Source: an uncultured Anaerolineae bacterium (lineage in GTDB: Bacteria; Chloroflexota; Anaerolineae; Anaerolineales; Villigracilaceae). Taken from it: a stretch of DNA of 64,000 bases. A program made the position numbers and the translations under genes. Shown piece by piece: positions 1 through 64,000 of the stretch (its first letter is position 1; every line of letters begins with the position of its first letter). Location of the stretch: the NCBI GenBank assembly GCA_903822545.1, contig CAIJPN010000121.1:1-64000 (forward strand), given 5' to 3'. Below the pieces are notes generated by a model. It was not told the origin of the DNA. It worked only from the letters and a program-made list of their open reading frames with translations, and made no database searches.

Positions 1-771
1 CAGGCCCTGGGAGATAAAATAGCCCACCACTGGCACAAAAACAATCCCCAGCCCAAGCAACATGGCCAGGCCGCGCTGGAAAAATTCGATCCAGGCCGAA
101 CGATTTCTGGTAAGAATAGCATCCACCAGGATGACAACCCCCATACTCGCCAGGCCAGCCAAGTATAAGGCCTTATACAAGATTGCAACGCCACCTACCA
201 CGCCAAGCAGGATGTAGGCAGCCGGGCGGCTGCGTTTTTTGATCAGCCGCAGCCCCAGCCAAATACCCAGGGTTAGCGGCAGGTTGCCAAACATTTCAAT
301 TTTACCTACATCTCCCGATAAGAAAGATATAGAAATTGTCACAGAAAAAAAGATCGCAGCCCAACATCCCACCCACGTCCCATTCATTTCCTTGCCAACC
401 AGGTAGAGCAGCCAGGCTGTCAGCCAAACCCACAGAATGAGCGCAATTTTTATCGAAAGGGAGCTATCGCCCAAAAGCCAAAAGATGAAAGCATAAGTGT
501 AATAAGTGCCAGGCAAATGATGGTTTGAATGATGAATACCGTATAGCGGTTCACCCTGGGTGATCAGCCGGGCATGATAGGCAAAAGCACCGCTATCACT
601 CTCCAGGAACGGCTGGAGGGTTGGTAATCGCACCAGAACGATCAGCGCCAGCAGGAAGAAGGCAAAATACAATTCATTAGAGTTTTGGCGCAAATAATTT
701 TGTGTGATGGATGCTAGCTTACGAGGCAGGGTTACAAACGGAGTAGCGCGAATCATGGTTTTTATTTTCAT
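1..771 (-). CDS. GT39-type membrane glycosyltransferase, C-terminally cut by window edge
   Basis: Open reading frame of 257 codons running off the left edge; the start ATG (771-769) directly abuts the stop of the next upstream gene (774-772). The protein has a hydrophobic N-terminus, then a first loop with DSGAFAYHARLI and HHSNHHLPGTYYTY, followed by alternating membrane helices. It is closely similar, nearly residue for residue in the first 130 positions, to the protein encoded at 772-2319, so the two are tandem paralogues. The acidic residues in the first extracytoplasmic loop are those expected for GT-C fold enzymes (PMT/ArnT-like, GT39) that use polyprenyl-phosphate sugars. Donor and acceptor are unknown. 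The family call rests on topology and the loop motif, not on a search. Confidence 0.75.
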   Translation of the reverse strand, partial: MKIKTMIRATPFVTLPRKLASITQNYLRQNSNELYFAFFLLALIVLVRLPTLQPFLESDSGAFAYHARLITQGEPLYGIHHSNHHLPGTYYTYAFIFWLLGDSSLSIKIALILWVWLTAWLLYLVGKEMNGTWVGCWAAIFFSVTISISFLSGDVGKIEMFGNLPLTLGIWLGLRLIKKRSRPAAYILLGVVGGVAILYKALYLAGLASMGVVILVDAILTRNRSAWIEFFQRGLAMLLGLGIVFVPVVGYFISQGL

Positions 772-2319
772 TTACGGCGTCTTTCGCCGATACAGGCTAT
801 TTGGGCCGATGGTTGTTTCGTAACTGTAGTGACTTGCCAGTTCTTGCACCAACCAATCAGGGGGCGTTTGATAGTTCTTTAAAAAGACAGGGCCTATCAC
901 AATATAACGAGGCCTGGACACAAAGACCCTTTCGGGTGAGCCAAGCGCGGCGATATACTGCGGCCAGATAATATCTGTGGAGGCCCGCCGGTTGGCATGG
1001 TAGTAAATCTGAGCCTGATCAGACCACAGGAAAATGGTTTCAGTTGGGAATGTGTGGCTGGCGAGATAATTGGCGGTTAAAATGGCCTCATTTTTTTGAT
1101 CACCCAGCCCTGTATCCTGACGTACAAATTCTGTACAGGTTTTTTGCCCGGTGATGTATTGGAAATATCCGCCCAGATAGTTTCTCGATGTAAATAGTGT
1201 ATTGGCAATAATCATGGCGACCATGAGGGCCGGTAAGCAGGCCAGCCTGAAACTGCTTTTGGGTATCTGTTTGTATATGGCTATAATCTCAAGGGCTGTC
1301 ACAAGTGAAAGAGGAGGAATTAACAATAATCCATAATGCGGAAAAGGCATCCGCGAAGATCCAACTTCAAAAATGGATACCACCAGCCAGGTTACCACCA
1401 GAATATGTACCAGGCCCTGGGAACGATCACTGCGTAATACTTGGGGCGTTTGTTTGATGATGCGAATTGCACCCACCATGCTTATTACAAACAGTGCGGC
1501 ATTCGCTTGCAATATGATAAGGATTGGTATCAGAATGAAAAAGCTGACAGGTTGAGCCTGATTCATACCAACATAATTCACACCCATCTGGAAAACCAGC
1601 AAGAAGCGTTCCCAATATCCCAGGGAAATAAAATAGCCCACTACCGGCCCCAATACGATCCCAACTCCGCAGAGCAGTGCCAGGCTGCGCCAGATAAACG
1701 TGATCCAGCCTGTATTCTTTTTCTCCAAAACCGCTTCAAGCAATATGGCAACCCCCAGGGCGGCCAGCGATGCCAGGTAATTGACTTTGTACAGGAATGC
1801 CAATGCCCCGACCATGCCCGCCAGGATGTAAACTGCGGGTTGGCTGCGTTTTTGGATCAAACGCGCCGCCAACCAGATGCCCAGGGTCAAGGGCAGGTTG
1901 GCAAACAATTCAATCTCAGCCGAATCACCCAGCAAATTGGTCATTGAGCCAATCAGGGCAAAAAAGGCAGCCGCTAAAAAACCGGCTTTTTCCCCGGCAA
2001 GCTGTCTGCCCAGTAAAAATAACAGCCAGGCAGTCAACCAGACCACGAAAATGAGCGCAATTTTAAGCGAGGCGGGGTTATCTCCCAGTATCCGGAAGAT
2101 GAAAGCGTAGGTGTAGTAACTGCCAGGCAGGTGATGCGCCGGGTGATGTGTGCCATACAACGGCTCACCCTGGTTAATCAAGCGGGCATGATAGGCTATC
2201 GCGCCACTGTCATTATCCAATGGCTGCTGGATAGATGGCAGCCGCACAAGAACTACGAGCGCGAGAATCAAAATTGCAAAGCGCCACCCGGCGGGGAACT
2301 GAAACTGTTGTTTTGGCAT
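772..2319 (-). CDS. GT39-type membrane glycosyltransferase
   Basis: 515 residues with about 11-12 predicted membrane segments. The first large loop carries NDSGAIAYHARL and HHPAHHLPGSYYTY; the Asp is the position of the catalytic acid of GT-C glycosyltransferases (PMT/ArnT superfamily). The C-terminal quarter is a soluble domain, as in ArnT-like proteins. AAAGGAG lies 13 nt before the ATG. It probably moves a sugar from a lipid-linked donor to a lipid or surface polymer at the outer face of the membrane. It is the upstream partner of a tandem duplication (next copy at 1-771, zero spacing), so the two are almost certainly co-transcribed. The exact donor and acceptor cannot be told from sequence. 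Confidence 0.8.
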   Translation of the reverse strand: MPKQQFQFPAGWRFAILILALVVLVRLPSIQQPLDNDSGAIAYHARLINQGEPLYGTHHPAHHLPGSYYTYAFIFRILGDNPASLKIALIFVVWLTAWLLFLLGRQLAGEKAGFLAAAFFALIGSMTNLLGDSAEIELFANLPLTLGIWLAARLIQKRSQPAVYILAGMVGALAFLYKVNYLASLAALGVAILLEAVLEKKNTGWITFIWRSLALLCGVGIVLGPVVGYFISLGYWERFLLVFQMGVNYVGMNQAQPVSFFILIPILIILQANAALFVISMVGAIRIIKQTPQVLRSDRSQGLVHILVVTWLVVSIFEVGSSRMPFPHYGLLLIPPLSLVTALEIIAIYKQIPKSSFRLACLPALMVAMIIANTLFTSRNYLGGYFQYITGQKTCTEFVRQDTGLGDQKNEAILTANYLASHTFPTETIFLWSDQAQIYYHANRRASTDIIWPQYIAALGSPERVFVSRPRYIVIGPVFLKNYQTPPDWLVQELASHYSYETTIGPNSLYRRKTP

Positions 2320-2407
2320 AAATTCGGTAAAACTCCTTTGCAGGCTTGCATTTTAAAAATATAAAAAGCCGTTACAAGCAATTACGATGTTTCGGCCAAA
2401 ATTGGGC

Positions 2408-3589
2408 TCAGGCTTTACTTTGTGAAAGGCGCTTCAGGAAATCATCGGGGAGCAAAAGGCGCGCAAAAATGGCGATGCCGGTCAGGGTCAGGATGATGTT
2501 CCCGGTAAGGTCAGAAAATATGCGGAGCCAGGGCAGCAGGTAGAGCAGGATGTATAAAAATCGCGCTTTGCTGTTTTTTTCCCGAAAAAATAAGAGGAGC
2601 AGTGGGATTAACAGGATCACAAAATCATAATGAACCATGTAAGACAGCCCTACCGCTGTCAAAGCGACGGCAACGCTCATCATTTTCTCCACGCTCGAAA
2701 AGACATCTGTGCGCCGAAGCCAGACCAGGATAAGGGCGATTGCCAGCAGCAGCAGGCTCAACAGCCCGGATGAATTCGGGTTAGCCTGGGAATTTACCAG
2801 CCCCATCAGGATGTTGGACAGGCTGATACAGTATGTGCAGGCATGCATATAAGATGATGTCTGGAATAAATAAATAGAGCGCGGGAAACTAATTATCCAC
2901 TGGGGCTCGATCATAAAACCAATTAGTCCCAATATCAAACCAGCGATGATTGACATCCAGCGCGCATTTCGAGCAAATACAGTTTTTTGGAGCCATAGCC
3001 AGCCAAAAGCAAATAAAGCCATGAATATGCCTATATGAGGCTTGAAAGTCATCAAGGCGATCCCCACTGCGGCCAGGATAGACTCTTCTTTGCGCGCTGC
3101 GTAAATGAACAAGGCTCCGCCCAGCAGGACAGGCAATGTGTAATTACCGACAACGATTAATCCCAGGGATGGGAAATAAAAAATGGCCGCCGCCACCGCC
3201 AGAGGCCGAATACGTGGATTCTGCCGGGCAGATAGCAGGTTGGCAGATAGAACTAACAAACCAACATTGATGATGGTCCAGGTGTGATAAGCCCAGTCAT
3301 AAGGCAGCCACAGCAAGAAAAAGGTGAAGCCAGCATACCAGGGTGGGTAAGGAAAATACTGGAAAAGTTGTATGTTAAATTGCGGTTGGGAAAATTGAGT
3401 GGTTTCAAACATTAATTTTTGCTGTTGGGCAAAGTCGTAGAATGAAAAGCCTTTGCTCCAAGCCAACAAAGCATGATATAGACACATAAAATCGGAATAG
3501 AAAACTGGAGTTGGTAAAAACCTTCCCATGAGAATGGCAAAAACAACAAATAAAACGATGCCAGCCACGATTTTCAGGTATTTTGCCAT
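2408..3589 (-). CDS. GT87-type (DUF2029) membrane protein
   Basis: 393 residues if started at ATG 3589, which has GAAAG about 10 nt upstream. A longer reading from GTG 3625 would abut the previous stop but has no better ribosome site. The sequence is almost entirely hydrophobic helices, with a first loop FYSDFMCLYHALLAWSKG and the later Pro/Trp-rich YFPYPPWYAGF typical of the GT87/DUF2029 mannosyltransferase-like family (polyprenyl-phosphate mannose users). It lies between a YfhO-type protein and two GT39-type enzymes on the same strand, which fits a membrane glycan or glycolipid assembly locus. The function within the family is unproven. Confidence 0.7.
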   Translation of the reverse strand: MAKYLKIVAGIVLFVVFAILMGRFLPTPVFYSDFMCLYHALLAWSKGFSFYDFAQQQKLMFETTQFSQPQFNIQLFQYFPYPPWYAGFTFFLLWLPYDWAYHTWTIINVGLLVLSANLLSARQNPRIRPLAVAAAIFYFPSLGLIVVGNYTLPVLLGGALFIYAARKEESILAAVGIALMTFKPHIGIFMALFAFGWLWLQKTVFARNARWMSIIAGLILGLIGFMIEPQWIISFPRSIYLFQTSSYMHACTYCISLSNILMGLVNSQANPNSSGLLSLLLLAIALILVWLRRTDVFSSVEKMMSVAVALTAVGLSYMVHYDFVILLIPLLLLFFREKNSKARFLYILLYLLPWLRIFSDLTGNIILTLTGIAIFARLLLPDDFLKRLSQSKA

Positions 3590-3625
3590 ACGAATCCATC
3601 TTTCATAAAAAAAGGACGAGATCAC

Positions 3626-5983
3626 TCAACGCAGGGAAAACCGGATGAAGAGCAACCCGGCCCAGGCGATGAGGCTCAGGCTTGCGCCAAGATAAAACCA
3701 GCCGGGCCGGTAAGCAATCTGAATGGTATGCTCGCCCGCCGGGATGAAAACCGCGCGAAACAGGTAGTTGGCCCTGGAAAGTGTGGCAGGACGGTCATCC
3801 ACCCAGGCGCGCCAGCCAGGGTACCAGGTGTCGGAGGTCATGAGCCAGCCGGGGTTGGGGGCAGTGACGTGAAGCAGGATGGTATTGGGTGACTCGGCCT
3901 GGATTTGGATGGATGCGTCAGAATCCCCGGAGCAGGCCGGGGACGAGGGGAGTGTTCCAGCGGCTGGTGATGTTTCGATAATGAGCGGCGGTTGCTGCCC
4001 AGGGAGAGTCGGGGTGGAGAGAATCTGGGTGGTTAAAAGCAGCGCATCGGCTTCGCTGACGGCTATTTGAGCGCAGGGGTACCATTGATAGCGCCCGGCT
4101 GGCTGGATTGGGGTAAAGTCTATGCCGGTTGGGTTGGGCTTTTCAACCAGGCTGACGTTCATCAGGCGCAGCATGCCGGTGCGTAGTGGCTCATCCGCTT
4201 TTTCGAGGGTTTCCATCCATTGGGTGTAACGTCCCGGCAGGAGTGGGTCGTAGTTATTGACGGTGGGGATTTCGTCCAGTGCGGTGATGTTGGGCAGCAG
4301 GAGCAAGCGCATGTTTTCCCAGTTTTCATCGATGGAAAAGTCTTTGAAGCGGAAAAAACGTGTGTATTTCAACTGGTCTTCGTCTGCGAGGGAAAGATAC
4401 AGCCGCCCCAAACCCAGGTTGTTTTTGACGGGCTGAGTCAGGGCGGATGGGGTGGCGTAGAATCCAGCCTCGATGGCGGGATTCAGCCCCAGTCCGGCGA
4501 TCAGCAAATCCAGCGAAACCCATATCACCACGGCAAATTTCCACAGGCTGATGCTGCGCGAGGTGGTTGGGCCATCAGCAGGCGGTGCAGAAAGATTGAG
4601 CAGGGCAGATCCAAGGGCAATGATGCCCATCAGGGCAACTGCCTGGGCCATAACATCCAGGTGTGCGCCGGTCATGCGGTCTTTTAAGATGAACCAGCCC
4701 AGCAGCGCGCCGAGAGTGATCGAGAAGGCCCCGACGCTGGCCAGCCTGGCCCAATATAGTGCGCGGCCTTGCGGGCGTTGCCAGGTATCCAGGCCAACCC
4801 CGGCGAGGATGGAGAACGCCAGTACAACCCAGAGCATGAAGCGGGCCGGGGATTTGAACATGGAAAAGGTGGGGAAATGGGCATAAAGCCAGGGGAAAAC
4901 CGGCAGGTTCTTCCCCATAGCCAGGATGGTGGCTACTATGCTGACGCCCAGCAGGAACCAGGCCAGGTTTCGATGTGTGCTTTTGTGGAAAACCATGCTT
5001 AAGGCGCGCAGGCACATGATGAACGGCAGCAAGCCGATGTAGATGGCGTCCTCCCAGAAGGTGGCGTAGCCCCAGAAGTTCCCACTGGCGGGGCTGCCAA
5101 ACAGGTTGGGGGCAACCAGGCCGATCAGACGCCAGGGCCAGAATGAATAGGTCATGACGGTTTCGTAATCGACCTGGTTGGTGCGCTGGGATTGCAGCAG
5201 GTATTCGTAGGTGGGCAATAGTTGGATGGAAGCCAGCGCGACGGCAAACCCCAGGCCGAGGATGAATAAGATCCATCCACGCCAGTTGATGTGCACGAAG
5301 GGGAAGCTGCGGCGCGTTGTGACGCTCCAGTAGATGGCCCATAAACCGGCCAGGAGCAGGGTATACCAGGTGGTTTGGGCATGACCAGCCAGCAATTGCA
5401 TGGCCTGGGGAAAGGCCAGGCAGGCAACGAGGTGGAGGCGCCGCGCCTGGGGCGGGTCACTGGAAAAGATGTTTGTAACGGCCAGCAAGACCCAGGGAGC
5501 CCAGGCCGCGCTGGATACGATGCTTGGAAACATTCCACGGCTGACGATGTAGCCCGAAAGGCCAAACCCCAACCCGCCAACAGCCTGGGCAAGCTCACCC
5601 AGGCCAAGCGCGCGGCACAGCCTGGCCATGCCCCATCCGGCCAGGATCAAGTGCAGGGCGAAGATGATGGACTGCCCCCAGGCCAGGGCTGGAACCCCAC
5701 CGAGGGCCTCGAGCAGGAAGTAGAACCAGTAGGGCGGGTAAAAAACCGCCGACTGATAGTTGGCAGCCAGCGGCGCACCCATCCCAACCAGGTCAGTCCA
5801 CAGGGGCAGGTGTCCCGAACTGAGCATTCGCCAGGCGTCATGCCACCAGGGCACAAACTGGGTGCTGGGCGGCCCCCAGAAAAGCGCCCGCCCCGTCAAA
5901 AAGGTGGGGGCTGTTAACAACAGGGGAACCCAAAAGATGGGCGCGTAAGGCAAACGAAAAAGTGCTGTCAGGCTTTTTTTCAT
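3626..5983 (-). CDS. YfhO-type polytopic membrane protein
   Basis: 785 residues, about 12-13 membrane helices followed by a C-terminal extracytoplasmic domain and one last helix, the layout of YfhO (Gram-positive lipoteichoic-acid glycosylation relatives). The N-terminus has the first-loop signature WWHDAWRMLSSGHLPLWTD followed by GAPLAANYQSAVFYPPYW, diagnostic of this family of GT-C-like proteins. The C-terminal part ends with NPGWLMTSDTWYPGWRAWVD, another common YfhO feature. Its stop (3626-3628) immediately precedes the GTG of the shorter neighbour and its start lies 18 bp below the gene at 6002, so it sits inside an operon. It probably uses a lipid-linked sugar; the substrate is unknown. 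Confidence 0.8.
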   Translation of the reverse strand: MKKSLTALFRLPYAPIFWVPLLLTAPTFLTGRALFWGPPSTQFVPWWHDAWRMLSSGHLPLWTDLVGMGAPLAANYQSAVFYPPYWFYFLLEALGGVPALAWGQSIIFALHLILAGWGMARLCRALGLGELAQAVGGLGFGLSGYIVSRGMFPSIVSSAAWAPWVLLAVTNIFSSDPPQARRLHLVACLAFPQAMQLLAGHAQTTWYTLLLAGLWAIYWSVTTRRSFPFVHINWRGWILFILGLGFAVALASIQLLPTYEYLLQSQRTNQVDYETVMTYSFWPWRLIGLVAPNLFGSPASGNFWGYATFWEDAIYIGLLPFIMCLRALSMVFHKSTHRNLAWFLLGVSIVATILAMGKNLPVFPWLYAHFPTFSMFKSPARFMLWVVLAFSILAGVGLDTWQRPQGRALYWARLASVGAFSITLGALLGWFILKDRMTGAHLDVMAQAVALMGIIALGSALLNLSAPPADGPTTSRSISLWKFAVVIWVSLDLLIAGLGLNPAIEAGFYATPSALTQPVKNNLGLGRLYLSLADEDQLKYTRFFRFKDFSIDENWENMRLLLLPNITALDEIPTVNNYDPLLPGRYTQWMETLEKADEPLRTGMLRLMNVSLVEKPNPTGIDFTPIQPAGRYQWYPCAQIAVSEADALLLTTQILSTPTLPGQQPPLIIETSPAAGTLPSSPACSGDSDASIQIQAESPNTILLHVTAPNPGWLMTSDTWYPGWRAWVDDRPATLSRANYLFRAVFIPAGEHTIQIAYRPGWFYLGASLSLIAWAGLLFIRFSLR

Positions 5984-6001
5984 GCAGTTTCTGAATACTG
6001 C

Positions 6002-7234
6002 TCAGGGGTTGGCGGGATGTTTGAGTGCCAGCCAGGGGAATTTTTCCCAATACCACAGGCCGGCCGCCAGGAGAAACATGAAAAGATAGATCCCAGCAAA
6101 AGGCAGCGGGCTGATCTGGACAATTGCCATGTAGGTGGAAACCGCCAGGAGGATGAGCGCGGCACTCAAAGGCTGGATCAATTTGTTGGTGGTTAACAGC
6201 AGGCACAGGGCCAGCACGGGTGTCAGCAGCAGGCCCAGGTCATGATATTGCAGGTGTGGCGAGAAAAACAGGCTCAGGATGACCGCCAGGCCGATATGCC
6301 GCAGGTCGATACGCGCTGATTTTTGCCAGAGCGCGCACAAGAAAACGCAATTGGCAGCAAAGGCCAGCCAGCTGGCAATGTCAATGACCCTGTTTGATTC
6401 GCGCCCCACAAATGCGCGAATCAGCGCCCCTTTCAGGTCGTACATATCATACTGGTGAATGGTGATGCTTTCGCCGTTATCACTCAAAAGTAGCAGGTGC
6501 ACATAATCCAGTGCGCCTTTGCCGCCGATCATCAACAGACTGAACAGGCCCAATATCAGCGCAAAAGCCACAAACCACCACCAGGTTTTACGCTGCTTAA
6601 AAACAAATGGAAGCGCCAGGGGAATCGCAATTTGGGGGCGCATCACCAACAAGGCCAATCCCAGCCCGGTCTTTTTCTCATCCTGCGCATACAACCCCGC
6701 CAGGCAGATGCTCAGGCCGATCAACACGACGATGGTATCTTGCCCTTTGCACAGGCTGACAAAAATCGGGTAAAACAAAACCACCTGGATGGTAAAAAAC
6801 CAGGTCGGGGCCGTTTCCCAACCTGCTTTGCGGACAATTTTGTAGACCAGGAAAGCATTCAACAGGATGAAGAAAAAGGAGAGCACATTCCACAACAAAT
6901 AGGCGCTGCGATAATCGAAAGCGGCCACCAGTCTTTGGATGGGCAGCAAAAGCGGGGGATGGTTAAAAGACAACAATTCGTTGAAACTCAAGGGCTTGCC
7001 GGTAATTTCACGCTGTACATCCAACTGCCGGGCGGTATCATACACATTTCCCCAGTCCCCATCAAAAGCAATTTTCCCGCCGGTATAAAAGGCCCTGAAA
7101 TCCAGGTCCTGGATGTAGCCTTCCGCATTGAGAGTGGTCAGGTAAACCAGGCTGTACCAGGCCACCTGGAGAACCATCCCAGCCAACAGAATCAAAATGG
7201 AGAAATCCAGCCTGGATGCACGGGAAGTTTTCAT
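6002..7234 (-). CDS. GT87-type (DUF2029) membrane protein
   Basis: 410 residues. The frame stays open back to 7360, but ATG 7234 is preceded by AGGAG at the right distance and longer versions would run into the lipid kinase gene, so this start is chosen. After one N-terminal helix comes the loop DLDFRAFYTGGKIAFDG and, further on, SFNHPPLLLPIQRL, the Asp-containing loop and Pro-rich segment typical of GT87/DUF2029 proteins. About ten membrane helices. It resembles the protein at 2408-3589 in layout but is not an obvious recent duplicate. It likely acts on polyprenyl-phosphate sugars in the same glycan pathway as its neighbours. Confidence 0.75.
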   Translation of the reverse strand: MKTSRASRLDFSILILLAGMVLQVAWYSLVYLTTLNAEGYIQDLDFRAFYTGGKIAFDGDWGNVYDTARQLDVQREITGKPLSFNELLSFNHPPLLLPIQRLVAAFDYRSAYLLWNVLSFFFILLNAFLVYKIVRKAGWETAPTWFFTIQVVLFYPIFVSLCKGQDTIVVLIGLSICLAGLYAQDEKKTGLGLALLVMRPQIAIPLALPFVFKQRKTWWWFVAFALILGLFSLLMIGGKGALDYVHLLLLSDNGESITIHQYDMYDLKGALIRAFVGRESNRVIDIASWLAFAANCVFLCALWQKSARIDLRHIGLAVILSLFFSPHLQYHDLGLLLTPVLALCLLLTTNKLIQPLSAALILLAVSTYMAIVQISPLPFAGIYLFMFLLAAGLWYWEKFPWLALKHPANP

Positions 7235-7253
7235 AAAATCTCCTGAAATCGCC

Positions 7254-8156
7254 TTACGGAACCAGGATTTGCGCCCGCCCCGGCTGGACGCGATATTCCA
7301 GATTCTGGATGCTGCGCGTGAAAAGCTCGCCATCGGTGTGCGACGGGGTCGGGCGGTCAAGCTGGACTTTGAGCCAGGAAACCTGCCGCTCGAACACGCC
7401 CGGGCTTTCGGTGTAATTGCCTTTGCCGGCTTTCATCGTTTTGGGCATCAGTTGAAGCATCGAAAGGCGCGTTTTGCGGTAACCGTAGACAATATCCAAC
7501 TTGCCATCGAACAGGCTGGCGTGCGGACCCATAAAAAAGGCGCCGCCCGAACGCATTCCGTTGCAAATGGTAATAAGCGAGACGCGGCCTTCATAACTGC
7601 CATCATCCCACTCCATACGCGCATTCCAGAATGGCGCCGCCATGATGCCGCCCAGTGTAGCAACGATGTAACGGGCGCTGCCCCTGATCCAACCAATGCG
7701 CTCCTGGATGGTGGAAATGTACGGCTCCAGCCCCAGGCCAGAATTATTGACGAAATAACGCTGGTTGACTTTGCCCAAATCCATGCGCCCCACCTTGCCA
7801 GCGGCAATAATGCGGGCGGCAGCCTCCAGGCCAAGCGGGAGCTTCAGGCTAAAAACCAGGTCATTGCCCGTGCCAAGCGGCAGGATACCCACCAGCGGCA
7901 GCGGCTCACCCTCCGGGGTGATGTGCGCCAGGCCGTTGATCGCCTCGCCAATCGAGCCATCACCACCGGCCACGATGATGGGAGAAAACCCCTCGCGCGC
8001 AGCCTGCCCCGCCAGTTCGGGGATGTGCCCGGCGCGTTCCGAAAACACCAGCTGGTACGAAATCCCCGCGCTGCGCAGCGCCTGTTCGGCCTCGGCAATA
8101 CGCTGTTTGGCATTCCAGCGATTCGAATACGGGTTCAGGATCACTTTGGCAGTCAT
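7254..8156 (-). CDS. Diacylglycerol kinase-family lipid kinase (YegS/BmrU type)
   Basis: 300 residues from ATG 8156, chosen over ATG 8171 because GGAGG lies 8 nt before it. The N-terminal nucleotide-binding half shows NPYSNR, the GGDGSIGEAINGL loop (GGDGT motif) and LPLGTGNDL, the signature of DAGK_cat (DgkB/YegS/sphingosine kinase) proteins. The C-terminal half has NNSGLGLEP and MGPHASLFDGKLDIV, as in YegS. It should phosphorylate a lipid alcohol such as diacylglycerol at the cytoplasmic face. It lies 19 bp upstream of the membrane protein gene at 6002-7234 and may share its transcript, which would link it to lipid-linked glycan metabolism. Substrate unproven. Confidence 0.88.
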   Translation of the reverse strand: MTAKVILNPYSNRWNAKQRIAEAEQALRSAGISYQLVFSERAGHIPELAGQAAREGFSPIIVAGGDGSIGEAINGLAHITPEGEPLPLVGILPLGTGNDLVFSLKLPLGLEAAARIIAAGKVGRMDLGKVNQRYFVNNSGLGLEPYISTIQERIGWIRGSARYIVATLGGIMAAPFWNARMEWDDGSYEGRVSLITICNGMRSGGAFFMGPHASLFDGKLDIVYGYRKTRLSMLQLMPKTMKAGKGNYTESPGVFERQVSWLKVQLDRPTPSHTDGELFTRSIQNLEYRVQPGRAQILVP

Positions 8157-8186
8157 GGGTATTGCCTCCATTTACTCCAGGTAGAT

Positions 8187-9164
8187 TCAGTCGGATTGTT
8201 CCACATCCCAGGCAGATGTGTCATCGAGCAGCATTTTCTCGCTCTCAGAAAGCTGCACCTGGAATACCCCGAGGCTGTCTTCCAACTGTTTGACCGAATT
8301 CGCCCCGATAATTGGGCTGGAAACCAGCGGATCAGCCAACATCCAGGCCAGGGCGATCTGGGAAATGGTGGCCCCGTGGGCTTTTGCCATTTCATCCAGT
8401 TTATCGATCACCCTAAAATTGCGCTCCTTGAGCGCCCCCTTGAGATGCCCGGCGCGAACAGAGTTTGGCAGCGGCTGGTTGCGGCGATATTTGCCAGTTA
8501 AGAATCCGCCAGCCAGCGGGCTGTAAGGGATGATGCCCAGCCCATAGTTTTTGCAAACCGCGCGCAGTTCACGCTCAAACTCGGCGCGGTGGATCAGGTT
8601 GTAGTGCGGCTGGAAACTATCGTAGCGGGCCAGGTTGAATTTATCCGCCGCCCATAAAGCCTGCATCAGTTCCCAGGCCTGGTGGTTGGATGCGCCAATA
8701 TAACGGACTTTGCCCTGCTTCACCAGGTCATCAAAAGCGCGCAAGGTTTCTTCAATCGGGGTATTTTCGTCAGACCAGTGCGTCTGGTACAGGTCAATGT
8801 AATCCACCTGGAGCCGGCGCAGCGAGGCTTCAACAGCAGCCAGAATGTGAACACGGCCCAGGCCTTCATCATTAGGGCCATCGCCCATGCGCCCGCGCAC
8901 TTTGGTGGCAATAATCAGCCTGTCGCGCGGGATTTGCGCCGACTTTATCCAGCGCCCGATGATTTCTTCGGCCACACCGCCCGGGTTGCCCGGTGCCCAA
9001 CGCGAATAGATATCGGCGGTGTCGATAAAGTTGATCCCGGCCTCGTAGGCCGCCGAGAGGATGCCCTGCGCGGTCGGCTCGTCAGAACTCCAGCCAAATT
9101 GCATCGAGCCGAGGCACAGCGCCGAAACTTTCAGCCCGGTCTTGCCCAGGTTACGGTATTCCAT
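8187..9164 (-). CDS. Aldo/keto reductase
   Basis: 325 residues from ATG 9164 (GGAG nine bases upstream); the longer frame to 9218 has no ribosome site. The protein begins [14 protein letters not shown], the standard AKR start. The catalytic tetrad is visible: Asp in FIDTADIYS, Tyr in the same segment, Lys in IIATKVRG and His in [14 protein letters not shown]-binding residues fit the C-terminal [15 protein letters not shown]. Similar to the YajO/Gfo-like AKR11-13 group of (beta/alpha)8 NADPH-dependent carbonyl reductases. It lies between the lipid kinase and the AlaX-type gene with short gaps on one strand. The physiological substrate is not evident. Confidence 0.92.
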
Positions 9165-9248
9165 AAAAGCTCCAAAATGGTAATGAGAAACGCAACGCCT
9201 GGAAATTTCAGGTTCCAAAATCTGGTGATTTCAGAGTCCAACAAACCA

Positions 9249-9971
9249 TCAGTCGGTAACCTGGATGTAAATGCGTTTGTTGATCGCGCCTTTAGATTTG
9301 TAATCAGTCACGCGCACATGCCCTACTTCAGATGTGTTGCGGACGTGCGTGCCGCCATCGGCCTGCAAATCCAACCCGACAATTTCCACGGTGCGGACTT
9401 CCATAATACCATCGGGCAGCAGGTTGATTTTGGTGCGAATCAGGTCAGGGATTTGGAAAGCTTCGTCACGCGGCAGGATTTTGACGCGCAAAGCACGCGC
9501 ATTGGCGATTTCTGCATTGACCGCGGCCTCGATCTGCCCCACCAGCTCGCCGCGCAGGGTTTCAAACTCAAAATCCATGCGTCCTTCGAGCGGATCCATA
9601 TTCCCGCCCGTCACCAGCGCGCCATGATCACGAAAAACCGTCCCGCAGAGAATATGCAGGGCCGTGTGCGTGCGCATCAACTTGTAACGGCGATCCCAAT
9701 CCAGCACACCGCGCGCTTTGGCATCCACCGCCGGGAGCGGTTGATCCCCGCCGACAAAGTGAAATACAGACGCTCCCTGTTTTTTAACCTGGGTAACAGG
9801 ATATTCCACACCAGCTACAAGAATCATCCCAAAATCGCAGGGCTGACCGCCACCGCCAGGGTAAAAAGCGGAACGATTCAGCACCACGCCGCGCGTGCCC
9901 TCCTCAGTCGCCGTCACTATGGCATCGAATTCTTTGCAATACGCATCTGTCTGATAAATTAACTCGGTCAT
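9249..9971 (-). CDS. AlaX-type alanyl-tRNA editing protein
   Basis: 240 residues with AGGAG before the ATG. The N-terminal part contains FYPGGGGQPCD, the glycine-rich stretch of the AlaRS editing region. The zinc site is HTALHIL (HxxxH), and the second half of the site, normally CxxxH, reads DGGTH, so Asp stands where Cys is usual. The size and absence of a synthetase core fit free-standing AlaX-M proteins, which hydrolyse Ser- or Gly-tRNA(Ala) in trans. It is the first gene of the leftward group ending with the membrane glycosyltransferases, but functionally unrelated to them. Confidence 0.88.
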   Translation of the reverse strand: MTELIYQTDAYCKEFDAIVTATEEGTRGVVLNRSAFYPGGGGQPCDFGMILVAGVEYPVTQVKKQGASVFHFVGGDQPLPAVDAKARGVLDWDRRYKLMRTHTALHILCGTVFRDHGALVTGGNMDPLEGRMDFEFETLRGELVGQIEAAVNAEIANARALRVKILPRDEAFQIPDLIRTKINLLPDGIMEVRTVEIVGLDLQADGGTHVRNTSEVGHVRVTDYKSKGAINKRIYIQVTD

Positions 9972-10065
9972 AACATTCTCCTGAATATTTTGATTTTACC
10001 AGCGATGGCAGCAATTACCAAAATCGGACGATTGTCGAGTCCGGCCCGGCGGAAGCGCCCCATTA

Positions 10066-10112
10066 TTGCACAATTATCATGATAAATTACAAGAAAAAGG
10101 TATACTTTAATA
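10066..10112 (+). promoter_or_regulatory. Candidate leaderless promoter for the gene at 10113
   Basis: TATACT (10101-10106) matches the -10 consensus in 5 of 6 positions and ends 6 nt before the GTG at 10113, so transcription would begin at about the start codon. There is no Shine-Dalgarno sequence in range. A TTGCAC at 10066 is too far (29 nt) to pair with it; no good -35 box at 17 nt is seen. The region 9972-10112 separates divergent genes and otherwise holds nothing recognised. Confidence 0.4.
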
Positions 10113-10550
10113 GTGCTTGACCAATCCCAGGTTCACAAATTCATCATCCATGAACTGGCCGAAGGCCATGATGCAGACCAGGTCACATCGCAAGTCTGCG
10201 AACAGTTTGGCATGGTATGGAGCGATGCCCAGGAAATGGTAAAACTGGCTGGCAGCGAAAACGCCACCAATATCGCACTGCGCCAGGCTCCCTGGGTCTT
10301 CCCACTGGCAATCGTCACCCTGCTCGCGGGCATGATGCTGGCAGCTTACAGCCTGTGGCTGGCATCGCTGATCGCCAGCGCAACCATCAACAGCGGCAGC
10401 CCACTCGGCCTGGCAGAACTGATCATTCGCATCCCCGGGCTCATCCAAAGAGCCGGGTTTCCCTTTGTACTCGGCATCTCTATGATGGCCGGCAGTGTTT
10501 TGGGAATGCGGGATTTTTGGGCAAGCCTGTTCGAGAAATTATTCGGCTAA
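10113..10550 (+). CDS. Small unknown two-helix membrane protein
   Basis: 145 residues starting at GTG. The first 55 residues are soluble and helical (HKFIIHELAEGHDADQV then CEQFGMVWSDAQEMV), resembling a short helical module in which two helices precede the membrane. Two hydrophobic helices follow at about 60-87 and 115-135. No family was recognised. The next gene starts 17 bp after the stop, and the phospholipase-D-like gene overlaps that one, so the three form a likely operon. The function is unknown; a membrane-located partner of the downstream genes is possible. No Shine-Dalgarno sequence is seen. Confidence 0.7.
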   Translation: MLDQSQVHKFIIHELAEGHDADQVTSQVCEQFGMVWSDAQEMVKLAGSENATNIALRQAPWVFPLAIVTLLAGMMLAAYSLWLASLIASATINSGSPLGLAELIIRIPGLIQRAGFPFVLGISMMAGSVLGMRDFWASLFEKLFG

Positions 10551-10567
10551 GAAAGGATATGCATATT

Positions 10568-11005
10568 ATGGAAGAACTCGAAACCCGTATTCGCATGGCC
10601 GCTGAAAGTATCCTCGAAAACGAAACGATCGCCGAGGGCTTGGATGAACTGGCCGGATCAGCCCTGCTCGAATGGGGCGTAACCTGCGCCAAACAAATCG
10701 CCCGCGAAGCCGAAGGCGAAGATGACGAAGAAATTGAAGAAGCCATGTACCCGCGCATGCGCGCCCTGCGGAAACTGCTCAACGCTGCCAAAAACTTCGC
10801 CAGGGCAGATGCCGCTCAACGGCTTACCCTGCTCGATGAACTGCTCACGCCCGCCAGCAGCGTCTACGCCGACAAATTTTTCCGCCCCAACCCGGCGGCG
10901 ATGCAAGAACTGGTAAAAGATACCCAGCTGGGGCAGCAAGAAACCATCACACAGGTCAGGAACCTGTTTGAAAATAGAAGCCAAGGAGAAAACATCGATG
11001 TCTAA
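10568..11005 (+). CDS. Unknown acidic helical protein
   Basis: 145 residues. AAGGA lies 10 nt before ATG 10568; an ATG three codons earlier (10559) is too close to it. The sequence is helical and acidic at about 40-55 (EAEGEDDEEIEE) with Arg-rich patches after it (RMRALRKLLNAAKNF). No membrane segment or signal peptide. The family was not recognised. It lies between a small membrane protein and the phospholipase-D-like gene, whose ATG (10998) overlaps the end of this one by 8 nt, so translation is probably coupled. The much longer open frame upstream is a shadow of the previous gene. Confidence 0.75.
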   Translation: MEELETRIRMAAESILENETIAEGLDELAGSALLEWGVTCAKQIAREAEGEDDEEIEEAMYPRMRALRKLLNAAKNFARADAAQRLTLLDELLTPASSVYADKFFRPNPAAMQELVKDTQLGQQETITQVRNLFENRSQGENIDV

Positions 11006-12407
11006 GAAAAAGCGCACCACCAAAGGCAATGGGATTGGGACTTTAATCACACTGGTAGTGGTCATCCTGTTCGGAGCAGTCTATTCACTGCTGGGTTCCG
11101 ACCCGCTGGGGCTTTCCAGCCCAGAAGCCAGTGCCACACCCATCCTGGTTGCCCCCACCGAAGCCCCGACAGAGCTTTCCATTACCGAAGTAATGCCCAC
11201 CCTGATGCCGCTGCCCCTCACCGAGACAGCCATCACCGAACTCCCCCCAACCGATGCCCCCACAACACAGGTGGAAGCCCCTACAGCCCTGGTGGAAACA
11301 TCCACCGCAATCGTGGAAGCGCCCACCCTCCAGGCCGCAACCAGTCTCCCGGCGCAACCGACCCAAACACCAACCCCGGCCTGGTGGCAAGTCTATTTCG
11401 TCAACCCGATAAAAATCAGCGATACCAACGCTGATATATATAGTAAAAATGGCATCCCAGCCGAAATGATGAATGGCTCCATTGCCGAAAAACTCATCCA
11501 GCGCATCAACCAGGCCACCAAGAGCATCCACATTGCTTCTTATGAGTTTGATCTGACCGATGTAGCCAAAGCGCTCATCCAGGCCAAACAACGCGGCGTA
11601 GATGTGCGCTGGATCACCGATGACGAAGCCGGGATAGAAGCAGATACAAAACCTGGTCATGGACAGTTCAAAATGCTCGAAGACGCCGGCATCCCGATCA
11701 TTGATGACAAACGCGGCGGCCTGATGCATAATAAATTCTGGATATTTGATGGCCAAACAACCTGGACAGGCTCCACCAATATCACCATCAGCGGCATATT
11801 CCAACAGAACAACAACGTTATTGTGATCGAATCACCTGAATTGGCCTCCATCTATGAACGCCAGTTTGAAGATATGTGGAGCGGCAAGTTTAACGCCAAG
11901 TCACCATCCACCATTGACCAGCAAAAATTAACGGTTAACGGAATCAATATCCAGGTGCTATTCTCTCCAGAAGATAATGCCATCAGCCACATCCTGCCCT
12001 ATATCCAACAGGCCCAGAACAGCGTATATTTCATGGCATTTACCTACACACATCCCGATTTGGGCAACGCCATGCTTCAAAAAGCCCTGGCCGGGGTGAC
12101 GGTAAGCGGTGTATTCGAGGCAACCGGCTCGGATTCAGAATATGGGCAGATGGTCAAGCTATTTTGCAACAAAGTACCAGTACGCCAGGATGGCAATGGA
12201 TCGTTCATGCACTCCAAAACCATCATCGTTGATGAACGTTACGTCATCACCGGCTCGTTGAACTTTACCGATAACGCCAACAAAACCAACAACGAAAACG
12301 TGATCATCCTCGATGACCCCACACTCGCCCGTCTGTACATCGAGGAATTCCAGCGTGTTTGGGCCGCCGGGAAAGACCCCAACCCGGCCAAGATCACCTG
12401 CAAATAA
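10998..12407 (+). CDS. Membrane-anchored phospholipase D-like protein with Pro/Thr-rich stalk
   Basis: 469 residues; AAGGAG is ten bases before ATG 10998. A Lys/Arg-rich N-terminus is followed by one membrane helix (about 13-33), then about 90 residues rich in Pro, Thr, Glu and Ala that look like an extracellular stalk, then the catalytic part. Two HKD motifs are present: HNKFWIFD followed by TGSTN, and HSKTIIVDE followed by TGSLN, so both halves of the active site are intact. This is the PLD superfamily (cardiolipin synthase, Nuc-type nuclease). The surface anchor argues for an external phospholipase or nuclease rather than a cardiolipin synthase. The substrate cannot be decided from sequence. 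Confidence 0.88.
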   Translation: MSKKKRTTKGNGIGTLITLVVVILFGAVYSLLGSDPLGLSSPEASATPILVAPTEAPTELSITEVMPTLMPLPLTETAITELPPTDAPTTQVEAPTALVETSTAIVEAPTLQAATSLPAQPTQTPTPAWWQVYFVNPIKISDTNADIYSKNGIPAEMMNGSIAEKLIQRINQATKSIHIASYEFDLTDVAKALIQAKQRGVDVRWITDDEAGIEADTKPGHGQFKMLEDAGIPIIDDKRGGLMHNKFWIFDGQTTWTGSTNITISGIFQQNNNVIVIESPELASIYERQFEDMWSGKFNAKSPSTIDQQKLTVNGINIQVLFSPEDNAISHILPYIQQAQNSVYFMAFTYTHPDLGNAMLQKALAGVTVSGVFEATGSDSEYGQMVKLFCNKVPVRQDGNGSFMHSKTIIVDERYVITGSLNFTDNANKTNNENVIILDDPTLARLYIEEFQRVWAAGKDPNPAKITCK

Positions 12408-12427
12408 ACCACCTCCAACCAAACCTG

Positions 12428-12463
12428 GCCGAAGGGCATATGTACCGCAGCTTGCCCTTCGGC
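12428..12463 (+). terminator. Hairpin terminator after the phospholipase-D-like gene
   Basis: GCCGAAGGGCA (12428-12438) and TGCCCTTCGGC (12453-12463) form a perfect 11-bp stem with a 14-nt loop, 20 nt after the stop codon. The tract after it is TTCCCTT rather than a clean T-run, so termination may be partial. Confidence 0.65.
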
Positions 12464-12558
12464 TTCCCTTAACAAAACCTGCATAAGTTCAGCCAAAACA
12501 AGCATCAAAAACTACGTTTTGTCGCAGGTGGTTATCACCGGTGCAAGAGGAAGACCGC

Positions 12559-12876
12559 ATGTCAAAATCAGTCGATGAAATCATCCAGGATGCAATGATG
12601 CGAGGCGAGTTTAATGATCTAAAAAATAAAGGCAAACCGCTCAAATTGGATGATTACTTTGAAACCCCTGATGATGCGCGGCTGGCATACTCCATCCTAA
12701 AAAATGCCGACATCCTGCCTGAAGAACTGCAATTATTGAAAGAAATCGAGGAACTCGAACAAAAGATAAACCACCAGGTGGATGACGCTGACCAAAAACA
12801 CCTGCGGGCCAAGATTGCAGCCCGGCGACTGAAATACAACTTATTGATGGACAGGTTCAAACCACGCCGGTCATAA
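12559..12876 (+). CDS. DUF1992 (DnaJ-C28-like) small protein
   Basis: 105 residues from ATG 12559, with GAGGAAG upstream; a GTG at 12541 is less likely. The sequence has the conserved pattern of DUF1992, first named from DnaJ homologue subfamily C member 28: IIQDAMMRGEFNDLKNKGKP near the N-terminus, then DDARLAYSILKNADILPEE and a C-terminal helical pair with LKEIEELEQ and a basic tail. No J-domain. The family is widespread in bacteria (E. coli YhdN type) but has no established activity. It lies 6 bp before the large sensor gene, so the two are likely co-transcribed. Confidence 0.85.
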   Translation: MSKSVDEIIQDAMMRGEFNDLKNKGKPLKLDDYFETPDDARLAYSILKNADILPEELQLLKEIEELEQKINHQVDDADQKHLRAKIAARRLKYNLLMDRFKPRRS

Positions 12877-12882
12877 ACAACA

Positions 12883-15800
12883 ATGTTTTTGTCGCAGCCA
12901 GATTTTGTTTTCGGTATATTCCAAGTGATTGGCACCATCATTGGCGCTGGTTCTGCCATATTAATATGGCGTAAACGTTCTACGCCGGGAGCCATTCCGC
13001 TGCTTCTGGGGGTTATTACTTCATTCATATGGGAGGCCAGCCTGCTGTTTGAAACACTGGGCAGCAACATCCTGGTCCACTACACCCTGCTAAAAATCGA
13101 AACCATCTGCATGGCTGCTGTGTCCGTGTTTTTCCTGATTTTCACGCTGGAATACACCCACCAGAACCACCTGCTCAATCGCAAAAACATTATCATCCTC
13201 TGGATCATTCCCTGGATAATCACCATCCTGGCCATCACCAACGATAAACACCTGTTAATCTGGAATGGCCTGACCTATTCCCCCGAAACCGGCGAAATCG
13301 TCACATCCTCCGCCATTCTGATGAATTTCTTCATCGGATACTATTATCTTATACGCACCATTAGCACTTTCCTCCTGATCTGGACTGGCCTACGTTACCC
13401 GGAAATTTACCGCTCGCAATTTTTCACCCTGCTGGCCTGTGGGCTGGCACCCTGGTTGGGGAATTTTATCTATTTCAACCTGGGCTGGCTGGGGTTTGTG
13501 GAAAGCATCCAGCTTCATGCTTTTGGCTACATCCTGAGCGGGACGATCTTCGGTTGGGGTATCATGCGCTACGGCCTGTTCGACATCATCCCCCTGGCCC
13601 GCGATTTCATTATCGAAACCCTGGATGATGGCATTATCGTCACCGATTCAACCGGGCAGATCATCGATGCAAACCAGATCGCCCACCAGATGCTGGCCCC
13701 AGGGCGCGAAATCTTGCGGCTAAAATTCGAAAACCTGTTTCGCGAAGTCAGCGGCACAGACTACCACTTGATCGCCGACAGTCATACCGAAAACAGCCTG
13801 GGCGTACAACCCCGCCGCCACCTGGAAATTACCACCCACTCCATCAAAGATAACCGCAAGAATACACGCGGCATGCTCATCACCCTGCACGACATCACCC
13901 ACCAGATGCAGGTCCAACAAGATTTACAAGCCGAACGCGATTTTGCCATGCTGGTAATGAACAACATGGGGCAGGGGTTAACCGTTACCGATAGCCATAA
14001 AAACTTTGAATACGTCAACCCTGCCTACGCGCGCATGATTGGTTACAGGCCAGAAGAATTAATCGGCAGATCACCCCAAGAATTCACCATCAACAAAATC
14101 GATCTCGAAAACGCATTTGCCCGCCGCATGAAAGGCGAAATCACCACTTACCAGAGTCACCTGCGCACAAAAGACGGTGGAGAAGTATTCGCGCATATCA
14201 CTGGCGTACCACACATCCGAAATGGCAAAATTATCGGCACAATTGCTGTCATTACCGATTTGACAGAAAACCAAAAGGCAGATGAAGAGCTGCAACGCAG
14301 CCGCGCCCAACTTTCAGCCATCTTTGAAAATGCCGGGACGGGTATTTGGGTGATGAATCTTGAACAACGCTTCGTTTTTGTCAACGCCTACTGGGCCGGG
14401 CTGCTAGTTCACCCGGCGAGTGAAATAATCGGTCAATCTGAGAGCAATTTCCTGCACCCTTACGATATCATCGTCAGCACCAGCATGTTCGATGGCCTGC
14501 TCCACAACGAATATGACAATTATGAGATTGAAAAACGCTATCGCCGCAAAGATGGCAGCTACTTTTGGGGCGCACTTTCGGCCCGGCCCATCTACGATAC
14601 ACACGGCGAAATCGAAAGCGTGGTGGGTTTCGTCGCCGACATCACCCAGCGCAAACAGGCCGAGGAAGCCTTGCGAGAATCGGAGCGCCGTTTCCGCGAC
14701 ATTCTCGAAAACGTCAGCTTGATCGCAGTCATGCTGGACCGGAACGCAATCATCACCTTTTGTAATGAACACTTCCTGAATCTCACCGATTGGCGACCCA
14801 ATGAAGTGATCGGCAAAAACTGGATGGGAACCTTTGAGCCGGGAGAACCATCGGCGTTGGAACAGTTCGTGCGCGCAATCCAGCGCGGGAGTGTTTTAAA
14901 ACATCACGAAAACACAATTAACACCCATCGCGGCGAAAAACTGCTCGTCTCGTGGAGCAATATCACCCTGCGCGATGAAAATTCCCGCATCACAGGTATT
15001 GCCAGCATTGGTGAAGACATCACCGCCCGCCGCCGGGCCGAACGTTCAGAAAGAGAACAGCGCGAGTTTGCCGAAGCCCTGAGCGATACCGCCGCAGTGA
15101 TGAACACCAAGCTGGACCTGAACAACACGCTGAAAGAAATTCTCCATAATGTTGAACGCGTTGTCCCACATGATGCGGCCAACATTGCCCTGATCAAAAA
15201 ACAAGAAGTTCATTTCGTTCGCGCCAGGGGGTATGAAAACGTGGGCAGCAGCGATGCCACCCTGCAAATGCTACAAATCCCGATCAGGAAATTGCCCAAT
15301 ATTAAAAAAGTAATAAAAAACAAAGAACCCAGCCTGATTCCAGATACAGATGATGACCCCACCTGGATCAAGCTGGACAACAGCCTGTGGATCCGTTCGC
15401 ACATCGCCACCCCCATCATCGTAGATGACCATGTCATCGGGATTCTTAACCTGGATAGCGGCAAACCAAATTTTTTCAATGAAACGCATGCCCAGCGGCT
15501 GAAAGCCTTCAGCGTCCAGGCGGCGATTGCTTTCAAAAATGCCCAACTGTATGAAAAAAGCCAGCGCGAGCTGGTGGAACGCAAGCGCGCGCAATCCAAC
15601 TTGCGCCGCGCCAATCGCAGGCTGCAACTCCAACTGGAAGAAATCGCCGCCCTGCAAACCCAACTGCGTGAACAAGCCATCCGCGACCCGCTGACCGAGT
15701 TGTTCAATCGCCGTTATATGGAAGAAACCCTGGCCCGTGAAATTTCCCGCGCCGAACGTGATCAGCTGCCCCTGGGCATCTTGATGATGGATATTGACCA

Positions 15801-16179
15801 CTTCAAAAAAATCAATGACACTTACGGGCACGATGCCGGAGATTTAATGCTCAAAGCGCTCGGCAAGCTGGTTTCAATAGAGACCCGCCGTTCTGATATT
15901 GCCTGCCGATTTGGGGGTGAAGAATTTTGCCTGATCTTGCCAGGCGCATCAAGGCAAATCGCTTACCAGCGCGCAGAAATACTGCGCAACAAATTTGCAA
16001 ATATTACCCTACAATATGAAGGACAAAACATCCAGGCTACGCTTTCCATTGGCATCTCCGAGCTGCCAGAACATGGCACGAACGGGATAGAACTCGTCAA
16101 AGCGGCAGACCAGGCCCTGTATCGCGCTAAAAACAATGGACGTAATCGCACCGAAATAGCCGGCCCGCCAGGGTTTTGA
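12883..16179 (+). CDS. 7TM-PAS(4)-GAF-GGDEF diguanylate cyclase
   Basis: 1098 residues. Residues 1-230 have seven hydrophobic helices like the histidine-kinase N-terminal 7TM region. Four PAS domains follow (about 245, 360, 480 and 605 onward; PAC ends such as HDITHQM, ADITQRKQAEEAL), then a GAF domain (about 735-890), a coiled coil and a GGDEF domain (about 920-1090). The catalytic loop reads GGEEF and an RxxD inhibitory site (RRSD) lies five residues before it, so it should make c-di-GMP and be product-inhibited. No EAL domain. It would convert a membrane-sensed or ligand signal into c-di-GMP. It begins 6 bp after the DUF1992 gene. Confidence 0.92.
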   Translation: MFLSQPDFVFGIFQVIGTIIGAGSAILIWRKRSTPGAIPLLLGVITSFIWEASLLFETLGSNILVHYTLLKIETICMAAVSVFFLIFTLEYTHQNHLLNRKNIIILWIIPWIITILAITNDKHLLIWNGLTYSPETGEIVTSSAILMNFFIGYYYLIRTISTFLLIWTGLRYPEIYRSQFFTLLACGLAPWLGNFIYFNLGWLGFVESIQLHAFGYILSGTIFGWGIMRYGLFDIIPLARDFIIETLDDGIIVTDSTGQIIDANQIAHQMLAPGREILRLKFENLFREVSGTDYHLIADSHTENSLGVQPRRHLEITTHSIKDNRKNTRGMLITLHDITHQMQVQQDLQAERDFAMLVMNNMGQGLTVTDSHKNFEYVNPAYARMIGYRPEELIGRSPQEFTINKIDLENAFARRMKGEITTYQSHLRTKDGGEVFAHITGVPHIRNGKIIGTIAVITDLTENQKADEELQRSRAQLSAIFENAGTGIWVMNLEQRFVFVNAYWAGLLVHPASEIIGQSESNFLHPYDIIVSTSMFDGLLHNEYDNYEIEKRYRRKDGSYFWGALSARPIYDTHGEIESVVGFVADITQRKQAEEALRESERRFRDILENVSLIAVMLDRNAIITFCNEHFLNLTDWRPNEVIGKNWMGTFEPGEPSALEQFVRAIQRGSVLKHHENTINTHRGEKLLVSWSNITLRDENSRITGIASIGEDITARRRAERSEREQREFAEALSDTAAVMNTKLDLNNTLKEILHNVERVVPHDAANIALIKKQEVHFVRARGYENVGSSDATLQMLQIPIRKLPNIKKVIKNKEPSLIPDTDDDPTWIKLDNSLWIRSHIATPIIVDDHVIGILNLDSGKPNFFNETHAQRLKAFSVQAAIAFKNAQLYEKSQRELVERKRAQSNLRRANRRLQLQLEEIAALQTQLREQAIRDPLTELFNRRYMEETLAREISRAERDQLPLGILMMDIDHFKKINDTYGHDAGDLMLKALGKLVSIETRRSDIACRFGGEEFCLILPGASRQIAYQRAEILRNKFANITLQYEGQNIQATLSIGISELPEHGTNGIELVKAADQALYRAKNNGRNRTEIAGPPGF

Positions 16180-16393
16180 TGAAGGAACCCGGGTCAAGGC
16201 GCGCCTGCGCTGGCAGTTGAAAAACCCGCGCCTGGTCGAAGCCTGGGGCGCGGGTTTCCAACTGCTCGATGAATGGAATTACTACGCCGACGATGAGCCG
16301 CTGATGAAATCCTTCCTGTGGATACGGGCAATCCCAGGGCTGGCAAAGTCGTCTGGTATTTACCACTACCGTTTGGGGAAGGTGGGCGACTGA
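16178..16393 (+). pseudogene. C-terminal remnant of a leucine-carboxyl/TcmP-type methyltransferase
   Basis: 71 codons without a plausible start, open to a TGA at 16391. The translation includes TRVKARLRWQLKNPRLVEAW and AGFQLLDEWNYYADDEP, and ends GIYHYRLGKVGD, resembling the last quarter of class I SAM-dependent methyltransferases of the leucine carboxyl methyltransferase/TcmP group as I remember them. The AdoMet-binding part is missing, and the fragment overlaps the last bases of the diguanylate cyclase gene, so the 5' part was lost by deletion. The terpene-type locus on the other strand ends 50 bp away; whether the fragment once belonged to it is unknown. Confidence 0.45.
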
Positions 16394-16441
16394 ATATCGC
16401 TACCGCGCAGGAAAGCTGGTTTAGGCTTCCCAGGGACAACC

Positions 16442-18088
16442 TTACTGGGTTCGGTACTCCCGGAAGCGCCGGGCTGTACTCCCCGCAATTGACATGAGAA
16501 TCCCCGGGCTCTGGTAGCAAAGCAGGCGCAGGTCATTATCCTTGATGACCATACAAACCGAAGGGACAATGGCCCGAACGGTGGCCACGCGGGAACCTTT
16601 GGTCAGCCAGGCAATTTCTCCAAAAACCTGGCCGGGTTGGATGATGGAATTTTCCGCTTTTTCAGGGGTGATAGCTTCCAATTGTCCTTCGAGCAGGATA
16701 AAAACATCGTTGTTGTTTTCCCCTTCCCATACCAGGGTTTCCCCGGCTGCATAGATCACTTTGTACAGCTTGCGAGCCACCTCAAGCTGGATTTCTGGCG
16801 AAAGGGAACGGAACAGCTCCAGTTTATCGAGGGTCTCAAGCTGTTTGATGGTATTTTGAACCGGGTTGGGGGCTGGATTGTTGACCTGGGCCCAAATTTG
16901 CATATCCTCGCTTGAGGGCAAATCTTCCGGAAGCTTAATATCGGGCAGGATGCTGGCGCGCGCAATGCGCCCGGGGAAGATTTCGCGCACGAATGGCGAG
17001 GCCATGCTGATCATAAAGTTCAGGGGGTCGGTGGCCCGATCGTTCCAGGTAGCCAGGAAGTCGAAATTCAACTCGGCGGCATCTTCCACATCCCGCATCA
17101 GGGCCTGGTGGTTTTTCTTCAGGTAATCGAGCAGCAGGGCGCGATAGCGCTTGTAAAAGTAACGGCTGACCGTGATAGAGACCGGGGCGGCCTCCTGCGA
17201 AGCCTTGAAACAGGCATAAATGGCGCGGGATTTATAGGTTTCTGGCAGGGAAATTTCCAGCAGCTTGGGGGCAATGTTCAGGGATCGGCGGGCAAATTCA
17301 TCCACATAACTGGCTTCCTGGCTATTCATCACCAGGTAGACCCAGCCAATCTGGTAGTAAATATAGCGGGCCGTATCACTGGCATATTGCTCGTTGAAGT
17401 GGGCAATCAAGTTGCGGCGTTTTTGCAATCGTTCCTGGACATCATCCGATAGGCTGCCGCTGCGCTTGAGCATCAAGGTCGCCGAGGCGGAATCAGATGC
17501 GATACCCTGCGCCATGCGAAAGTTGATCATATCTTCGTTGTTGAGTTGTTTGGATGTGTGCAGGGCATGGGCGATATCGTAATACGAATCGACGGCATCT
17601 TGCCCCAGGCCAATTTGCGCGCCCAGTTTTTTCATCGATGTTTCTAAGAATTGAACTGCAAAGGCTTTTTCTGCGGGCGGCAGGCGGTGTTTGTTGACGG
17701 CAGCAGCCATTTTGTTGGCAAGCTGTTCTTCGTGCCAGCTATCTTCGGTAAACTGGCCGTAGCGGTGACGAAAATGATGGGTCATCTCGTGCGCCACCAC
17801 GAAGGGGATGAAAATCGCCAGGAAGCGCATCAACGTCTCGCTGCTATCAGCGCCCATCATCTGACGCATCATGAGCAGTTGTAGTTTGCCGGTTGGGGCC
17901 TTCAGGTCTGGCATCGAAAGGTAGATTTGCCGGTCGTTGAAATCGTAATAGCACAGCAAGCCCGCGCCTTTGTGCAGTTTCATCTCCGGGTCGCATTCGA
18001 TGCCATAGGCCGCAAACTCTTTCTTAAAATGCTCCAGGGCTTGCAGGCCAATCTCAAACAAATCTGGGATGGATTGGGATTCGCTCAT
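16442..18088 (-). CDS. Metallopeptidase-like protein with C-terminal cyclic-nucleotide-binding domain
   Basis: 548 residues. Residues 100-104 read HEMTH within FVVAHEMTHHFRHRYG, and acidic residues follow at 120-121 (WHEEQLANKMA), the layout of a gluzincin zinc site (HExxH plus a downstream Glu). The middle is helical and unrecognised. Residues about 420-548 form a cNMP-binding domain with FGEIAWLTKGSRVATVRA, which keeps the Glu and Arg of the phosphate-binding cassette, so cAMP or cGMP binding is plausible. Its ATG overlaps the previous stop (ATGA). It is last in a cluster of terpene-type enzymes. It could be a nucleotide-gated protease or a zinc-containing scaffold. No signal peptide or membrane helix. 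Confidence 0.75.
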   Translation of the reverse strand: MSESQSIPDLFEIGLQALEHFKKEFAAYGIECDPEMKLHKGAGLLCYYDFNDRQIYLSMPDLKAPTGKLQLLMMRQMMGADSSETLMRFLAIFIPFVVAHEMTHHFRHRYGQFTEDSWHEEQLANKMAAAVNKHRLPPAEKAFAVQFLETSMKKLGAQIGLGQDAVDSYYDIAHALHTSKQLNNEDMINFRMAQGIASDSASATLMLKRSGSLSDDVQERLQKRRNLIAHFNEQYASDTARYIYYQIGWVYLVMNSQEASYVDEFARRSLNIAPKLLEISLPETYKSRAIYACFKASQEAAPVSITVSRYFYKRYRALLLDYLKKNHQALMRDVEDAAELNFDFLATWNDRATDPLNFMISMASPFVREIFPGRIARASILPDIKLPEDLPSSEDMQIWAQVNNPAPNPVQNTIKQLETLDKLELFRSLSPEIQLEVARKLYKVIYAAGETLVWEGENNNDVFILLEGQLEAITPEKAENSIIQPGQVFGEIAWLTKGSRVATVRAIVPSVCMVIKDNDLRLLCYQSPGILMSIAGSTARRFREYRTQ

Positions 18089-19005
18089 GCTGTTAGTGCT
18101 GCCAGTTTGGCCAGGGCTTCCATACCCTCGAGCGAGGTTTTTGCCCGCGTCTCGAACAGTGCGGAGCGTTCATCGAGATATTTCGCCAGTTCCGGGCAAT
18201 CCAGGGTGTCGGCCAGGTCTTGCGCGTCGAGCATCCAGGCGCGCAGCTGGTTGCAGCCCTGCGAAAAGCCTTCGCGGATGATCCACTCGAATTCGCTTTC
18301 GGTAGGACGTTTCAGCCGCCGGGCTTCAGACAGGAAGTAGGTCTGGTTGCCGCTCTGGCTGTCTTTGTGCCAGTCGAAGACATCGTTGAACATCTGGTGC
18401 CATTTGCCGATGCGGTGAACAAACTCCAGCCAGGGAGCCATCACATCGGTGCGGTTGTGATAATGGCAGATGGCTGCCACGGGAATCATGGCGGCGCTGA
18501 CCTTTTGGGCTGAGAGCATTTCGAAGGCGTTCAGGTCAATTTCGGCCAGCCGGGCATCGCCGATGGCTGCCTGGGCGGTGCCAAACCAGACTTTGCGGTG
18601 CAAGGCCCAGAAGGGGTGGTCAAGCGGGAAATATTTCTGGTAGGAGGTCTGGAACTCGGTATGGAAAAATGCCAGCGCCGGGAGCAGTTTTTTCTCCACT
18701 GTGGCTTCATCATCCATAACGTTGTCAATCATGCGGATGAAGTAATAGCCGTTGATGGACGAGTAGGCGATATCGAACTGCAGGGATGGATCGGGTTCGC
18801 CGCGCAGGCTTTGCTCTGCCCACCAGGGCAGCAGGAGCGTGGGAAAAGCCAGGGGATGTTTGAAATAGGCTTCGGGGGCGAGGCCACCTGCCAGGGATTG
18901 CATCCAGGCCTGGATGGGCGGATGCAGTTCCGGGGCGGTTTGCTCCAGTTCCCCGAGCAGCCGTTCGATGGATTGGGTAATCAGTTGCGAGAGTTTTTCA
19001 TCCAT
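18085..19005 (-). CDS. Class I isoprenoid/terpene synthase-like protein
   Basis: 306 residues from ATG 19005 (AGG seven bases upstream); the longer frame reaches into the previous gene without a ribosome site. All helical. Two acid-rich motifs sit where class I enzymes bind Mg-diphosphate: IDNVMDDE (residues 93-100) and GKWHQMFNDVFDWHKD (200-215), the latter close to the GxxxQxxDDxxD of polyprenyl synthases with Asn for the first Asp. No standard DDxxD/NSE pair, so it is a divergent member, either a synthase or a prenyl-binding relative. The second motif region also resembles the N-terminal half of the next upstream protein. It is coupled to the cNMP protein by an ATGA overlap. Substrate unknown. 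Confidence 0.6.
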   Translation of the reverse strand: MDEKLSQLITQSIERLLGELEQTAPELHPPIQAWMQSLAGGLAPEAYFKHPLAFPTLLLPWWAEQSLRGEPDPSLQFDIAYSSINGYYFIRMIDNVMDDEATVEKKLLPALAFFHTEFQTSYQKYFPLDHPFWALHRKVWFGTAQAAIGDARLAEIDLNAFEMLSAQKVSAAMIPVAAICHYHNRTDVMAPWLEFVHRIGKWHQMFNDVFDWHKDSQSGNQTYFLSEARRLKRPTESEFEWIIREGFSQGCNQLRAWMLDAQDLADTLDCPELAKYLDERSALFETRAKTSLEGMEALAKLAALTA

Positions 19006-19058
19006 AAGGAACCTCGTGTGATGCAGCGTAAGAATGTAACGCCAGATGTGATCTTGCG

Positions 19059-20951
19059 CTACGCGTGGGCCTGGATTTGCCTGAGCGCGTGATAGCAAAA
19101 TGCGGTGGTAATACTGCGGCTTTTATGCCAGGTGGTGGATAGTCCGCGCCCAGAGGGGGTGATGTAGATGGGTTCGCCGGGCCAGCAGCCATCGAAATTC
19201 TGGTTTTTGAACAGGATGGTGCGCCAGCGTGAGTCGTAGGGCAGGCGAGGATCATTGGCGCAGAAGCTGGAAAGCGTCAGGAAGGCGGCATTTTGTGGGG
19301 ACAGGTTGGGGCGTTGGGCTTCGCGGGCCAGGCGCTCGATGAAAAGGTCTGAAACCTGCGTCAGTTTTTGGCGCAGCCCGGCAGGAGCGGGGAAATCGGC
19401 CAGGCGGGCGAACAGCTCCAGCCCGGCCCACAGGCTGAAGAGCGGGGTGTAATGTTCGGTCGCCCCTAGTCCAACAGTCAGCCAGCGGTTGGCCAGGCTT
19501 TCGGCACAGGTTTCGATGATGTCGCGGTAGCTTTCACGGTCATGACCGAGCAGGCCCGTCAGCAGGTTGGTTTCGACGGTGGCACAATCGTTGCCATAGA
19601 GTACCGCGAGAGGCGACAATTCACCGCCTGGCCAGTCGTTTTTGCGAAACCAGACCGAGATTTGCCCATCGGCGCGCTGGTTTTGGCGCATCCAGCGCAG
19701 GGGGGCTTGCAGTAATTCTGCGTGGAAATCCCGGCGGGGCGAGTAGGGCAGCATGCGCAGGGCAAAAGCCAGGGTATCGGCATCGGGGGTGAGGTGGGTG
19801 GTGTTGCCGTTGTAGTAACGGAAGCCGCTTTGACGGCAAAGCTCAAAAATGGTTTCAACCTGGGCGGAAACATGGTGCCCGTATTTTGCCAGGATTTCAA
19901 CGATGAGTGCTGTGGGAAATGCCTGCCCGGTCAGGATGGGAAAATCTGCAAAAGTGATGCGCTGGACTTCCCAGGCTTCGTAATAAGTAGGGTCGGCCAG
20001 CAGGTAGCCTTCGGCTTTGGCGATGACATCGCTCAGGATGTCGTGGGCCGGGGTGAAGAAGGCGCGCAACCTGTCCTGCCCCGGCACAGGTTGGGTGCGC
20101 AGGGAAAATATTCCGCGCACTTGCTGGATCAGGGTATCCACTTTGGCGCAGAAGGCCAGGAAGGAGGGCAGGTTGAGTTCGGCGGCCAGGGCGCGGGCGC
20201 TATCGGTCTGCTGCTGGCATTCATCCAGCAGTTTTGCGCCGGTGCCGGTGAAGGCCAATGCGCCGAGCACGAATTCGCTGGTGATTTTGGATGGGTCGGT
20301 GACACGGACGGCCTGTAAGGCGCGCTGGATGGGCTGGGAGATGCGCCCGTCGCGGCAATCACGCCGCAGGTTGGAAAGCTGCTCGACCATCTGGAAAACG
20401 CCCTGGAGGTGGGCGGACATTTCCAGCAGGCGCGGAAGCTCGGATTGGTGCCCAAGCGCCCGGGCGGAGGCGATGAGTGACAGGGTGGCGATGGCCCATT
20501 GATTGGAAGGCAGTTTTCGGGTTGACTGATAGGATTCCCAGAAGTGGGAATCGTTCGGGGCGGCCTGTTCCCAGTGGAAATGGGCCTGCCGGGAGAGCAC
20601 GTCGGCCAGTTCCTGGTAAGAATCATCAAAAAATTCGTAGCCATCCACGATATAACGTTCGGTTTGAATCGCCATGAATTGGAACAAGGTGGCGCACAGA
20701 ATGTGACTGGCCCCCAGGGCATGAGGCGCGCCCCAATCCTTGTACAGCCAGAAGTGCTGGTCGAGCAGGGGGTAATCTTGTGGGCGGCATAAGATATCTT
20801 TAAACTGGCCGCTCTCAGCGTATTGCAGTGCCAGGTTGTGCCTGAGCAGCATGGACTGGTGGAACAGGTCGACGGGCAGGGTGTTGAAAAATTTCTGGGC
20901 GGCGGGCCAGGCCTGGCTGCGCAGGGCTTGAAGGGAGGCATTATGTGTCAT
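19059..20951 (-). CDS. Two-part terpene-cyclase-like protein (class I-like half plus class II-like half)
   Basis: 630 residues. The ATG (20951) overlaps the methyltransferase stop as ATGA, which fixes the start. The N-terminal 280 residues are helical, with EFFDDSYQE (106-114) and QLSNLRRDCRDGRISQP (191-207), the second like the second Asp region of phytoene/squalene-synthase-type enzymes. The C-terminal 300 residues look like an alpha/alpha toroid of squalene-hopene/class II diterpene cyclases: TPDADTLAFAL (388-398) gives a DxDT acid motif, and WHKSRSITTAFCYHALRQ (608-625) and NQNFDGCWPG resemble the family's C-terminal repeats. It may protonate and cyclise a prenyl chain. Whether the N-terminal half is catalytic is unclear. 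Confidence 0.6.
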   Translation of the reverse strand: MTHNASLQALRSQAWPAAQKFFNTLPVDLFHQSMLLRHNLALQYAESGQFKDILCRPQDYPLLDQHFWLYKDWGAPHALGASHILCATLFQFMAIQTERYIVDGYEFFDDSYQELADVLSRQAHFHWEQAAPNDSHFWESYQSTRKLPSNQWAIATLSLIASARALGHQSELPRLLEMSAHLQGVFQMVEQLSNLRRDCRDGRISQPIQRALQAVRVTDPSKITSEFVLGALAFTGTGAKLLDECQQQTDSARALAAELNLPSFLAFCAKVDTLIQQVRGIFSLRTQPVPGQDRLRAFFTPAHDILSDVIAKAEGYLLADPTYYEAWEVQRITFADFPILTGQAFPTALIVEILAKYGHHVSAQVETIFELCRQSGFRYYNGNTTHLTPDADTLAFALRMLPYSPRRDFHAELLQAPLRWMRQNQRADGQISVWFRKNDWPGGELSPLAVLYGNDCATVETNLLTGLLGHDRESYRDIIETCAESLANRWLTVGLGATEHYTPLFSLWAGLELFARLADFPAPAGLRQKLTQVSDLFIERLAREAQRPNLSPQNAAFLTLSSFCANDPRLPYDSRWRTILFKNQNFDGCWPGEPIYITPSGRGLSTTWHKSRSITTAFCYHALRQIQAHA

Positions 20952-21751
20952 AGTGGTTTGCGGGCGCGGAGGTGGGCCGGGCAAAATTCGCCAGAATCGA
21001 GCAGGCGCAGCATGGTGCGGTGATAAGCGGATGCCATGCGCAAGATGCGCTCATCGTTGTGGTGGATTTGCATCAGGCGCTTGCGCAGGGGACCCTCCAT
21101 CTGGTTGAGTTCGCTTACGGCTTCCTGGCGATACCAGTCTGCGCGATGCGTCAGTGTAACCGGGGTGAATCCGCTTTGGGAGAGCATACCCCGAACCGTG
21201 GATAGATGTTCAAAGGTGATCGGCAGATTCATGGACGAGGCCCAGATGTGGAAGGCGTTGGAAAGCGGGCGGTCGCCGCTCATCCAGTCGCTGGCCAGTA
21301 GCCAGCCGCCGGGCTTCAGCACACGGTAAATTTCCTGGAAGATGGCAAATTTGTCATCCACTTCGTTGAGGGCTTCTTTGCTGAATACAATGTCAAACGT
21401 GTTGTCAGCGAAGGGCAGCGGGCCGCGCTCAACCAGGGTGGGGCAAACCCTGGCGCTTAATCCCTGGCTGGCGATATATTGCCGGGCGCGCTCAACCTGC
21501 CCAGGCTGGATGTCGATGCTGGTGATGCTGTTTGCGCCGCACTCGCGCACCAGCGTGGCCGCGGGGCCGCCAATGCCGCAGCCAATATCCAGCACATCCA
21601 GCCCGTGCAGCGGGATACCTTCCACGATACGGGCCACTTCTGCCGGGCCGCCGGGCGAGATGAAGCCCTCGCCGTAGACTTGGGCGAAGTGCGCCACGAG
21701 TTGGTCGCTGTAATAATTAATGCGATGTTCTTCAATCAAGGTTGGGTTCAT
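20948..21751 (-). CDS. Class I SAM-dependent methyltransferase
   Basis: 267 residues. Motif I is VLDIGCGIGGPAATLVRE, motif II SITSIDIQPGQVERARQY, then PFADNTFDIVFSKEALNEVDD and VLKPGGWLLASDWM, giving a complete Rossmann-type methyltransferase core. The GCGIGGPA version of motif I is shared with phosphoethanolamine, dimethylglycine and geranyl-diphosphate methyltransferases. It starts 9 bp after the P450 stop and its own stop overlaps the cyclase start, so it belongs to the terpene-type operon. A role in methylating either the prenyl diphosphate before cyclisation or the product afterwards is an inference from context. Confidence 0.88.
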   Translation of the reverse strand: MNPTLIEEHRINYYSDQLVAHFAQVYGEGFISPGGPAEVARIVEGIPLHGLDVLDIGCGIGGPAATLVRECGANSITSIDIQPGQVERARQYIASQGLSARVCPTLVERGPLPFADNTFDIVFSKEALNEVDDKFAIFQEIYRVLKPGGWLLASDWMSGDRPLSNAFHIWASSMNLPITFEHLSTVRGMLSQSGFTPVTLTHRADWYRQEAVSELNQMEGPLRKRLMQIHHNDERILRMASAYHRTMLRLLDSGEFCPAHLRARKPL

Positions 21752-21760
21752 TGTTCTTTA

Positions 21761-22951
21761 TCAAAGCGTCACGGGCAGGCTGGCCAGCCCGCGCAGGCAG
21801 GAGTTGGGATTCCAGTTGGGTGTCTCGCTGGCGAGTTGCAGGTTTGGCAGTTTTTCAACAACTTTGCCGAACCCGATGCGCCCTTCGACACGGGCCAGCA
21901 CCGAGCCCAGGCAAAAATGAATCCCCACCCCAAAAGCGATGTGCCGGTTGGGCTGGCGGGTGATGTCGAAAAAATCTGGGTTTGGGAAGTGGATCGGGTC
22001 GCGGTTGGCTGCTCCCAATAGTGCGGTGATTTGCTGCCCCTGCTGAATCTCAGCCCCGCCCAGGCTGAAATTTTCTGCCGCAACCCGAAATGTGGCCTGC
22101 TGGAGCGGGCTTTCGTAACGCAGGATCTCTTCGACGGCGCCGGGCAGGTGCTCAGGCTGGCGTTTGAGCAAATCCCATTGTTCGGGGAAACGCAGCAGGG
22201 TTAACATGCCGTTGCCGAGCATGTTGGCAGAAGTTTCGTGCCCGGCGATCAGCAGCAGGATGCAGGTGCCAACCAGTTCCGTTTCGCTCAAGCGGTTTGC
22301 ATCGTCGCGCACCGCAATCAGGTCGCTGATCAGGTCGGCGCGCGGATTTTTACGCCGCTCAGCGATTAACCCGCTGAAATAATCGGCCAGGGCTTCGATG
22401 GCGCGCTGTGAACCGCTGCTAATATCGCGCCCCGGCTGGTTGGCATCCCCGCCCATGATGACCTGGTTGGATAAATCGCGGAACCTGTCCCGGTCTGTCA
22501 GCGGCACGCCCAGCATTTCGGCGATGATAATGACCGGCAGCGGCAGGGCAAAATCGGTGATGAAATCGGCCTGGCGGCGCTGGCGCAGCTGATCGAGCAA
22601 TTCATCCGCCACCCGGGCAATGCGCGGCTCCATGGCATGGATGCGCGCCGGGGTAAACGCCAAACTGACCAGCGCCCGCAGGCGGGTGTGGTCGGGTGGG
22701 TCTTTGCTCAGCATAGCATGATTGACCGGGGTGACGCGCTCGGCTGGCACAATGCGGCTGATATCTTTAGAAACGCGCGCTTCTTTCAGGATGGCAACCA
22801 CATCATCGTAGCGGCTGAACAGCCAGGCGCCACCTGTTGCGCCGGGGTTGGCAAGCCAGATCGGGAAGGGAATAGCCTGCAAACGCCGGTAAGCAATGTA
22901 AGGGTTGGCGATCAAAGCCATTGTGGGTGAAGCGCTCAGGGTCGGGTTCAC
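21761..22951 (-). CDS. Cytochrome P450
   Basis: 396 residues when started at GTG 22951, which has CAGGA six or seven bases upstream; an alternative TTG lies at 22966. The I-helix motif LLIAGHETSANML, the K-helix EEILRYESP (ExxR) and the haem loop FGVGIHFCLGSVLAR (FGxGxHxCLG with the axial Cys) are all intact. No N-terminal membrane anchor, so a soluble class I-type enzyme needing ferredoxin partners encoded elsewhere. It probably hydroxylates or oxidises the product of the downstream cyclase. It is the first enzyme gene after the four small proteins and is separated from them by a strong hairpin. Confidence 0.93.
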   Translation of the reverse strand: MNPTLSASPTMALIANPYIAYRRLQAIPFPIWLANPGATGGAWLFSRYDDVVAILKEARVSKDISRIVPAERVTPVNHAMLSKDPPDHTRLRALVSLAFTPARIHAMEPRIARVADELLDQLRQRRQADFITDFALPLPVIIIAEMLGVPLTDRDRFRDLSNQVIMGGDANQPGRDISSGSQRAIEALADYFSGLIAERRKNPRADLISDLIAVRDDANRLSETELVGTCILLLIAGHETSANMLGNGMLTLLRFPEQWDLLKRQPEHLPGAVEEILRYESPLQQATFRVAAENFSLGGAEIQQGQQITALLGAANRDPIHFPNPDFFDITRQPNRHIAFGVGIHFCLGSVLARVEGRIGFGKVVEKLPNLQLASETPNWNPNSCLRGLASLPVTL

Positions 22952-22968
22952 AGAGAGTCCTGTCAAAT

Positions 22969-23005
22969 ACCACAGGCCGCCAGGATGAGCCTGGCGGCCT
23001 GTGGT
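22969..23005 (-). promoter_or_regulatory. 16-bp hairpin between the small-protein genes and the P450 gene
   Basis: CACAGGCCGCCAGG (22971-22984) and CCTGGCGGCCTGTG (22990-23003) pair perfectly around a 5-nt loop, and two more pairs extend the stem to 16 bp. It lies 14 bp after the last small-protein stop and ends before the P450 ribosome site. No T-run follows on the minus strand, so it looks like a 3'-end stabiliser or attenuator rather than a full terminator. Such hairpins commonly give an upstream gene higher mRNA than its followers. Confidence 0.75.
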
Positions 23006-23019
23006 GTTATTCCAAAAGG

Positions 23020-23226
23020 TTACAGTGCCGCGCGATCGTCACCAAAGGTAGCAGCCAGGTGCTTGAGCGAATTGGCATCCACATCTTTTAGCGCATCCAA
23101 CATTTCGGGGGTGGCTTCGACACCAATCCCTTTCAGTGTCTCGGTAGGATTATCCGCCAGGGATTTGGCAAAAACTTCGTCAGTCATGACGCGGTTAATC
23201 AGGTTCTGGAAATCAGTTTGGGTCAT
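23020..23226 (-). CDS. Small NHLP-like protein, copy 4 of a tandem set
   Basis: 68 residues, no Cys. It shares the pattern of the other three copies: MTQTDFQNLINRVMTDE, then FAKSLADNPTETLKGIGV, TPEMLDALKDVD and a short tail GDDRAAL. The spacing of hydrophobic residues, the FxxxLxxxP..xL centre and the single domain resemble the leader region of NHLP/Nif11-clan RiPP precursors (Os1348- or Franean1_4349-like families). There is no GG site and no core region after it. Last of four in transcription order. Its ribosome site is weak (AAGAG). The function is unknown. Confidence 0.75.
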   Translation of the reverse strand: MTQTDFQNLINRVMTDEVFAKSLADNPTETLKGIGVEATPEMLDALKDVDANSLKHLAATFGDDRAAL

Positions 23227-23244
23227 GATGGCAACTCTTGGTGC

Positions 23245-23451
23245 TTAGAATGCGGCGCGATCATCGCCAAAGGATGCGGCCAGCTGTTTGAGCGAATTGG
23301 CGTCCACGCCTTTCATCGCTTCCAACATCTCGGGGGTGGCATCCACGCCGATGCTTTTCAGCGTTTCAGATGGGTTGTCGGCCAGGGCTTTAGCAAAAGC
23401 TTCGTCGGTCATCACTTTGTTGATCAGGTTTTGGAAATCGTTCTGGGACAT
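23245..23451 (-). CDS. Small NHLP-like protein, copy 3 of a tandem set
   Basis: 68 residues, no Cys, with AGGAG before the ATG. Very close to the copy at 23020 in both protein and DNA: MSQNDFQNLINKVMTDEAF, ALADNPSETLKSIGV, TPEMLEAMKGVDANSLKQLA, tail GDDRAAF. The pair looks like the most recent duplication of the set. NHLP/Nif11-clan leader-like domain without a modifiable core. The repeated, separate reading frames, each with its own start and stop, argue against a decayed fusion. Expressed together with the neighbouring copies upstream of the hairpin and the P450 gene. Confidence 0.75.
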   Translation of the reverse strand: MSQNDFQNLINKVMTDEAFAKALADNPSETLKSIGVDATPEMLEAMKGVDANSLKQLAASFGDDRAAF

Positions 23452-23487
23452 TTTGAACTCCTAAAAATTGAACTGAGGGTTAGAAAT

Positions 23488-23694
23488 TTAGCCTGCGGCT
23501 TTTTCTTCGCCAAGCGAAGCAGCCAGGTTGCGGATGGCGGAAGCATCTACGCCTTTGATAGCATCAAGAAATTCGGGGGTTGGGGTAATGCCCGCACTAA
23601 TCAACGCCTGTTCAGGATGTTCAGCGAGCGATTTGGCAAAAGCATCATCAGAGAGCACTTTGCTCACCAGGGTTTGAAAATCGGTCTGGGTCAT
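23488..23694 (-). CDS. Small NHLP-like protein, copy 2 of a tandem set
   Basis: 68 residues, no Cys, AAAGGG before the ATG. Starts MTQTDFQTLVSKVLSDDAF, continues SLAEHPEQALISAGI, TPEFLDAIKGVDASAIRNLA, tail GEEKAAG. More distant from the copies at 23020 and 23245 than these are from each other, and nearer to the copy at 23721 in the AIRNLA/SIRNLA segment. Same NHLP-clan leader-like pattern. It may be a precursor, a carrier or a structural small protein; nothing in the sequence decides. Confidence 0.75.
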   Translation of the reverse strand: MTQTDFQTLVSKVLSDDAFAKSLAEHPEQALISAGITPTPEFLDAIKGVDASAIRNLAASLGEEKAAG

Positions 23695-23720
23695 ATTTTC
23701 CCTTTCTATTGGATTATTTT

Positions 23721-23930
23721 TCAGGCGGCGGCTGCCTGGTCACCCTTGAACGAGGTGGCCAGGTTGCGGATGGAATCAACATCCACCCCCTTGAGCGCAT
23801 CCATTATCTCAGGGGTGGGTTCAATCCCGGCATCTTTCAACGCCTGCGCAGGATCACTGGCCAGGGACTGAACGAAAGCGTCATCAGACATAACTTTGTT
23901 CACAAGGGTTTGAAAATCTGACTGGGGCAT
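23721..23930 (-). CDS. Small NHLP-like protein, copy 1 of a tandem set
   Basis: 69 residues from ATG 23930, chosen for the GGAGG seven nt upstream; the frame stays open further but through the promoter. First gene after the leftward promoter. MPQSDFQTLVNKVMSDDAF, SLASDPAQALKDAGI, TPEIMDALKGVDVDSIRNLA, tail KGDQAAAA. It has the strongest ribosome site of the four, so is probably the most abundant. The tail differs from the others and ends in four alanines. Same NHLP-clan leader-like domain, with no GG cleavage site, Cys or Ser/Thr-rich core. Confidence 0.77.
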   Translation of the reverse strand: MPQSDFQTLVNKVMSDDAFVQSLASDPAQALKDAGIEPTPEIMDALKGVDVDSIRNLATSFKGDQAAAA

Positions 23931-23973
23931 GGGTTCCTCCATAATAAAATGAGTAATAAAACTTACCGTAACA

Positions 23974-24002
23974 AATATCAGTATACTGAATTCGCCTGTC
24001 AA
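23974..24002 (-). promoter_or_regulatory. Promoter of the small-protein/terpene-type operon with palindromic operator
   Basis: On the minus strand a perfect TTGACA (24002-23997) is followed after 17 nt by GATATT (23979-23974), 4 of 6 matches to the -10 box. The perfect 12-bp palindrome TCAGTATACTGA (23978-23989) fills the spacer and touches the -10 box, the position of a repressor or activator site. The start of transcription would fall near 23967, giving about a 37-nt leader before ATG 23930. Confidence 0.6.
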
Positions 24003-24011
24003 ATTCGCGGG

Positions 24012-24033
24012 TTTTGTTGACTCTTTTGTTGAC
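24012..24033. repeat. Direct repeat TTTTGTTGAC in the divergent control region
   Basis: TTTTGTTGAC occurs at 24012-24021 and again at 24024-24033, a 12-bp period. It lies between the leftward operon promoter and the rightward regulator promoter, so may be a binding site for the XRE-type regulator encoded next door. The second copy contains TTGACA on the plus strand, but no good -10 box follows at 17 nt. Confidence 0.4.
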
Positions 24034-24056
24034 AAATCTTATCCGATTTGGCAGTG

Positions 24057-24085
24057 TTGCAAATCAGCCGATAAGCCTGTAAAAT
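24057..24085 (+). promoter_or_regulatory. Candidate leaderless promoter of the XRE-STAND regulator
   Basis: TTGCAA (24057-24062), a 17-nt spacer and TAAAAT (24080-24085, 5 of 6 matches) end 7 nt before the ATG at 24093. Transcription would start at about the A of that ATG. No Shine-Dalgarno sequence precedes either ATG 24084 or ATG 24093, which supports a leaderless message. Confidence 0.5.
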
Positions 24086-24092
24086 GCTTGTT

Positions 24093-26726
24093 ATGGAATC
24101 ACGCCATTCCTTGCCTGAAACCTTCCGCACTTTTGGCGAATTATTGCGCCACCTGCGCGAACGCGCCGGGCTGACCCAGCGTGAACTTGCCCGGCAGGTG
24201 GGGTACCACTACTCCTATATCAGCCGCTTGGAAAAAAACGAACGCAGCCCCGATGCCTCCACGCTGGAGGCTCTTTTTATCCCTGCCCTGGGGCTGGAGG
24301 ATGAACCCCGCTGGATCGGGCGCCTGCTCAACCTGGCGCGGGAGGAGGCTGCGGGGATTCCAGCGCCAGGCAGCCAATCCGCCCTGCCGCCTGATTCCGT
24401 TATCGAAGAATCCCTGCACCTGCTGCCAATCAGCCTGACGCCCTTGCTGGGCCGCGAACAAGAAACAGCGCGCCTGGAACAGCTTCTCAGGGATGAAAAA
24501 ATCCGGCTCATCACCCTGGTTGGCGCGCCGGGGGTTGGCAAAACCCGCCTGGCCCTGCACCTGGCGCACCAGATGCAGGAATACTTCCCAGGCGGCGTGC
24601 TGTTCATCGATTTGACCCGCGCCAGCGATGCCCGGGGCGTGCTGCCAGAAGTGGCAGGTGTGCTGGGATTGCCCGAAGCCTCCGAAGCCCAAATGCTCAC
24701 GCGCATTGTGAACGTGCTCAAACAAAAAAGCATCCTGCTCGTGCTGGATAACTTCGAGCACGTGCTGGATGCCGCCCCCAAAGTAGTTTTGATGATTGGG
24801 AACAGTCCCGGGGTGCGGGCACTGGTCACCAGCCGCGAAGCGCTCAACATTCCAGGCGAGGTTGAATTCCCACTTCACCCGCTGCCCGTTCCCAGGGCAG
24901 ATGATGAAGCCCTCGAGCGGGCGGCATCCATCCAACTGTTTATCCAACGCGCCCGGGCTGCCCAGCCCAATTTCCAATTGACTGGCGAAAACCGGCAGGC
25001 TGTGGCCGAAATCTGTCGCCGCCTCGACGGCTTACCGCTGGCAATCGAACTGGCCGCGCCGCGCGTCAAGGCGCTTTCACCCCAGGCCATGCTGCGCCAG
25101 TTTGAGCGCCGCCTGGATTGGGCTGCCCGCAACATCCATACACCCCGCCAGACCCTGCGCGGCGCGCTGGATTGGAGCCATAACCTGTTGACCGAAAAAA
25201 GCCAGGCGCTTTTGCGGCGTCTGGCGGTTTTTTCGGGCGGATGGATGCTGCCCGCCGTCGAAGCCATCTGCGCCAGTGACGATGAAGCCGATATTCAGCC
25301 GGGTGAAGTGCTCGACCTGCTGATGCAGCTGGCAGATAAATCAATGATCGTGGCAGAACCGCAGGGCAGCGAAACGCGCTATCGCTTCCTCGAAACCATC
25401 CGCGATTTTGCGCGCGAAAAGCTGGCCCAGGCGCACGAAATCGAGCGATACCGCAGCCGCCACCTGGCGCATTTTGCCGACATGGCAGAAACCATCGAAG
25501 CGCACATTTTCCATCCAGACCGCATGGAGTGGGTGCTCTCGGGCGAACAGGAACACAGCAACCTTATCGCCGCGCTGGAATGGGGGCTGCACCACCCGCC
25601 CGCCCGGCGTGACGGCATGCGCCTGGCAGCTGCCATCAACCTGCCCTGGCTGGCGCGCAGCCGCTTTCGCGATGGTTTGGAATACGCCCGCGCCTATCTC
25701 GAAACCCCGGATGATGCGCCCGAATTGCAACTCCTGCGCGCCCGCCTGTTATATGGCGCGGGAGCGATGGCCGGGCGCATGTATGACCACGTTACCGCCC
25801 GTCAGTTGACCAGCGAAAGCCTACCAATTTGCCGCGCGATGGCAGATACGCCCAACCTGGCGCGGGCGCTCTACCATTTCGGAGAAGCCTGTTACCATCT
25901 CAAGCAGCTCCCCGAAGCCCGCGCCGCGCTGGAAGAAAGCCTGGGGCTCTGGCGAGAACTGAACGAACCCATCAAACTGGCGCGCACCCTGTGCATGCTT
26001 GGCCTGGTGCGCTACGACGAAGGCGATTATAAAAACGCCTGCCAGATTTTACAGGAAGCCCTGGACCTGGCCACCACCCTCCGCGAGGCGTGGACGACCA
26101 GCCGCGCCCTGCTCGACCTGGGCACCATCCATCGTTATCACGGCAATATCCCGGCTGCAACCGATTGCTTCTTGCGCAGTCTCGACCACCGGGGCGATCC
26201 AAACGCTGAAGCCACCGCCGCCGCCAACCTGTCCATCCTGTTCCACCTGCAAAAAGAGTACGTCCGCTCGGGCGAATACGCCGAACGCATGTTTAGCATC
26301 TTCCAATCGCTCGGAGATGAAATCCAGCTGCCCTTCCCGCTGCGGATGATGGCTTATGCGGCAATCCACGCCGGGGATTTTGACCGCGCCCGCAGCCTGA
26401 TGCGCGAAAGCCTGGCCGGGAATCGCGCCCTGGGGCATCTCCCCGGGCAACTGGCCTGTCTCGTCACAAAAGCCTGGTGCCTGCTCGCGAGGGCAGAAAC
26501 CTCGCAGGCGGTGGCCCTGTGCGCCCTGGTAGAAACACTCATGACCCAGGGTGGGTACAGCTTTATTGAACCCGATGCCAAATCCCTGCGCGAAACACTC
26601 AGCGCCGGGCTGGATTTACTTGGCCGCGAAGCATATGAATCTGCCTACCAGTTGGGACGATCCTTAAACGCCGAAACTGAAATCCTTCACCTGTTGGGGG
26701 ATCCTGAAACTTTACCAACGGCCTGA
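24093..26726 (+). CDS. XRE-HTH / STAND NTPase / TPR transcriptional regulator
   Basis: 877 residues from ATG 24093 (chosen from the promoter position; ATG 24084 also possible). Residues about 10-70 form a Cro/CI-type helix-turn-helix (LRHLRERAGLTQRELARQVG, SYISRLEKNERSPD). An NB-ARC/STAND ATPase follows: LVGAPGVGKTRLALHLA (Walker A), SILLVLDNFEH (Walker B), ALVTSREAL and LPLAIELAA. The C-terminal half has TPR-like helical repeats (ARALYHFGEACYHLKQLPEA and similar). STAND regulators are inducer-gated switches that oligomerise on ligand and ATP. It is divergent from the small-protein/terpene-type operon with only 162 bp between starts, so it is the probable regulator of that operon and of itself. 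Confidence 0.88.
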   Translation: MESRHSLPETFRTFGELLRHLRERAGLTQRELARQVGYHYSYISRLEKNERSPDASTLEALFIPALGLEDEPRWIGRLLNLAREEAAGIPAPGSQSALPPDSVIEESLHLLPISLTPLLGREQETARLEQLLRDEKIRLITLVGAPGVGKTRLALHLAHQMQEYFPGGVLFIDLTRASDARGVLPEVAGVLGLPEASEAQMLTRIVNVLKQKSILLVLDNFEHVLDAAPKVVLMIGNSPGVRALVTSREALNIPGEVEFPLHPLPVPRADDEALERAASIQLFIQRARAAQPNFQLTGENRQAVAEICRRLDGLPLAIELAAPRVKALSPQAMLRQFERRLDWAARNIHTPRQTLRGALDWSHNLLTEKSQALLRRLAVFSGGWMLPAVEAICASDDEADIQPGEVLDLLMQLADKSMIVAEPQGSETRYRFLETIRDFAREKLAQAHEIERYRSRHLAHFADMAETIEAHIFHPDRMEWVLSGEQEHSNLIAALEWGLHHPPARRDGMRLAAAINLPWLARSRFRDGLEYARAYLETPDDAPELQLLRARLLYGAGAMAGRMYDHVTARQLTSESLPICRAMADTPNLARALYHFGEACYHLKQLPEARAALEESLGLWRELNEPIKLARTLCMLGLVRYDEGDYKNACQILQEALDLATTLREAWTTSRALLDLGTIHRYHGNIPAATDCFLRSLDHRGDPNAEATAAANLSILFHLQKEYVRSGEYAERMFSIFQSLGDEIQLPFPLRMMAYAAIHAGDFDRARSLMRESLAGNRALGHLPGQLACLVTKAWCLLARAETSQAVALCALVETLMTQGGYSFIEPDAKSLRETLSAGLDLLGREAYESAYQLGRSLNAETEILHLLGDPETLPTA

Positions 26727-26741
26727 TACCTTTCACCATGG

Positions 26742-26778
26742 ATGAACGTGCTTGGGTTGCAAGGGTTCTCACGTTCAT
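26742..26778. terminator. Hairpin after the XRE-STAND gene
   Basis: ATGAACGTG (26742-26750) pairs with CACGTTCAT (26770-26778), a 9-bp stem around a 19-nt loop that itself contains CTTG/CAAG. It starts 15 bp after the regulator stop. No T-run follows, so a terminator role is only suggested. Confidence 0.4.
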
Positions 26779-26863
26779 ATTAAGGATTTCGTCAAGCCAC
26801 GTGTTAGATATCCCCCTGGCATTCAGCACAACTTAACTCAAGTTACTACCTTTGGCGCAATCG

Positions 26864-26900
26864 CCCTCATCCCCGGCGGGGGAAGGGCCAGGGATGAGGG
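26864..26900. repeat. Inverted repeat, CCCTCATCCC/GGGATGAGGG
   Basis: CCCTCATCCC (26864-26873) and GGGATGAGGG (26891-26900) form a 10-bp stem around a G-rich loop. Such palindromes are commonly dispersed in intergenic DNA; here it lies just upstream of a decayed transposase. Confidence 0.45.
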
Positions 26901-26919
26901 AATTCCTTGCAAAAAGACA

Positions 26920-27317
26920 ATACCCTGCCAAACCGCAGAAATTCGAGATCGTTTGATCCTGCCCGGCTGCAAAAATGACCAATGCAAACAGACTTTGCGC
27001 TTGATCGAAATGCGCTTTGGCTCAACCTGGTACCAATACCTGACCAGCATCTTGCTGCAAGCTTGCCCCCCTGACGCTTTTTTGCTCTCCTGGTTGATCG
27101 CGGCGATGAAATCGCAAATGAATTGATGTTACCCTTTGACCGTATTTCACTCGAAATAATCTTTCGCGGCTTGTATCACTTCAATTTGGCTAGAAAACAT
27201 GGCGAAGCGTCCGACCCGATCAAATCCCTGGTGGCTGCTCCTGAGCACCAAAACTTGGGCATCGTCAAGCACATTCGCAAAAAACCTCCGCCGATCCCTG
27301 CCCCATCACCTGTTTAA
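26920..27317 (+). pseudogene. Decayed IS4-type transposase, C-terminal part
   Basis: Two frames show transposase-like sequence. The first has RLIEMRFGSTWYQYLTSIL and then loses similarity; a second frame from about 27084 reads DEIANELMLPFDRISLEIIF, then RGLYHFNLARKHGEASDPIK and EHQNLGIVKHIRK, ending at TAA 27317. I recognise these as the C-terminal strands of IS4-like DDE transposases found in cyanobacteria and Chloroflexota. The Glu-containing middle (RRWRIEEAF-like) is missing, so there is an internal deletion and a frameshift. The 700 bp between the regulator and the next kinase hold only this remnant and two hairpins. Confidence 0.55.
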
Positions 27318-27439
27318 GTTATGACCAGTGAAAGATATTGGATTAGTAACAAATTTATTAAAACCCGGGCCTTTTGTTGCTTATAGACTCGCAATTTGTT
27401 ATTATGATGAAAATATCAGTTGTGATGGCAGGGTTTTTT

Positions 27440-30406
27440 ATGAAAAATCAAAAAACAAGCGAAACAGGCACACGCTCACGCGAGTCCATCCTGGTGGAGA
27501 CGCTCCACCAGCTCAACCGCCACCTGGAGCCAGGAGCCATCCTGGAAAGCGCAGCCCGGGCCATTTTACAGGTACAGAATTGCCAACAGGTGCGCCTTTC
27601 CACCCTGGATGGGGTGGTGGTAGAATTCCCGTTACCTGTGGGTGAATTTTCGGATGGGATTGAACTGCCCCTGCGCTTTGGCGAACTGGATTTGGGCCGC
27701 ATCCAACTCTCCTGTCCCGAGGCGTCCCTGTCCAAAGAAGAAACCAGCTTCATCCACTCGCTGGCTGAAATGACCGCCATTGCGCTGGAAAATGCCCGGC
27801 GGCTGGCCGAAGTGCGCCAGCGCGAACAAAAACTGGAGCGGCTGCTGGAAATCCTGCCGGTGGGGGTTTCGATTTTAAACGCAGAGCGGAAATTGGTCTT
27901 TGAAAATCCCACGCTGGAACACATCCTGGAGATTAACAGTGAAGGGCTGAAAAGCGGCGCGTATAAAAAGCGCATCTACCTGTCCGCCGATGGCAGCCCC
28001 ATGCCGCCAGACAGGTTTGCCAGCGTTCAGGCCGCGAACAGCGGGCAGGCAGTGTATAACGTTGAAACAGGGGTGGTCAAAGAGAACGGCGAAACCACCT
28101 GGGCGAGCGTTTCAGCCGTACCGGTCAATTTCCCAGACTGGAAAACCGTCATCGTCACTACAGATATTACAGAACGCAAACGGTCAGAAGAAAAATTAAG
28201 CGAGAGCGAGCAAAAATATACGCTCCTGTTCCAAAAATCTGCGGTTCCAACCGTGCTGCTTAAATTGCCCGAAGTGGTGATTATGGATACCAACGAAGCC
28301 AGCGAAAAGCTAACCGGATTTACGCGCCAGGAAATGTTTGGAAAAACCTCGGTGCAGTTAGGGCTGTTCAGGCCAGATGTGCGAAAAGAACTGATCTCCC
28401 ATTTTGAGCGCCAGGGAGAGTTGGCTGGCAAGGAAGTACGCCTGTTTAACAAAAATGGTGAAGAACGCCTCGTGATAACCAATACCACCCCGGTCAAAAT
28501 TGGCGGTGAGATGTATGCCCTCACCACCATGCAGGATATAACCGAACGCAGGCAGGCCGAAGAAGCCCTGCGGCAAAGCGAACAACAATATCGCACGCTT
28601 TTTGAAAAAGCCAGCGATGGTATTTTGATCGTCGATGCCGCCGGGAACTATGCCGATGCCAACCAGGCCGGACTACAAATGCTTGGTTATGCCCGCGAAG
28701 AACTGATCGGGTTAAACGTTGTCGATGTTGTCATCCCTGGCGAAGCCCAAACCCTGGATCCTGAAAAAGAATATGCGCTGGAACAGTCACAAGATGCCAT
28801 ACCCGCCTCCCGGCAATGGCATTTCAAGCGCAAAGATGGTTCCACCTTTATCGGTGAAGTAAGCGGAGGCTTGATGCCCGACGGAAAGGTGTTGGGCATT
28901 TTGCGCGACATCACTGAACGCACACGGGCCGAGGAAGCCCTGCGCCAGCGCACCGAGGAATTGGAACAACTGCTGGATATCCTGCCCCAGGCCATCTGGA
29001 TCGCCAATGACCCGGAATGTAAAATCATTCGAGGCAACCGCTTTGCCAATGAACTGCTTGGGGTTTCAGGAGATGAGAACATTTCGCAATCTGTCGAAAA
29101 ACCTGCGGTGGTATTGCGGCAATTCTCACAGGGACGGGAGTTGAGCCCCGATGAATTGCCCATGCAAATGGCAGCCCGCACGGGCAAACCACAGCTTGAC
29201 TTTGAACTGCGCATCGAACAGCCCGGCAGAGCCTCACGCACCCTGCTGGGCGGGGCGGTTCCGCTCTTCGACCCTCAGGCAAAAACGCGCGGCGTCATCT
29301 CGCTCTTCCACGATATCACCGACCGGAAACGCACCGAAGAAAACCTGCGCGCCAGCGAAAAACTCTTGAAAGACGTGATCGACAACACAGCCGCCCTGGT
29401 TTATATCCTCGATCTGGATGGCCGCTTCCTGCTGGCCAACAACAAGATTGAAACACTCTTTGGGCTTTCGAATGAGCAAATCGTGGGCCAGACGCGCGAA
29501 GCATTCATTTCCGCTGAATTTGCGCAGCAACACCGCAACAATGACCTCGAGATCATCCAGACCGGGCAGGGAAAGTTATTCGAAGAAGAAAACCTCGAGC
29601 CTGATGGCCGGCATGTCTACCTGACCAATAAAGTCCCCCTGTTCGATGCGCAAAACCAGGTCTACGCCATCTGCGGCATCTCAACCGATATGACCGGACA
29701 TAAACACATGGAAGAAGACCTGCGCCGCTCGAATGCCGAGCTGGAGCAATTTGCCTACGTAGCCTCGCACGACCTTCAAGAGCCGCTGCGCACCGTGGCC
29801 GGCATGGTGGAATTACTCAAAGAGCGCTACCAGGGCAAACTGGATGAGCGCGCCGACACCTATATCACCCATGCGGTGGATGGCTCCCATCGCATGCAAA
29901 AATTGATCAACGACCTGCTGGAATACTCACGCGTCAACCGTTTTGGCAAACTCTTCAAGCCGAATCCCATGGAAACAGTACTGGCAACCGCCCTCACCAA
30001 CCTGCAAGCGGCCATCGAGGAGAGCCAGGCTCAGATTACGCACGATCCACTGCCGGTGATGAACATCGACCCGCTGCAAATGACCCAGGTGCTGCAAAAC
30101 CTGATCGGCAACGCCATCAAATTCCGCAGCGAGCGGCCGCTGGAAATCCACCTCGGCGCGCAAAAAGTGGAAGGCGCCTGGCAATTCAGCCTGCGCGATA
30201 ATGGCATCGGCATCGACCCCCGTCATTTTGAGCGCATTTTCATCGTTTTCCAGCGCCTGCACACCCGCCGCAATTACCCTGGCACCGGCATCGGCCTGGC
30301 CCTGTGCAAAAAGATCATCGAGCGGCATGGCGGCAAAATCTGGCTCGAATCAAGCCCCAAACAGGGTACCACCTTCTTTTTCACCATCCCGGAGAAACCA
30401 TTATGA
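27440..30406 (+). CDS. Multi-PAS soluble histidine kinase
   Basis: 988 residues from ATG 27440 (AGGG seven nt upstream; earlier TTG/ATG starts are possible). No membrane segment. A GAF-like N-terminal domain (ETLHQLNRHLEPGAILESAA; ALENARRLAEVRQREQKLE) is followed by five or six PAS domains with PAC ends (TDITERKRSEEKL, QDITERRQAEEAL, RDITERTRAEEAL, HDITDRKRTEENL). The HisKA helix has YVASHDLQEPLRT with the phospho-acceptor His; the ATPase domain has NLIGNAIKF, DNGIGID and GTGIGLALCKKI. This phytochrome-kinase-like HisKA subtype is usually paired with a Rcp1-like receiver, and such a gene overlaps the stop here by ATGA. Confidence 0.92.
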   Translation: MKNQKTSETGTRSRESILVETLHQLNRHLEPGAILESAARAILQVQNCQQVRLSTLDGVVVEFPLPVGEFSDGIELPLRFGELDLGRIQLSCPEASLSKEETSFIHSLAEMTAIALENARRLAEVRQREQKLERLLEILPVGVSILNAERKLVFENPTLEHILEINSEGLKSGAYKKRIYLSADGSPMPPDRFASVQAANSGQAVYNVETGVVKENGETTWASVSAVPVNFPDWKTVIVTTDITERKRSEEKLSESEQKYTLLFQKSAVPTVLLKLPEVVIMDTNEASEKLTGFTRQEMFGKTSVQLGLFRPDVRKELISHFERQGELAGKEVRLFNKNGEERLVITNTTPVKIGGEMYALTTMQDITERRQAEEALRQSEQQYRTLFEKASDGILIVDAAGNYADANQAGLQMLGYAREELIGLNVVDVVIPGEAQTLDPEKEYALEQSQDAIPASRQWHFKRKDGSTFIGEVSGGLMPDGKVLGILRDITERTRAEEALRQRTEELEQLLDILPQAIWIANDPECKIIRGNRFANELLGVSGDENISQSVEKPAVVLRQFSQGRELSPDELPMQMAARTGKPQLDFELRIEQPGRASRTLLGGAVPLFDPQAKTRGVISLFHDITDRKRTEENLRASEKLLKDVIDNTAALVYILDLDGRFLLANNKIETLFGLSNEQIVGQTREAFISAEFAQQHRNNDLEIIQTGQGKLFEEENLEPDGRHVYLTNKVPLFDAQNQVYAICGISTDMTGHKHMEEDLRRSNAELEQFAYVASHDLQEPLRTVAGMVELLKERYQGKLDERADTYITHAVDGSHRMQKLINDLLEYSRVNRFGKLFKPNPMETVLATALTNLQAAIEESQAQITHDPLPVMNIDPLQMTQVLQNLIGNAIKFRSERPLEIHLGAQKVEGAWQFSLRDNGIGIDPRHFERIFIVFQRLHTRRNYPGTGIGLALCKKIIERHGGKIWLESSPKQGTTFFFTIPEKPL

Positions 30407-30882
30407 CACCCCTCCCTCACCCGGCCGAAATCTTGCTGGTTGAAGACAACCCCGCGGATATCCTGATCACCCGCGAAGCCTTTGCCGATTTCAAGCTTGG
30501 CAATACCCTGCACGTAGTGGAAGATGGCGAGGCGGCCATGGCCTTTTTGCGACGCGAAGGCCAATACGCCCGTGCGCCCCGCCCCGACCTGATCCTGCTC
30601 GACCTGAACCTGCCACGCAAGAATGGCCGCGAGGTGCTGACTGACATTAAAGACGACCCGGCGCTCCAGGAAATCCCAGTGGTGGTGCTCACCACTTCAA
30701 ATTCTGAAGAAGATGTGCATCATGCTTATGGGAATCACGCCAATTGTTACATCGTCAAACCAGTCGGATTCCAGAATTTCTCCCGCGCCATTCGAGAAAT
30801 CCACAACTTCTGGTTCCAGATTGCCGCCCTACCTTCGGAGACTGCATATGGAGAAGACAATCATCAAAATCCTGCTGATTGA
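30403..30882 (+). CDS. CheY/Rcp1-like single-domain response regulator
   Basis: 159 residues; ATG 30403 overlaps the kinase stop as ATGA. Receiver domain only: acidic pair in VEDNPADI, phospho-acceptor Asp in LILLDLNLPRKNG, Thr/Ser in VVLTTSNSEED and Lys in CYIVKPVGFQNF. The insert around residues 45-55 (EGQYARAPRPD) is typical of Rcp1-like receivers that partner phytochrome-type kinases. No output domain, so it relays phosphate or acts by protein contact. The next gene begins within it (35-nt overlap), which argues for one polycistronic message and a phosphorelay between the three proteins. Confidence 0.93.
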   Translation: MTPLPHPAEILLVEDNPADILITREAFADFKLGNTLHVVEDGEAAMAFLRREGQYARAPRPDLILLDLNLPRKNGREVLTDIKDDPALQEIPVVVLTTSNSEEDVHHAYGNHANCYIVKPVGFQNFSRAIREIHNFWFQIAALPSETAYGEDNHQNPAD

Positions 30883-33800
30883 AGACAACCCATCAGATGT
30901 CATCATGCTGGCCGAAAACCTGGAGCGTGACCCGCTCTCGATTTTTGAACTGACCAGCGTCGAATTGCTCTCAGAAGCCCTGGGCCTGCTCCAACACAAC
31001 CGGTTTGATATCATCCTGCTCGACCTGGGCCTGCCCGACAGTTTTGGGCAGGAGACTTTCAACAGCATTCACCAGGCTGCCCCTGACCTCCCCATCATCA
31101 TTTTGTCTGGCGGCAGCGATGAAGCCCTGGCACTCGATGCGGTGCAAACTGGCGCCCAAGATTACCTGGTGAAAGGCCCAACCAGTTGGGGTATAGCCGC
31201 CCGCTCCATCCGCTATACCATTGAACGCCAGCGCAGCCACCTGGCTGTGCGCGAAAGCGAAACCCGCCTGAAAGGTTTCCTGGATGCCGCCCCCGATGCC
31301 ATGATCATCGTAAACCGGGCCAGCAAGATCATCTTCGGCAACCAACAGGCCGAAAAACTGTTCGGCTACAGCCAGAACGAACTATTGGGCCAGCCCCTTT
31401 CTATGCTCATCCCCAAGCGTTTCCATGGGAGACACATCGTTTACCAGGCTGGTTATCTTGCCAACCCGCACCCACGCGAAATGGGAACCGGGTTGGAACT
31501 CTTTGCCCTGCACAGTGATGGTCACGAAGTCCCGGTGGAGATTAACCTGAGCTACCACAAGATGGGCGATGAAACCGTGGTCTTAAGCGCCATCCGCGAT
31601 ATTACCGAGCGTAAACAGGCAGAACAAAAACTGCGCGAGAGCGAGGTGCTCCTGCGGCAGGTGCTGGAGAGCATTCCAGATTCAACCTTTGCGCTGGATC
31701 GAAACTATCGGTTATTAATCAACAACCAGCGTCACCAACAAGAACTCGTCGCCAGCGGCGGTCATCCGTTCGTAGTTGGCGAGCCGATGCTTTCCCCAGA
31801 TTACCCGACGGAGATCCTGGATTTCTGGCGCAAGGCATACGATCGCACATTGACGGGTGAGATATTCAACCTGGAAGGTTCATGGGTGGACATCAAGGGC
31901 CAGCCCCATACCCATGAGAACCGTTTTTCACCGCTGCGCAACGCAACTGGTGCGATCGTCGGTGCGCTGGTGGTAGCCCATGATATCACTGAACGCAAAC
32001 TGGCTGAAAACGCCCTGATCGCCAACGAAAAGAAACTAAGATCGCTGATCGATTCGCAGTCTCACTTTGTCATTCGCACCGACATGGCGGGGAACTATAC
32101 CTACTGGAACGAGCAATTCGAAAAGGTTTTTGGTTGGCTCCATCCACAGGGGATCCAAAACACCCATTCGCTCATTGACATCTGTGAATATCACCATGCG
32201 CGCGCCCTCGAAATTGTGGAAAAATGTATCGCCAACCCCGGGCAGGTTTTTACGGTGGAATTGGATAATCCGGGGCGCAATGGCAATATATGCGTAACCC
32301 TTTGGGATTTCGTTTGCCTGACGGATGAACACAACCAGCCTGCCGAAATCCAATGCATGGGTACCGATATCACCGAGCGCAAGCAGGCAGAAAAACAGCT
32401 GCGTGAATCGGAAGAGCGCCTTGAACTGGTCATGGAAGGCAGCCAGTTAGGCTACTGGGATTGGAATATCGAAACCGGCGAAGTGCATCGCAACGAGCGC
32501 TGGGCAGAAATGCTCGGTTACACGTTGGAAGAGATCAACTACACCGTTAAACAGTGGACAGACTTACACCATCCCGATGATCGCGAAGCCGCATGGAAAT
32601 CCATCCAGGATCATCTGGATGGTAAAACACCTGCGCATCGCATCGAATATCGCATGCGCACCAAAGAGGGGCAATACAAATGGATCCTGGATCAAGCCCG
32701 TGTTATGAAGCGCGACGCGCAGGGAAAACCGCTGCGCATGAGCGGTACACATACTGATATTACCGATCGTAAGCAGTTCGAAGTTGAACTGAAAGCATCC
32801 AACGAACGCTTCAGCCAGATCGCCCAGAACATCTCTGATATTTTCTGGGTTTCCAGCCCGGTCACCAGGAAAAATATCTACATCAGCCCGGCCTTTGAAC
32901 GCATCATCGGTTTCAGCCCAGAAGCCGTGGAAACTTTCCCGAACGGATTCTTAGATGTGATCTTGCCCGAAGATCGCTCAATCTTGATTAACGCCCGTTT
33001 GCAGGAAGAAAGCGGCCTAAAAACCGATACGCAATATCGCATCCGCCGCCCCGATGGCAGCGTTCGCTGGCTACGCGACAAAGGCGCGCCGGTGTTTGAC
33101 GAAAATGGCAAAATCACCCTGGTGGTGGGCCTGGCGCAGGATATTAGCGGGCAAAAGGAAACCGAAAAGCGCCTGGGCGAATCGGAAGCCCGATTCAGGC
33201 AAATAGCCGAAACCATCGATGAAGTCTTCTGGGTGGCAAACCCAGATATCAGCCAGACTATCTACATCAGCCCCGGTTACGAGCGTGTGTGGGGCCGCTC
33301 ACGGGAAAGCCTGTACAGCAACCCGCAATCCTTCATCAGCGCAGTCCTGCCAGAAGACCGGCAAATCCCGCAGTCAGTCTTCGAATTGCAAAAAGCCGGG
33401 CAACCCTTCAGTCATGAATACCGCATCCGCCATACCAATGGTTCCATCCGTGTCATCTGGGATCGTGGTTACCCGATCCGGGATGACACAGGGCAGGTGA
33501 TCCGTTATGTGGGCGTATCGCAAGACATCACCGAGCGCAAAGCAGCCGAAACCGCCCTGCGCGAAAGCGAAGAAAAGTACCGCCGCCTATCGGCAGAGCT
33601 GGAAGAACGGGTGAAAGAGCGCACTGCCCAGGTGCAAGATCTATACAACAATGCTCCCACTGGCTACCATTCGCTTGATATAAATGGCAGGTTTGTCCTG
33701 GTCAACCAGACCGAGCTTGGCTGGTTGGGTTATCAGCGCAGCGAATTAATAGGGGCTCCTTTAAAAAATTTTTTGACCGAAAAAAGCTGTGCCACATTTG

Positions 33801-35188
33801 ATAGTTACTTCCCCATTGTCCAAAGCGAAGGTCTGGCACGCGATATAGAGTTGGAACTCGTTCGAAAAGATGGCAGCCTGTTGCCAGTAATCCTGAATGC
33901 AACAGCCGTTTATGACAGCACTGGTAAATTCGTCATGAGCCGCGCCACCATCATGGACAACACCGAGCGCAAAAAGGCCGAACTGGCCCTGCTGCAAAGC
34001 CGCGATGAACTGCGCCTCGCCTATGCCGATATAGAGCGAGCTTCACAAGCCAAAGATGATTTCCTGGCAAACATGAGCCACGAACTACGCACCCCGCTCA
34101 ACGGCGTCCTGGGCATATCCGAAATCCTGCTGAGCGAAATGCGCGGCCCCATCAATGATCACCAGCGCAAATTAGTTTCATCCATTGATAGCAGCGGGCG
34201 GCACCTGCTCAGCCTGATCAACGATATCCTTGATCTCTCCAAGATCGAAGCCGGGCGGCTTGACATCCACATCGAAACCATCAGCATTGCAGATGCCTGC
34301 CAGGGCAGCCTGTCCTTCGTCAAAGAGCCGGCCATCAAAAAAGGGGTGGCTCTCAGCTTCATCCCAGACCCATATATCACCAGCATCATGGCCGATGCGC
34401 GCCGCCTGAAGCAAATGCTGGTCAACCTGCTCAGCAACGCCGTCAAATTCACCCCGCCACAGGGCAAGGTGATGCTGCAAGTGTGCGCCAACCTGCAACA
34501 GGGCTGCATCGAATTTTCGGTTACCGACACCGGCGTGGGCATCGCGCCCGAAGAGCTGGCGCGCCTGTTCCAACCCTTCACCCAGGTAGATAACAGCCTG
34601 ACCCGTCAATACGAAGGCACTGGCCTGGGCCTGGCCCTGGTAAAGCGCCTGGCCGAAATGCACGGCGGGAGCGTCCACGCAGAAAGCGTGGCCGGCAAAG
34701 GCAGCACGTTCACCGTATCCCTACCCTGGCAGCGCGATCCTGCCGCCCAGGATGCCCTGGCAGATAAGGACATCACCCATACCAGCAAACAGATTGCGCC
34801 CGAAAAGCCGATCCAGGCTGCCGGCACCATCCTTCTGGGCGAAGACACCGAAACCAACATCCTGACCATCGGCGATTACCTGGAAAGCCTGGGTTACACC
34901 ATGATATATGCCTATAACGGGCGTGAAGTCGTTGAAAAAGCCGAAGCAACCGCCCCAGACCTGATCTTGATGGACATGCAAATGCCAGAAATGAATGGTA
35001 TGGACGCCACCCGCATATTGCGCGCCAACCCGCGCTTTGCCGCCACCCCTATCATCGCCCTCACCGCCCTGGCCATGACCGGCGACCGCGAGCGCTTCCT
35101 GGCCGCAGGTGTGAACGAATATCTCAGCAAGCCGGTGCGCTTGAAACAGCTGGCAGAATTGATTCAAAAGTTCCTAAAAAAAGGCTGA
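30848..35188 (+). CDS. Hybrid sensor kinase with REC at both ends and multiple PAS domains
   Basis: 1446 residues from ATG 30848 (GGAG eight nt upstream). Order: N-terminal receiver (IEDNPSDV, phospho-Asp in IILLDLGLPDSFG, DYLVKGP); about seven PAS domains with PAC ends (RDITERKQAEQKL, HDITERKLAENAL, TDITERKQAEKQL, TDITDRKQFEVEL, QDISGQKETEKRL, QDITERKAAETAL, MDNTERKKAELAL); HisKA (LANMSHELRTPLNG); ATPase (NLLSNAVKF, DTGVGIAPEE, GTGLGLALVKRL); C-terminal receiver (LILMDMQMPEMNGMD, YLSKPVRLKQL). No membrane helices. The N-terminal receiver could accept phosphate from the neighbouring kinase and gate this one. Confidence 0.92.
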   Translation: MEKTIIKILLIEDNPSDVIMLAENLERDPLSIFELTSVELLSEALGLLQHNRFDIILLDLGLPDSFGQETFNSIHQAAPDLPIIILSGGSDEALALDAVQTGAQDYLVKGPTSWGIAARSIRYTIERQRSHLAVRESETRLKGFLDAAPDAMIIVNRASKIIFGNQQAEKLFGYSQNELLGQPLSMLIPKRFHGRHIVYQAGYLANPHPREMGTGLELFALHSDGHEVPVEINLSYHKMGDETVVLSAIRDITERKQAEQKLRESEVLLRQVLESIPDSTFALDRNYRLLINNQRHQQELVASGGHPFVVGEPMLSPDYPTEILDFWRKAYDRTLTGEIFNLEGSWVDIKGQPHTHENRFSPLRNATGAIVGALVVAHDITERKLAENALIANEKKLRSLIDSQSHFVIRTDMAGNYTYWNEQFEKVFGWLHPQGIQNTHSLIDICEYHHARALEIVEKCIANPGQVFTVELDNPGRNGNICVTLWDFVCLTDEHNQPAEIQCMGTDITERKQAEKQLRESEERLELVMEGSQLGYWDWNIETGEVHRNERWAEMLGYTLEEINYTVKQWTDLHHPDDREAAWKSIQDHLDGKTPAHRIEYRMRTKEGQYKWILDQARVMKRDAQGKPLRMSGTHTDITDRKQFEVELKASNERFSQIAQNISDIFWVSSPVTRKNIYISPAFERIIGFSPEAVETFPNGFLDVILPEDRSILINARLQEESGLKTDTQYRIRRPDGSVRWLRDKGAPVFDENGKITLVVGLAQDISGQKETEKRLGESEARFRQIAETIDEVFWVANPDISQTIYISPGYERVWGRSRESLYSNPQSFISAVLPEDRQIPQSVFELQKAGQPFSHEYRIRHTNGSIRVIWDRGYPIRDDTGQVIRYVGVSQDITERKAAETALRESEEKYRRLSAELEERVKERTAQVQDLYNNAPTGYHSLDINGRFVLVNQTELGWLGYQRSELIGAPLKNFLTEKSCATFDSYFPIVQSEGLARDIELELVRKDGSLLPVILNATAVYDSTGKFVMSRATIMDNTERKKAELALLQSRDELRLAYADIERASQAKDDFLANMSHELRTPLNGVLGISEILLSEMRGPINDHQRKLVSSIDSSGRHLLSLINDILDLSKIEAGRLDIHIETISIADACQGSLSFVKEPAIKKGVALSFIPDPYITSIMADARRLKQMLVNLLSNAVKFTPPQGKVMLQVCANLQQGCIEFSVTDTGVGIAPEELARLFQPFTQVDNSLTRQYEGTGLGLALVKRLAEMHGGSVHAESVAGKGSTFTVSLPWQRDPAAQDALADKDITHTSKQIAPEKPIQAAGTILLGEDTETNILTIGDYLESLGYTMIYAYNGREVVEKAEATAPDLILMDMQMPEMNGMDATRILRANPRFAATPIIALTALAMTGDRERFLAAGVNEYLSKPVRLKQLAELIQKFLKKG

Positions 35189-35246
35189 TCCCTCAACTGT
35201 TGAAAGATAGCTAACACCAATAATAGATAAGAGAATTTGCGCTACA

Positions 35247-35283
35247 GAGAACGCTGAGACTCTCAAAAAAACTCAGCGTTCTC
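35247..35283. terminator. 12-bp hairpin after the hybrid kinase gene
   Basis: GAGAACGCTGAG (35247-35258) and CTCAGCGTTCTC (35272-35283) are perfect complements around a 13-nt loop containing seven A residues. It lies 58 bp after the kinase stop and may end transcription on either strand; it also resembles dispersed palindromic repeats seen in intergenic DNA. Confidence 0.5.
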
Positions 35284-35336
35284 GGCGGTGCAAAAACGCT
35301 TTTTTGCTTATCCATTAGGGTTGCTCCCGAATAAAG

Positions 35337-35741
35337 TCAACATAAGAAGAAATTCCATAAGCCAGCGGAAAGGGCAATGACATCATCTTCCATGTTGGCC
35401 TTGCGATTACGAAAAGCATGAACCAAGATGTTGAAACGCTTAATGCCCGCAATGGCATTCTCTACGAAAATTCGTACCCGGCTCAAAGCCTGATTCTCAG
35501 TTTTTTGCTCGCCGGACAGTTGCGGCTGAGGGTTTTTCTGGCTTTTGCGCGGTTTTTTGTGCGGTATTTTGATGTTTGCGCCGACATAATCCGCCAGAAT
35601 ACCTTGATAGCCCAAGTCTAGCAGGGCATGGATGGTTTCAAACCAGGGATGTTCTGGCGGAAACTCAGTTTTGAGCATGGTGTAATCATGTCCATGCCCT
35701 GCAAAAGTGCCGCCAAGGAAAACAATTTTGAAGCGAACGTC
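35337..35741 (-). pseudogene. IS5-type transposase fragment (C-terminal part)
   Basis: The translated frame reads FLGGTFAGHGHDYTMLKTEF before the first ATG (35678), then ALLDLGYQGI, PHKKPRKSQK, SRVRIFVENAIAGIKRFNIL and HAFRNRK to the stop at 35337. These are the second Asp region (LGYQG), the basic PHKKPRK segment and the Glu-containing helix of IS5-like DDE transposases. The N-terminal half and first Asp region are missing. The frame merges into DNA that on the plus strand encodes the tail of a glycosidase-like protein, so the junction near 35740 is where the element is joined to the older sequence. Confidence 0.75.
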
Positions 35742-36071
35742 AAAATCCAGCCCTGGCAGGATAAAAAAATTGTGAGCTACGGGCCGCTGCTGTTTTGCCT
35801 GCCTTTGGACGGGGAATTTGCGCCGGGCCGGGAATATACTCCCGGTTTTCAGGATGCAACCTACACCCTGGCCGATTCATCCGCCCTGAACCTGCGTCTT
35901 GCTCCCCCAACCATTTTCACGCTGGAAGACCGCCCCTTCGACCCCTCCCACCCCGTTGACTCGCTCTCGCTGACAGGTGCGCCACTCGACCCCGGCGGGA
36001 ACCCGTACCCCGTGCGACTCATCCCCCTCGGCGCGAGCATCCTGCGAAAAGTAACCTTCGAGGCCCCATGA
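35742..36071 (+). pseudogene. C-terminal fragment of a glycosidase-like gene, cut by the transposase fragment
   Basis: 109 codons ending at TGA 36069-36071, with no start codon of its own in the similar part. The sequence KIQPWQDKKIVSYGPLLFCL followed by GREYTPGF and VRLIPLGASILRKVTF resembles the C-terminal beta-sandwich of DUF1680/GH127-like proteins (YGPLVFALP segment and IPLGxxxLR end). The call is tentative. The last bases overlap the ATG of the UroD-type gene as ATGA, so the lost gene was once translationally coupled to it. The apparent ORF start at 35628 comes from reading transposase DNA in the wrong strand. Confidence 0.45.
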
Positions 36072-37066
36072 ACTCCTACGAACGCTTCACCGCCCGGCTG
36101 GCAGGCCAGCCTGCTGACCACATCCCCAACTTTAACATTTTCATGACCCGCGCCGCGCACCACATCGGCCAGCCGCTCTCGCGCTATTACCTCGATCATC
36201 GCGTGCTGGTCGAGGCCAACCTGGCGGTCGCCGCCGATTTCGGCGTGGATATCCTGCAAGCCATCTCAGACCCCTACCGCGAAGCCGCCGATTTCGGCCT
36301 GGAAGTGGAATTCCCTGCCGATAACCTGCCGCTGAACCGCAAACCGCTCATCGCCGAACCAGGCGACCTGGAAAAACTCGTCCCGCCCAACCCGGCCACC
36401 GGGCGGCGCATGAGCGACCGGCTGGAAGCGATTCGATTGTTCCGTGAAAAGGCCGGGGGCGAAATCCCGGTCATGGGCTGGGTGGAAGGCGCGTTGGCCG
36501 AAGCCAGTGATCTGCGCAGCATGTACCTGACCATGACCGACCTGGTCTCTCGCCCAGAGTGGCTGACCGAACTGCTGGAAATTTGCGCCGAAGTCGAAAT
36601 CGCCTTCGCCCGCGCCCAGGTCGAGGCCGGGGCGGACATCATCGGGTTGGGTGATGCGGTATGCTCGCAGATTTCGCCAAAAATGTACCGCCAGTTCGCC
36701 CTGCCCTACGAACAGCGCATTTTTGCCGCTGTCCACGAGATGGGTGCGAAAGCCCGCCTGCACATCTGCGGCAACACCACGCGCCTGCTGCCCGATATGC
36801 TCCAGAGCGGCGCAGACATCATTGATCTGGACTGGATGGTGGAACTCGAAAAAGCCGCGCAGCTTTTCGACGATAAAGTAGCGATTTGTGGCAACTTCGA
36901 CCCGGTGGCGGTCATGCTCCAGGGAACGGAAGACACCGTCAGGGCGGCGACCCTGGGTTGCATCCAAAAGGGTGGTAAACGCCTGTTTAGCGGGGCGGGC
37001 TGCGAAATCCCAGATGGGACGCCAAGTGAAAACCTGCGAGCGCAACGCCAGGCTCTTGGCAGGTAA
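36068..37066 (+). CDS. Uroporphyrinogen decarboxylase-family (MtaA/CmuA-type) methyltransferase
   Basis: 332 residues. The UroD fold is shown by the N-terminal MNSYERFTARLAGQPADHIP and the TIM-barrel pattern. The zinc site of corrinoid-using relatives is visible: HICGNTTRLL (HxC) and a later Cys in FSGAGCEIPDGTP; the substrate-decarboxylating Arg/Asp set of true HemE is not seen. So it is probably a methyl-transfer enzyme or UroD-like sugar-operon protein, not haem biosynthesis. It starts in an ATGA overlap with a truncated glycosidase-like gene and is followed by a possible terminator. Present next to a GntR-controlled operon but separated by 230 bp with its own promoter in between. Confidence 0.82.
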   Translation: MNSYERFTARLAGQPADHIPNFNIFMTRAAHHIGQPLSRYYLDHRVLVEANLAVAADFGVDILQAISDPYREAADFGLEVEFPADNLPLNRKPLIAEPGDLEKLVPPNPATGRRMSDRLEAIRLFREKAGGEIPVMGWVEGALAEASDLRSMYLTMTDLVSRPEWLTELLEICAEVEIAFARAQVEAGADIIGLGDAVCSQISPKMYRQFALPYEQRIFAAVHEMGAKARLHICGNTTRLLPDMLQSGADIIDLDWMVELEKAAQLFDDKVAICGNFDPVAVMLQGTEDTVRAATLGCIQKGGKRLFSGAGCEIPDGTPSENLRAQRQALGR

Positions 37067-37075
37067 AATCGATTT

Positions 37076-37102
37076 ATTCGGTGCCCCACCTGGGCATCGA
37101 AT
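37076..37102 (+). terminator. Possible terminator hairpin after the UroD-type gene
   Basis: ATTCGGTGCCC (37076-37086) pairs with GGGCATCGAAT (37092-37102) with one G-T wobble and a 5-nt loop, starting 9 bp after the stop. No T-run follows. Confidence 0.4.
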
Positions 37103-37229
37103 GAATTAAGGATTGATGCGGTAGAAAACTCATGGATTTCGGGATACTGCTTTGATTTTTCCCATTCACAATTTGAAAACCTTATCTGCAAATGGACATA
37201 ACTAAAGCCACATTCTCCCAATTATCATC

Positions 37230-37258
37230 TTGACAAGGTTAGAAACCGGGGGTATTAT
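37230..37258 (+). promoter_or_regulatory. Promoter of the sialic acid operon
   Basis: A perfect TTGACA (37230-37235), 17-nt spacer and TATTAT (37253-37258, 5 of 6) give a strong sigma-70-type promoter. Transcription would begin near 37265, inside the palindrome described at 37258. The leader is about 32 nt to ATG 37297 with GAGG seven nt before it. Confidence 0.72.
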
Positions 37259-37279
37259 ATAGATATATATACATCTATA
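37258..37279. promoter_or_regulatory. Candidate GntR operator 1
   Basis: TATAGAT (37258-37264) and ATCTATA (37273-37279) are perfect inverted half-sites with an 8-nt AT-rich spacer. The site covers the end of the -10 box and the transcription start, right before the GntR gene, so it is probably the autorepression site. A related palindrome lies at 40823. Confidence 0.65.
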
Positions 37280-37296
37280 CACAACGAGGCAAGAGT

Positions 37297-38112
37297 ATGT
37301 CCCCCATCGACACATCCTGGTTCAAAATCAATCCCCAGAGCGCACTGCCGCTGTACTATCAAATCAAGCAAAACCTGTTGGAGCTGGTAGAGAGCGGAAA
37401 ATTTGCGCCGGGAGAATTGCTGCCTGCCGAAGGCGAAATGGGCGATTATTACGGCGTCAGCAGGTTGACGGTTCGCCAGGCGGTTGGGGAACTCGTCCAC
37501 GAGGGGATTTTGGTGCGCGAGCGCGGACGCGGCACATTTGTCGCGCGCCCCAAAACAACACCCGTCGCGGTAAGAACCGCCGGGTTCAGCGAGCGCATTC
37601 GCGATGCCGGGCAAAAGCCCTCCAGCCAGGTGTTGAGTTACGAAGTGATCCCTGCGCCAGTCAATGTGGCTGAGTTTTTACAGATCCCGGTTGGCTCCAA
37701 TGTATACAAACTCACCCGCCTGCGCTCGGTGGATGGCGATCCCCAGATGATTGAAACCACCCACCTGTCCCAAGAGATGTTCCCAGGGCTTGAAAACACT
37801 GATTTTTCCAAAGTGTCACTCTACAGCACCCTGGCCGAAAAATTTGGCTGTTCTGTGATGGCTGCCGATGAAGTTTTTGAGCCGGTGCTTGCCACCAGCT
37901 ACGAAGCTGAACTACTTGGCACGAAAGCCAAAAGCGCAGCCCTGCTGCTCGAAGTGATCGCATACGACCAGTTTGGGCGGCGGGTTGAATACAATAAATC
38001 CATTGTGCGCGGCGACAAGGCCCGCCTGTTATTCCACATTCGCCGTCAAATCATGCACGACCAGGAGACCCGCATCCAATGGGCATCATCGGAACCATCC
38101 CTCAAGGCTTAA
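37297..38112 (+). CDS. GntR-family (HutC subfamily) transcriptional regulator
   Basis: 271 residues. The N-terminal winged helix reads LPAEGEMGDYYGVSRLTVRQ and continues to RGRGTFVARPK. The C-terminal two-thirds is a UTRA effector domain (TRLRSVDGDPQMIETTHLSQ; TKAKSAALLLEVIAYDQFGR; SIVRGDKARLLFHI). HutC-type regulators usually release DNA on binding a sugar phosphate or acyl-hexosamine ligand. It begins the catabolic operon, with its own operator-promoter upstream and NanE overlapping its end by 34 nt, which fits local control by a sialic acid or aminosugar intermediate. Likely effectors are ManNAc-6-P or GlcNAc-6-P, by analogy only. Confidence 0.9.
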   Translation: MSPIDTSWFKINPQSALPLYYQIKQNLLELVESGKFAPGELLPAEGEMGDYYGVSRLTVRQAVGELVHEGILVRERGRGTFVARPKTTPVAVRTAGFSERIRDAGQKPSSQVLSYEVIPAPVNVAEFLQIPVGSNVYKLTRLRSVDGDPQMIETTHLSQEMFPGLENTDFSKVSLYSTLAEKFGCSVMAADEVFEPVLATSYEAELLGTKAKSAALLLEVIAYDQFGRRVEYNKSIVRGDKARLLFHIRRQIMHDQETRIQWASSEPSLKA

Positions 38113-38759
38113 TCGTCTCCTGCCAGGCCAAACCCGGCAGCCCGCTGCGCAATCCGCAGGTGATGGCCGCCATGGCCCAGGCTGCGGAAGTTGGCGGCGC
38201 GATTGGCATTCGCGCCAACGGCGCAGAAGATATCGCCGCCATCCGCGTGCTGGTGAAGCTGCCGGTCATCGGCATCAACAAAGTTGTGCATGACGGTTAT
38301 GACGTTTTCATCACCCCCACCCTGGAATCGGCCCGGCAGGTTGCCGCCGCCGGGGCAGATATCATCGCCATGGACGCCACCCTGCGCTCCCGCCCGGATG
38401 GTCTGACCATCCGCGAAGCCATCCAGCTTTACAAAAAAGAACTCGGGCTGCCCATAATGGCTGATATCTCCACCCTGGAAGAAGGCCTGGCTGCCGCCGA
38501 AGTTGGCGCGGACATTGTAGCCACCACCCTTTCGGGCTACACCCCCTACAGCCCCCAGCAGGAAGCCCCCGATTTCACCCTGATCGCTGAACTGGCGGCG
38601 CGCATCCAAACGCCCATTATCGCCGAGGGACGCTTTGCCAGCCCGGCAGATGCCCGCCGCGCGCTCGACCTGGGCGCACATGCTGTGGTTGTGGGCACCG
38701 CCATCACGGCCGTAGATTGGGTCACGCAGCGTTATGTTCGCGCGTTGTGCGCCAATTAA
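38079..38759 (+). CDS. nanE: N-acetylmannosamine-6-phosphate 2-epimerase
   Basis: 226 residues; a TIM-barrel NanE. GLIVSCQAKPGSPL at the N-terminus, ATLRSRPDG, IMADISTLEEG, VATTLSGYTPYS and IIAEGRFASPADARRAL with VVVGTAIT near the end are the family's active-site and phosphate-binding segments (Lys in INKV, Glu in AEGRF). It converts ManNAc-6-P to GlcNAc-6-P, the step after ManNAc kinase. AGGAG lies 12 nt before the ATG, inside the regulator gene. It is the most specific marker that this operon degrades sialic acid or ManNAc. Confidence 0.92.
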   Translation: MGIIGTIPQGLIVSCQAKPGSPLRNPQVMAAMAQAAEVGGAIGIRANGAEDIAAIRVLVKLPVIGINKVVHDGYDVFITPTLESARQVAAAGADIIAMDATLRSRPDGLTIREAIQLYKKELGLPIMADISTLEEGLAAAEVGADIVATTLSGYTPYSPQQEAPDFTLIAELAARIQTPIIAEGRFASPADARRALDLGAHAVVVGTAITAVDWVTQRYVRALCAN

Positions 38760-38783
38760 CTCCAACCGAGACAAGGATTGACG

Positions 38784-39788
38784 ATGACTCGCTTGCTCGA
38801 AGTCAAAGACTTGAAAGTACGCTTCCGCTCCGACCGCACCATCATTCATGCGGTCAATGGCATTTCGTACAGCCTGGATGAAGGCGGCTCCCTGGCAGTG
38901 GTCGGGGAAAGCGGTTCGGGCAAATCCGTTGGGATGCTGGCCATCATGGGCCTGATCCCCAACCCGCCCGGCTGGGTCGAATCAGGCCAGGCGCTTTTCA
39001 AAGGCCGCGACCTGCTCAAGGCCAGCGAAGGCGAACTGCGCCTGATCCGCGGCAAAGAAATCGCCATGGTTTTCCAGGACCCGATGACCTCGCTCAATCC
39101 CGTCCTGCCCATCGGCCTGCAGCTGACCGAGGCCATCCAGACCCACCTCGGGCTGGATAAAAACCAGGCGCGTGAGCGCGCCATCGAAATGCTGCGGATG
39201 GTCGGGCTGCCCAATCCGGCCCAGCGCATCAAAGACTTCCCCTTCCAGTTCTCTGGCGGGCAGCGCCAGCGCGTGATGATCGCCATGGCGCTCACCTGCA
39301 CCCCCAGCCTGCTGATTGCCGATGAACCCACCACCGCGCTGGATGTCACCATCCAGGCCCAGATTGTGGAACTGGTGCGCGACCTGCAAAAACAGCTCGG
39401 CATGGCCATCATCTGGATCAGCCACAACCTGGGGTTGGTGGCCGGGGTGGTGGATACCGTTTTGGTGATGTATTCCGGCTTTATCGTGGAACAGGCCCCG
39501 GTGGATGATTTGTACGAACACCCCCGGCATCCGTACACGCTCGGGCTTTTGCACGCCGTCCCCAAGCTGGATACCGAAAACCAGGAACGCCTGGCCTCCA
39601 TCGACGGGATGCCGCCCGACTTGCGCAAGCCGATTGTGGGCTGTCCGTTTGCCCCGCGCTGCCCTTACCGCCAGGAAAAATGTGACCAGCAAACCCCGCC
39701 GCTGTTTGAAGTCGGCCCGCAGCACCAATCCGCCTGCTGGCGCTGGCAGGAACTATCCAAAATTTCGACGTTTGGAGAGCCGCTATGA
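38784..39788 (+). CDS. Oligopeptide-type ABC transporter ATP-binding protein (DppD/OppD type)
   Basis: 334 residues from ATG 38784 (AAGGA six nt upstream); a TTG two codons earlier is less likely. Walker [12 protein letters not shown]-loop [10 protein letters not shown], signature [12 protein letters not shown], Walker [13 protein letters not shown] and the H-loop WISHNLG are intact. The C-terminal oligopeptide-family Cys cluster ([16 protein letters not shown]) is present. It pairs with the next ATPase to drive import. Peptide-type importers of this family are known to carry sialic acid (SatABCD-like) or other glycans, and the operon suggests such a cargo here. Confidence 0.93.
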
Positions 39789-40786
39789 GCACCCCATCTA
39801 CACTGGTACAGGTGACCGACCTGAAAGTGCATTTCCCGATCTACCAGGGTGTCTTCCGCCGCCAGGTGGGGGCGATCAAAGCTGTGGATGGGGTTTCGTT
39901 TAGCATCTATAAGGGTGAAACGCTCGGGCTGGTAGGCGAGAGCGGGTGCGGCAAATCCACCACAGGGTTGGCCATCCTGCAATTGCAGGCTTTGACCGGG
40001 GGGCAGATCAACTTCAATGGGCAGGACATCGCCGGGATCGATGAATCCCAGATGCGCAAGATGCGCCGCCACATGATGATGATTTTCCAGGACCCCTATT
40101 CATCGCTCAACCCGCGCATGACGATTGGCGGCATCATCGGCGAACCGCTCAGCGTACACCAGATCGGCACGCCCCAGGAACGCGCCGAGCGTGTGCAGGA
40201 ACTGCTGCGCCTGGTGGGCCTGAACCCGGCCTTTATCAACCGCTACCCCCACGAATTTTCCGGCGGACAGCGCCAACGCATCGGCATCGCCCGGGCGCTG
40301 GCCACCAACCCGTCTTTTATCGTGGCAGATGAGCCCATCTCCGCCCTGGATGTTTCCATCCAGGCCCAGGTGGTCAACCTGCTGGATGACCTGAAAAAGC
40401 AATTTGGCCTGACGTACCTGTTCATCGCCCACGACCTTTCGATGGTGCGCTACATCAGCGACCGGGTGGCGGTGATGTACCTGGGCAAAGTGATGGAATT
40501 GGGCAGCCGCAACAATGTTTTCGATAGTCCCCTACACCCATACACGCGCGCGCTGCTCTCTGCTGTGCCAGTTGCCAACCCCAAGAAAGAACGCGCCCGC
40601 CAGCGCATCATCCTGGAAGGGGATGTGCCCAGCCCGGCCAACCCGCCCGCTGGCTGCCGTTTTCATCCGCGCTGCGCCTTTGCCACGCAAGAATGCCGCG
40701 CGCAGGTGCCTGAACTTCGCAATTTATCCACGCAAGGTAAGCCTGAACACTGGGTTGCCTGCCATCATGCCGAAAAACTTGCCTGA
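39785..40786 (+). CDS. Oligopeptide-type ABC transporter ATP-binding protein (DppF/OppF type)
   Basis: 333 residues; ATG overlaps the previous stop as ATGA. Walker [13 protein letters not shown]-loop [11 protein letters not shown], signature [15 protein letters not shown], Walker [13 protein letters not shown]-loop [11 protein letters not shown]. The C-terminal Cys cluster ([15 protein letters not shown]) is the OppF-type iron-sulphur or zinc-like motif. It forms the nucleotide-binding dimer with the previous protein. The following intergenic region (233 bp) carries a palindrome related to the GntR operator, a dispersed repeat and the ribosome site of the binding-protein gene. Confidence 0.93.
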
Positions 40787-40822
40787 CCCGGAGGTATGAG
40801 AAAAAAATTTTTTTACTCGATC

Positions 40823-40842
40823 TTGTATATATATCCATACAA
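40823..40842. promoter_or_regulatory. Candidate GntR operator 2
   Basis: TTGTAT (40823-40828) and ATACAA (40837-40842) are perfect inverted half-sites with an 8-nt spacer, ATATATCC. The spacer and central bases match operator 1 at 37258 (ATATATAC, same spacing). It lies 178 bp before the binding-protein start and could give this part of the operon a second regulated promoter. Confidence 0.45.
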
Positions 40843-40874
40843 ATTCTGGCGCTGCCATTTTGACGTAAAAATCT

Positions 40875-40971
40875 GTAAGGGCGACCCTTCAGGGCATAGA
40901 CTGGAGCAACTTTGCAAAGAAGTCTTGTATAAAAGCACGCTTTTTTGCACCAGACGGGTCGCCCCTACCCG
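40875..40971. repeat. Dispersed palindromic repeat, copy A (97 bp)
   Basis: Begins GTAAGGGCGACCC and ends GGGTCGCCCCTAC, which are near-perfect inverted ends. Internal parts (GGCATA, GCAAAGAAGTC, TATAAAAG) match the copy at 53420. No coding capacity. A small non-autonomous element or a structured dispersed repeat; 12.5 kb separates the two copies. Confidence 0.65.
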
Positions 40972-41019
40972 GCACCACAAAAAATGAAAAACCAAATTTC
41001 TAAAGGAGAAAGAAGAATT

Positions 41020-42732
41020 ATGAACAAGTTGTACAAAGTCCTGTCGTTTGTTTTGCTGGCCGTGTTCCTTTTGAGCGCCTGCGCGCCCGCCGCCACAGCC
41101 ACAACCGCCCCCGAACAGCCCACCGCTGAACCGACCGCTGTTCCCGCGACTGAAGCGCCCGCTCCAGAAGCCACCGCCGTTCCCGAACAACCCGCCGCTT
41201 CCACCGGCCCGGCTGGCGTGCTGCGCCTGCCGCTGCGCCCCGGCGTGACCGTTGGCTCGCTGTGGACTGCCGCTGGCCGTCACCTGGATGAAGCTTTCCT
41301 TTCCGGCCTGGTGGCTGTCAAGTGGACTGCCGATGGCGTCCAGCCCATGCTGGCTGAAAGCTGGGAGATGGAAGGCGAAGGCACTGCGTTCATCTTCAAG
41401 CTGCGCCAGGGCGTCAAATGGAGCGATGGCGAATCCTTCACCGCTGACGATGTGCTCTACACCTTCAGCATCTACGCCAACCCCAAAGTCGGCGCGATCC
41501 ACGCCGGGAAACTGGCCGATGTGGTCGGGTATGCCGATGTCAAAGACGGCAAGACCGAAACTCTGGCTGGCGTTACCAAGGTCGATGATTACACCGTCCG
41601 CGTTGAACTGAGCACCAAATCCCCACTGTTTGTGGAACTGAAAGTCCCCTTCATCAGCATCCTGCCCGCCCACATCCTGGCCTCCATCCCGGCTGACCAG
41701 CTGAAGGGCAACGATTATTGGAACAAAGTCGTCGGCACCGGCCCCTTCGTCATGACCAACATGGTTCAGGATCAACTGGTCGAAGGCGCTGCCAACCCCA
41801 ATTACTTTGAAGGCCAGCCCAAGCTCGAAAAAATCGTCTTCCAGGTCTATGCCGACTCCAACACCATGCTGGCAGCCCTCGAAGCCGGTGAAATCGACGG
41901 TATGCTCTACCAGGGCGGCGGTATCCCCGTTGACCAGGTTTCCCGCTTCGAAGCCCTGCCCAACCTGAAAGTTTTCGGCAACATGGATGCCGGTCTCCCG
42001 ACCTTCCTGCTGGTCAATCTCAAGAAAGATTACTTCCAGGATGTGCGCGTCCGCCAGGCCATGATGTACGCCATCGACCGCAAGACCATCATCGAAACCG
42101 TCAAGCTCGGCACCGGCAGCGTTTCCAACACCATGTTCCCCGGCGCCTGGGCCCGCAACGATGCTGACCTGACCGACTACCAGTACGACCCCGAAAAAGC
42201 CAAAGCCCTGCTCGCCGAAGCCGGTTGGGACTCCACCCGCCAGATTGACCTGCAGCGCTACTACACCGACCAGGTGAACAAAGACACCGTCGATGCCATT
42301 GCATCCATGCTCCAGGAAGTTGGCATCAACGCCGTGGTGCGCGAAGTCAAGAGCGCCGAATTCCAGGCTTCCGTGGATGATGGCTCACTCGAGCTGGCCT
42401 ACGCCGCCAACGGTCAGGGCCTCGATCCCTCGCTCGGTTTCCTCGTCACCGGCTGCGGCCAGCGTCTCGCTGTTGGTTACTGCAACGAGCAGGTCGATGC
42501 GCTTTACGCCCAGGGTCAGGCTTCTGCTGACCGCGCCGTCCGCGCCCCGGCTTACCAGGAAATCAGCAAGCTCCTGAATGCTGACCTGCCCAAAGTCTGG
42601 CTGTGGTGGGAAGTCCGCCCGGTGGCCTTCGATACCCGAATCGTCGGCCTGGCTGAACACTACACCGAACAGCCCCTGCTGATGTTCGACATCCCGGTTT
42701 ACAACGAAATCCACCTCTGGTATACCAAGTAA
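41020..42732 (+). CDS. ABC transporter substrate-binding lipoprotein (family 5)
   Basis: 570 residues from ATG 41020 (AAGGAG eleven nt upstream). Signal peptide with lipobox FLLSAC (Cys about residue 21), then an acidic Pro/Thr/Ala-rich linker of about 35 residues. The mature part is the SBP_bac_5 type (DppA/OppA/NikA): LAESWEMEGEGTAFIFKLRQ, GVKWSDGESFTADDVLYTFS, GTGPFVMTNMVQ and RQAMMYAIDRKTI. It should bind the transported glycan or amino sugar outside the cell. A GC-rich hairpin follows the stop and probably keeps its mRNA level above that of the permeases. Confidence 0.93.
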   Translation: MNKLYKVLSFVLLAVFLLSACAPAATATTAPEQPTAEPTAVPATEAPAPEATAVPEQPAASTGPAGVLRLPLRPGVTVGSLWTAAGRHLDEAFLSGLVAVKWTADGVQPMLAESWEMEGEGTAFIFKLRQGVKWSDGESFTADDVLYTFSIYANPKVGAIHAGKLADVVGYADVKDGKTETLAGVTKVDDYTVRVELSTKSPLFVELKVPFISILPAHILASIPADQLKGNDYWNKVVGTGPFVMTNMVQDQLVEGAANPNYFEGQPKLEKIVFQVYADSNTMLAALEAGEIDGMLYQGGGIPVDQVSRFEALPNLKVFGNMDAGLPTFLLVNLKKDYFQDVRVRQAMMYAIDRKTIIETVKLGTGSVSNTMFPGAWARNDADLTDYQYDPEKAKALLAEAGWDSTRQIDLQRYYTDQVNKDTVDAIASMLQEVGINAVVREVKSAEFQASVDDGSLELAYAANGQGLDPSLGFLVTGCGQRLAVGYCNEQVDALYAQGQASADRAVRAPAYQEISKLLNADLPKVWLWWEVRPVAFDTRIVGLAEHYTEQPLLMFDIPVYNEIHLWYTK

Positions 42733-42748
42733 ATCTTCTCCTTTTCAA

Positions 42749-42775
42749 GTGGGGGCAGGCTCACCCTGCCCCCAC
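42749..42775 (+). promoter_or_regulatory. Hairpin between binding-protein and permease genes
   Basis: GTGGGGGCAGG (42749-42759) and CCTGCCCCCAC (42765-42775), a perfect 11-bp stem with a 5-nt loop, 17 bp after the stop. No T-run. This is the usual position and form of the attenuator or mRNA stabiliser that raises expression of solute-binding proteins over the rest of the transporter. Confidence 0.75.
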
Positions 42776-42798
42776 CCATTCTTCCCTGGAGGAATGCC

Positions 42799-43755
42799 AT
42801 GCTCGCATACTTCATCCGCCGCCTTTTGATCAATATCCCGCTCCTGGTAGGGATCACCATTATCGTTTTTGTCCTGGCCAGCCTGATGCCGGGTGACGCC
42901 GTCCTGGCGATGATCTCCTCCGACACGCCCGTCACCGACGATATGATCAAAATGCGCCAGGGTGAACTGGGCCTCGACCTGCCCCTGCACGAACAATACC
43001 TGCGTTGGATGGGCAACATCATTCAGGGCAACCTGGGCTACTCCTTCGTCAGCGCCGAATCGGTCAGTAAAATGATCGTTTCGCGCATTCCAGCCACGCT
43101 GGAACTGATGGGGGTATCTTTGTCCATCTCGATCATCTTGGGGCTGACCCTCGGCACCATCAGCGCCCTCAAGCAATATTCCTGGATGGATTATGGTTTC
43201 ACCGTCTTTGGCTTTATCGGCATCTCCATCCCAGATTTCTTCCTGGGCATGGTACTGGTCTTTGTCTTTGCCCTGAAATTGAAGTGGTTCCCCACCTCCG
43301 GCTTTATCACCGCCGGGGAAGAATTTTCGCTGGCTGATAATCTTCGCCATGTATTCCTGCCTGCCCTGGCGCTGGCCCTGGTGCGAACGGCAGTCTTCAT
43401 GCGCTACACCCGCGCCAGCGTGCTAGAAGTGCTCGGCAACGACTACGTTCGCACCGCCCGCGCCAAGGGCCTGCTGCAAAATGTCATTATCCTGCGTCAC
43501 GTCATGCGCAATGCGCTCATCCCGGTCATCACCATCATCGGGGTCAACCTGGGGGTTCTGTTTGCGGGCTCTGTCATTATTGAAACCATTTTCCAGTGGC
43601 CGGGCATCGGCATGATGTTCATCAACGCCGTCACCGGGCGCGACTCGCCGGTTATCATGGGCTACGTGCTGCTCACATCCATGATCGTGCTGGCCAGCAA
43701 CCTGCTGACAGACCTGGCCTACTCACTGGTTGACCCACGCATCCGTTACGAATAG
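42799..43755 (+). CDS. ABC transporter permease (DppB type)
   Basis: 318 residues, GGAGG before the ATG. Six membrane helices with an N-terminal [20 protein letters not shown] typical of DppB/OppB/NikB, and the EAA loop containing [20 protein letters not shown]. The first extracytoplasmic loop after helix 1 ([10 protein letters not shown]) also fits. It forms the membrane channel with the next gene product. All five transporter genes are present in the order D-F-A-B-C. Confidence 0.94.
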
Positions 43756-43763
43756 GAGTTGTC

Positions 43764-44648
43764 ATGACTACAACCATTGCCAAACTCGAAAAAATCCGGC
43801 CCGAAAGCCTGTGGTCAAAAGCCTGGAAACGCTTCCTCCGGCACAAATTGGCCCTGTTTGGACTGTCCGTCATGGCCGTCCTGCTCTTTACCGCCATCGC
43901 TGCCCCGGTTCTCACGCCCTATTCCCCCATCAAACAAGACCTGCGCAACCTGCGCAAGGCCCCCACCGCCGAACACATGCTCGGCACCGATGGCGTCGGG
44001 CGCGACATCCTGACCCGTGTGCTCCACGCCGGGCGCATTTCCCTCTCGGTTGGCCTGGTTTCGGTGTCCATTTCAGCCCTTGTGGGCATTGTCATCGGGG
44101 TTGCGGCGGGCTATGTCGGCGGCAAAACCGATATGCTCCTGATGCGCCTGACCGACATGGTGATGACCTTCCCATCCCTGGTGATAATCATCACAGTGGC
44201 CGCCGCCACGGGGCCAAGCGTCTACAACGCCATGCTGATCATCGGCCTGCTCACCTGGCCTTCCATCGCCCGCCTGGTGCGCGGGCAGTTCCTCTCACTG
44301 CGCACCCAACAGTTCGTCACCGCCGCGCGCTCGATCGGCGTCTCCAACTGGGAAATCGCCTTCAAGCACATCTTCCCCAACACCATCAGCTCCATCACCG
44401 TCGCCATCACCTTTGGCATGGCCACCTCCATCCTGATGGAAGCCTCCCTGTCCTTCCTCGGGCTGGGCGTCCCACCGCCGACCCCCAGTTGGGGCAACAT
44501 GCTGCGCGACGCCCAAAGCATGAACATCCTCGAAGGCATGCCCTGGATCTGGCTCCCACCCGGCATCATGATTGCGCTCTCCGTGCTCAGCATCAACTTC
44601 ATCGGGGATGGCCTGCGCGACGCCCTCGACCCGCGCTCACTCTTATAG
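43764..44648 (+). CDS. ABC transporter permease (DppC type)
   Basis: 294 residues, start 8 bp after the DppB-type stop. N-terminal [20 protein letters not shown] and [20 protein letters not shown] are the DppC/OppC signatures, and the EAA loop reads [20 protein letters not shown]. Five to six helices. The reading frame of the following esterase is open through this gene in another frame, which makes a spurious 629-codon ORF; the pattern of conserved motifs shows that this frame is the real one here. Confidence 0.94.
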
Positions 44649-44656
44649 GGATTTTT

Positions 44657-45619
44657 ATGCCGCTGACTTTTGACCTGCCCTTTGAGCAGCTGCTCACCTA
44701 CCAGGGGATTAACCCCCGCCCTGCCGATTTCGACCCCTACTGGGACTCATCCCTGGCTGAAATGCGCTCGCTCAGCCCCAACATCGAACTCATCCCGGCA
44801 GCTTTCCAAACCCCCTACGCCGAATGCCTCGACCTGTATTTCACCGGCATCGGCGGGGCGCGCGTCCATGCCCGGGTAATACGCCCACGCCAGACGCAGG
44901 GAGCGCATCCAGCCGTTTTGATGTTCCACGGCTACTCCGGCAACGCCGGCAACTGGCTCGACAAGCTGCCCTACGCCGCCATGGGCTACACCGTCGCCGC
45001 CCTCGACTGTCGCGGCCAGGCCGGGACTTCCCAGGATACCGGCGGCCACCCCGGCATGACCTGGCACGGCCACATCATCCGCGGCATCGACGGCGCGCCG
45101 CAGGATTTGATGTACCGCAGCATCTTCCTGGATACCGCCCAACTGGCCTACATCGTTATGGATATGAATCACGTTGACCCAACCCGCATCGGCGTCACCG
45201 GCCCCAGCCAGGGTGGCGCCCTGACTCTGGCCTGCGCCGCCCTCGCCCCTGAAATTAAACGCGCCGCCCCGGTTTTTCCCTTCCTTTCGGATTACAAACG
45301 CGTCTGGGAGTTGGATCTCGACACCAACGCTTATGCCGAAATCCGCGACTATTTCCGCTGGCGCGACCCGCTGCACCAGCGCGAAACCGAATTTTTCACC
45401 CGCCTGGGCTACATCGATGTCCAGCATCTCGCCCCGCGCATCCGCGCCGAAACCTACATGGCAGTCAGCCTGCGCGACCAGATTTGCCCGCCCTCCACGC
45501 AATTCGCGGCCTACAACAAAATCACCGCCCCCAAACGCCTGGAAATCTACCCCGATTTTGCCCATGAAAACCTGCACGGCCACGACGACCGGATTTTCCA
45601 GTTCTTGAGCGAGCTTTAG
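44657..45619 (+). CDS. CE7-type acetyl esterase (acetyl xylan esterase/cephalosporin-C deacetylase family)
   Basis: 320 residues from ATG 44657 (AGGG ahead). The N-terminal [16 protein letters not shown] is the CE7 (AXE1) signature. The nucleophile elbow is [15 protein letters not shown], the Asp is in [10 protein letters not shown] and the His in [21 protein letters not shown] gives the RGQ motif. Cytoplasmic, no signal peptide. In this operon it probably removes O-acetyl groups from imported sialic acid or other acetylated sugars; CE7 members are promiscuous, so the substrate is an inference from context. Confidence 0.9.
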
Positions 45620-45656
45620 AACAAGAATTAAAAAATTTCCACCCTCCCGAAAATTC

Positions 45657-45767
45657 TTTAACGCCAAGACGCAGAGACGCGAAGTTTAAAATTTGCTTCA
45701 ATGCCCAAGAGAAGGTGTTTTGGCGGGTTCTCTTAAAATCTTAGCGGCTTAGCGACTTTGCGTTAAA
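45657..45767. repeat. Imperfect palindromic intergenic repeat
   Basis: Starts TTTAACGCCAAGACGCAGAG and ends with GCGACTTTGCGTTAAA; the outer 8 bases are perfect complements and the inner segments are partially so. This type of repeat (GCG-rich phrases around TTAACGC/GCGTTAA) is common in intergenic DNA of environmental bacteria. Lies in the 200-bp gap between esterase and lyase genes. Confidence 0.5.
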
Positions 45768-45819
45768 AGGTTTTCTTCTTCAGATAATTCTGTGCATGTT
45801 TTCTAAAAGGATTGATTTC

Positions 45820-46707
45820 ATGACCACATTCAACGGCTTTTGGCCCGCCCTGCTCACCCCTTACACCCCCGACGATCAAATCAATTTCACCGTCCTGCGC
45901 GAGCTGGTAGATTACCACCTCGCCAAAGATGTGACCGGCTTCTACATCTGCGGCAGCACCGGCGAAGGCGCCTTCCAATCCACCGATGAGCGCATCAAAA
46001 TCGCCGAAACCGTGATGGAGCGCGTCAATGGCCGCAAACCGGTCATCATCCACGTTGGCGCAGCCGCCATCAACGAAGCCACCCGCCTGGCGCAGCACGC
46101 CGCCAGCCTGGGCGCGGCGGGCATCAGCAGCATCGTCCCGCCGGTGGTCTACAATCCAGCCGGGATCGCGCCCTTCCTCGAAAAAGTTGCCGCAGCCGCG
46201 CCGAACCTGCCCTTTTACCCATACCTGTTTGGGGGCAGCATCAACAGCCTGGCGCTGCTCAAAGACCTGGCTCACATCCCCAACTTCTACGGCACCAAAT
46301 ATTTTGGCGCGAACATGTACGAGATGGGCCAAATTGCCGCCTTCCGCGCCGAAAACTGGACGGTTTTCTCCGGCATGGACGAACAGGCCGCCCTCGGGCT
46401 GATGTACGGCGCACATGGCGTCATCGGCTCGACGCTCAACTTCATGCCCGGCGTCTACCGCAAAATCGTGGAACATCTCAAGTCTGGCGAAGCCGAAAAG
46501 GCGCTCGAATACCAGCAGCGTGGCAACCGCGTCACCCAGGTCATGCTCGGGATGGGCTTTGTCGGCTGTATGCGCGCCGCCATGAGCAAGCTGGGCTTCG
46601 AGGTCGGCGAACCGCGCCTGCCCAACCTGCCGCTCCCGGCCGCAAAACGCGCCGAATTGTTCACCCAACTGGCCGAAGCCGGATTCGACGAACTGGCAGG
46701 GCTGTAA
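45820..46707 (+). CDS. DapA/NAL-family aldolase, probable N-acetylneuraminate lyase
   Basis: 295 residues from ATG 45820 (AAAGGA nine nt upstream; an in-frame ATG at 45796 lacks a site). The fold is shown by FWPALLTPYT, the GSTGEG phosphate/carboxylate loop (YICGSTGEGAFQST), the YPYLFGG Tyr and the Schiff-base Lys in FYGTKYFG. In this operon with NanE, a ROK kinase and YhcH it is most likely a sialic acid lyase that splits Neu5Ac to ManNAc and pyruvate, rather than a DapA. The identity among NAL subgroup members is inferred from context. Confidence 0.85.
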   Translation: MTTFNGFWPALLTPYTPDDQINFTVLRELVDYHLAKDVTGFYICGSTGEGAFQSTDERIKIAETVMERVNGRKPVIIHVGAAAINEATRLAQHAASLGAAGISSIVPPVVYNPAGIAPFLEKVAAAAPNLPFYPYLFGGSINSLALLKDLAHIPNFYGTKYFGANMYEMGQIAAFRAENWTVFSGMDEQAALGLMYGAHGVIGSTLNFMPGVYRKIVEHLKSGEAEKALEYQQRGNRVTQVMLGMGFVGCMRAAMSKLGFEVGEPRLPNLPLPAAKRAELFTQLAEAGFDELAGL

Positions 46708-46709
46708 CC

Positions 46710-47636
46710 ATGCTGGGCGCGGTGGATATCGGCGGCACGAAAATTGCGGTGGGGCTGGTGACAGTTTCCGGCGAACTGGTCGATTCTGCCACCCTGCCCA
46801 CCCGGCCTGCCCAACCTTATCCGGCTGCCCTCCAGGATGTGATTTCCGCCCTGGAGAATCTGGTTCGGACCCATCAAGTCTCCCTCACTGGAATTGGAAT
46901 CGGCGCAACCGGACGCATCCACCCGGATGGCGCGCTCCAGCCCAATGCTTTCCTCCCCGCCTGGGGTGGCCGCAACCCGGCCCGTGACCTGTCTCAACAT
47001 TTTGGCGTGACTTCCGCCATTGAAAACGATGCCGATGCCGCCGCCCTGGCCGAATACCAGTGGGGAGTCTGCGCCGGTTCTGAGCGGCTGATTTATGTTA
47101 CTGTCAGCACCGGCATTGGCGGCGGGATTATCCTGAACCGACAACTCTATCGTGGTGTGGGGGGCTGCCACCCTGAAATTGGCCACCACGTCATTGACCC
47201 ATCCGGCCCGGCTTGTTTTTGCGGAGCCACCGGCTGCTGGGAAAGCCTGGCGAGCGGCACTGCCATGACGGCCTGGGCGCGCAAAAACGATGGCAAATCG
47301 GATTGGGATGCGCGCATCATCTGCGATCTTGCCGAACAGGGGAATTCAACCGCCCGGCTGGCGGTGGCTCGTGAAGCGGGTTACCTGGGCATCGGGTTAG
47401 CCAATCTCATCACCATTTTTGCCCCAGATAGTATTGTTTTGGGCGGTGGGCTAATGCAGCGCTGGGAACTGTTCCAGGAAAATGCCATGATTGCCATTCA
47501 AAACCACTGCGGCCTGGTCCCTTGGGATAAAATCCGCCTGACTACATCGAATCTACAACACCCCGGGCTGCTCGGCGCTGCCGCAACCTGGTTGCACCAT
47601 TTTGGAGTGAATGATGATCTTCGACACACTGGATAA
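46710..47636 (+). CDS. ROK-family sugar kinase, probable N-acetylmannosamine kinase
   Basis: 308 residues, starting 2 bp after the lyase stop. ATP-binding VDIGGTKIAVGLV, the IENDADAAALAEYQWG catalytic segment, VTVSTGIGGGIILNRQLYRG and the zinc motif CFCGATGCWESLASG (CxCGxxGC) are all present, with the HPEIGHHVI His. ROK kinases phosphorylate glucose, ManNAc, GlcNAc or fructose; the operon context (lyase before, NanE at the head) points to ManNAc. The next gene overlaps its end by 26 nt. Confidence 0.88.
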   Translation: MLGAVDIGGTKIAVGLVTVSGELVDSATLPTRPAQPYPAALQDVISALENLVRTHQVSLTGIGIGATGRIHPDGALQPNAFLPAWGGRNPARDLSQHFGVTSAIENDADAAALAEYQWGVCAGSERLIYVTVSTGIGGGIILNRQLYRGVGGCHPEIGHHVIDPSGPACFCGATGCWESLASGTAMTAWARKNDGKSDWDARIICDLAEQGNSTARLAVAREAGYLGIGLANLITIFAPDSIVLGGGLMQRWELFQENAMIAIQNHCGLVPWDKIRLTTSNLQHPGLLGAAATWLHHFGVNDDLRHTG

Positions 47637-48063
47637 TCTTAACCGCTATGCTGGCTTGCCCCACAACCTGCATCGGGCGCTGGAATACCTGTCTGAAACC
47701 GACCTCCGCAGCCTGCCTGTTGGCCGCATCGATATCGATAGTGACAGGCTGTATGCCCTTGTCCAGGAATACACTACCAAGCCCGCCAAACAGGGACTCT
47801 GGGAAGCCCATCGCAAATACATCGACATCCAATATATGCAAACCGGCTGCGAACGCATGGGCTTTGCGAACATCTGCACCATGACTCTGGGCGAATTCGT
47901 CCCGGAAAAAGACTTCCAACCCATGAGCGGCACCGGCAGCAGCGTGGATGTTTTCGAGGGGGCCTTCGTCATTTTCTTCCCTGAAGATGGCCACATGCCC
48001 GGGCTGTGCGTTGATGCGCCGGAACCGGTCAGGAAAGTGGTGCTGAAAGTTAAGATCGATTAA
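47611..48063 (+). CDS. YhcH/YjgK/YiaL-family protein, NanQ-like
   Basis: 150 residues, start overlapping the kinase gene. Members share EAHRKYIDIQYMQTGCERM, FVPEKDFQ and a cupin-like barrel with FFPEDGHMPGLCVD, which has the metal-binding His/Asp/Glu residues. E. coli YhcH (NanQ) acts in sialic acid degradation and is reported to help the anomer of Neu5Ac reach the lyase. Being the last gene in this operon, it fits that role. No other DUF386 function can be excluded. Confidence 0.88.
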   Translation: MMIFDTLDNLNRYAGLPHNLHRALEYLSETDLRSLPVGRIDIDSDRLYALVQEYTTKPAKQGLWEAHRKYIDIQYMQTGCERMGFANICTMTLGEFVPEKDFQPMSGTGSSVDVFEGAFVIFFPEDGHMPGLCVDAPEPVRKVVLKVKID

Positions 48064-48090
48064 AGCTGCCCCACTGCATCCACATTATCA

Positions 48091-48366
48091 TCCTGCTCCA
48101 AATGGAACCCGGTCGAACATCGTGTTTTTCCACAGCGAAAACGCGCCATGCAAGGGGTCATTCTTACCAGCCATCGATTGGTACAAACCCTGTTGGGAAG
48201 AACAAGCACTCGCAGCGGGCTAAAAGTTGTGGTAAATATCATCGAAAAAATCTACCAAACCAGATGCAAGGTTGCTGACAACTACAAAGACACCATGCAG
48301 ATTGTTTTTGATGATTTCTTGGGTCGCTGGAACTACCGGGCTTTACCAATCACCGCGCCACTTTGA
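48091..48366 (+). pseudogene. ISAzo13-type transposase remnant
   Basis: An open frame to TGA 48364-48366 reads CSKWNPVEHRVFPQ, then GVILTSHRLVQTLL, STRSGLKVVVNIIEKIYQTR and DFLGRWNYRALP. These are the C-terminal motifs of ISAzo13-family (Rhodopirellula-type) DDE transposases: the SKWNPIEHR helix with the catalytic Glu, the TTTSTGL segment and the final WNY. The N-terminal two-thirds are absent. The remnant begins right after the sialic acid operon, so the operon's 3' end may have lost sequence to the insertion. Confidence 0.7.
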
Positions 48367-48420
48367 GGTAACTTATTTTTTCGGCATTCCTAACTGGCCT
48401 ACAATTCCTGTGAACTTTTT

Positions 48421-48450
48421 CTACGGTTGTGATAGAACCGTAGCTTTTTT
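48421..48450 (+). terminator. Rho-independent terminator
   Basis: CTACGGTT (48421-48428), a 7-nt loop, AACCGTAG (48436-48443), then CTTTTTT. A textbook intrinsic terminator on the plus strand, after the sialic acid operon and transposase remnant and facing the convergent SulP gene. Confidence 0.8.
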
Positions 48451-48520
48451 CTACACTTGCGCTGGAAAGCATGCTTGCCACGACCAATCAGGCTGGCGTT
48501 TTTGCCAGTGAGATAGCTGG

Positions 48521-50308
48521 TTATCCCCAGGCCTGGCGGGTTTCCCAGTCATCCCAGGGGGTGGGATAAACCTCCAGGTAAGCCCGGACAGCCTCGTCGA
48601 TGGTGTGGAAAAACAACTGCTCCCCCAGTTTTTTGAACACACCAAACCGCTTCAGCTTGTCCTTTACCGGGTCTTTCATCTCAGCAAACACCAACTCGAT
48701 CCCGGCAGCTTGCAGGGTATCATCCAATTCATTGAGCATATCCACAGCGGTAACATCGATGCTGGTCACAGGCTCGGCAGCCACCACCAGCCAATTCGTG
48801 GGGGTCAGCGCATGAGAAACAGCCTCCAGCGCCACTTCGCGGAATTGCTCAGCGTTGGCAAAAAAGAGCGGGGCATCCCACCGAAAAAGCACCAGCCCCG
48901 GAATCAGCCGGGCATCGGGATAACGTTTCAGATCGTGAAAGCCCCGCACCCCATCTGCGCGGCCCAAGATGGCATAATGCGGTCGCCAGGCATCCCAAAT
49001 GAATTCAGCCAGGGCAATCCCGATGGCGATCATCATCCCCGGCACCGGGCCAAGCACCGCCACACCCAGGAATGCCGCAATCGACAGCCAGAACTCCCAC
49101 CTTTGAATCTGGTACAGGCGGCGCAGGTCACTGATCTCGAACATCCCAAACGCTGAGGCAATCACCACCGCCGCAAGGGCCGCAATCGGCAGGCTGTGAA
49201 GCAGGGTGGGCGCATACACCAGTAGCAGGGCGATTGCAATCGCTCCCACCACTCCCGTCAACTGGGTTTTCGAGCCGCTGGCCTCAGCCACCGGCGTCCG
49301 CGATGCCGAGCTGCTGATCGGGAAACCCTGGAAGAACCCACTCGCCAGGTTCGCCAGCCCCAGGCCGATCATCTCCTGGTTGGGGTTGACATAAGTGCGG
49401 GTCTTGGCCGAGTAAACCCGCGAAAGCACGCTCGTATCGGCAAACGAAACCACGGCAATTGCCAGCGCAGCGGTGACCAGTGCAGCAATTTGTTCAAGGT
49501 TGATTATGGGGATTGAAAAGGTGGGCAGCCCCTGGGGAAGATCACCCAAAACCGCTACCCCGGCGCTTTTTTCCAACCCCAACAGGGCGACCGCCAGCGT
49601 GGAGCCGCCTACCGCCACCAGAACACCCGGAATCCGCTTAAAACGCTTGAGCAGGAGAATCACTACCAGCGTGCTGCCCCCCAACAGTAACGTGACCCAG
49701 TTCACCTTCCCGGCAAGCACTCCCGAGACAAAACCGGCAGCGCGCTCGAACAACCCATCCGCCTTGACCGAAAAACCAAACAGCTTTGGCAACTGGCTGA
49801 CGATAACCGTCAACGCAATGCCGTTCAGGTAGCCATAGCGGATGGATTTGGCCAGCAGGTCGGTGATGAAACCCAGGCGCAGCAGCCCGGCGGCCACACC
49901 AAACAACCCGGCCAGGATGGCCAGCATGGCGGCCAGGGTCACAGCCTGCTGTGGGTTACTTGCGGCGAAAGGCAGGACCGCGGCAGCGATCATCGGCGCG
50001 AGGGATGAATCTGGCCCAATGACCAGGATGCGGCTGGGCCCGAACAGGGCATACACCAACAGCGGGATGATCGTGGCGTACAGCCCGTAGATGGCGGGCA
50101 GGCCGCCAGCTTCGGCGTAAGCCATCCCAACCGGAACAAGCACGGCGGTCAGCACCAACCCGGCAGCCAGGTCGGGCAGCAGCCATCCACGCTGGTAATG
50201 ACGCAGGACATACAGCCCCGGCATCCAGCGGAAGATGCCTTGCTGATCGGCAGGACAACCGGCTCGCAACAAGGTTTGGTTTTTGGGATTGGGTGATTGG
50301 GTTTGCAT
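48521..50308 (-). CDS. SulP-family anion transporter with STAS domain
   Basis: 595 residues from ATG 50308; the open frame goes back to 50737 but only as the shadow of the GH1 gene. The N-terminal part is the SulP/SLC26 membrane domain (about 11-14 helices): LTAVLVPVGMAYAEAGGLPAIYGLY, FGPSRILVIGPDSSLAPMIA, and QEMIGLGLANLASGFFQGFPIS with SRTPVAEASGSKTQLTG. The STAS domain spans about 455-580 (LVLFRWDAPLFFANAEQF; VTSIDVTAVDML). It probably transports sulphate, bicarbonate or another small anion. No Shine-Dalgarno sequence; TACAAT lies 5 nt before the ATG, suggesting a leaderless message. Confidence 0.92.
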   Translation of the reverse strand: MQTQSPNPKNQTLLRAGCPADQQGIFRWMPGLYVLRHYQRGWLLPDLAAGLVLTAVLVPVGMAYAEAGGLPAIYGLYATIIPLLVYALFGPSRILVIGPDSSLAPMIAAAVLPFAASNPQQAVTLAAMLAILAGLFGVAAGLLRLGFITDLLAKSIRYGYLNGIALTVIVSQLPKLFGFSVKADGLFERAAGFVSGVLAGKVNWVTLLLGGSTLVVILLLKRFKRIPGVLVAVGGSTLAVALLGLEKSAGVAVLGDLPQGLPTFSIPIINLEQIAALVTAALAIAVVSFADTSVLSRVYSAKTRTYVNPNQEMIGLGLANLASGFFQGFPISSSASRTPVAEASGSKTQLTGVVGAIAIALLLVYAPTLLHSLPIAALAAVVIASAFGMFEISDLRRLYQIQRWEFWLSIAAFLGVAVLGPVPGMMIAIGIALAEFIWDAWRPHYAILGRADGVRGFHDLKRYPDARLIPGLVLFRWDAPLFFANAEQFREVALEAVSHALTPTNWLVVAAEPVTSIDVTAVDMLNELDDTLQAAGIELVFAEMKDPVKDKLKRFGVFKKLGEQLFFHTIDEAVRAYLEVYPTPWDDWETRQAWG

Positions 50309-50313
50309 GTTAA

Positions 50314-50319
50314 ATTGTA
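50314..50319 (-). promoter_or_regulatory. -10-like box immediately before the SulP start
   Basis: On the minus strand TACAAT (50319-50314, 5 of 6 matches) ends 5 nt before ATG 50308. No ribosome site is seen, so a leaderless transcript is possible. No good -35 box at 17 nt was found. Confidence 0.3.
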
Positions 50320-50426
50320 GCGGAATGACATTTTGAATTATTTCGTAGCCCGTAATACCAGCGGTTTTACGGAAAACGTGCGAGGCGTACCGGCCCGGGG
50401 TTTCTTCAAAACCATAAAATGATGCG

Positions 50427-51752
50427 CTATTCGGGGAATATATCGGCCAGCACTTCGGGGCAATACTTTGAAACCATTTCGCTTGAAAGGCCGTTTTCAC
50501 GGCAAATTTCGGCGTATAAATCCACCGACGGGCGGCGGATGCGCACCTGGGTTTCGGTATCCAACCCCCAAAGACCAAAGCGCTGCGTCCAGCCACGCTC
50601 CCATTCAAAGTTATCGACCAGCGACCAGTGGTAATATCCTTTGACCGGCCAGTTGAAGTTGACAGCGCGCCATAATTGGTGGATGTGCCCGGCGATGTAG
50701 CGCGGACGCATTTTGTCTTCGTGATCTTCCACGCCATTTTCGGTGATCAGGATCGGCAGACTGGGATAGGTGCTGGTGGCCCATTTGACCGAATCGTATA
50801 AACCATGCGGGATGTTGGCGATGAATTTGGTTGCGCTGAAATCTGAATTGGCGGGGTAATAGCGTTTGCCAAAAAGTTCTTTGATGTTGAGCAAGTCAAA
50901 TTTGACGGTGTCCACCGAGTAGTAGTTCAGCCCAAGAAAATCCTGCGTGCCTTTGGCTTCGGGCACGCTCACGCTGCCAAGGGGGCTTTTCATCGCGCCG
51001 GTACTGATAGCGCTGGGAAAGGCCATATTGATGCCATTGTACTGGATGTTGCGCATCAGCGCATCCAGCGGGAACCACGAACGCGCCGCCACCATTGGGC
51101 GGTAGTGCAGGGCATAACCCACGCGCGCCTCACGCTGGATTTGATGGATGTTACGGTAAGCCAGCGCGTGACCACGAAGCAGGTTTGCCATCACCCGCGA
51201 TGCTACATTCAGGCCTTTGTGCGCCGTGGGGAAATCCCCGGCCACATAGCCACTCAGCGAATAGACATTCGGCTCATTAATCGTCACCCAGGTGCTGACA
51301 TATTCTTTGAGCGCTTCTACCATCTTGCGTACATATTTTTCGAAATAAGCCAGGGGATAGTCTGTTTCCCAGGCGTTTTTTTCAAACAACCAGAGCGGGT
51401 CGGTAAAGTGATGCAGCGTCACCATCGGCATCAGGCCACGTTCAGTCATTCCACGCGCCATGGCACGGTAGCGGTCAATCGCATCCTCATCCCAACGATC
51501 GGGGGTAGGCTGCACCCGGCTCCACTCAATCGAAAAACGGTGTGTATTTTGCCCGGTTTCGGCAGCGCGATCCATGTCTTCCTTCCAACGCCCGCCCCAC
51601 CAGTCACAGGCCAGACCCGATTTGTGCGCAGTATTGCCTTCCTGCTCCCACCTGTACCAGTTGTTATTGGTGTTATTGCCCTCCACCTGGTGTGAGGCGG
51701 TCGCAGTGCCCCACAAAAACCCTTTTGGGAAGTGATACGTTGCTTTTGGCAT
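50427..51752 (-). CDS. Glycoside hydrolase family 1 beta-glycosidase
   Basis: 441 residues from ATG 51752 (GGAG upstream). FPKGFLWGTATASHQVEG at the N-terminus, HRFSIEWSRVQP, the acid/base in WVTINEPNVYS and the nucleophile in PILITENGVED are the GH1 signatures, and WSLVDNFEWERGW near the end is the standard aglycone-site segment. Retaining beta-glucosidase/galactosidase-type enzyme, cytoplasmic, no signal peptide. It precedes SulP on the same strand but they look independent. The substrate range cannot be read off. Confidence 0.93.
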   Translation of the reverse strand: MPKATYHFPKGFLWGTATASHQVEGNNTNNNWYRWEQEGNTAHKSGLACDWWGGRWKEDMDRAAETGQNTHRFSIEWSRVQPTPDRWDEDAIDRYRAMARGMTERGLMPMVTLHHFTDPLWLFEKNAWETDYPLAYFEKYVRKMVEALKEYVSTWVTINEPNVYSLSGYVAGDFPTAHKGLNVASRVMANLLRGHALAYRNIHQIQREARVGYALHYRPMVAARSWFPLDALMRNIQYNGINMAFPSAISTGAMKSPLGSVSVPEAKGTQDFLGLNYYSVDTVKFDLLNIKELFGKRYYPANSDFSATKFIANIPHGLYDSVKWATSTYPSLPILITENGVEDHEDKMRPRYIAGHIHQLWRAVNFNWPVKGYYHWSLVDNFEWERGWTQRFGLWGLDTETQVRIRRPSVDLYAEICRENGLSSEMVSKYCPEVLADIFPE

Positions 51753-51806
51753 AAATTCTCTCCTCAAACTCAAACATCTCAAGACGTTTGGATTTTTCTC
51801 TCCGCG

Positions 51807-52547
51807 CTACTTATTTCTCGCCAGGTAAGCCAGGTAAAGTGCCACCGAGCCAGCCACCGCCGCATTAAGCGACTCAATCTGACCGCGCATCGGCAATTTC
51901 AGGATAATATCGCAGGATTTTTTCACCAGAGAGCGCATCCCCTCCCCCTCCGAACCGACCACCAGCCCAAGCGCGCCACTCAGCGGCGACCGCCCTGAAG
52001 CCGTTGTGACCGTTTCACCGTCCTGGTCCAACCCGACAATCCACACATCCGCCGCCTTTAGTTCTTCCATCGCTTGCACCAGGTTTGCCTGCGCCACCAG
52101 CATGTGCTCACTCGCCCCCGAAGACGCGTTGACCACCGCCGGTGTCACATCCACCGTGCGCGCCAGCGGAATGACGATGCCATGCACACCCACCGCCTCC
52201 GCCGTGCGGATCAGCGCCCCAAAATTCTGCGGGTCATTAAGCGTATCCAGCAGCAGCACAAACGGCAGTTCGCTGCGGCTTCGCGCCAGCTCCAGAATAT
52301 CATCCAGTTCACGATAAGGGTAGCCACTGGCCTCCAATACCACCCCCTGATGATACTCATGAATACGATCCAACCGCTGGCGCGGCACACGCTGGATTGG
52401 AACCTTGCGCTGCTGCGCCAACGTAACGATTTCAGCCATGCGGCCCCTGTCATTCGCACCTTCGGCCAGCAAAAGCTGGAATACTTGCCGCCGTTTGGCG
52501 CGCAAGGTTTCATATACGGCATTACGAGAGTAGATGTATTCTTTCAT
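51807..52547 (-). CDS. rlmB: SpoU/TrmH-family RNA 2'-O-methyltransferase, RlmB type
   Basis: 246 residues. The N-terminal RNA-binding part (YSRNAVYETLRAKRRQVFQL) is followed by the SPOUT knot with DTLNDPQNFGALIRTAEAVG, VVNASSGASEHM, and LVVGSEGEGMRSLV with KLPMRGQIESLNAAVAGSVA. Motif order and length fit RlmB, which methylates G2251 of 23S rRNA, though the target is inferred. The Shine-Dalgarno sequence is poor (CCCCC before ATG); TAAAAT (52559-52554) ends 6 nt before the start codon, which hints at a leaderless message. Confidence 0.87.
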   Translation of the reverse strand: MKEYIYSRNAVYETLRAKRRQVFQLLLAEGANDRGRMAEIVTLAQQRKVPIQRVPRQRLDRIHEYHQGVVLEASGYPYRELDDILELARSRSELPFVLLLDTLNDPQNFGALIRTAEAVGVHGIVIPLARTVDVTPAVVNASSGASEHMLVAQANLVQAMEELKAADVWIVGLDQDGETVTTASGRSPLSGALGLVVGSEGEGMRSLVKKSCDIILKLPMRGQIESLNAAVAGSVALYLAYLARNK

Positions 52548-52574
52548 GGGGGTATTTTATCGTGATTACCTGTC

Positions 52575-53345
52575 TCAATTCACATCCCAGCCAGTGAGTT
52601 TGGTCAGGATACGGTGGATCAGCATCAGCGGCAGCACCAAAATGGCGTGGACGATGACGCTCACCACCAAGATCAAAGCCGAACCGCGCAAGAAACTATT
52701 CAGCGGCGGGGCCAGGTTTTCGAGCATCCACGGCCCGGCGCCAGCCACCAGCGCCAGCACGAGCAGGAGTCCCAAAATCATCAGCATCGGCATCCACGAA
52801 TATCGATCCGATTCAGAGGGCAGCATGGTGCTGGAAATGATAAAGGTGATATAAAACCAAAACCAGAAATACGGGATCGAAGGCAGGGTTTGTAACCCCA
52901 TCCAAAAAAGTTCGGTCTGACCATTGCGCAGCGTATCCCACATCACCACCAGGTGTAGCTCAAAAATGGAGATGTATGCCACAATGATCATCCCAACAAT
53001 AAACGGCGCAGCACCCACCAGCGAATCGCGCAAATAATCGGTGCGGATGATTTCCACGTAGCCCATGCGCAGCTTGCCGTTGCGCATCGGCTCAGGGATC
53101 AGCGACAAATTGCCAGTGGGGATGCGCAGCAGTTTGGCCATGAAAAAATGGCTCAGTTCATGCAGCAAAACCCCCGGCAGGAAGAAAATTGCAAAAGTCC
53201 AGACCATCAGATTGTAATTGCGCGTCAAAATCCAGACAATCGTCTGGAATTCAAGGTGAAGGCTACGCTGGACAAACATCAGCGCCACCAGCACCAGCGT
53301 CAACCAGAAAAAGCCGTCGAGGGATGGAATGGAAGAGACACTCAT
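52575..53345 (-). CDS. Polytopic membrane protein with M50-like HELSH motif
   Basis: 256 residues with about six membrane helices. The second helix holds FFLPGVLLHELSHFFMAKLL, an HExxH zinc motif inside a membrane segment as in M50 site-2 proteases; the second-site NPDG-like motif expected of M50 was not found, so activity is uncertain. The rest reads LIPEPMRNGKLRMGYVEI and a Pro-rich region. This may be a conserved M50-like family of Chloroflexota. It is 27 bp upstream of rlmB and probably in one operon. The function is unknown; regulated intramembrane proteolysis is only one option. Confidence 0.65.
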   Translation of the reverse strand: MSVSSIPSLDGFFWLTLVLVALMFVQRSLHLEFQTIVWILTRNYNLMVWTFAIFFLPGVLLHELSHFFMAKLLRIPTGNLSLIPEPMRNGKLRMGYVEIIRTDYLRDSLVGAAPFIVGMIIVAYISIFELHLVVMWDTLRNGQTELFWMGLQTLPSIPYFWFWFYITFIISSTMLPSESDRYSWMPMLMILGLLLVLALVAGAGPWMLENLAPPLNSFLRGSALILVVSVIVHAILVLPLMLIHRILTKLTGWDVN

Positions 53346-53419
53346 AGGTCAAAAGTAGCGCGAGATGATGCTATCTCGCGCTACGGTTTTCGGCGCTCCC
53401 GTTTTAACCTGATATGGTG

Positions 53420-53513
53420 GTAAGGGCAACCCGCCATGGCATAACCAGATGCTTTTTCGCAAGAAATCCTGGCATAAAAGGATGATTTCTCGCGCATAAT
53501 GGGCCGCCCCTAC
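53420..53513. repeat. Dispersed palindromic repeat, copy B (94 bp)
   Basis: Begins GTAAGGGCAACCC and ends GGGCCGCCCCTAC, matching the ends of copy A at 40875-40971. The inner segments GGCATAACCAG, GCAAGAA and TGGCATAAAAGGATG also align with copy A. It lies in the gap between the M50-like gene and tpiA. The shared ends and length suggest a small non-autonomous mobile or structured element. Confidence 0.65.
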
Positions 53514-53546
53514 AGGTTTTACATCAAAAACAATAGAGCCATAACG

Positions 53547-54305
53547 TTATTTCACTGCCGCTTTTGTGATGGCGACAAATTCATCCACTTTCAGGCTGGC
53601 GCCGCCCACCAGGGCGCCGTCAATATCGGGCTGGGCGAAAAATTCGGCAGCGTTGGCCGCTGTCACCGATCCGCCATACAAAATGCGGATGGATTGAGCT
53701 GTTTCGGCCCCATACAGTTCGGCCAGCGCAGTGCGAACAACATCCCGGTGAACCGCCTCGGCATTCTCACCCGAGGAGGCCTTGCCGGTGCCAATGGCCC
53801 AGACTGGTTCGTAGGCCACCACCACCGTTTTGGCGAATTCCGCATCGAGGCCTTTCAGCCCCTGCAAGGCCTGGCGGCGCACCACTTCGGCGGTTTTCCC
53901 GGCTTCGTACTCAGCCAGCGTTTCGCCGATGCACACAATCGGGATGATGCTGTGTTTCTGGGCTGCCAGCACCTTCTTGTTGACGGTTTCATCGGTTTCG
54001 CCAAAGTACGTGCGCCGTTCTGAATGGCCGAGAATGACATATTTGCAGAATTCCTTGACCATACCGGGTGCAACTTCGCCGGTGAAAGCGCCTTTGTCTT
54101 CCCAGTGCATATCCTGGGCGCCCAGTCCCAGGTCGGTGCCGCCAAGCAGGTTGGCAACCGCCACCAACGACATAAACGGCGGGCACAGCACCTTTTCCAC
54201 ACCTTTGATCTCTTTCAAGCCAGGGCCCATCACCGAAACCAGTTCGCGGGCTTCGGCAACAGTTTTATTCATTTTCCAATTTCCAGCTACAAATGGGGTT
54301 CGCAT
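53547..54305 (-). CDS. tpiA: Triosephosphate isomerase
   Basis: 252 residues from ATG 54305 (AAGG eleven nt upstream; the longer frame has no site). FVAGNWKMNK supplies the catalytic Asn/Lys, YVILGHSERR the catalytic His, VVAYEPVWAIGTG the catalytic Glu, and ILYGGSVTAANA and GALVGGASL the phosphate-binding loops. Interconverts DHAP and G3P in glycolysis and gluconeogenesis. It is on its own within 100 bp on each side; other glycolytic genes are not in this window. Confidence 0.97.
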   Translation of the reverse strand: MRTPFVAGNWKMNKTVAEARELVSVMGPGLKEIKGVEKVLCPPFMSLVAVANLLGGTDLGLGAQDMHWEDKGAFTGEVAPGMVKEFCKYVILGHSERRTYFGETDETVNKKVLAAQKHSIIPIVCIGETLAEYEAGKTAEVVRRQALQGLKGLDAEFAKTVVVAYEPVWAIGTGKASSGENAEAVHRDVVRTALAELYGAETAQSIRILYGGSVTAANAAEFFAQPDIDGALVGGASLKVDEFVAITKAAVK

Positions 54306-54429
54306 ACGATCACCTTCTGTTCTGAGAGTTGTATTGAGCATAGAATTGCTCAAATTTTTAAGTTTGGAGCATCCACCCCTATTATACGCTCAGACAAGGC
54401 AAAACCGGAGCGGCGGCATTACAAACGGC

Positions 54430-55992
54430 TCAATCGAACAGGCTCTTTTCTCGGCGGTCTTTCAGGCTCCACAGGCCGGTTTCAGGGTTAGACCGGCCAT
54501 CAAGGTCAATAAAATCATCCGATGCCAGCGCCTGGAAGATGGTTTTTTCGATCCCGGCAATGGATTCGTCACCCGTGGGCAGCATCCCCTTTTCAGCAAA
54601 GGCAGACAAGGCCGCAGCGTGCACAAAAAGATAAGCAGCCGGTTCCCCCCGACTGGAGAGATACTCGCGGATGATTTTCCTGGCAAAATTGGCATCCAGC
54701 GGCAGACGGTTTTTGGGCGCTTTTTCGGCTTTTTTCCAAAAAATCTGGGCCGGTTCCTGCTCAGAGCGCAGCGAAAATGATTGCAGCGCCAGCCCGGAAT
54801 TTTGCCCGGCCACCAGTGCCGCGCTCAAGGCAGCGGGTTCCGGTTCAGGCAGCAGCGCCAGGATGGGGGTTTGGGGCGAAACCACAGCCTGGAGACTGCC
54901 CAAGAGGGCTTTCAGGGCATCGACCTGCCAGTTCCAATCATAGCGGCGGCGCTGGAGCACAGCGCGAAAAGCCCCCAGCGATTCTTTGCCCCACAACCAG
55001 CCAGCCCACAGCGCCGAAAGCGTCCAGAAAGCCTGGTTGGGGCGCGGCAGGGCCGCCAGCACAGCGCGGATGGGGGTTTCATCCAGGTGCGGGGCCAGGT
55101 CGCGGAAAGGGCCTTCGTACAGGCAGATTCCGCCACTTTCGGGCGGCTCTTCAGGAAAAAGCGTCAGCGGGACATTCGGCTCATCAAAAGCCAGGTGCTT
55201 GAGCCCGCTCTCGAGCGCCAGCCACAGATTGTTTTCCCGGAAAATCCCGGGCAGGGTCAACTGGCGCGGGCGCGGGCGCTCGCCAGGGTGCGGCCAGAGC
55301 GATGTCCCAGCGTCACAGGCCCACAGGAACAGGGCCAGCAATCCGCGATGGCGATCATCGCTGGTGGGCAGGGTTTCGAGGCGGCTGGCGATGGTTCCGA
55401 GCGCATAGATAGCGCGCGGCAGGTAAATATCCAGGGCTTCTTCGGCATAGCCGCGCCCGGGATCATCGGGCGGGGCCAGTCGGTTGAGAATGCGAGCGCG
55501 ATGCAACCCCTCGGTGCGCGCCCAGGTGGCGGCATATTCCACATCTGCGGGAGTGGCAGGGCGCTCACCGCCATCCCCGCAGGTGCAGTTGTAGATGCGG
55601 CCCACCAGCGTGCCAGTTTTGCTATCCCACAGGAAGGCTTCGGCGCTGAGTTCGCGCCCGCAGTTGGTGCAGCGGGTGTGGTACAGGGCACGGATGTGGG
55701 TCTCCAGGCGTTCACCATCCTTGCGGGTGGCAGAAAGATCGGCCAGGGCAGCCTTCAAGCTGACGGAGGAGAGTGGGTGGGCTGCCAGTTCCAATAAAAA
55801 GCGGGTGATGGGGTTGCTGGAAGCAACGATCACCCGGCGACCAGCGCGTGCCATTTCGACGGTGAAGCGGGGCGATGAACCAAAAGGGTCCAGCACCCAG
55901 GCTGCCGGGGCGGTCTGTTCGCTGAGAAAAGCCCGGGCGTCGCCATCAGGGATGGGCGGCAGGAAGCGGCTGAGGAGGGTAAACGTTTCCAT
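54430..55992 (-). CDS. Zinc-ribbon methyltransferase-like conserved protein, function unknown
   Basis: 520 residues. Near the N-terminus WVLDPFGSSPRFTVEMARAG resembles motif I of AdoMet-dependent DNA/RNA methyltransferases, followed by ASSNPITRFLLELAA. Residues about 107-143 have a Cys-rich segment (CTNCGRE ... NCTCGDGG) like a zinc ribbon. The typical catalytic DPPY/NPPY of amino-methylases was not seen; a later stretch LPRPNQAFWTLSALWAGWLWG may fill its place. The C-terminal half has no recognised domain. Similar DNA-methylase-like proteins with zinc ribbons occur in Chloroflexota. The role is not decided by the neighbours (tpiA and a sensor kinase). Confidence 0.6.
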   Translation of the reverse strand: METFTLLSRFLPPIPDGDARAFLSEQTAPAAWVLDPFGSSPRFTVEMARAGRRVIVASSNPITRFLLELAAHPLSSVSLKAALADLSATRKDGERLETHIRALYHTRCTNCGRELSAEAFLWDSKTGTLVGRIYNCTCGDGGERPATPADVEYAATWARTEGLHRARILNRLAPPDDPGRGYAEEALDIYLPRAIYALGTIASRLETLPTSDDRHRGLLALFLWACDAGTSLWPHPGERPRPRQLTLPGIFRENNLWLALESGLKHLAFDEPNVPLTLFPEEPPESGGICLYEGPFRDLAPHLDETPIRAVLAALPRPNQAFWTLSALWAGWLWGKESLGAFRAVLQRRRYDWNWQVDALKALLGSLQAVVSPQTPILALLPEPEPAALSAALVAGQNSGLALQSFSLRSEQEPAQIFWKKAEKAPKNRLPLDANFARKIIREYLSSRGEPAAYLFVHAAALSAFAEKGMLPTGDESIAGIEKTIFQALASDDFIDLDGRSNPETGLWSLKDRREKSLFD

Positions 55993-56000
55993 TTATTATC

Positions 56001-56040
56001 CAAAAGAAAAAAGGCATGGATTGATTGTATCCATGCCTTT
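56001..56040 (-). terminator. Rho-independent terminator of the LacI-GAF kinase gene
   Basis: On the minus strand AAAGGCATGGA (56040-56030), a 9-nt loop and TCCATGCCTTT (56020-56010) form an 11-bp stem followed by TTTTCTTTT. It starts 19 nt after the kinase stop and ends shortly before the next gene. Confidence 0.88.
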
Positions 56041-56058
56041 AGTATACAACGGTTACGC

Positions 56059-59000
56059 TTACTCTCTGGGCATCGGTAGCCGGATGAAGAAGGTGCTGCC
56101 GGGAAGTTTTTGCTCGTCGCAGCCGGGGCTTTCAACCCAGATTTTGCCGTGATGCGATTTGACAATGCCCGCGGCGATCGCCAACCCCAGGCCGGGGCCG
56201 CCGCCTTTGAATTTGGTGCGCCCGGAGGAGTGCAATTCAACTTTGCCGATCTGGTGCAGTTTCTCGAAAATGACTTTGTGGTTGGCCGGGTCGATACCGA
56301 TGCCGGTATCTTTTACGCGGACTTCCAGCCAGCGGCTCTGGCGGTCGTCGGTTTCAACGCTGGCGCTGATGGTGACGCTGCCGCCATCAGGCGTGTATTT
56401 GATTGCGTTGACGACAACGCAATCGAGCGCTTTTTGCAGAAGCTGGGTATCGGCCTGGATGATGGGCAGTGAGCCAATGCCCTTGTCGATGAGGAGGGTG
56501 ATGCTGCGCTCTTCGAGGTCTTTTTTGTATTCTTTGTGTACCAGTTGCAGCACCAGGCCGAGCATGACGGGTTCCATGTGCGGAACGATGGTCTGGCCTT
56601 CGAGTTTGGCTACATCCAACATTGCATTGACGATGCTGAGCAGGCGGTCGGTGCCTTTGAGAGCCGATTCGGCAATGCCAAGGTAGCCTTCGTTGGTTTT
56701 GATGGCGTCGAGGGTCTTGAGAATGCCCAGGTTGCCTTTGATGACCGTGATGGGGGTGCGCAGTTCGTGCGCTGCGACCTGGATGAAGGATGTTTTGTTT
56801 TTGTCGAGTTTTTCGAGCGTGGTGTACGCGTTATTGAGTTCTTCAACACGCTGTGAGACCATGCGCTCCATCAACTCATTGAATTTCTGGCTTTCATCGT
56901 ACAGGCGGGCATTTTCAAGGGCGATGGCGGCTTGCATGGCGTAAGTGGTGACGAGCAGTAGATCATCCTGGTTGAAGGCATCTTTTTCTTTCCGGGTCAG
57001 GGATAACATGCCGATGACTTTGCTCTTGGAAAAAAGCGGAACGCCCATCCACGAATGGTTGAGCGGCAGCCAATCTTGCTGGATCCAACCCTCAGCGTCG
57101 ATGACATCGCCAATGATGATGGGTTCGCCCGAACGGGCGATCTGGTCGTAGACTCCGCCCCGTTCGATGGGAACGCGCAGTTCTTGCACACGCGGATCTT
57201 CGGGGAAACCATGCTGGGCCAGGATATTGACACTGCCCAGGGTTTGCATCATCAGCGAACCGCGCTCGTAAGGCAAGACGTTGGCAAGCTGTTTGAGGAT
57301 TTGTTGGGGAACCTCATCCATTTTGAGCAGGGTGGAAAGGCTGCGGGCGGCTTTGGATAGCGCTTCAGCGTTTTTGCGACGCTCGGTTTCTACCTGGTAA
57401 AGGCGGTCAAGTTCGTTGGCGCGGCTCTTAGCTTCATCCAACAGGCGTTCGACTTCGTGCTGGGCATGTTCACGCTGTTCAACCAGCATGGTGCGCAGCA
57501 AGGCGCTGCTGAGGAGGTTGCGGACGCGGGTATACACTTCCCAATCCTGTGGGCCGCGTTCAATCCAGACAAAGCCAAAGCGGTTGCGGGCCAGGGCTAA
57601 AGGCATCACGACGGCGGTGTATCGCCGGTCAGTGGGAACTTTCTCGTGCGGAATCAGGCGCCCGGTGGCAATCTGCGGCTGGTCGCTGAACAAGTCAAAT
57701 TGCTCGTTCTGGTACTGCATGAACATGTGATACTGATGTGAGGGGGCAGTGTTGGCAGCCTGCGGGCGTATCATCTCATCGTAGAACATGACATACATGC
57801 GTTCAATGCCAATGTTGGGGAAATTCAACTGAACGGCATTGCCGATTTCTTTTAGCGCCATGGCCGGAGCCATGGAAAAGCTAAAAGCCTGCAAAACTTC
57901 TTCTTGTTGTTCAAGTTGGAGGCGCTGGTACGCCTGGTAACGGTGTGACAGTTCGCCAATTAACATACGTGCTTGCTGGAAAAGATTTTCAGCCCGCAAG
58001 GTCAGGTCCCTGTCGTTAATCCCTGCCAGGGCATGGCGCCGGAAGGTGGAAAGCATGTTATGCCAGTCACCCGGATCATCATTATATTTTTGCAGCACGT
58101 TGATACCATGCTCGATCCCGGTCAGGAAGGCTTCGGGCTTATCCTTCCCGTGAATGACATTCAGGAAAGTATCCCAGATGTCACCACACAGGCTGGCAAA
58201 AGCAGCACTTTCAACCGGGCCAATCTCACTCGATTGGATCAGGGCCGTGATGGCAGCCTCACGCTTGTTCTCCAGGCGGCCTGTGCGCGCCACTTCACGC
58301 GCTTCCAGGTTGGCCTGTGTCAGGCTGCGAGGCAGGCAGCCACATGACCAACGCACCACCAGTTCGGTTGGGATACTCACCTGGGTGGGCTGCTTTTGGC
58401 CATTGATAATGTCCAGCAGCATTTCGAGCGAGCGTTTGCCGGTATCATAGAAAGACTGGCGAACCGTGGTCAGCGGAACCCCCAGCGCACGCGCCTCGCG
58501 GACATCATCAAAACCGGTAACCGCCACCTGGGCTGGAACCAGTATCCCGCGCGATTGCAGGCTTTCCATCGCGCCAAACGCCATGCGGTCATTGGCCGCG
58601 GCCACAGCTTCAAATTCCACCTTGCGCTCATCCATCAGGATGCGAATGGCTGTGCGACCACTCTCAGGGGTGAAATCACCCTGAGCCACCAGCGATTCAT
58701 CAAAGGGGATGTTATTGGCTTTTAGTTCTTCTTTGTAGGCATAAAAACGCTGTTCAGCCTCCACCTGGTCTTTAATCCCCCGGATGAAGGCAATTTTTCG
58801 ATAGCCGTGATCGACGATCAGGTGATGTATAACGGAGCGCATCCCAGCCAGGTTGTCAGCCAACAGGTTGGGAAAACCTCGCACATCCAGCGCATTGGTG
58901 ACAATCGGAATGCCCGGAAAATGCTCGCAAAATTGTTTGATTTCGGAGGGTTTTAATCCATGGCCGATATCTGCCGCCATCAAAATGCCTGCGAGGGGAT

Positions 59001-59220
59001 GGGTATGGGCCAGGTCATACAACCCGTAAGAAGGCTGCATTTCACCAGGAGTCAAAATTGCAACAGGCTGCCCGCCGACAAAGCAGACGATGTTGACATC
59101 GTTCTCTTCAGCGGTTTTTAAAACGCCCGTCAAAAATTCCACGCCCCATACACGCCCTACGCGCGCAACAAATACCCCTATGGTCTTGCGATTGGACGTA
59201 AACGATTGGCTGACCGTCAT
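56059..59220 (-). CDS. Soluble LacI-type ligand domain fused to GAF and histidine kinase
   Basis: 1053 residues, no membrane helix. Residues about 10-300 are a LacI/periplasmic-binding-like domain without the usual helix-turn-helix: TIGVFVARVGRVWGVEFL, GIPIVTNALDVRGFPNLLAD, HHLIVDHGYRKIAFIRG, VAAANDRMAFGAMESLQSRG and VAVTGFDDVREARALGVPLT. A helical region, a GAF domain (about 610-790), HisKA (VAAHELRTPITVIKGN, His near 810) and ATPase (VVNAIKYTPDGG, DTGIGID, GPGLGLAIAAGI) follow. A cytoplasmic sugar or nucleoside could be sensed directly by the kinase. No cognate response regulator adjoins. Ribosome site AAAGGAG, -10 box TATAAT upstream. Confidence 0.88.
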   Translation of the reverse strand: MTVSQSFTSNRKTIGVFVARVGRVWGVEFLTGVLKTAEENDVNIVCFVGGQPVAILTPGEMQPSYGLYDLAHTHPLAGILMAADIGHGLKPSEIKQFCEHFPGIPIVTNALDVRGFPNLLADNLAGMRSVIHHLIVDHGYRKIAFIRGIKDQVEAEQRFYAYKEELKANNIPFDESLVAQGDFTPESGRTAIRILMDERKVEFEAVAAANDRMAFGAMESLQSRGILVPAQVAVTGFDDVREARALGVPLTTVRQSFYDTGKRSLEMLLDIINGQKQPTQVSIPTELVVRWSCGCLPRSLTQANLEAREVARTGRLENKREAAITALIQSSEIGPVESAAFASLCGDIWDTFLNVIHGKDKPEAFLTGIEHGINVLQKYNDDPGDWHNMLSTFRRHALAGINDRDLTLRAENLFQQARMLIGELSHRYQAYQRLQLEQQEEVLQAFSFSMAPAMALKEIGNAVQLNFPNIGIERMYVMFYDEMIRPQAANTAPSHQYHMFMQYQNEQFDLFSDQPQIATGRLIPHEKVPTDRRYTAVVMPLALARNRFGFVWIERGPQDWEVYTRVRNLLSSALLRTMLVEQREHAQHEVERLLDEAKSRANELDRLYQVETERRKNAEALSKAARSLSTLLKMDEVPQQILKQLANVLPYERGSLMMQTLGSVNILAQHGFPEDPRVQELRVPIERGGVYDQIARSGEPIIIGDVIDAEGWIQQDWLPLNHSWMGVPLFSKSKVIGMLSLTRKEKDAFNQDDLLLVTTYAMQAAIALENARLYDESQKFNELMERMVSQRVEELNNAYTTLEKLDKNKTSFIQVAAHELRTPITVIKGNLGILKTLDAIKTNEGYLGIAESALKGTDRLLSIVNAMLDVAKLEGQTIVPHMEPVMLGLVLQLVHKEYKKDLEERSITLLIDKGIGSLPIIQADTQLLQKALDCVVVNAIKYTPDGGSVTISASVETDDRQSRWLEVRVKDTGIGIDPANHKVIFEKLHQIGKVELHSSGRTKFKGGGPGLGLAIAAGIVKSHHGKIWVESPGCDEQKLPGSTFFIRLPMPRE

Positions 59221-59250
59221 CCGGGATTATCTCCTTTTGTGGATACTGAA

Positions 59251-59256
59251 ATTATA
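59251..59256 (-). promoter_or_regulatory. -10 box of the LacI-GAF kinase gene
   Basis: A perfect TATAAT on the minus strand (59256-59251), 30 nt before ATG 59220, with AAAGGAG between. The expected -35 region (59274-59279) is a poor match (CATAGT), so an activator or extended element may be needed. Confidence 0.45.
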
Positions 59257-59346
59257 TCCGATTTGGCGAAGAGACTATGATAATCACATATCAGTTCTGC
59301 CAACAGGTTTCCCGCAAATAGGTTTTTCCCAAAATTTGGCCCTTTT

Positions 59347-59670
59347 TCAGGCCCGGATCATAGTCAGGAGCATTTTGAAGCGTTTGCCAGCCTTGAGGGC
59401 GTGCGGTTGGTTGGCCGGCAGGATGATGGCTTGCCCCATTGAAACCGAAAACGGCTGGCCGGAGATGAAAATTTCGGCTTCGCCATCCAGCACATGGACA
59501 AGGGCATCAAACGGGGCAGTGTGTTCACTCAATTCCTGCCCGGCATCGAAGGCGAACAGGGTCACGTTCCCGGCCTCCGCTTTGGTAATCTGGCGGCTGA
59601 CTATCGAACCATCCTGGTAGGCGGCCATATCGGCCAGTTGTAAAATTTGGGATTTTGGGGCTGTGGACAT
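59347..59670 (-). CDS. Small cupin-domain protein
   Basis: 107 residues with AGGAG before the ATG. A single conserved barrel: FDAGQELSEHTAPFDALVHV (first motif, His and Glu), LDGEAEIFISGQPFSV and LPANQPHALKAGKRFKMLLT (second motif, His). Metal site probably intact. Resembles the small cupins often described as quercetin-dioxygenase-like, but no substrate can be given. It lies 8 bp downstream of the metallopeptidase gene on the same strand and is probably co-transcribed with it. Confidence 0.88.
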   Translation of the reverse strand: MSTAPKSQILQLADMAAYQDGSIVSRQITKAEAGNVTLFAFDAGQELSEHTAPFDALVHVLDGEAEIFISGQPFSVSMGQAIILPANQPHALKAGKRFKMLLTMIRA

Positions 59671-59678
59671 TTTTTCTC

Positions 59679-61718
59679 CTATTTCACGCTCAATTGATAA
59701 GACGCTAACTCACGGGTAAAGCGGGTAGTACCGCTGATCACCAGGGTAGCTTCATAGCTACCGTGCAGGTCAAGGCTAATTTCAGCCACTTCACCGGGGC
59801 CAAGCGTAATATTTTTCACGCTGGTTTCGCCGTCCGTGGCAATGAGCGCCAGTTGGAAGGTTTGTGGCAGGCTGTTTTCCACCAGCACAAAACCAGAAGA
59901 TTCCCATCCATCTGGGCCATTCTCAAAATCGGTGAAGTAATTAATTTCGGGGATGGAAATATCATCCAGCACCAGGCCTTCACCGTTAACAGCACCATCG
60001 GTGATGTATTCAAAGCGGATCTGGACTTTTTCACCCGCAAACTGACTCAGGTCAACCGATTCTTCGATCCACCCGTCGCTGGAGCCGTTGTAGCCCCAGC
60101 CGTAGGAGTTGCCCGAGGGGTCTTCGCCAGTGCCAGAGGGTGTCATCAAAATCTGCCAGGTTTTGCCGCCATCGGTGGAGGCTGCCAGGTACAGGTAGTC
60201 GAAATCTTGCTCCAGGTCATACCAGGTCTGGTACTTGAGCGTGACCGGGCCAGATAGGCCGCCCAGGTCAAATTCGCGGGTCAAGGTCATATCTGATTCA
60301 TCGCCTTTGTTTGACCAGAAAGCATATTTACCCGAATACACATCCGTTGGGAAGATGCGAGTGGAAGGGTCACCGCTAAAATGTAGCGTGTACGACCCGC
60401 TGCACGAGATGCGGATGTAATCAACGCCATATTGGTTCACGGTACTGGAGTAATCTGCCGGGCAGCCGGTGAGTGTTTCGGTCTGGTAGACTTGCGGGGC
60501 ATCGTCATAATTATGGTACTGGTAACGGCCATCCGCCACAGCGCCATCTTGCAAGTAGTTGGTGACGGCCCAATCCAAAAAGACATCATCAGCGCGGATG
60601 AGTTGGCCAGTAAGAGGGTCTTTCACATCCAGGGAGGCCAGCACACTATCAACACTATCCATGCTGTTTTGGGGGGCGCGCACCAGTGCCTGGGTGGCTT
60701 TTTCGCCAAAACGATCGAGGAAATAGGTCATGAACAAGAAGCTGGAGCCATAATGCGGGCCATTGGAGCCTATATCTGAGCCCCAGTCTGTGAGTTGGAT
60801 GTCAGTATTATAGGCGTATTCTTGATCGGCATAACCTGAATAGTAGCCATTTAACAGAACGGCCAGTTCAGCTGAGCCTTCGTTCAGCCAGGTACTTTCG
60901 TTGCGATCCTGCCGCCAGTGGATCATGTGCTGGAACTCGTGGGCCAGGACGCCATATGTGTAGATACTATCGAGCGGTGAATTATCCGCGCTGAAGATGA
61001 ACATCTCGTGGGCGTTGGAGTATTCATTGGCAGCCGGGGAATACGCATCTGCTGAAGAGAAGTACCCGGCAGTGTTATTGCCGATTTTGCGCGCATAAAG
61101 AATATAGATGTGCGGGTCTTCATCCACACCCGGACTCCACTCACTGCCAAAAAATTCACGGTTGGTGGGGTAAATTTTGCTCTCAAAGACATCTAGCAGT
61201 TTTTTGGCCTGGTTTTTATTATAGTTGACATCATCCTGTACCCAGAAATAGGCGTGTTCGGTCAGGTATTGGAGCGTGGCAGCCACCTGGACGTAATCGT
61301 TGGTATCAGTATTCATAACCCAGAATTTCTGGCGGTCGCCGAGGCTGAATGGCCCGCTTGGAACTGTCTCTGGGATGTTGCAGATGTCGGAGAGACGGCA
61401 GGCCAGTTCGCGTGGGTCGTTGACCGGGATAATGGTATCTTCCAGCACTGATAATGTGTCAGTAATGTCTGAGGCCGCGATAACGGCGGCTGTTGCCAGG
61501 GCGGACGGGGTTTCTGTAGGGTCGAGGGAATCTGTGGACACCGGGAGTTCTGTCGACTGGAAAACCTGTACTGTCGGTTCAAAACTGACCGGATCGACCT
61601 GCTGTTGTTCGTAGATGAGAAATCCCGCCAAACCCAGGGCAATGATCACGATGCAGCAACAGCACAAGATCAGCACAAAACCGATAAAAATCATGAGGGG
61701 TGTGGATAGACTCTTCAT
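59679..61718 (-). CDS. Membrane-anchored InhA-like metallopeptidase
   Basis: 679 residues. An N-terminal membrane helix (about 10-35, with a run of four Cys) anchors or secretes the protein, followed by a Thr/Ser/Pro-rich spacer. The zinc site is VLAHEFQHMIHW (HExxH) with WLNEGSAELAV downstream supplying the third ligand Glu; this resembles M6/InhA-type and related gluzincins. The C-terminal part has repeats typical of immune inhibitor A-like proteins (TREFDLGGLSGPVTLKYQ; DFDYLYLAASTDGGKTW; WIEESVDLSQFAGEKVQIRF; GLVLDDISIPEI). Probably an extracellular protease. The cupin gene follows. Confidence 0.85.
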   Translation of the reverse strand: MKSLSTPLMIFIGFVLILCCCCIVIIALGLAGFLIYEQQQVDPVSFEPTVQVFQSTELPVSTDSLDPTETPSALATAAVIAASDITDTLSVLEDTIIPVNDPRELACRLSDICNIPETVPSGPFSLGDRQKFWVMNTDTNDYVQVAATLQYLTEHAYFWVQDDVNYNKNQAKKLLDVFESKIYPTNREFFGSEWSPGVDEDPHIYILYARKIGNNTAGYFSSADAYSPAANEYSNAHEMFIFSADNSPLDSIYTYGVLAHEFQHMIHWRQDRNESTWLNEGSAELAVLLNGYYSGYADQEYAYNTDIQLTDWGSDIGSNGPHYGSSFLFMTYFLDRFGEKATQALVRAPQNSMDSVDSVLASLDVKDPLTGQLIRADDVFLDWAVTNYLQDGAVADGRYQYHNYDDAPQVYQTETLTGCPADYSSTVNQYGVDYIRISCSGSYTLHFSGDPSTRIFPTDVYSGKYAFWSNKGDESDMTLTREFDLGGLSGPVTLKYQTWYDLEQDFDYLYLAASTDGGKTWQILMTPSGTGEDPSGNSYGWGYNGSSDGWIEESVDLSQFAGEKVQIRFEYITDGAVNGEGLVLDDISIPEINYFTDFENGPDGWESSGFVLVENSLPQTFQLALIATDGETSVKNITLGPGEVAEISLDLHGSYEATLVISGTTRFTRELASYQLSVK

Positions 61719-61786
61719 GAAGCTTCCCTTGATGAAATTGGTGGATTCGAAAATCAGGGGATCACAGGATCCGCGATGGTGTATAC

Positions 61787-61814
61787 AAAAAACCGGGGTT
61801 ATTGCCCCGGTTTT
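61787..61814 (-). terminator. Rho-independent terminator of the ClpC/ClpB-type gene
   Basis: On the minus strand AAAACCGGGG (61814-61805), a 6-nt loop and CCCCGGTTTT (61798-61789) are followed by two further T residues. Starts 6 nt after the stop of the ATPase gene. Confidence 0.88.
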
Positions 61815-61820
61815 CAGTTT

Positions 61821-64000
61821 TTACTTGAAAACGATTTTTTCTTCTTCTACATCCACTATGACTTTGCCACCGCCGGTAAACTTCCCACCGAGCAGTTGCA
61901 CCGAGAGCGGACTTTCCACATATTTTTGGATGGCGCGGCGCAGCGGGCGAGCGCCAAAAGCCGGGTCGAAGCCTTCTTTGGCGAGCCATTTGCGAGCGGC
62001 ATCGGTCAATTCTACGACGATGCTGAATTCATTGAGCCGTCCCTGAACTTCTTTCATCTGCAAATCCACAATATGGCTCATTTCTTCAATGGAAAGCGGC
62101 GAGAACATGATGATTTCGTCGATGCGGTTCAGGAATTCTGGGCGGAAGGTGCTCTTGAGGGCTTTTTCGACCTTGGTGTGGGCATCGCGGTCTTCGTCGT
62201 TGCTGGTTTTCTGTACGAAACCAAGAGTGCCGCCCCGGCGCACAAATTCGGTGCCCAGGTTGGATGTCATGATCAGCACTGTGTTGCGGAAATCGACCTG
62301 GTTGCCCTGCCCGTCAGTCATGCGGCCATCATCCAGGATTTGCAGGAGCGCATTCCAGACTTCGGGATGGGCTTTTTCGATTTCATCGAAGAGCAGCACC
62401 CGGTAGGGGCGGCGGCGGACGGCTTCGGTGAGCTGGCCGCCTTCTTCGTAACCGACGTAGCCGGGAGGCGCACCAAACAGGCGGCTGACAGTGTGCTGTT
62501 CGCGGTACTCAGACATGTCGATGCGCACCAGGGCATCTTCGTCATCGAACATGAACCAGGCCAGGGCTTTGGCCAGTTCGGTTTTGCCTACGCCGCTCGG
62601 CCCAATAAAGATGAACGAGCCGATGGGGCGGCTGGGGTCTTTGAGACCGCTGCGGGCGCGGCGGATGGCGTCTGAGATAGCATGGATGGCTTCATCCTGG
62701 CCGATGATGCGCTCGTGCAGGCGTTCTTCCATCTGCAAAAGTTTGGCCGATTCGCTTTCCATCATCTGGCTGAGGGGGATGCCGGTCCACTGGTGGACAA
62801 CTTCGGCGATGTCGTTGACATCCACCACTTCATCAATATGGTTTTCTGATTCCCATTTATCCCGTTTGGCTTTGTATTCGCCTTCCATGCGCAGTCGTTC
62901 GACCTTTTTCTGGGCGGCGCGCTCGTAATCGCGCGACAGGCCAGCCTGTTCTTCTTCCGCGGCCAGCTTATCAATCTCGTTTTTCAGGGTCTTTAATTCG
63001 GGCGGCATCGAATAGAGCGCTACGCGCAATTTTGCGGCGGCTTCATCCATCAGGTCGATGGCTTTGTCTGGCAGGTGACGGTCGGTAACGTAACGTTCCG
63101 AAAGATGCACTGCGGCTGCCAGGGCTTCATCGGAGTAGCGGACTTTATGATGAGCTTCATAGCGGTCTCGCAGGCCATGCAGCATTTTTATGGCGTCATC
63201 CTGGTTGGGTTCATCCACATAAATCGGGGCGAAGCGACGCTCCAGCGCGGCATCCTTCTCAATATGTTTGTGGAACTCATCCAGCGTGGTTGCGCCGATG
63301 CACTGCAATTCGCCGCGTGCCAGGGCTGGTTTGAGCATGTTGGAGGCATCCATGGCGCCCTGGGCTGCGCCCGCACCGACAACCGTGTGCAGTTCATCGA
63401 TCATCATGATGATATCGCCCTGCGAACGCTGGACTTCTTCCATGACAGCTTTCAGGCGTTCTTCAAACTCGCCGCGAAAGCGCGAACCGGCGATCATCGC
63501 GCCCAGGTCGAGCGCCACCACTTTTTTGCCGCTCAAAATCTCGGGGACATCGTTGTTGGCGATTTTCTGGGCCAGGCCTTCCACAATGGCGGTTTTGCCC
63601 ACCCCAGCCTCACCGATCAGCACCGGATTGTTCTTGGTGCGGCGCGAAAGGATCTGGATCAGGCGCAAAATCTCGTTGTCGCGGCCAATCACAGGGTCGA
63701 GTTTGCCTTCACGGGCCAGTTGGGTCAGGTCGCGGGAATATTTTTCGAGGGTGCGGTAGCGCGTCTCAGCCTGTGGGTCTGTCACTCGCTGGCCGCCGCG
63801 AAGCTGTTGGATGGATTCGTAAACCCGGTCGCGGGTGATCCCGGCGCTTTCCAGGATACGCGCCGCGGCAGTATTGCGCTCGCTTAAGATTGCCAGGAAA
63901 ATGTGTTCGGTGGAAATATATTCATCTTTCAGGCGGTTGGCTTCTTCGTTGGCAAGGTCAATAATCCGCTTAACACGCGGCGTGATAAAAATCTGCCCGG
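61821..64000 (-). CDS. ClpC/ClpB-type AAA+ ATPase, 5' end cut by window edge
   Basis: 726 codons seen; the N-terminus is beyond the right edge. The visible start is the end of a Clp repeat domain ([20 protein letters not shown]). Domain 1 ATPase: [20 protein letters not shown] (Walker A), [14 protein letters not shown] (Walker B). A short middle domain with a UVR-like helix ([20 protein letters not shown]) rather than the long ClpB coiled-coil insert; then domain 2: [32 protein letters not shown] and [12 protein letters not shown]. The short middle domain favours ClpC. It may load substrates into ClpP or act as a disaggregase; a ClpP-binding loop was not checked. Terminator follows. Confidence 0.88.

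Follow-up and report, generated by a model that had tools for sequence, protein, structure and literature searches.

An operon combining Trp-free NHLP small proteins with terpenoid-type enzymes in an uncultured Anaerolineae bacterium

Organisation of the operon and its small proteins

The DNA analysed here (the window) is a stretch of 64,000 nucleotides from an uncultured Anaerolineae bacterium. It contains an operon of nine genes, all on the minus strand and running from 23930 to 16442, whose existence and position were confirmed (Table 1). The operon encodes four small proteins (NH1 to NH4), a P450, a SAM-dependent methyltransferase, a fusion (CYC) of a domain resembling isoprenyl diphosphate synthases (IDS) with a class II cyclase domain, a stand-alone class I-like enzyme (CLSI), and a protein combining a HEMTH motif with a cNMP domain. 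Two gene pairs, methyltransferase/CYC and CLSI/cNMP, are joined by ATGA overlaps. The first-pass annotation of this DNA, made from the letters alone, had described both the nine same-strand genes and the two stop-start overlaps correctly. The start codon of the P450 gene is uncertain (TTG at 22966, with alternative starts further in). The nearest solved structures are PksS and CYP267B1 for the P450, and phosphoethanolamine N-methyltransferase for the methyltransferase.

Table 1. Coordinates of the operon genes and associated features in the window.
Feature	Position	Strand	Description	Supporting data
HEMTH/cNMP protein	16442..18088	-	548 aa, metallopeptidase-like, C-terminal cNMP domain	PF00027 E 1.8e-15
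CLSI	18085..19005	-	306 residues, trans-IDS-like class I	AlphaFold model pLDDT 90.4
CYC	19059..20951	-	630 residues, IDS-like and class II cyclase fusion	AlphaFold model pLDDT 78.6, pTM 0.53
Methyltransferase	20948..21751	-	SAM-dependent, Methyltransf_11 type	PF08241 E 5e-22
P450	21761..22966	-		PF00067 E 1.6e-30
RNA hairpin	22969..23005	-	16-bp, perfect, between NH4 and P450	
NH4	23020..23226	-	68 aa, tail FGDDRAAL	NF038399 E 3e-15
NH3	23245..23451	-	68 aa, tail FGDDRAAF	NF038399 E 6.3e-17
NH2	23488..23694	-	68 aa, tail LGEEKAAG	NF038399 E 4.6e-15
NH1	23721..23930	-	69 aa, tail FKGDQAAAA	NF038399 E 3.2e-17, 62.3 bits
Promoter-like site	23974..24002	-	TTGACA-17-GATATT, upstream of NH1, weak	10/12 consensus matches
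Regulator-like protein	24084..26726	+	divergent, HTH/NB-ARC/TPR	PF13560, PF00931, PF13424

The annotation had also assigned all nine genes to one promoter, which was not borne out: a consensus scan of the region on both strands returned 6 promoter-like sites against 3.8 expected by chance, and a single minus-strand site lies upstream of NH1. The segment around the hairpin (22940-23019) folds with a minimum free energy of -41.4 kcal/mol (z -8.0), and the hairpin is not followed by a T-run. It is a possible attenuator or mRNA stabiliser, and therefore the NHLP genes and the enzyme genes may differ in expression level. The divergently encoded HTH/NB-ARC/TPR protein is a candidate regulator of the operon.

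NH1 to NH4 score about 54-62.3 bits with the NCBIfam model NF038399 (Os1348-family NHLP clan), each above its curated cut-off of 40 bits, in agreement with their annotation as NHLP-like proteins. Since NH3 and NH4 differ with a dN of 0.113 against a dS of 1.25, and all four proteins exceed the cut-off, the small genes look real. Thirteen such proteins from the window and from related operons, 12 of them complete, were aligned. Their 875 residues include three scattered His but neither Trp, Cys nor Tyr, and the corresponding protein of a further relative, G200, likewise lacks Trp, Cys and Tyr. A RiPP precursor should consist of a leader and a variable core carrying the modified residue; at the place where this core is expected, the aligned proteins have related, conserved tails, so that the description 'without a core' holds up. 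As far as the sequences go, this absence of Trp, Cys and Tyr together with a conserved tail is the odd feature of the locus.

It is nevertheless conceivable, if unlikely, that the NHLPs have remained RiPP precursors and that a residue besides Trp (Ser, Thr, Lys or Arg) or the C-terminal carboxylate receives a prenyl or terpenyl group, before the HEMTH protein releases them. Four tandem copies with the last residues AAAA, AAG, AAF and AAL resemble a precursor array, the complete proteins share the related C-terminal tail, and kin systems use an NHLP as substrate, namely the published PalX and the Trp-bearing NHLPs of the same class considered below. On the other hand, the proteins have no conserved classical nucleophile, one tail position is interchangeably Gln, Lys or Arg, and no exporter was recognised by eye in the neighbouring gene lists. 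Moreover, the characterised trans-IDS-like peptide prenyltransferases all target Trp, as stated in a review (PMC13290415).

Folds and motifs of the encoded enzymes

The AlphaFold model of CLSI has an isoprenoid-synthase fold (VIA Z 21.7, rmsd 2.8 over 269 residues), and the prenyl-diphosphate-synthase fold that had been expected of the class I-like gene is thus supported at the level of the model; a sequence search of the PDB with CLSI gave nothing usable. Both acidic motifs, DNxMD and NDxx[D/G]WxxD, are kept in 9/9 aligned CLSI proteins, in all of which D95, D99, Gln205, N208, D209, W213 and D216 are invariant. In a profile comparison CLSI scores 57.9 bits with an NHLP-adjacent IDS, compared with 13.9 bits with Pfam SQS_PSY. 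A Gln upstream of the second motif has been tied in print to Trp recognition. The Gln205 column is occupied by Val in 13/13 aligned rows of IDS genes located beside Trp-bearing NHLPs. No Trp-containing precursor lies beside CLSI, the 13 module NHLPs having no Trp. With Gln invariant in CLSI and Val in the Trp-linked enzymes, the motif, as aligned here, seems to be no simple tracker of the acceptor.

The first-pass annotation had called the CYC gene cyclase-like, and the model of CYC predicts the expected fold in a C-terminal domain (residues about 302-631), preceded by an IDS-like domain. The N-terminal domain (residues about 1-277) is a partly degenerate trans-IDS-like domain resembling the polyprenyl synthase 4jyx_F (VIA Z 19.4). 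Among its acidic residues the first Asp is replaced by Glu in 4/9 proteins, D99 is kept in 7/9 and D216 in 9/9, and so the domain is not wholly degenerate. The C-terminal domain has the alpha/alpha toroid of class II terpene cyclases, with matches to the squalene-hopene cyclase 8paj_A (VIA Z 25.9, rmsd 3.4 over 304 residues) and to drimenyl synthases and MstE (Z 24-25). The DxDD motif is present in 7/9 CYC proteins. Because it reads DADT in the window and DIDA in the nearest relative (L023), with the first and third positions kept, these two may have a reduced class II activity or none. Monodomain class II cyclases such as MstE and the drimenyl diphosphate synthases share this fold and the DxDD found in most CYC proteins; CYC differs from them in its additional IDS-like domain and its NHLP partner, and the window copy also in its DADT. 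None of the 9 CYC proteins matched Pfam SQHop_cyclase at E 1, although distant fusions at two loci (L036 and L037) do pass its gathering score. A sequence search of the PDB with CYC returned nothing usable, and no CYC relatives were found in viral_contigs.

The terminal protein has the HEMTH motif and cNMP domain previously annotated. HExxH and a W-x-EEQ-x-AN motif are invariant in 9/9 aligned proteins, which places a predicted HEXXH site with a downstream Glu at H100-E101, H104 and E120-E121 in all nine. Matches to peptidase-type Pfam families are weak (DUF4344, E 0.0064, and M78, E 0.22, each in 1/9), and a sequence search of the PDB with the N-terminal 400 residues gave nothing usable. The annotation had hinted at a link with 2-methylisoborneol synthases on account of the cNMP domain, which proved to be a generic one. 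Against NF041163, the family 2B encapsulin model, it scores 32.2 bits, far under the required 400, with the match restricted to the cNMP region, and none of the nine operon proteins is a shell protein. For these nine proteins the family 2B encapsulin link was accordingly rejected, and a terpenoid nanocompartment of the 2-methylisoborneol/encapsulin kind is hardly credible here.

A nearer precedent is given by NHLP-linked cyclic-nucleotide proteins, which recur beside other NHLPs in the same Chloroflexota class; cNMP proteins of 1036-1177 aa adjoin NHLPs at four loci (L071, L075, L076 and L081). NHLM-type bacteriocin transport involves cNMP domains, and TIGR03896 was matched weakly in the NCBIfam search of the operon proteins. 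The module resembles this type of transport in having a cNMP-domain protein beside NHLPs, but the one found in it is about 550 aa long and has a HEXXH motif. Among the testable loci that have the commoner gene order, 7/9 encode a class III nucleotide cyclase directly upstream, close to the gene for the cNMP protein. This linkage could be read as a sign of cyclic-nucleotide signalling or defence, with the HEMTH/cNMP protein as effector and a membrane-active lipid as the product of the terpenoid enzymes. Such a function is very unlikely, the window having no nucleotide cyclase gene; an adjacent one is absent from G261 and G200 as well.

The module in related genomes and its Trp-bearing counterparts

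The module was followed in 12 genomes found by their CLSI gene. The HEXXH/cNMP protein was found in 12/12, a module-type NHLP in 11/12 and CYC in 10/12; CYC was not found in G143 or G261, and the NHLP was not found in G261. The NHLP adjoins another module gene in 10 of the 11 genomes that have it. These counts bear out the expected co-occurrence of the small proteins with the enzymes in related genomes. In G200, the CYC gene (L014) has no upstream NHLP, and CLSI, cNMP and NHLP genes are on other contigs.

Such linkage bears on the view that this is an ordinary small-molecule terpenoid cluster, in which the NHLPs and the cNMP protein are mere regulators or unrelated passengers. The P450 and the methyltransferase suit terpenoid tailoring, and NF038399-family NHLPs are common in the class (93/199 genomes at E 1e-5, 64 of them over the family cut-off), so that they could be neighbours by chance. 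This explanation is nonetheless rather improbable: the NHLP is kept in the operon in 11/12 genomes even though the partner proteins of the relatives have only 31-67% identity to those of the window. According to the neighbouring gene lists, the P450 and the methyltransferase do not belong to the conserved part of the module. The profile scores of CLSI, favouring NHLP-adjacent IDS over SQS_PSY, and its lack of a PDB sequence match also argue against it.

Homologous IDS/NHLP pairs were found at 14 loci in the same Chloroflexota class; at one of them (L104, the same place as L080) the IDS was found via the NHLP, so the pairing there is by construction, and G030 (L116), which may be broken, gave its match as two separate pieces. 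Trp occurs in the last ten residues of 16/17 NHLPs beside these enzymes and is the final residue in 9/17, the set excluding L124 (same gene as L116) and two module loci, L125 and L127. For control NHLPs with no homologous IDS nearby within the stretch examined, the respective counts are 7/26 and 1/26, with two module NHLPs (L057 and L060) excluded and the ORF ends uncurated; five further control rows have Trp at the eleventh residue from the end. As a by-product, these 14 loci form a list of candidate enzymes for prenylating NHLP Trp residues within a single Chloroflexota class.

Homology joins CLSI, the N-terminal domain of CYC, the NHLP-adjacent IDS proteins and the IDS-SHC fusions encoded at radical SAM RiPP loci. 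In the tree the rows L116 and L124 represent one gene, and the second motif of both did not align. Since the tree does not resolve how the four IDS clades branch (68/36), descent from a Trp-modifying ancestor is something that we infer. A search for the radical SAM-linked fusion in its class gave matches at E 1e-10 in 9/47 genomes, of which only 2 have full-length fusions; the other 7 matches extend over no more than about 110-233 of the 718 profile positions and are taken to be squalene-hopene cyclases.

Prenyl chemistry on RiPPs, which the annotation had considered undocumented, is in fact in print. In Paenibacillus alvei, PalQ, an enzyme with the IDS fold, is described as prenylating the C-terminal Trp of the NHLP precursor PalX, within a cluster of three genes for a histidine kinase, the NHLP and the prenyltransferase (PMC10853753); unlike PalX, the module NHLPs have no Trp. 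ChrPC, as described in PMC13290415, is a fusion of a trans-IDS-like prenyltransferase (P) domain with a prenyl-cyclising (C) domain, the same plan as that of CYC, and acts on a RiPP Trp. Its P domain is active on the precursor Trp, whereas that of CYC is partly degenerate, and the operon has in CLSI a second, stand-alone P-like enzyme. The same source presents NctPC, whose P domain has a different fold, as a sister fusion and likens its C domain to MstE. An IDS-cyclase fusion in RiPP clusters therefore had to be rejected as a novelty, being already reported there (PMC13290415). The Os1348 cluster of Pseudomonas sp. Os17 has an NHLP of the same family (profile match to 6lk7, E 8e-7) and, like the operon, a HEXXH-motif protein; its partners differ, comprising an acetyltransferase and a SagB-type dehydrogenase, with no prenyl enzymes among those described (PMC7726476).

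Proposed role of the module

The preferred explanation, to which a probability of about 45% can be given, is that the operon branched off from the machinery by which isoprenoids are attached to Trp of RiPP precursors and cyclised. This suggests a peptide-modification pathway that has been redirected to another terpenoid use. In this offshoot, CLSI would ionise a prenyl diphosphate and hand the prenyl group to an acceptor, while the class II domain of CYC would protonate and cyclise the prenyl chain, its partly degenerate IDS-like domain serving mainly as a scaffold. The NHLPs, their Trp acceptor gone, may dock or carry for CLSI and CYC; their Os1348 relative is a stable homodimer. The acceptor would probably be a small molecule, perhaps an indole, as suggested by Ord1, which has the same fold as CLSI and farnesylates free Trp. 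The HEMTH/cNMP protein might cleave or release the NHLP on a cyclic-nucleotide signal, made in most relatives by the cyclase encoded next door, and in the window the P450 and the methyltransferase would decorate the product. What the computation shows is the folds, the motifs, the linkage of the genes, including that of a nucleotide cyclase with the cNMP protein, and the lack of Trp; the reactions of CLSI and CYC and the roles of the other proteins are inferred from these. Several observations tell against the explanation: the altered DxDD of the window and L023, the acidic residues still kept in the IDS-like domain of CYC, the lack of an adjacent nucleotide cyclase in the window, G261 and G200, the failure to find CYC in G143 and G261, its position on a separate contig in G200, the missing NHLP of G261, and the Val in place of Gln205 beside Trp-bearing NHLPs.

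A more specific and more tentative proposal is that a RiPP precursor, having lost its core, came to serve the terpenoid enzymes as their own carrier or activating subunit under cyclic-nucleotide gating, and that prenylation and cyclisation now take place on a free acceptor instead of a peptide Trp. The gating nucleotide would then be supplied by the product of a neighbouring gene, and the leader would have been kept as an obligatory partner of the terpenoid enzymes.

Ribosomal peptides have only recently been found to undergo terpene-type chemistry, and few of the enzyme families involved are characterised. In the module described here the same enzyme folds are split and re-combined, and the leader protein is kept although its acceptor residue is lost. 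If the proposed role is true, terpenoid synthesis would be tied to cyclic-nucleotide signalling via a metallopeptidase-like protein, and if the leader indeed acts as a carrier or activator, RiPP leaders can outlive their cores.

The operon and its module in other genomes

Contig C121, which carries the window, belongs to a 5.5-Mb genome. All nine genes of the first-pass annotation are present as it described them, but the single promoter it assigned to them was not borne out. ATGA overlaps join the methyltransferase gene to CYC, which encodes an isoprenyl diphosphate synthase (IDS)-like domain (CYC-N) and a class II terpene-cyclase domain, and the gene of CLSI, a stand-alone class I-like trans-IDS protein, to that of the cNMP protein, a HEXXH metallopeptidase-like protein with a C-terminal cyclic-nucleotide-binding domain. 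The four small proteins (NH1-NH4) all fall into the Os1348-family NHLP clan (NCBIfam), and a profile built from 13 NHLPs of this module matched 6lk7, the crystal structure of Os1348, with an E-value of 8e-7 across 60 positions. For NH3 versus NH4, dN/dS is about 0.09. A perfect hairpin of 16 bp (z -8.0) that lacks a T-run occupies the gap between NH4 and the P450 gene; from it we infer a means of raising NHLP output above enzyme output.

A class-wide search with CYC gave matches in 6 of 298 genomes, while a scan of GTDB contigs with CLSI returned nine loci, one of them distant; further searches added genomes. Eight of these nine loci come from Chloroflexota MAGs (Anaerolineales, Ardenticatenales, Herpetosiphonaceae or 'Chloroflexi'), and the distant one is assigned to a 'bacterium'. 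CLSI is present in 12 genomes, namely that of the window, JABTUK (G278), JABTUW, RFJF (G104), JACPVC, BPHZ, JACCSL (G166), RFJV (G143), JAEURL, G269, G261 and G200. All 12 encode the cNMP protein (of which G269 shows a part only), 11 a module-type NHLP and 10 CYC, which was searched for and not found in G143 and G261. The latter genome, 81% complete, has no module-type NHLP at E 1e-6 and carries a methyltransferase fragment after the cNMP gene. The NHLP adjoins another module gene in 10 CLSI genomes; in the window the P450 and methyltransferase stand between the NHLPs and the remaining module genes, and in G200 CYC is located on a separate contig and lacks an upstream NHLP. The gene order is CLSI, cNMP, NHLP, CYC at most loci, and NHLP, CYC, CLSI, cNMP in the window and JACPVC. 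Neither the P450 nor the methyltransferase belongs to the conserved part of the module; a methyltransferase is present also in L025, L128 and, within a related cluster, L130.

Folds and motifs of CLSI and CYC

No Pfam family reached above the cut-off for CLSI and CYC of the window, and the remaining eight CYC gave stray weak matches only. In AlphaFold models built on nine-row alignments (pLDDT 90.4 for CLSI and 78.6 for CYC), CLSI is predicted to adopt the trans-IDS fold (Z 21.7, rmsd 2.8, 269 residues), as are CYC residues 1-277 (Z 19.4, rmsd 2.5, 255 residues), and residues 302-631 are modelled as a class II cyclase (Z 25.9; 24-25 against MstE and drimenyl synthases). These values exceed the Z of about 13-14 given by the comparison tool as common for helical bundles; the CYC pTM of 0.53 means that the relative placement of its two domains is not fixed by the model.

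All nine aligned CLSI proteins contain DNxMD as the first motif and NDxx[D/G]WxxD as the second, with a Gln three residues ahead of the latter. In the CYC IDS domain the first Asp is substituted in eight of nine sequences (by Glu in four) and the Trp in all nine, D99 being kept in seven and D216 in nine; judged from these residues, the domain is partly degenerate rather than erased. D-x-D-D occurs in seven of nine cyclase domains; the window copy reads DADT and that of L023, the nearest relative of the window, DIDA. The kept CLSI motifs, the altered CYC-N and the mostly kept D-x-D-D suggest an active CLSI, a scaffold-like first half of CYC and a second half that probably retains activity, though this is questionable for the window copy itself.

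Related IDS loci and the missing tryptophan

The CLSI profile finds an IDS-like protein adjoining two NHLPs that end in Trp, and a search with this protein matched 19 of 298 genomes. Thirteen of them hold 14 loci of the NHLP-adjacent IDS clade (L104-L116 and L123), the remaining six having module genes or more distant IDS. An NHLP adjoins the IDS at all 14 loci, one of them by construction. Trp occurs within 10 residues of the C-terminus in 16 of the 17 IDS-adjacent NHLPs, versus 7 of 26 control NHLPs, and is the last residue in 9/17 versus 1/26. The arrangement is that of PalX/PalQ, in which, according to PMC10853753, an isoprenoid-synthase-fold enzyme prenylates an NHLP precursor at its C-terminal Trp, and the 14 loci are candidate PalQ/PalX-type prenylation pairs. 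At L139 a membrane protein lies next to an NHLP-Trp/IDS pair; this copy gave no Pfam match when scanned, and look-alikes, likened by eye, occur in L132-L136, L138, L140 and L083, the whole set measuring about 360-415 aa. The recurring protein is possibly a receptor. L130 encodes in a row a separate IDS, a class II cyclase-like protein containing DLDDT, a methyltransferase and an NHLP with VLGWN as its C-terminus, an arrangement that bridges the window module and the NHLP-Trp systems.

More distant IDS-cyclase fusions sit in RiPP-like loci of varying gene content (L028 and L036-L040). Radical SAM (rSAM)/SPASM maturases were found by domain scan in L037 and L028 and by eye in L036, L039 and L040, with none seen in the 9 kb of L038 looked at. 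M50-type peptidases occur in L037 (scanned) and in L036, L038 and L028 (by eye), and Cys-containing precursor-like peptides in L036-L040, of which L037 has five tandem precursor-like peptides, all ending in Trp. L037 also carries an Rce1-like CAAX protease gene and a second fusion with one internal stop, which may be broken or mis-sequenced. As summarised in the review PMC13290415, ChrPC combines an IDS-like prenyltransferase domain with a cyclase domain and targets the Trp of a RiPP, with cyclisation of the prenyl group; Ord1, described there as well, farnesylates free Trp.

Coordinates of features in related loci
Locus	Positions	Feature
L036	6174-13057	IDS-cyclase fusion locus
L037	8949-15946	IDS-cyclase fusion locus
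L037	11760-13930	second fusion, split across two overlapping frames
L071	6993-7814	NHLP leader with repeats
L130	162-3510	four-gene row
L131	229-6600	stand-alone IDS-like protein without cyclase domain; a radical SAM and an M50-like protein nearby
L139	7437-8528	membrane protein

In a 39-row tree, 38 rows of which are distinct, CLSI, CYC-N, the NHLP-Trp IDS and the rSAM fusions form four groups, each supported at 100/99 or above, with the order between groups not fixed (68/36). Across 875 residues, the 13 aligned module NHLPs lack Trp, Cys and Tyr and have three scattered His; that of G200, outside the 13, lacks all four amino acids. Their common tail is of the type FGExxAA-hydrophobic, with variations. 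Since the characterised trans-IDS-like peptide prenyltransferases all target Trp, according to PMC13290415, the module appears to have kept the enzymes and lost the acceptor. The enzymes and the system type of the operon are of known kinds. Searches of open-licence PMC papers brought up no system in which split enzymes occur together with a Trp-less conserved NHLP and a linked cyclase/cNMP-HEXXH pair.

Link to cyclic nucleotides

HExxH and a downstream EEQ are kept in all nine aligned cNMP proteins, as is the C-terminal cyclic-nucleotide domain with its FGE...R.ATVRA cassette, which looks canonical; PKA regulatory subunits rank first among the PDB matches. A class III nucleotide-cyclase/AAA/TPR protein of about 1400 aa is encoded next to CLSI, upstream, in seven (L020, L021, L022, L024, L026, L027 and L129; domains scanned in L021 and L024) of the nine loci that have the commoner gene order and sequence upstream of CLSI, L025 not being judgeable. 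Upstream of CLSI in G261 and G200 the nucleotide cyclase is absent. In the window a divergent HTH/NB-ARC regulator stands in place of an adjacent cyclase, and the genome of the window contains 21 class III cyclase matches at other places. On contig C111 of the same genome (L071), an NHLP leader is followed by long GANVQGAQVAGAN-type repeats up to the contig end, and this NHLP adjoins a 1081-aa cNMP-domain protein and a regulator-sized cNMP protein.

Such cyclase genes, large cNMP-domain proteins and regulator-sized cNMP proteins adjoin other NHLPs of the class too, so the partnership extends beyond the terpenoid module.
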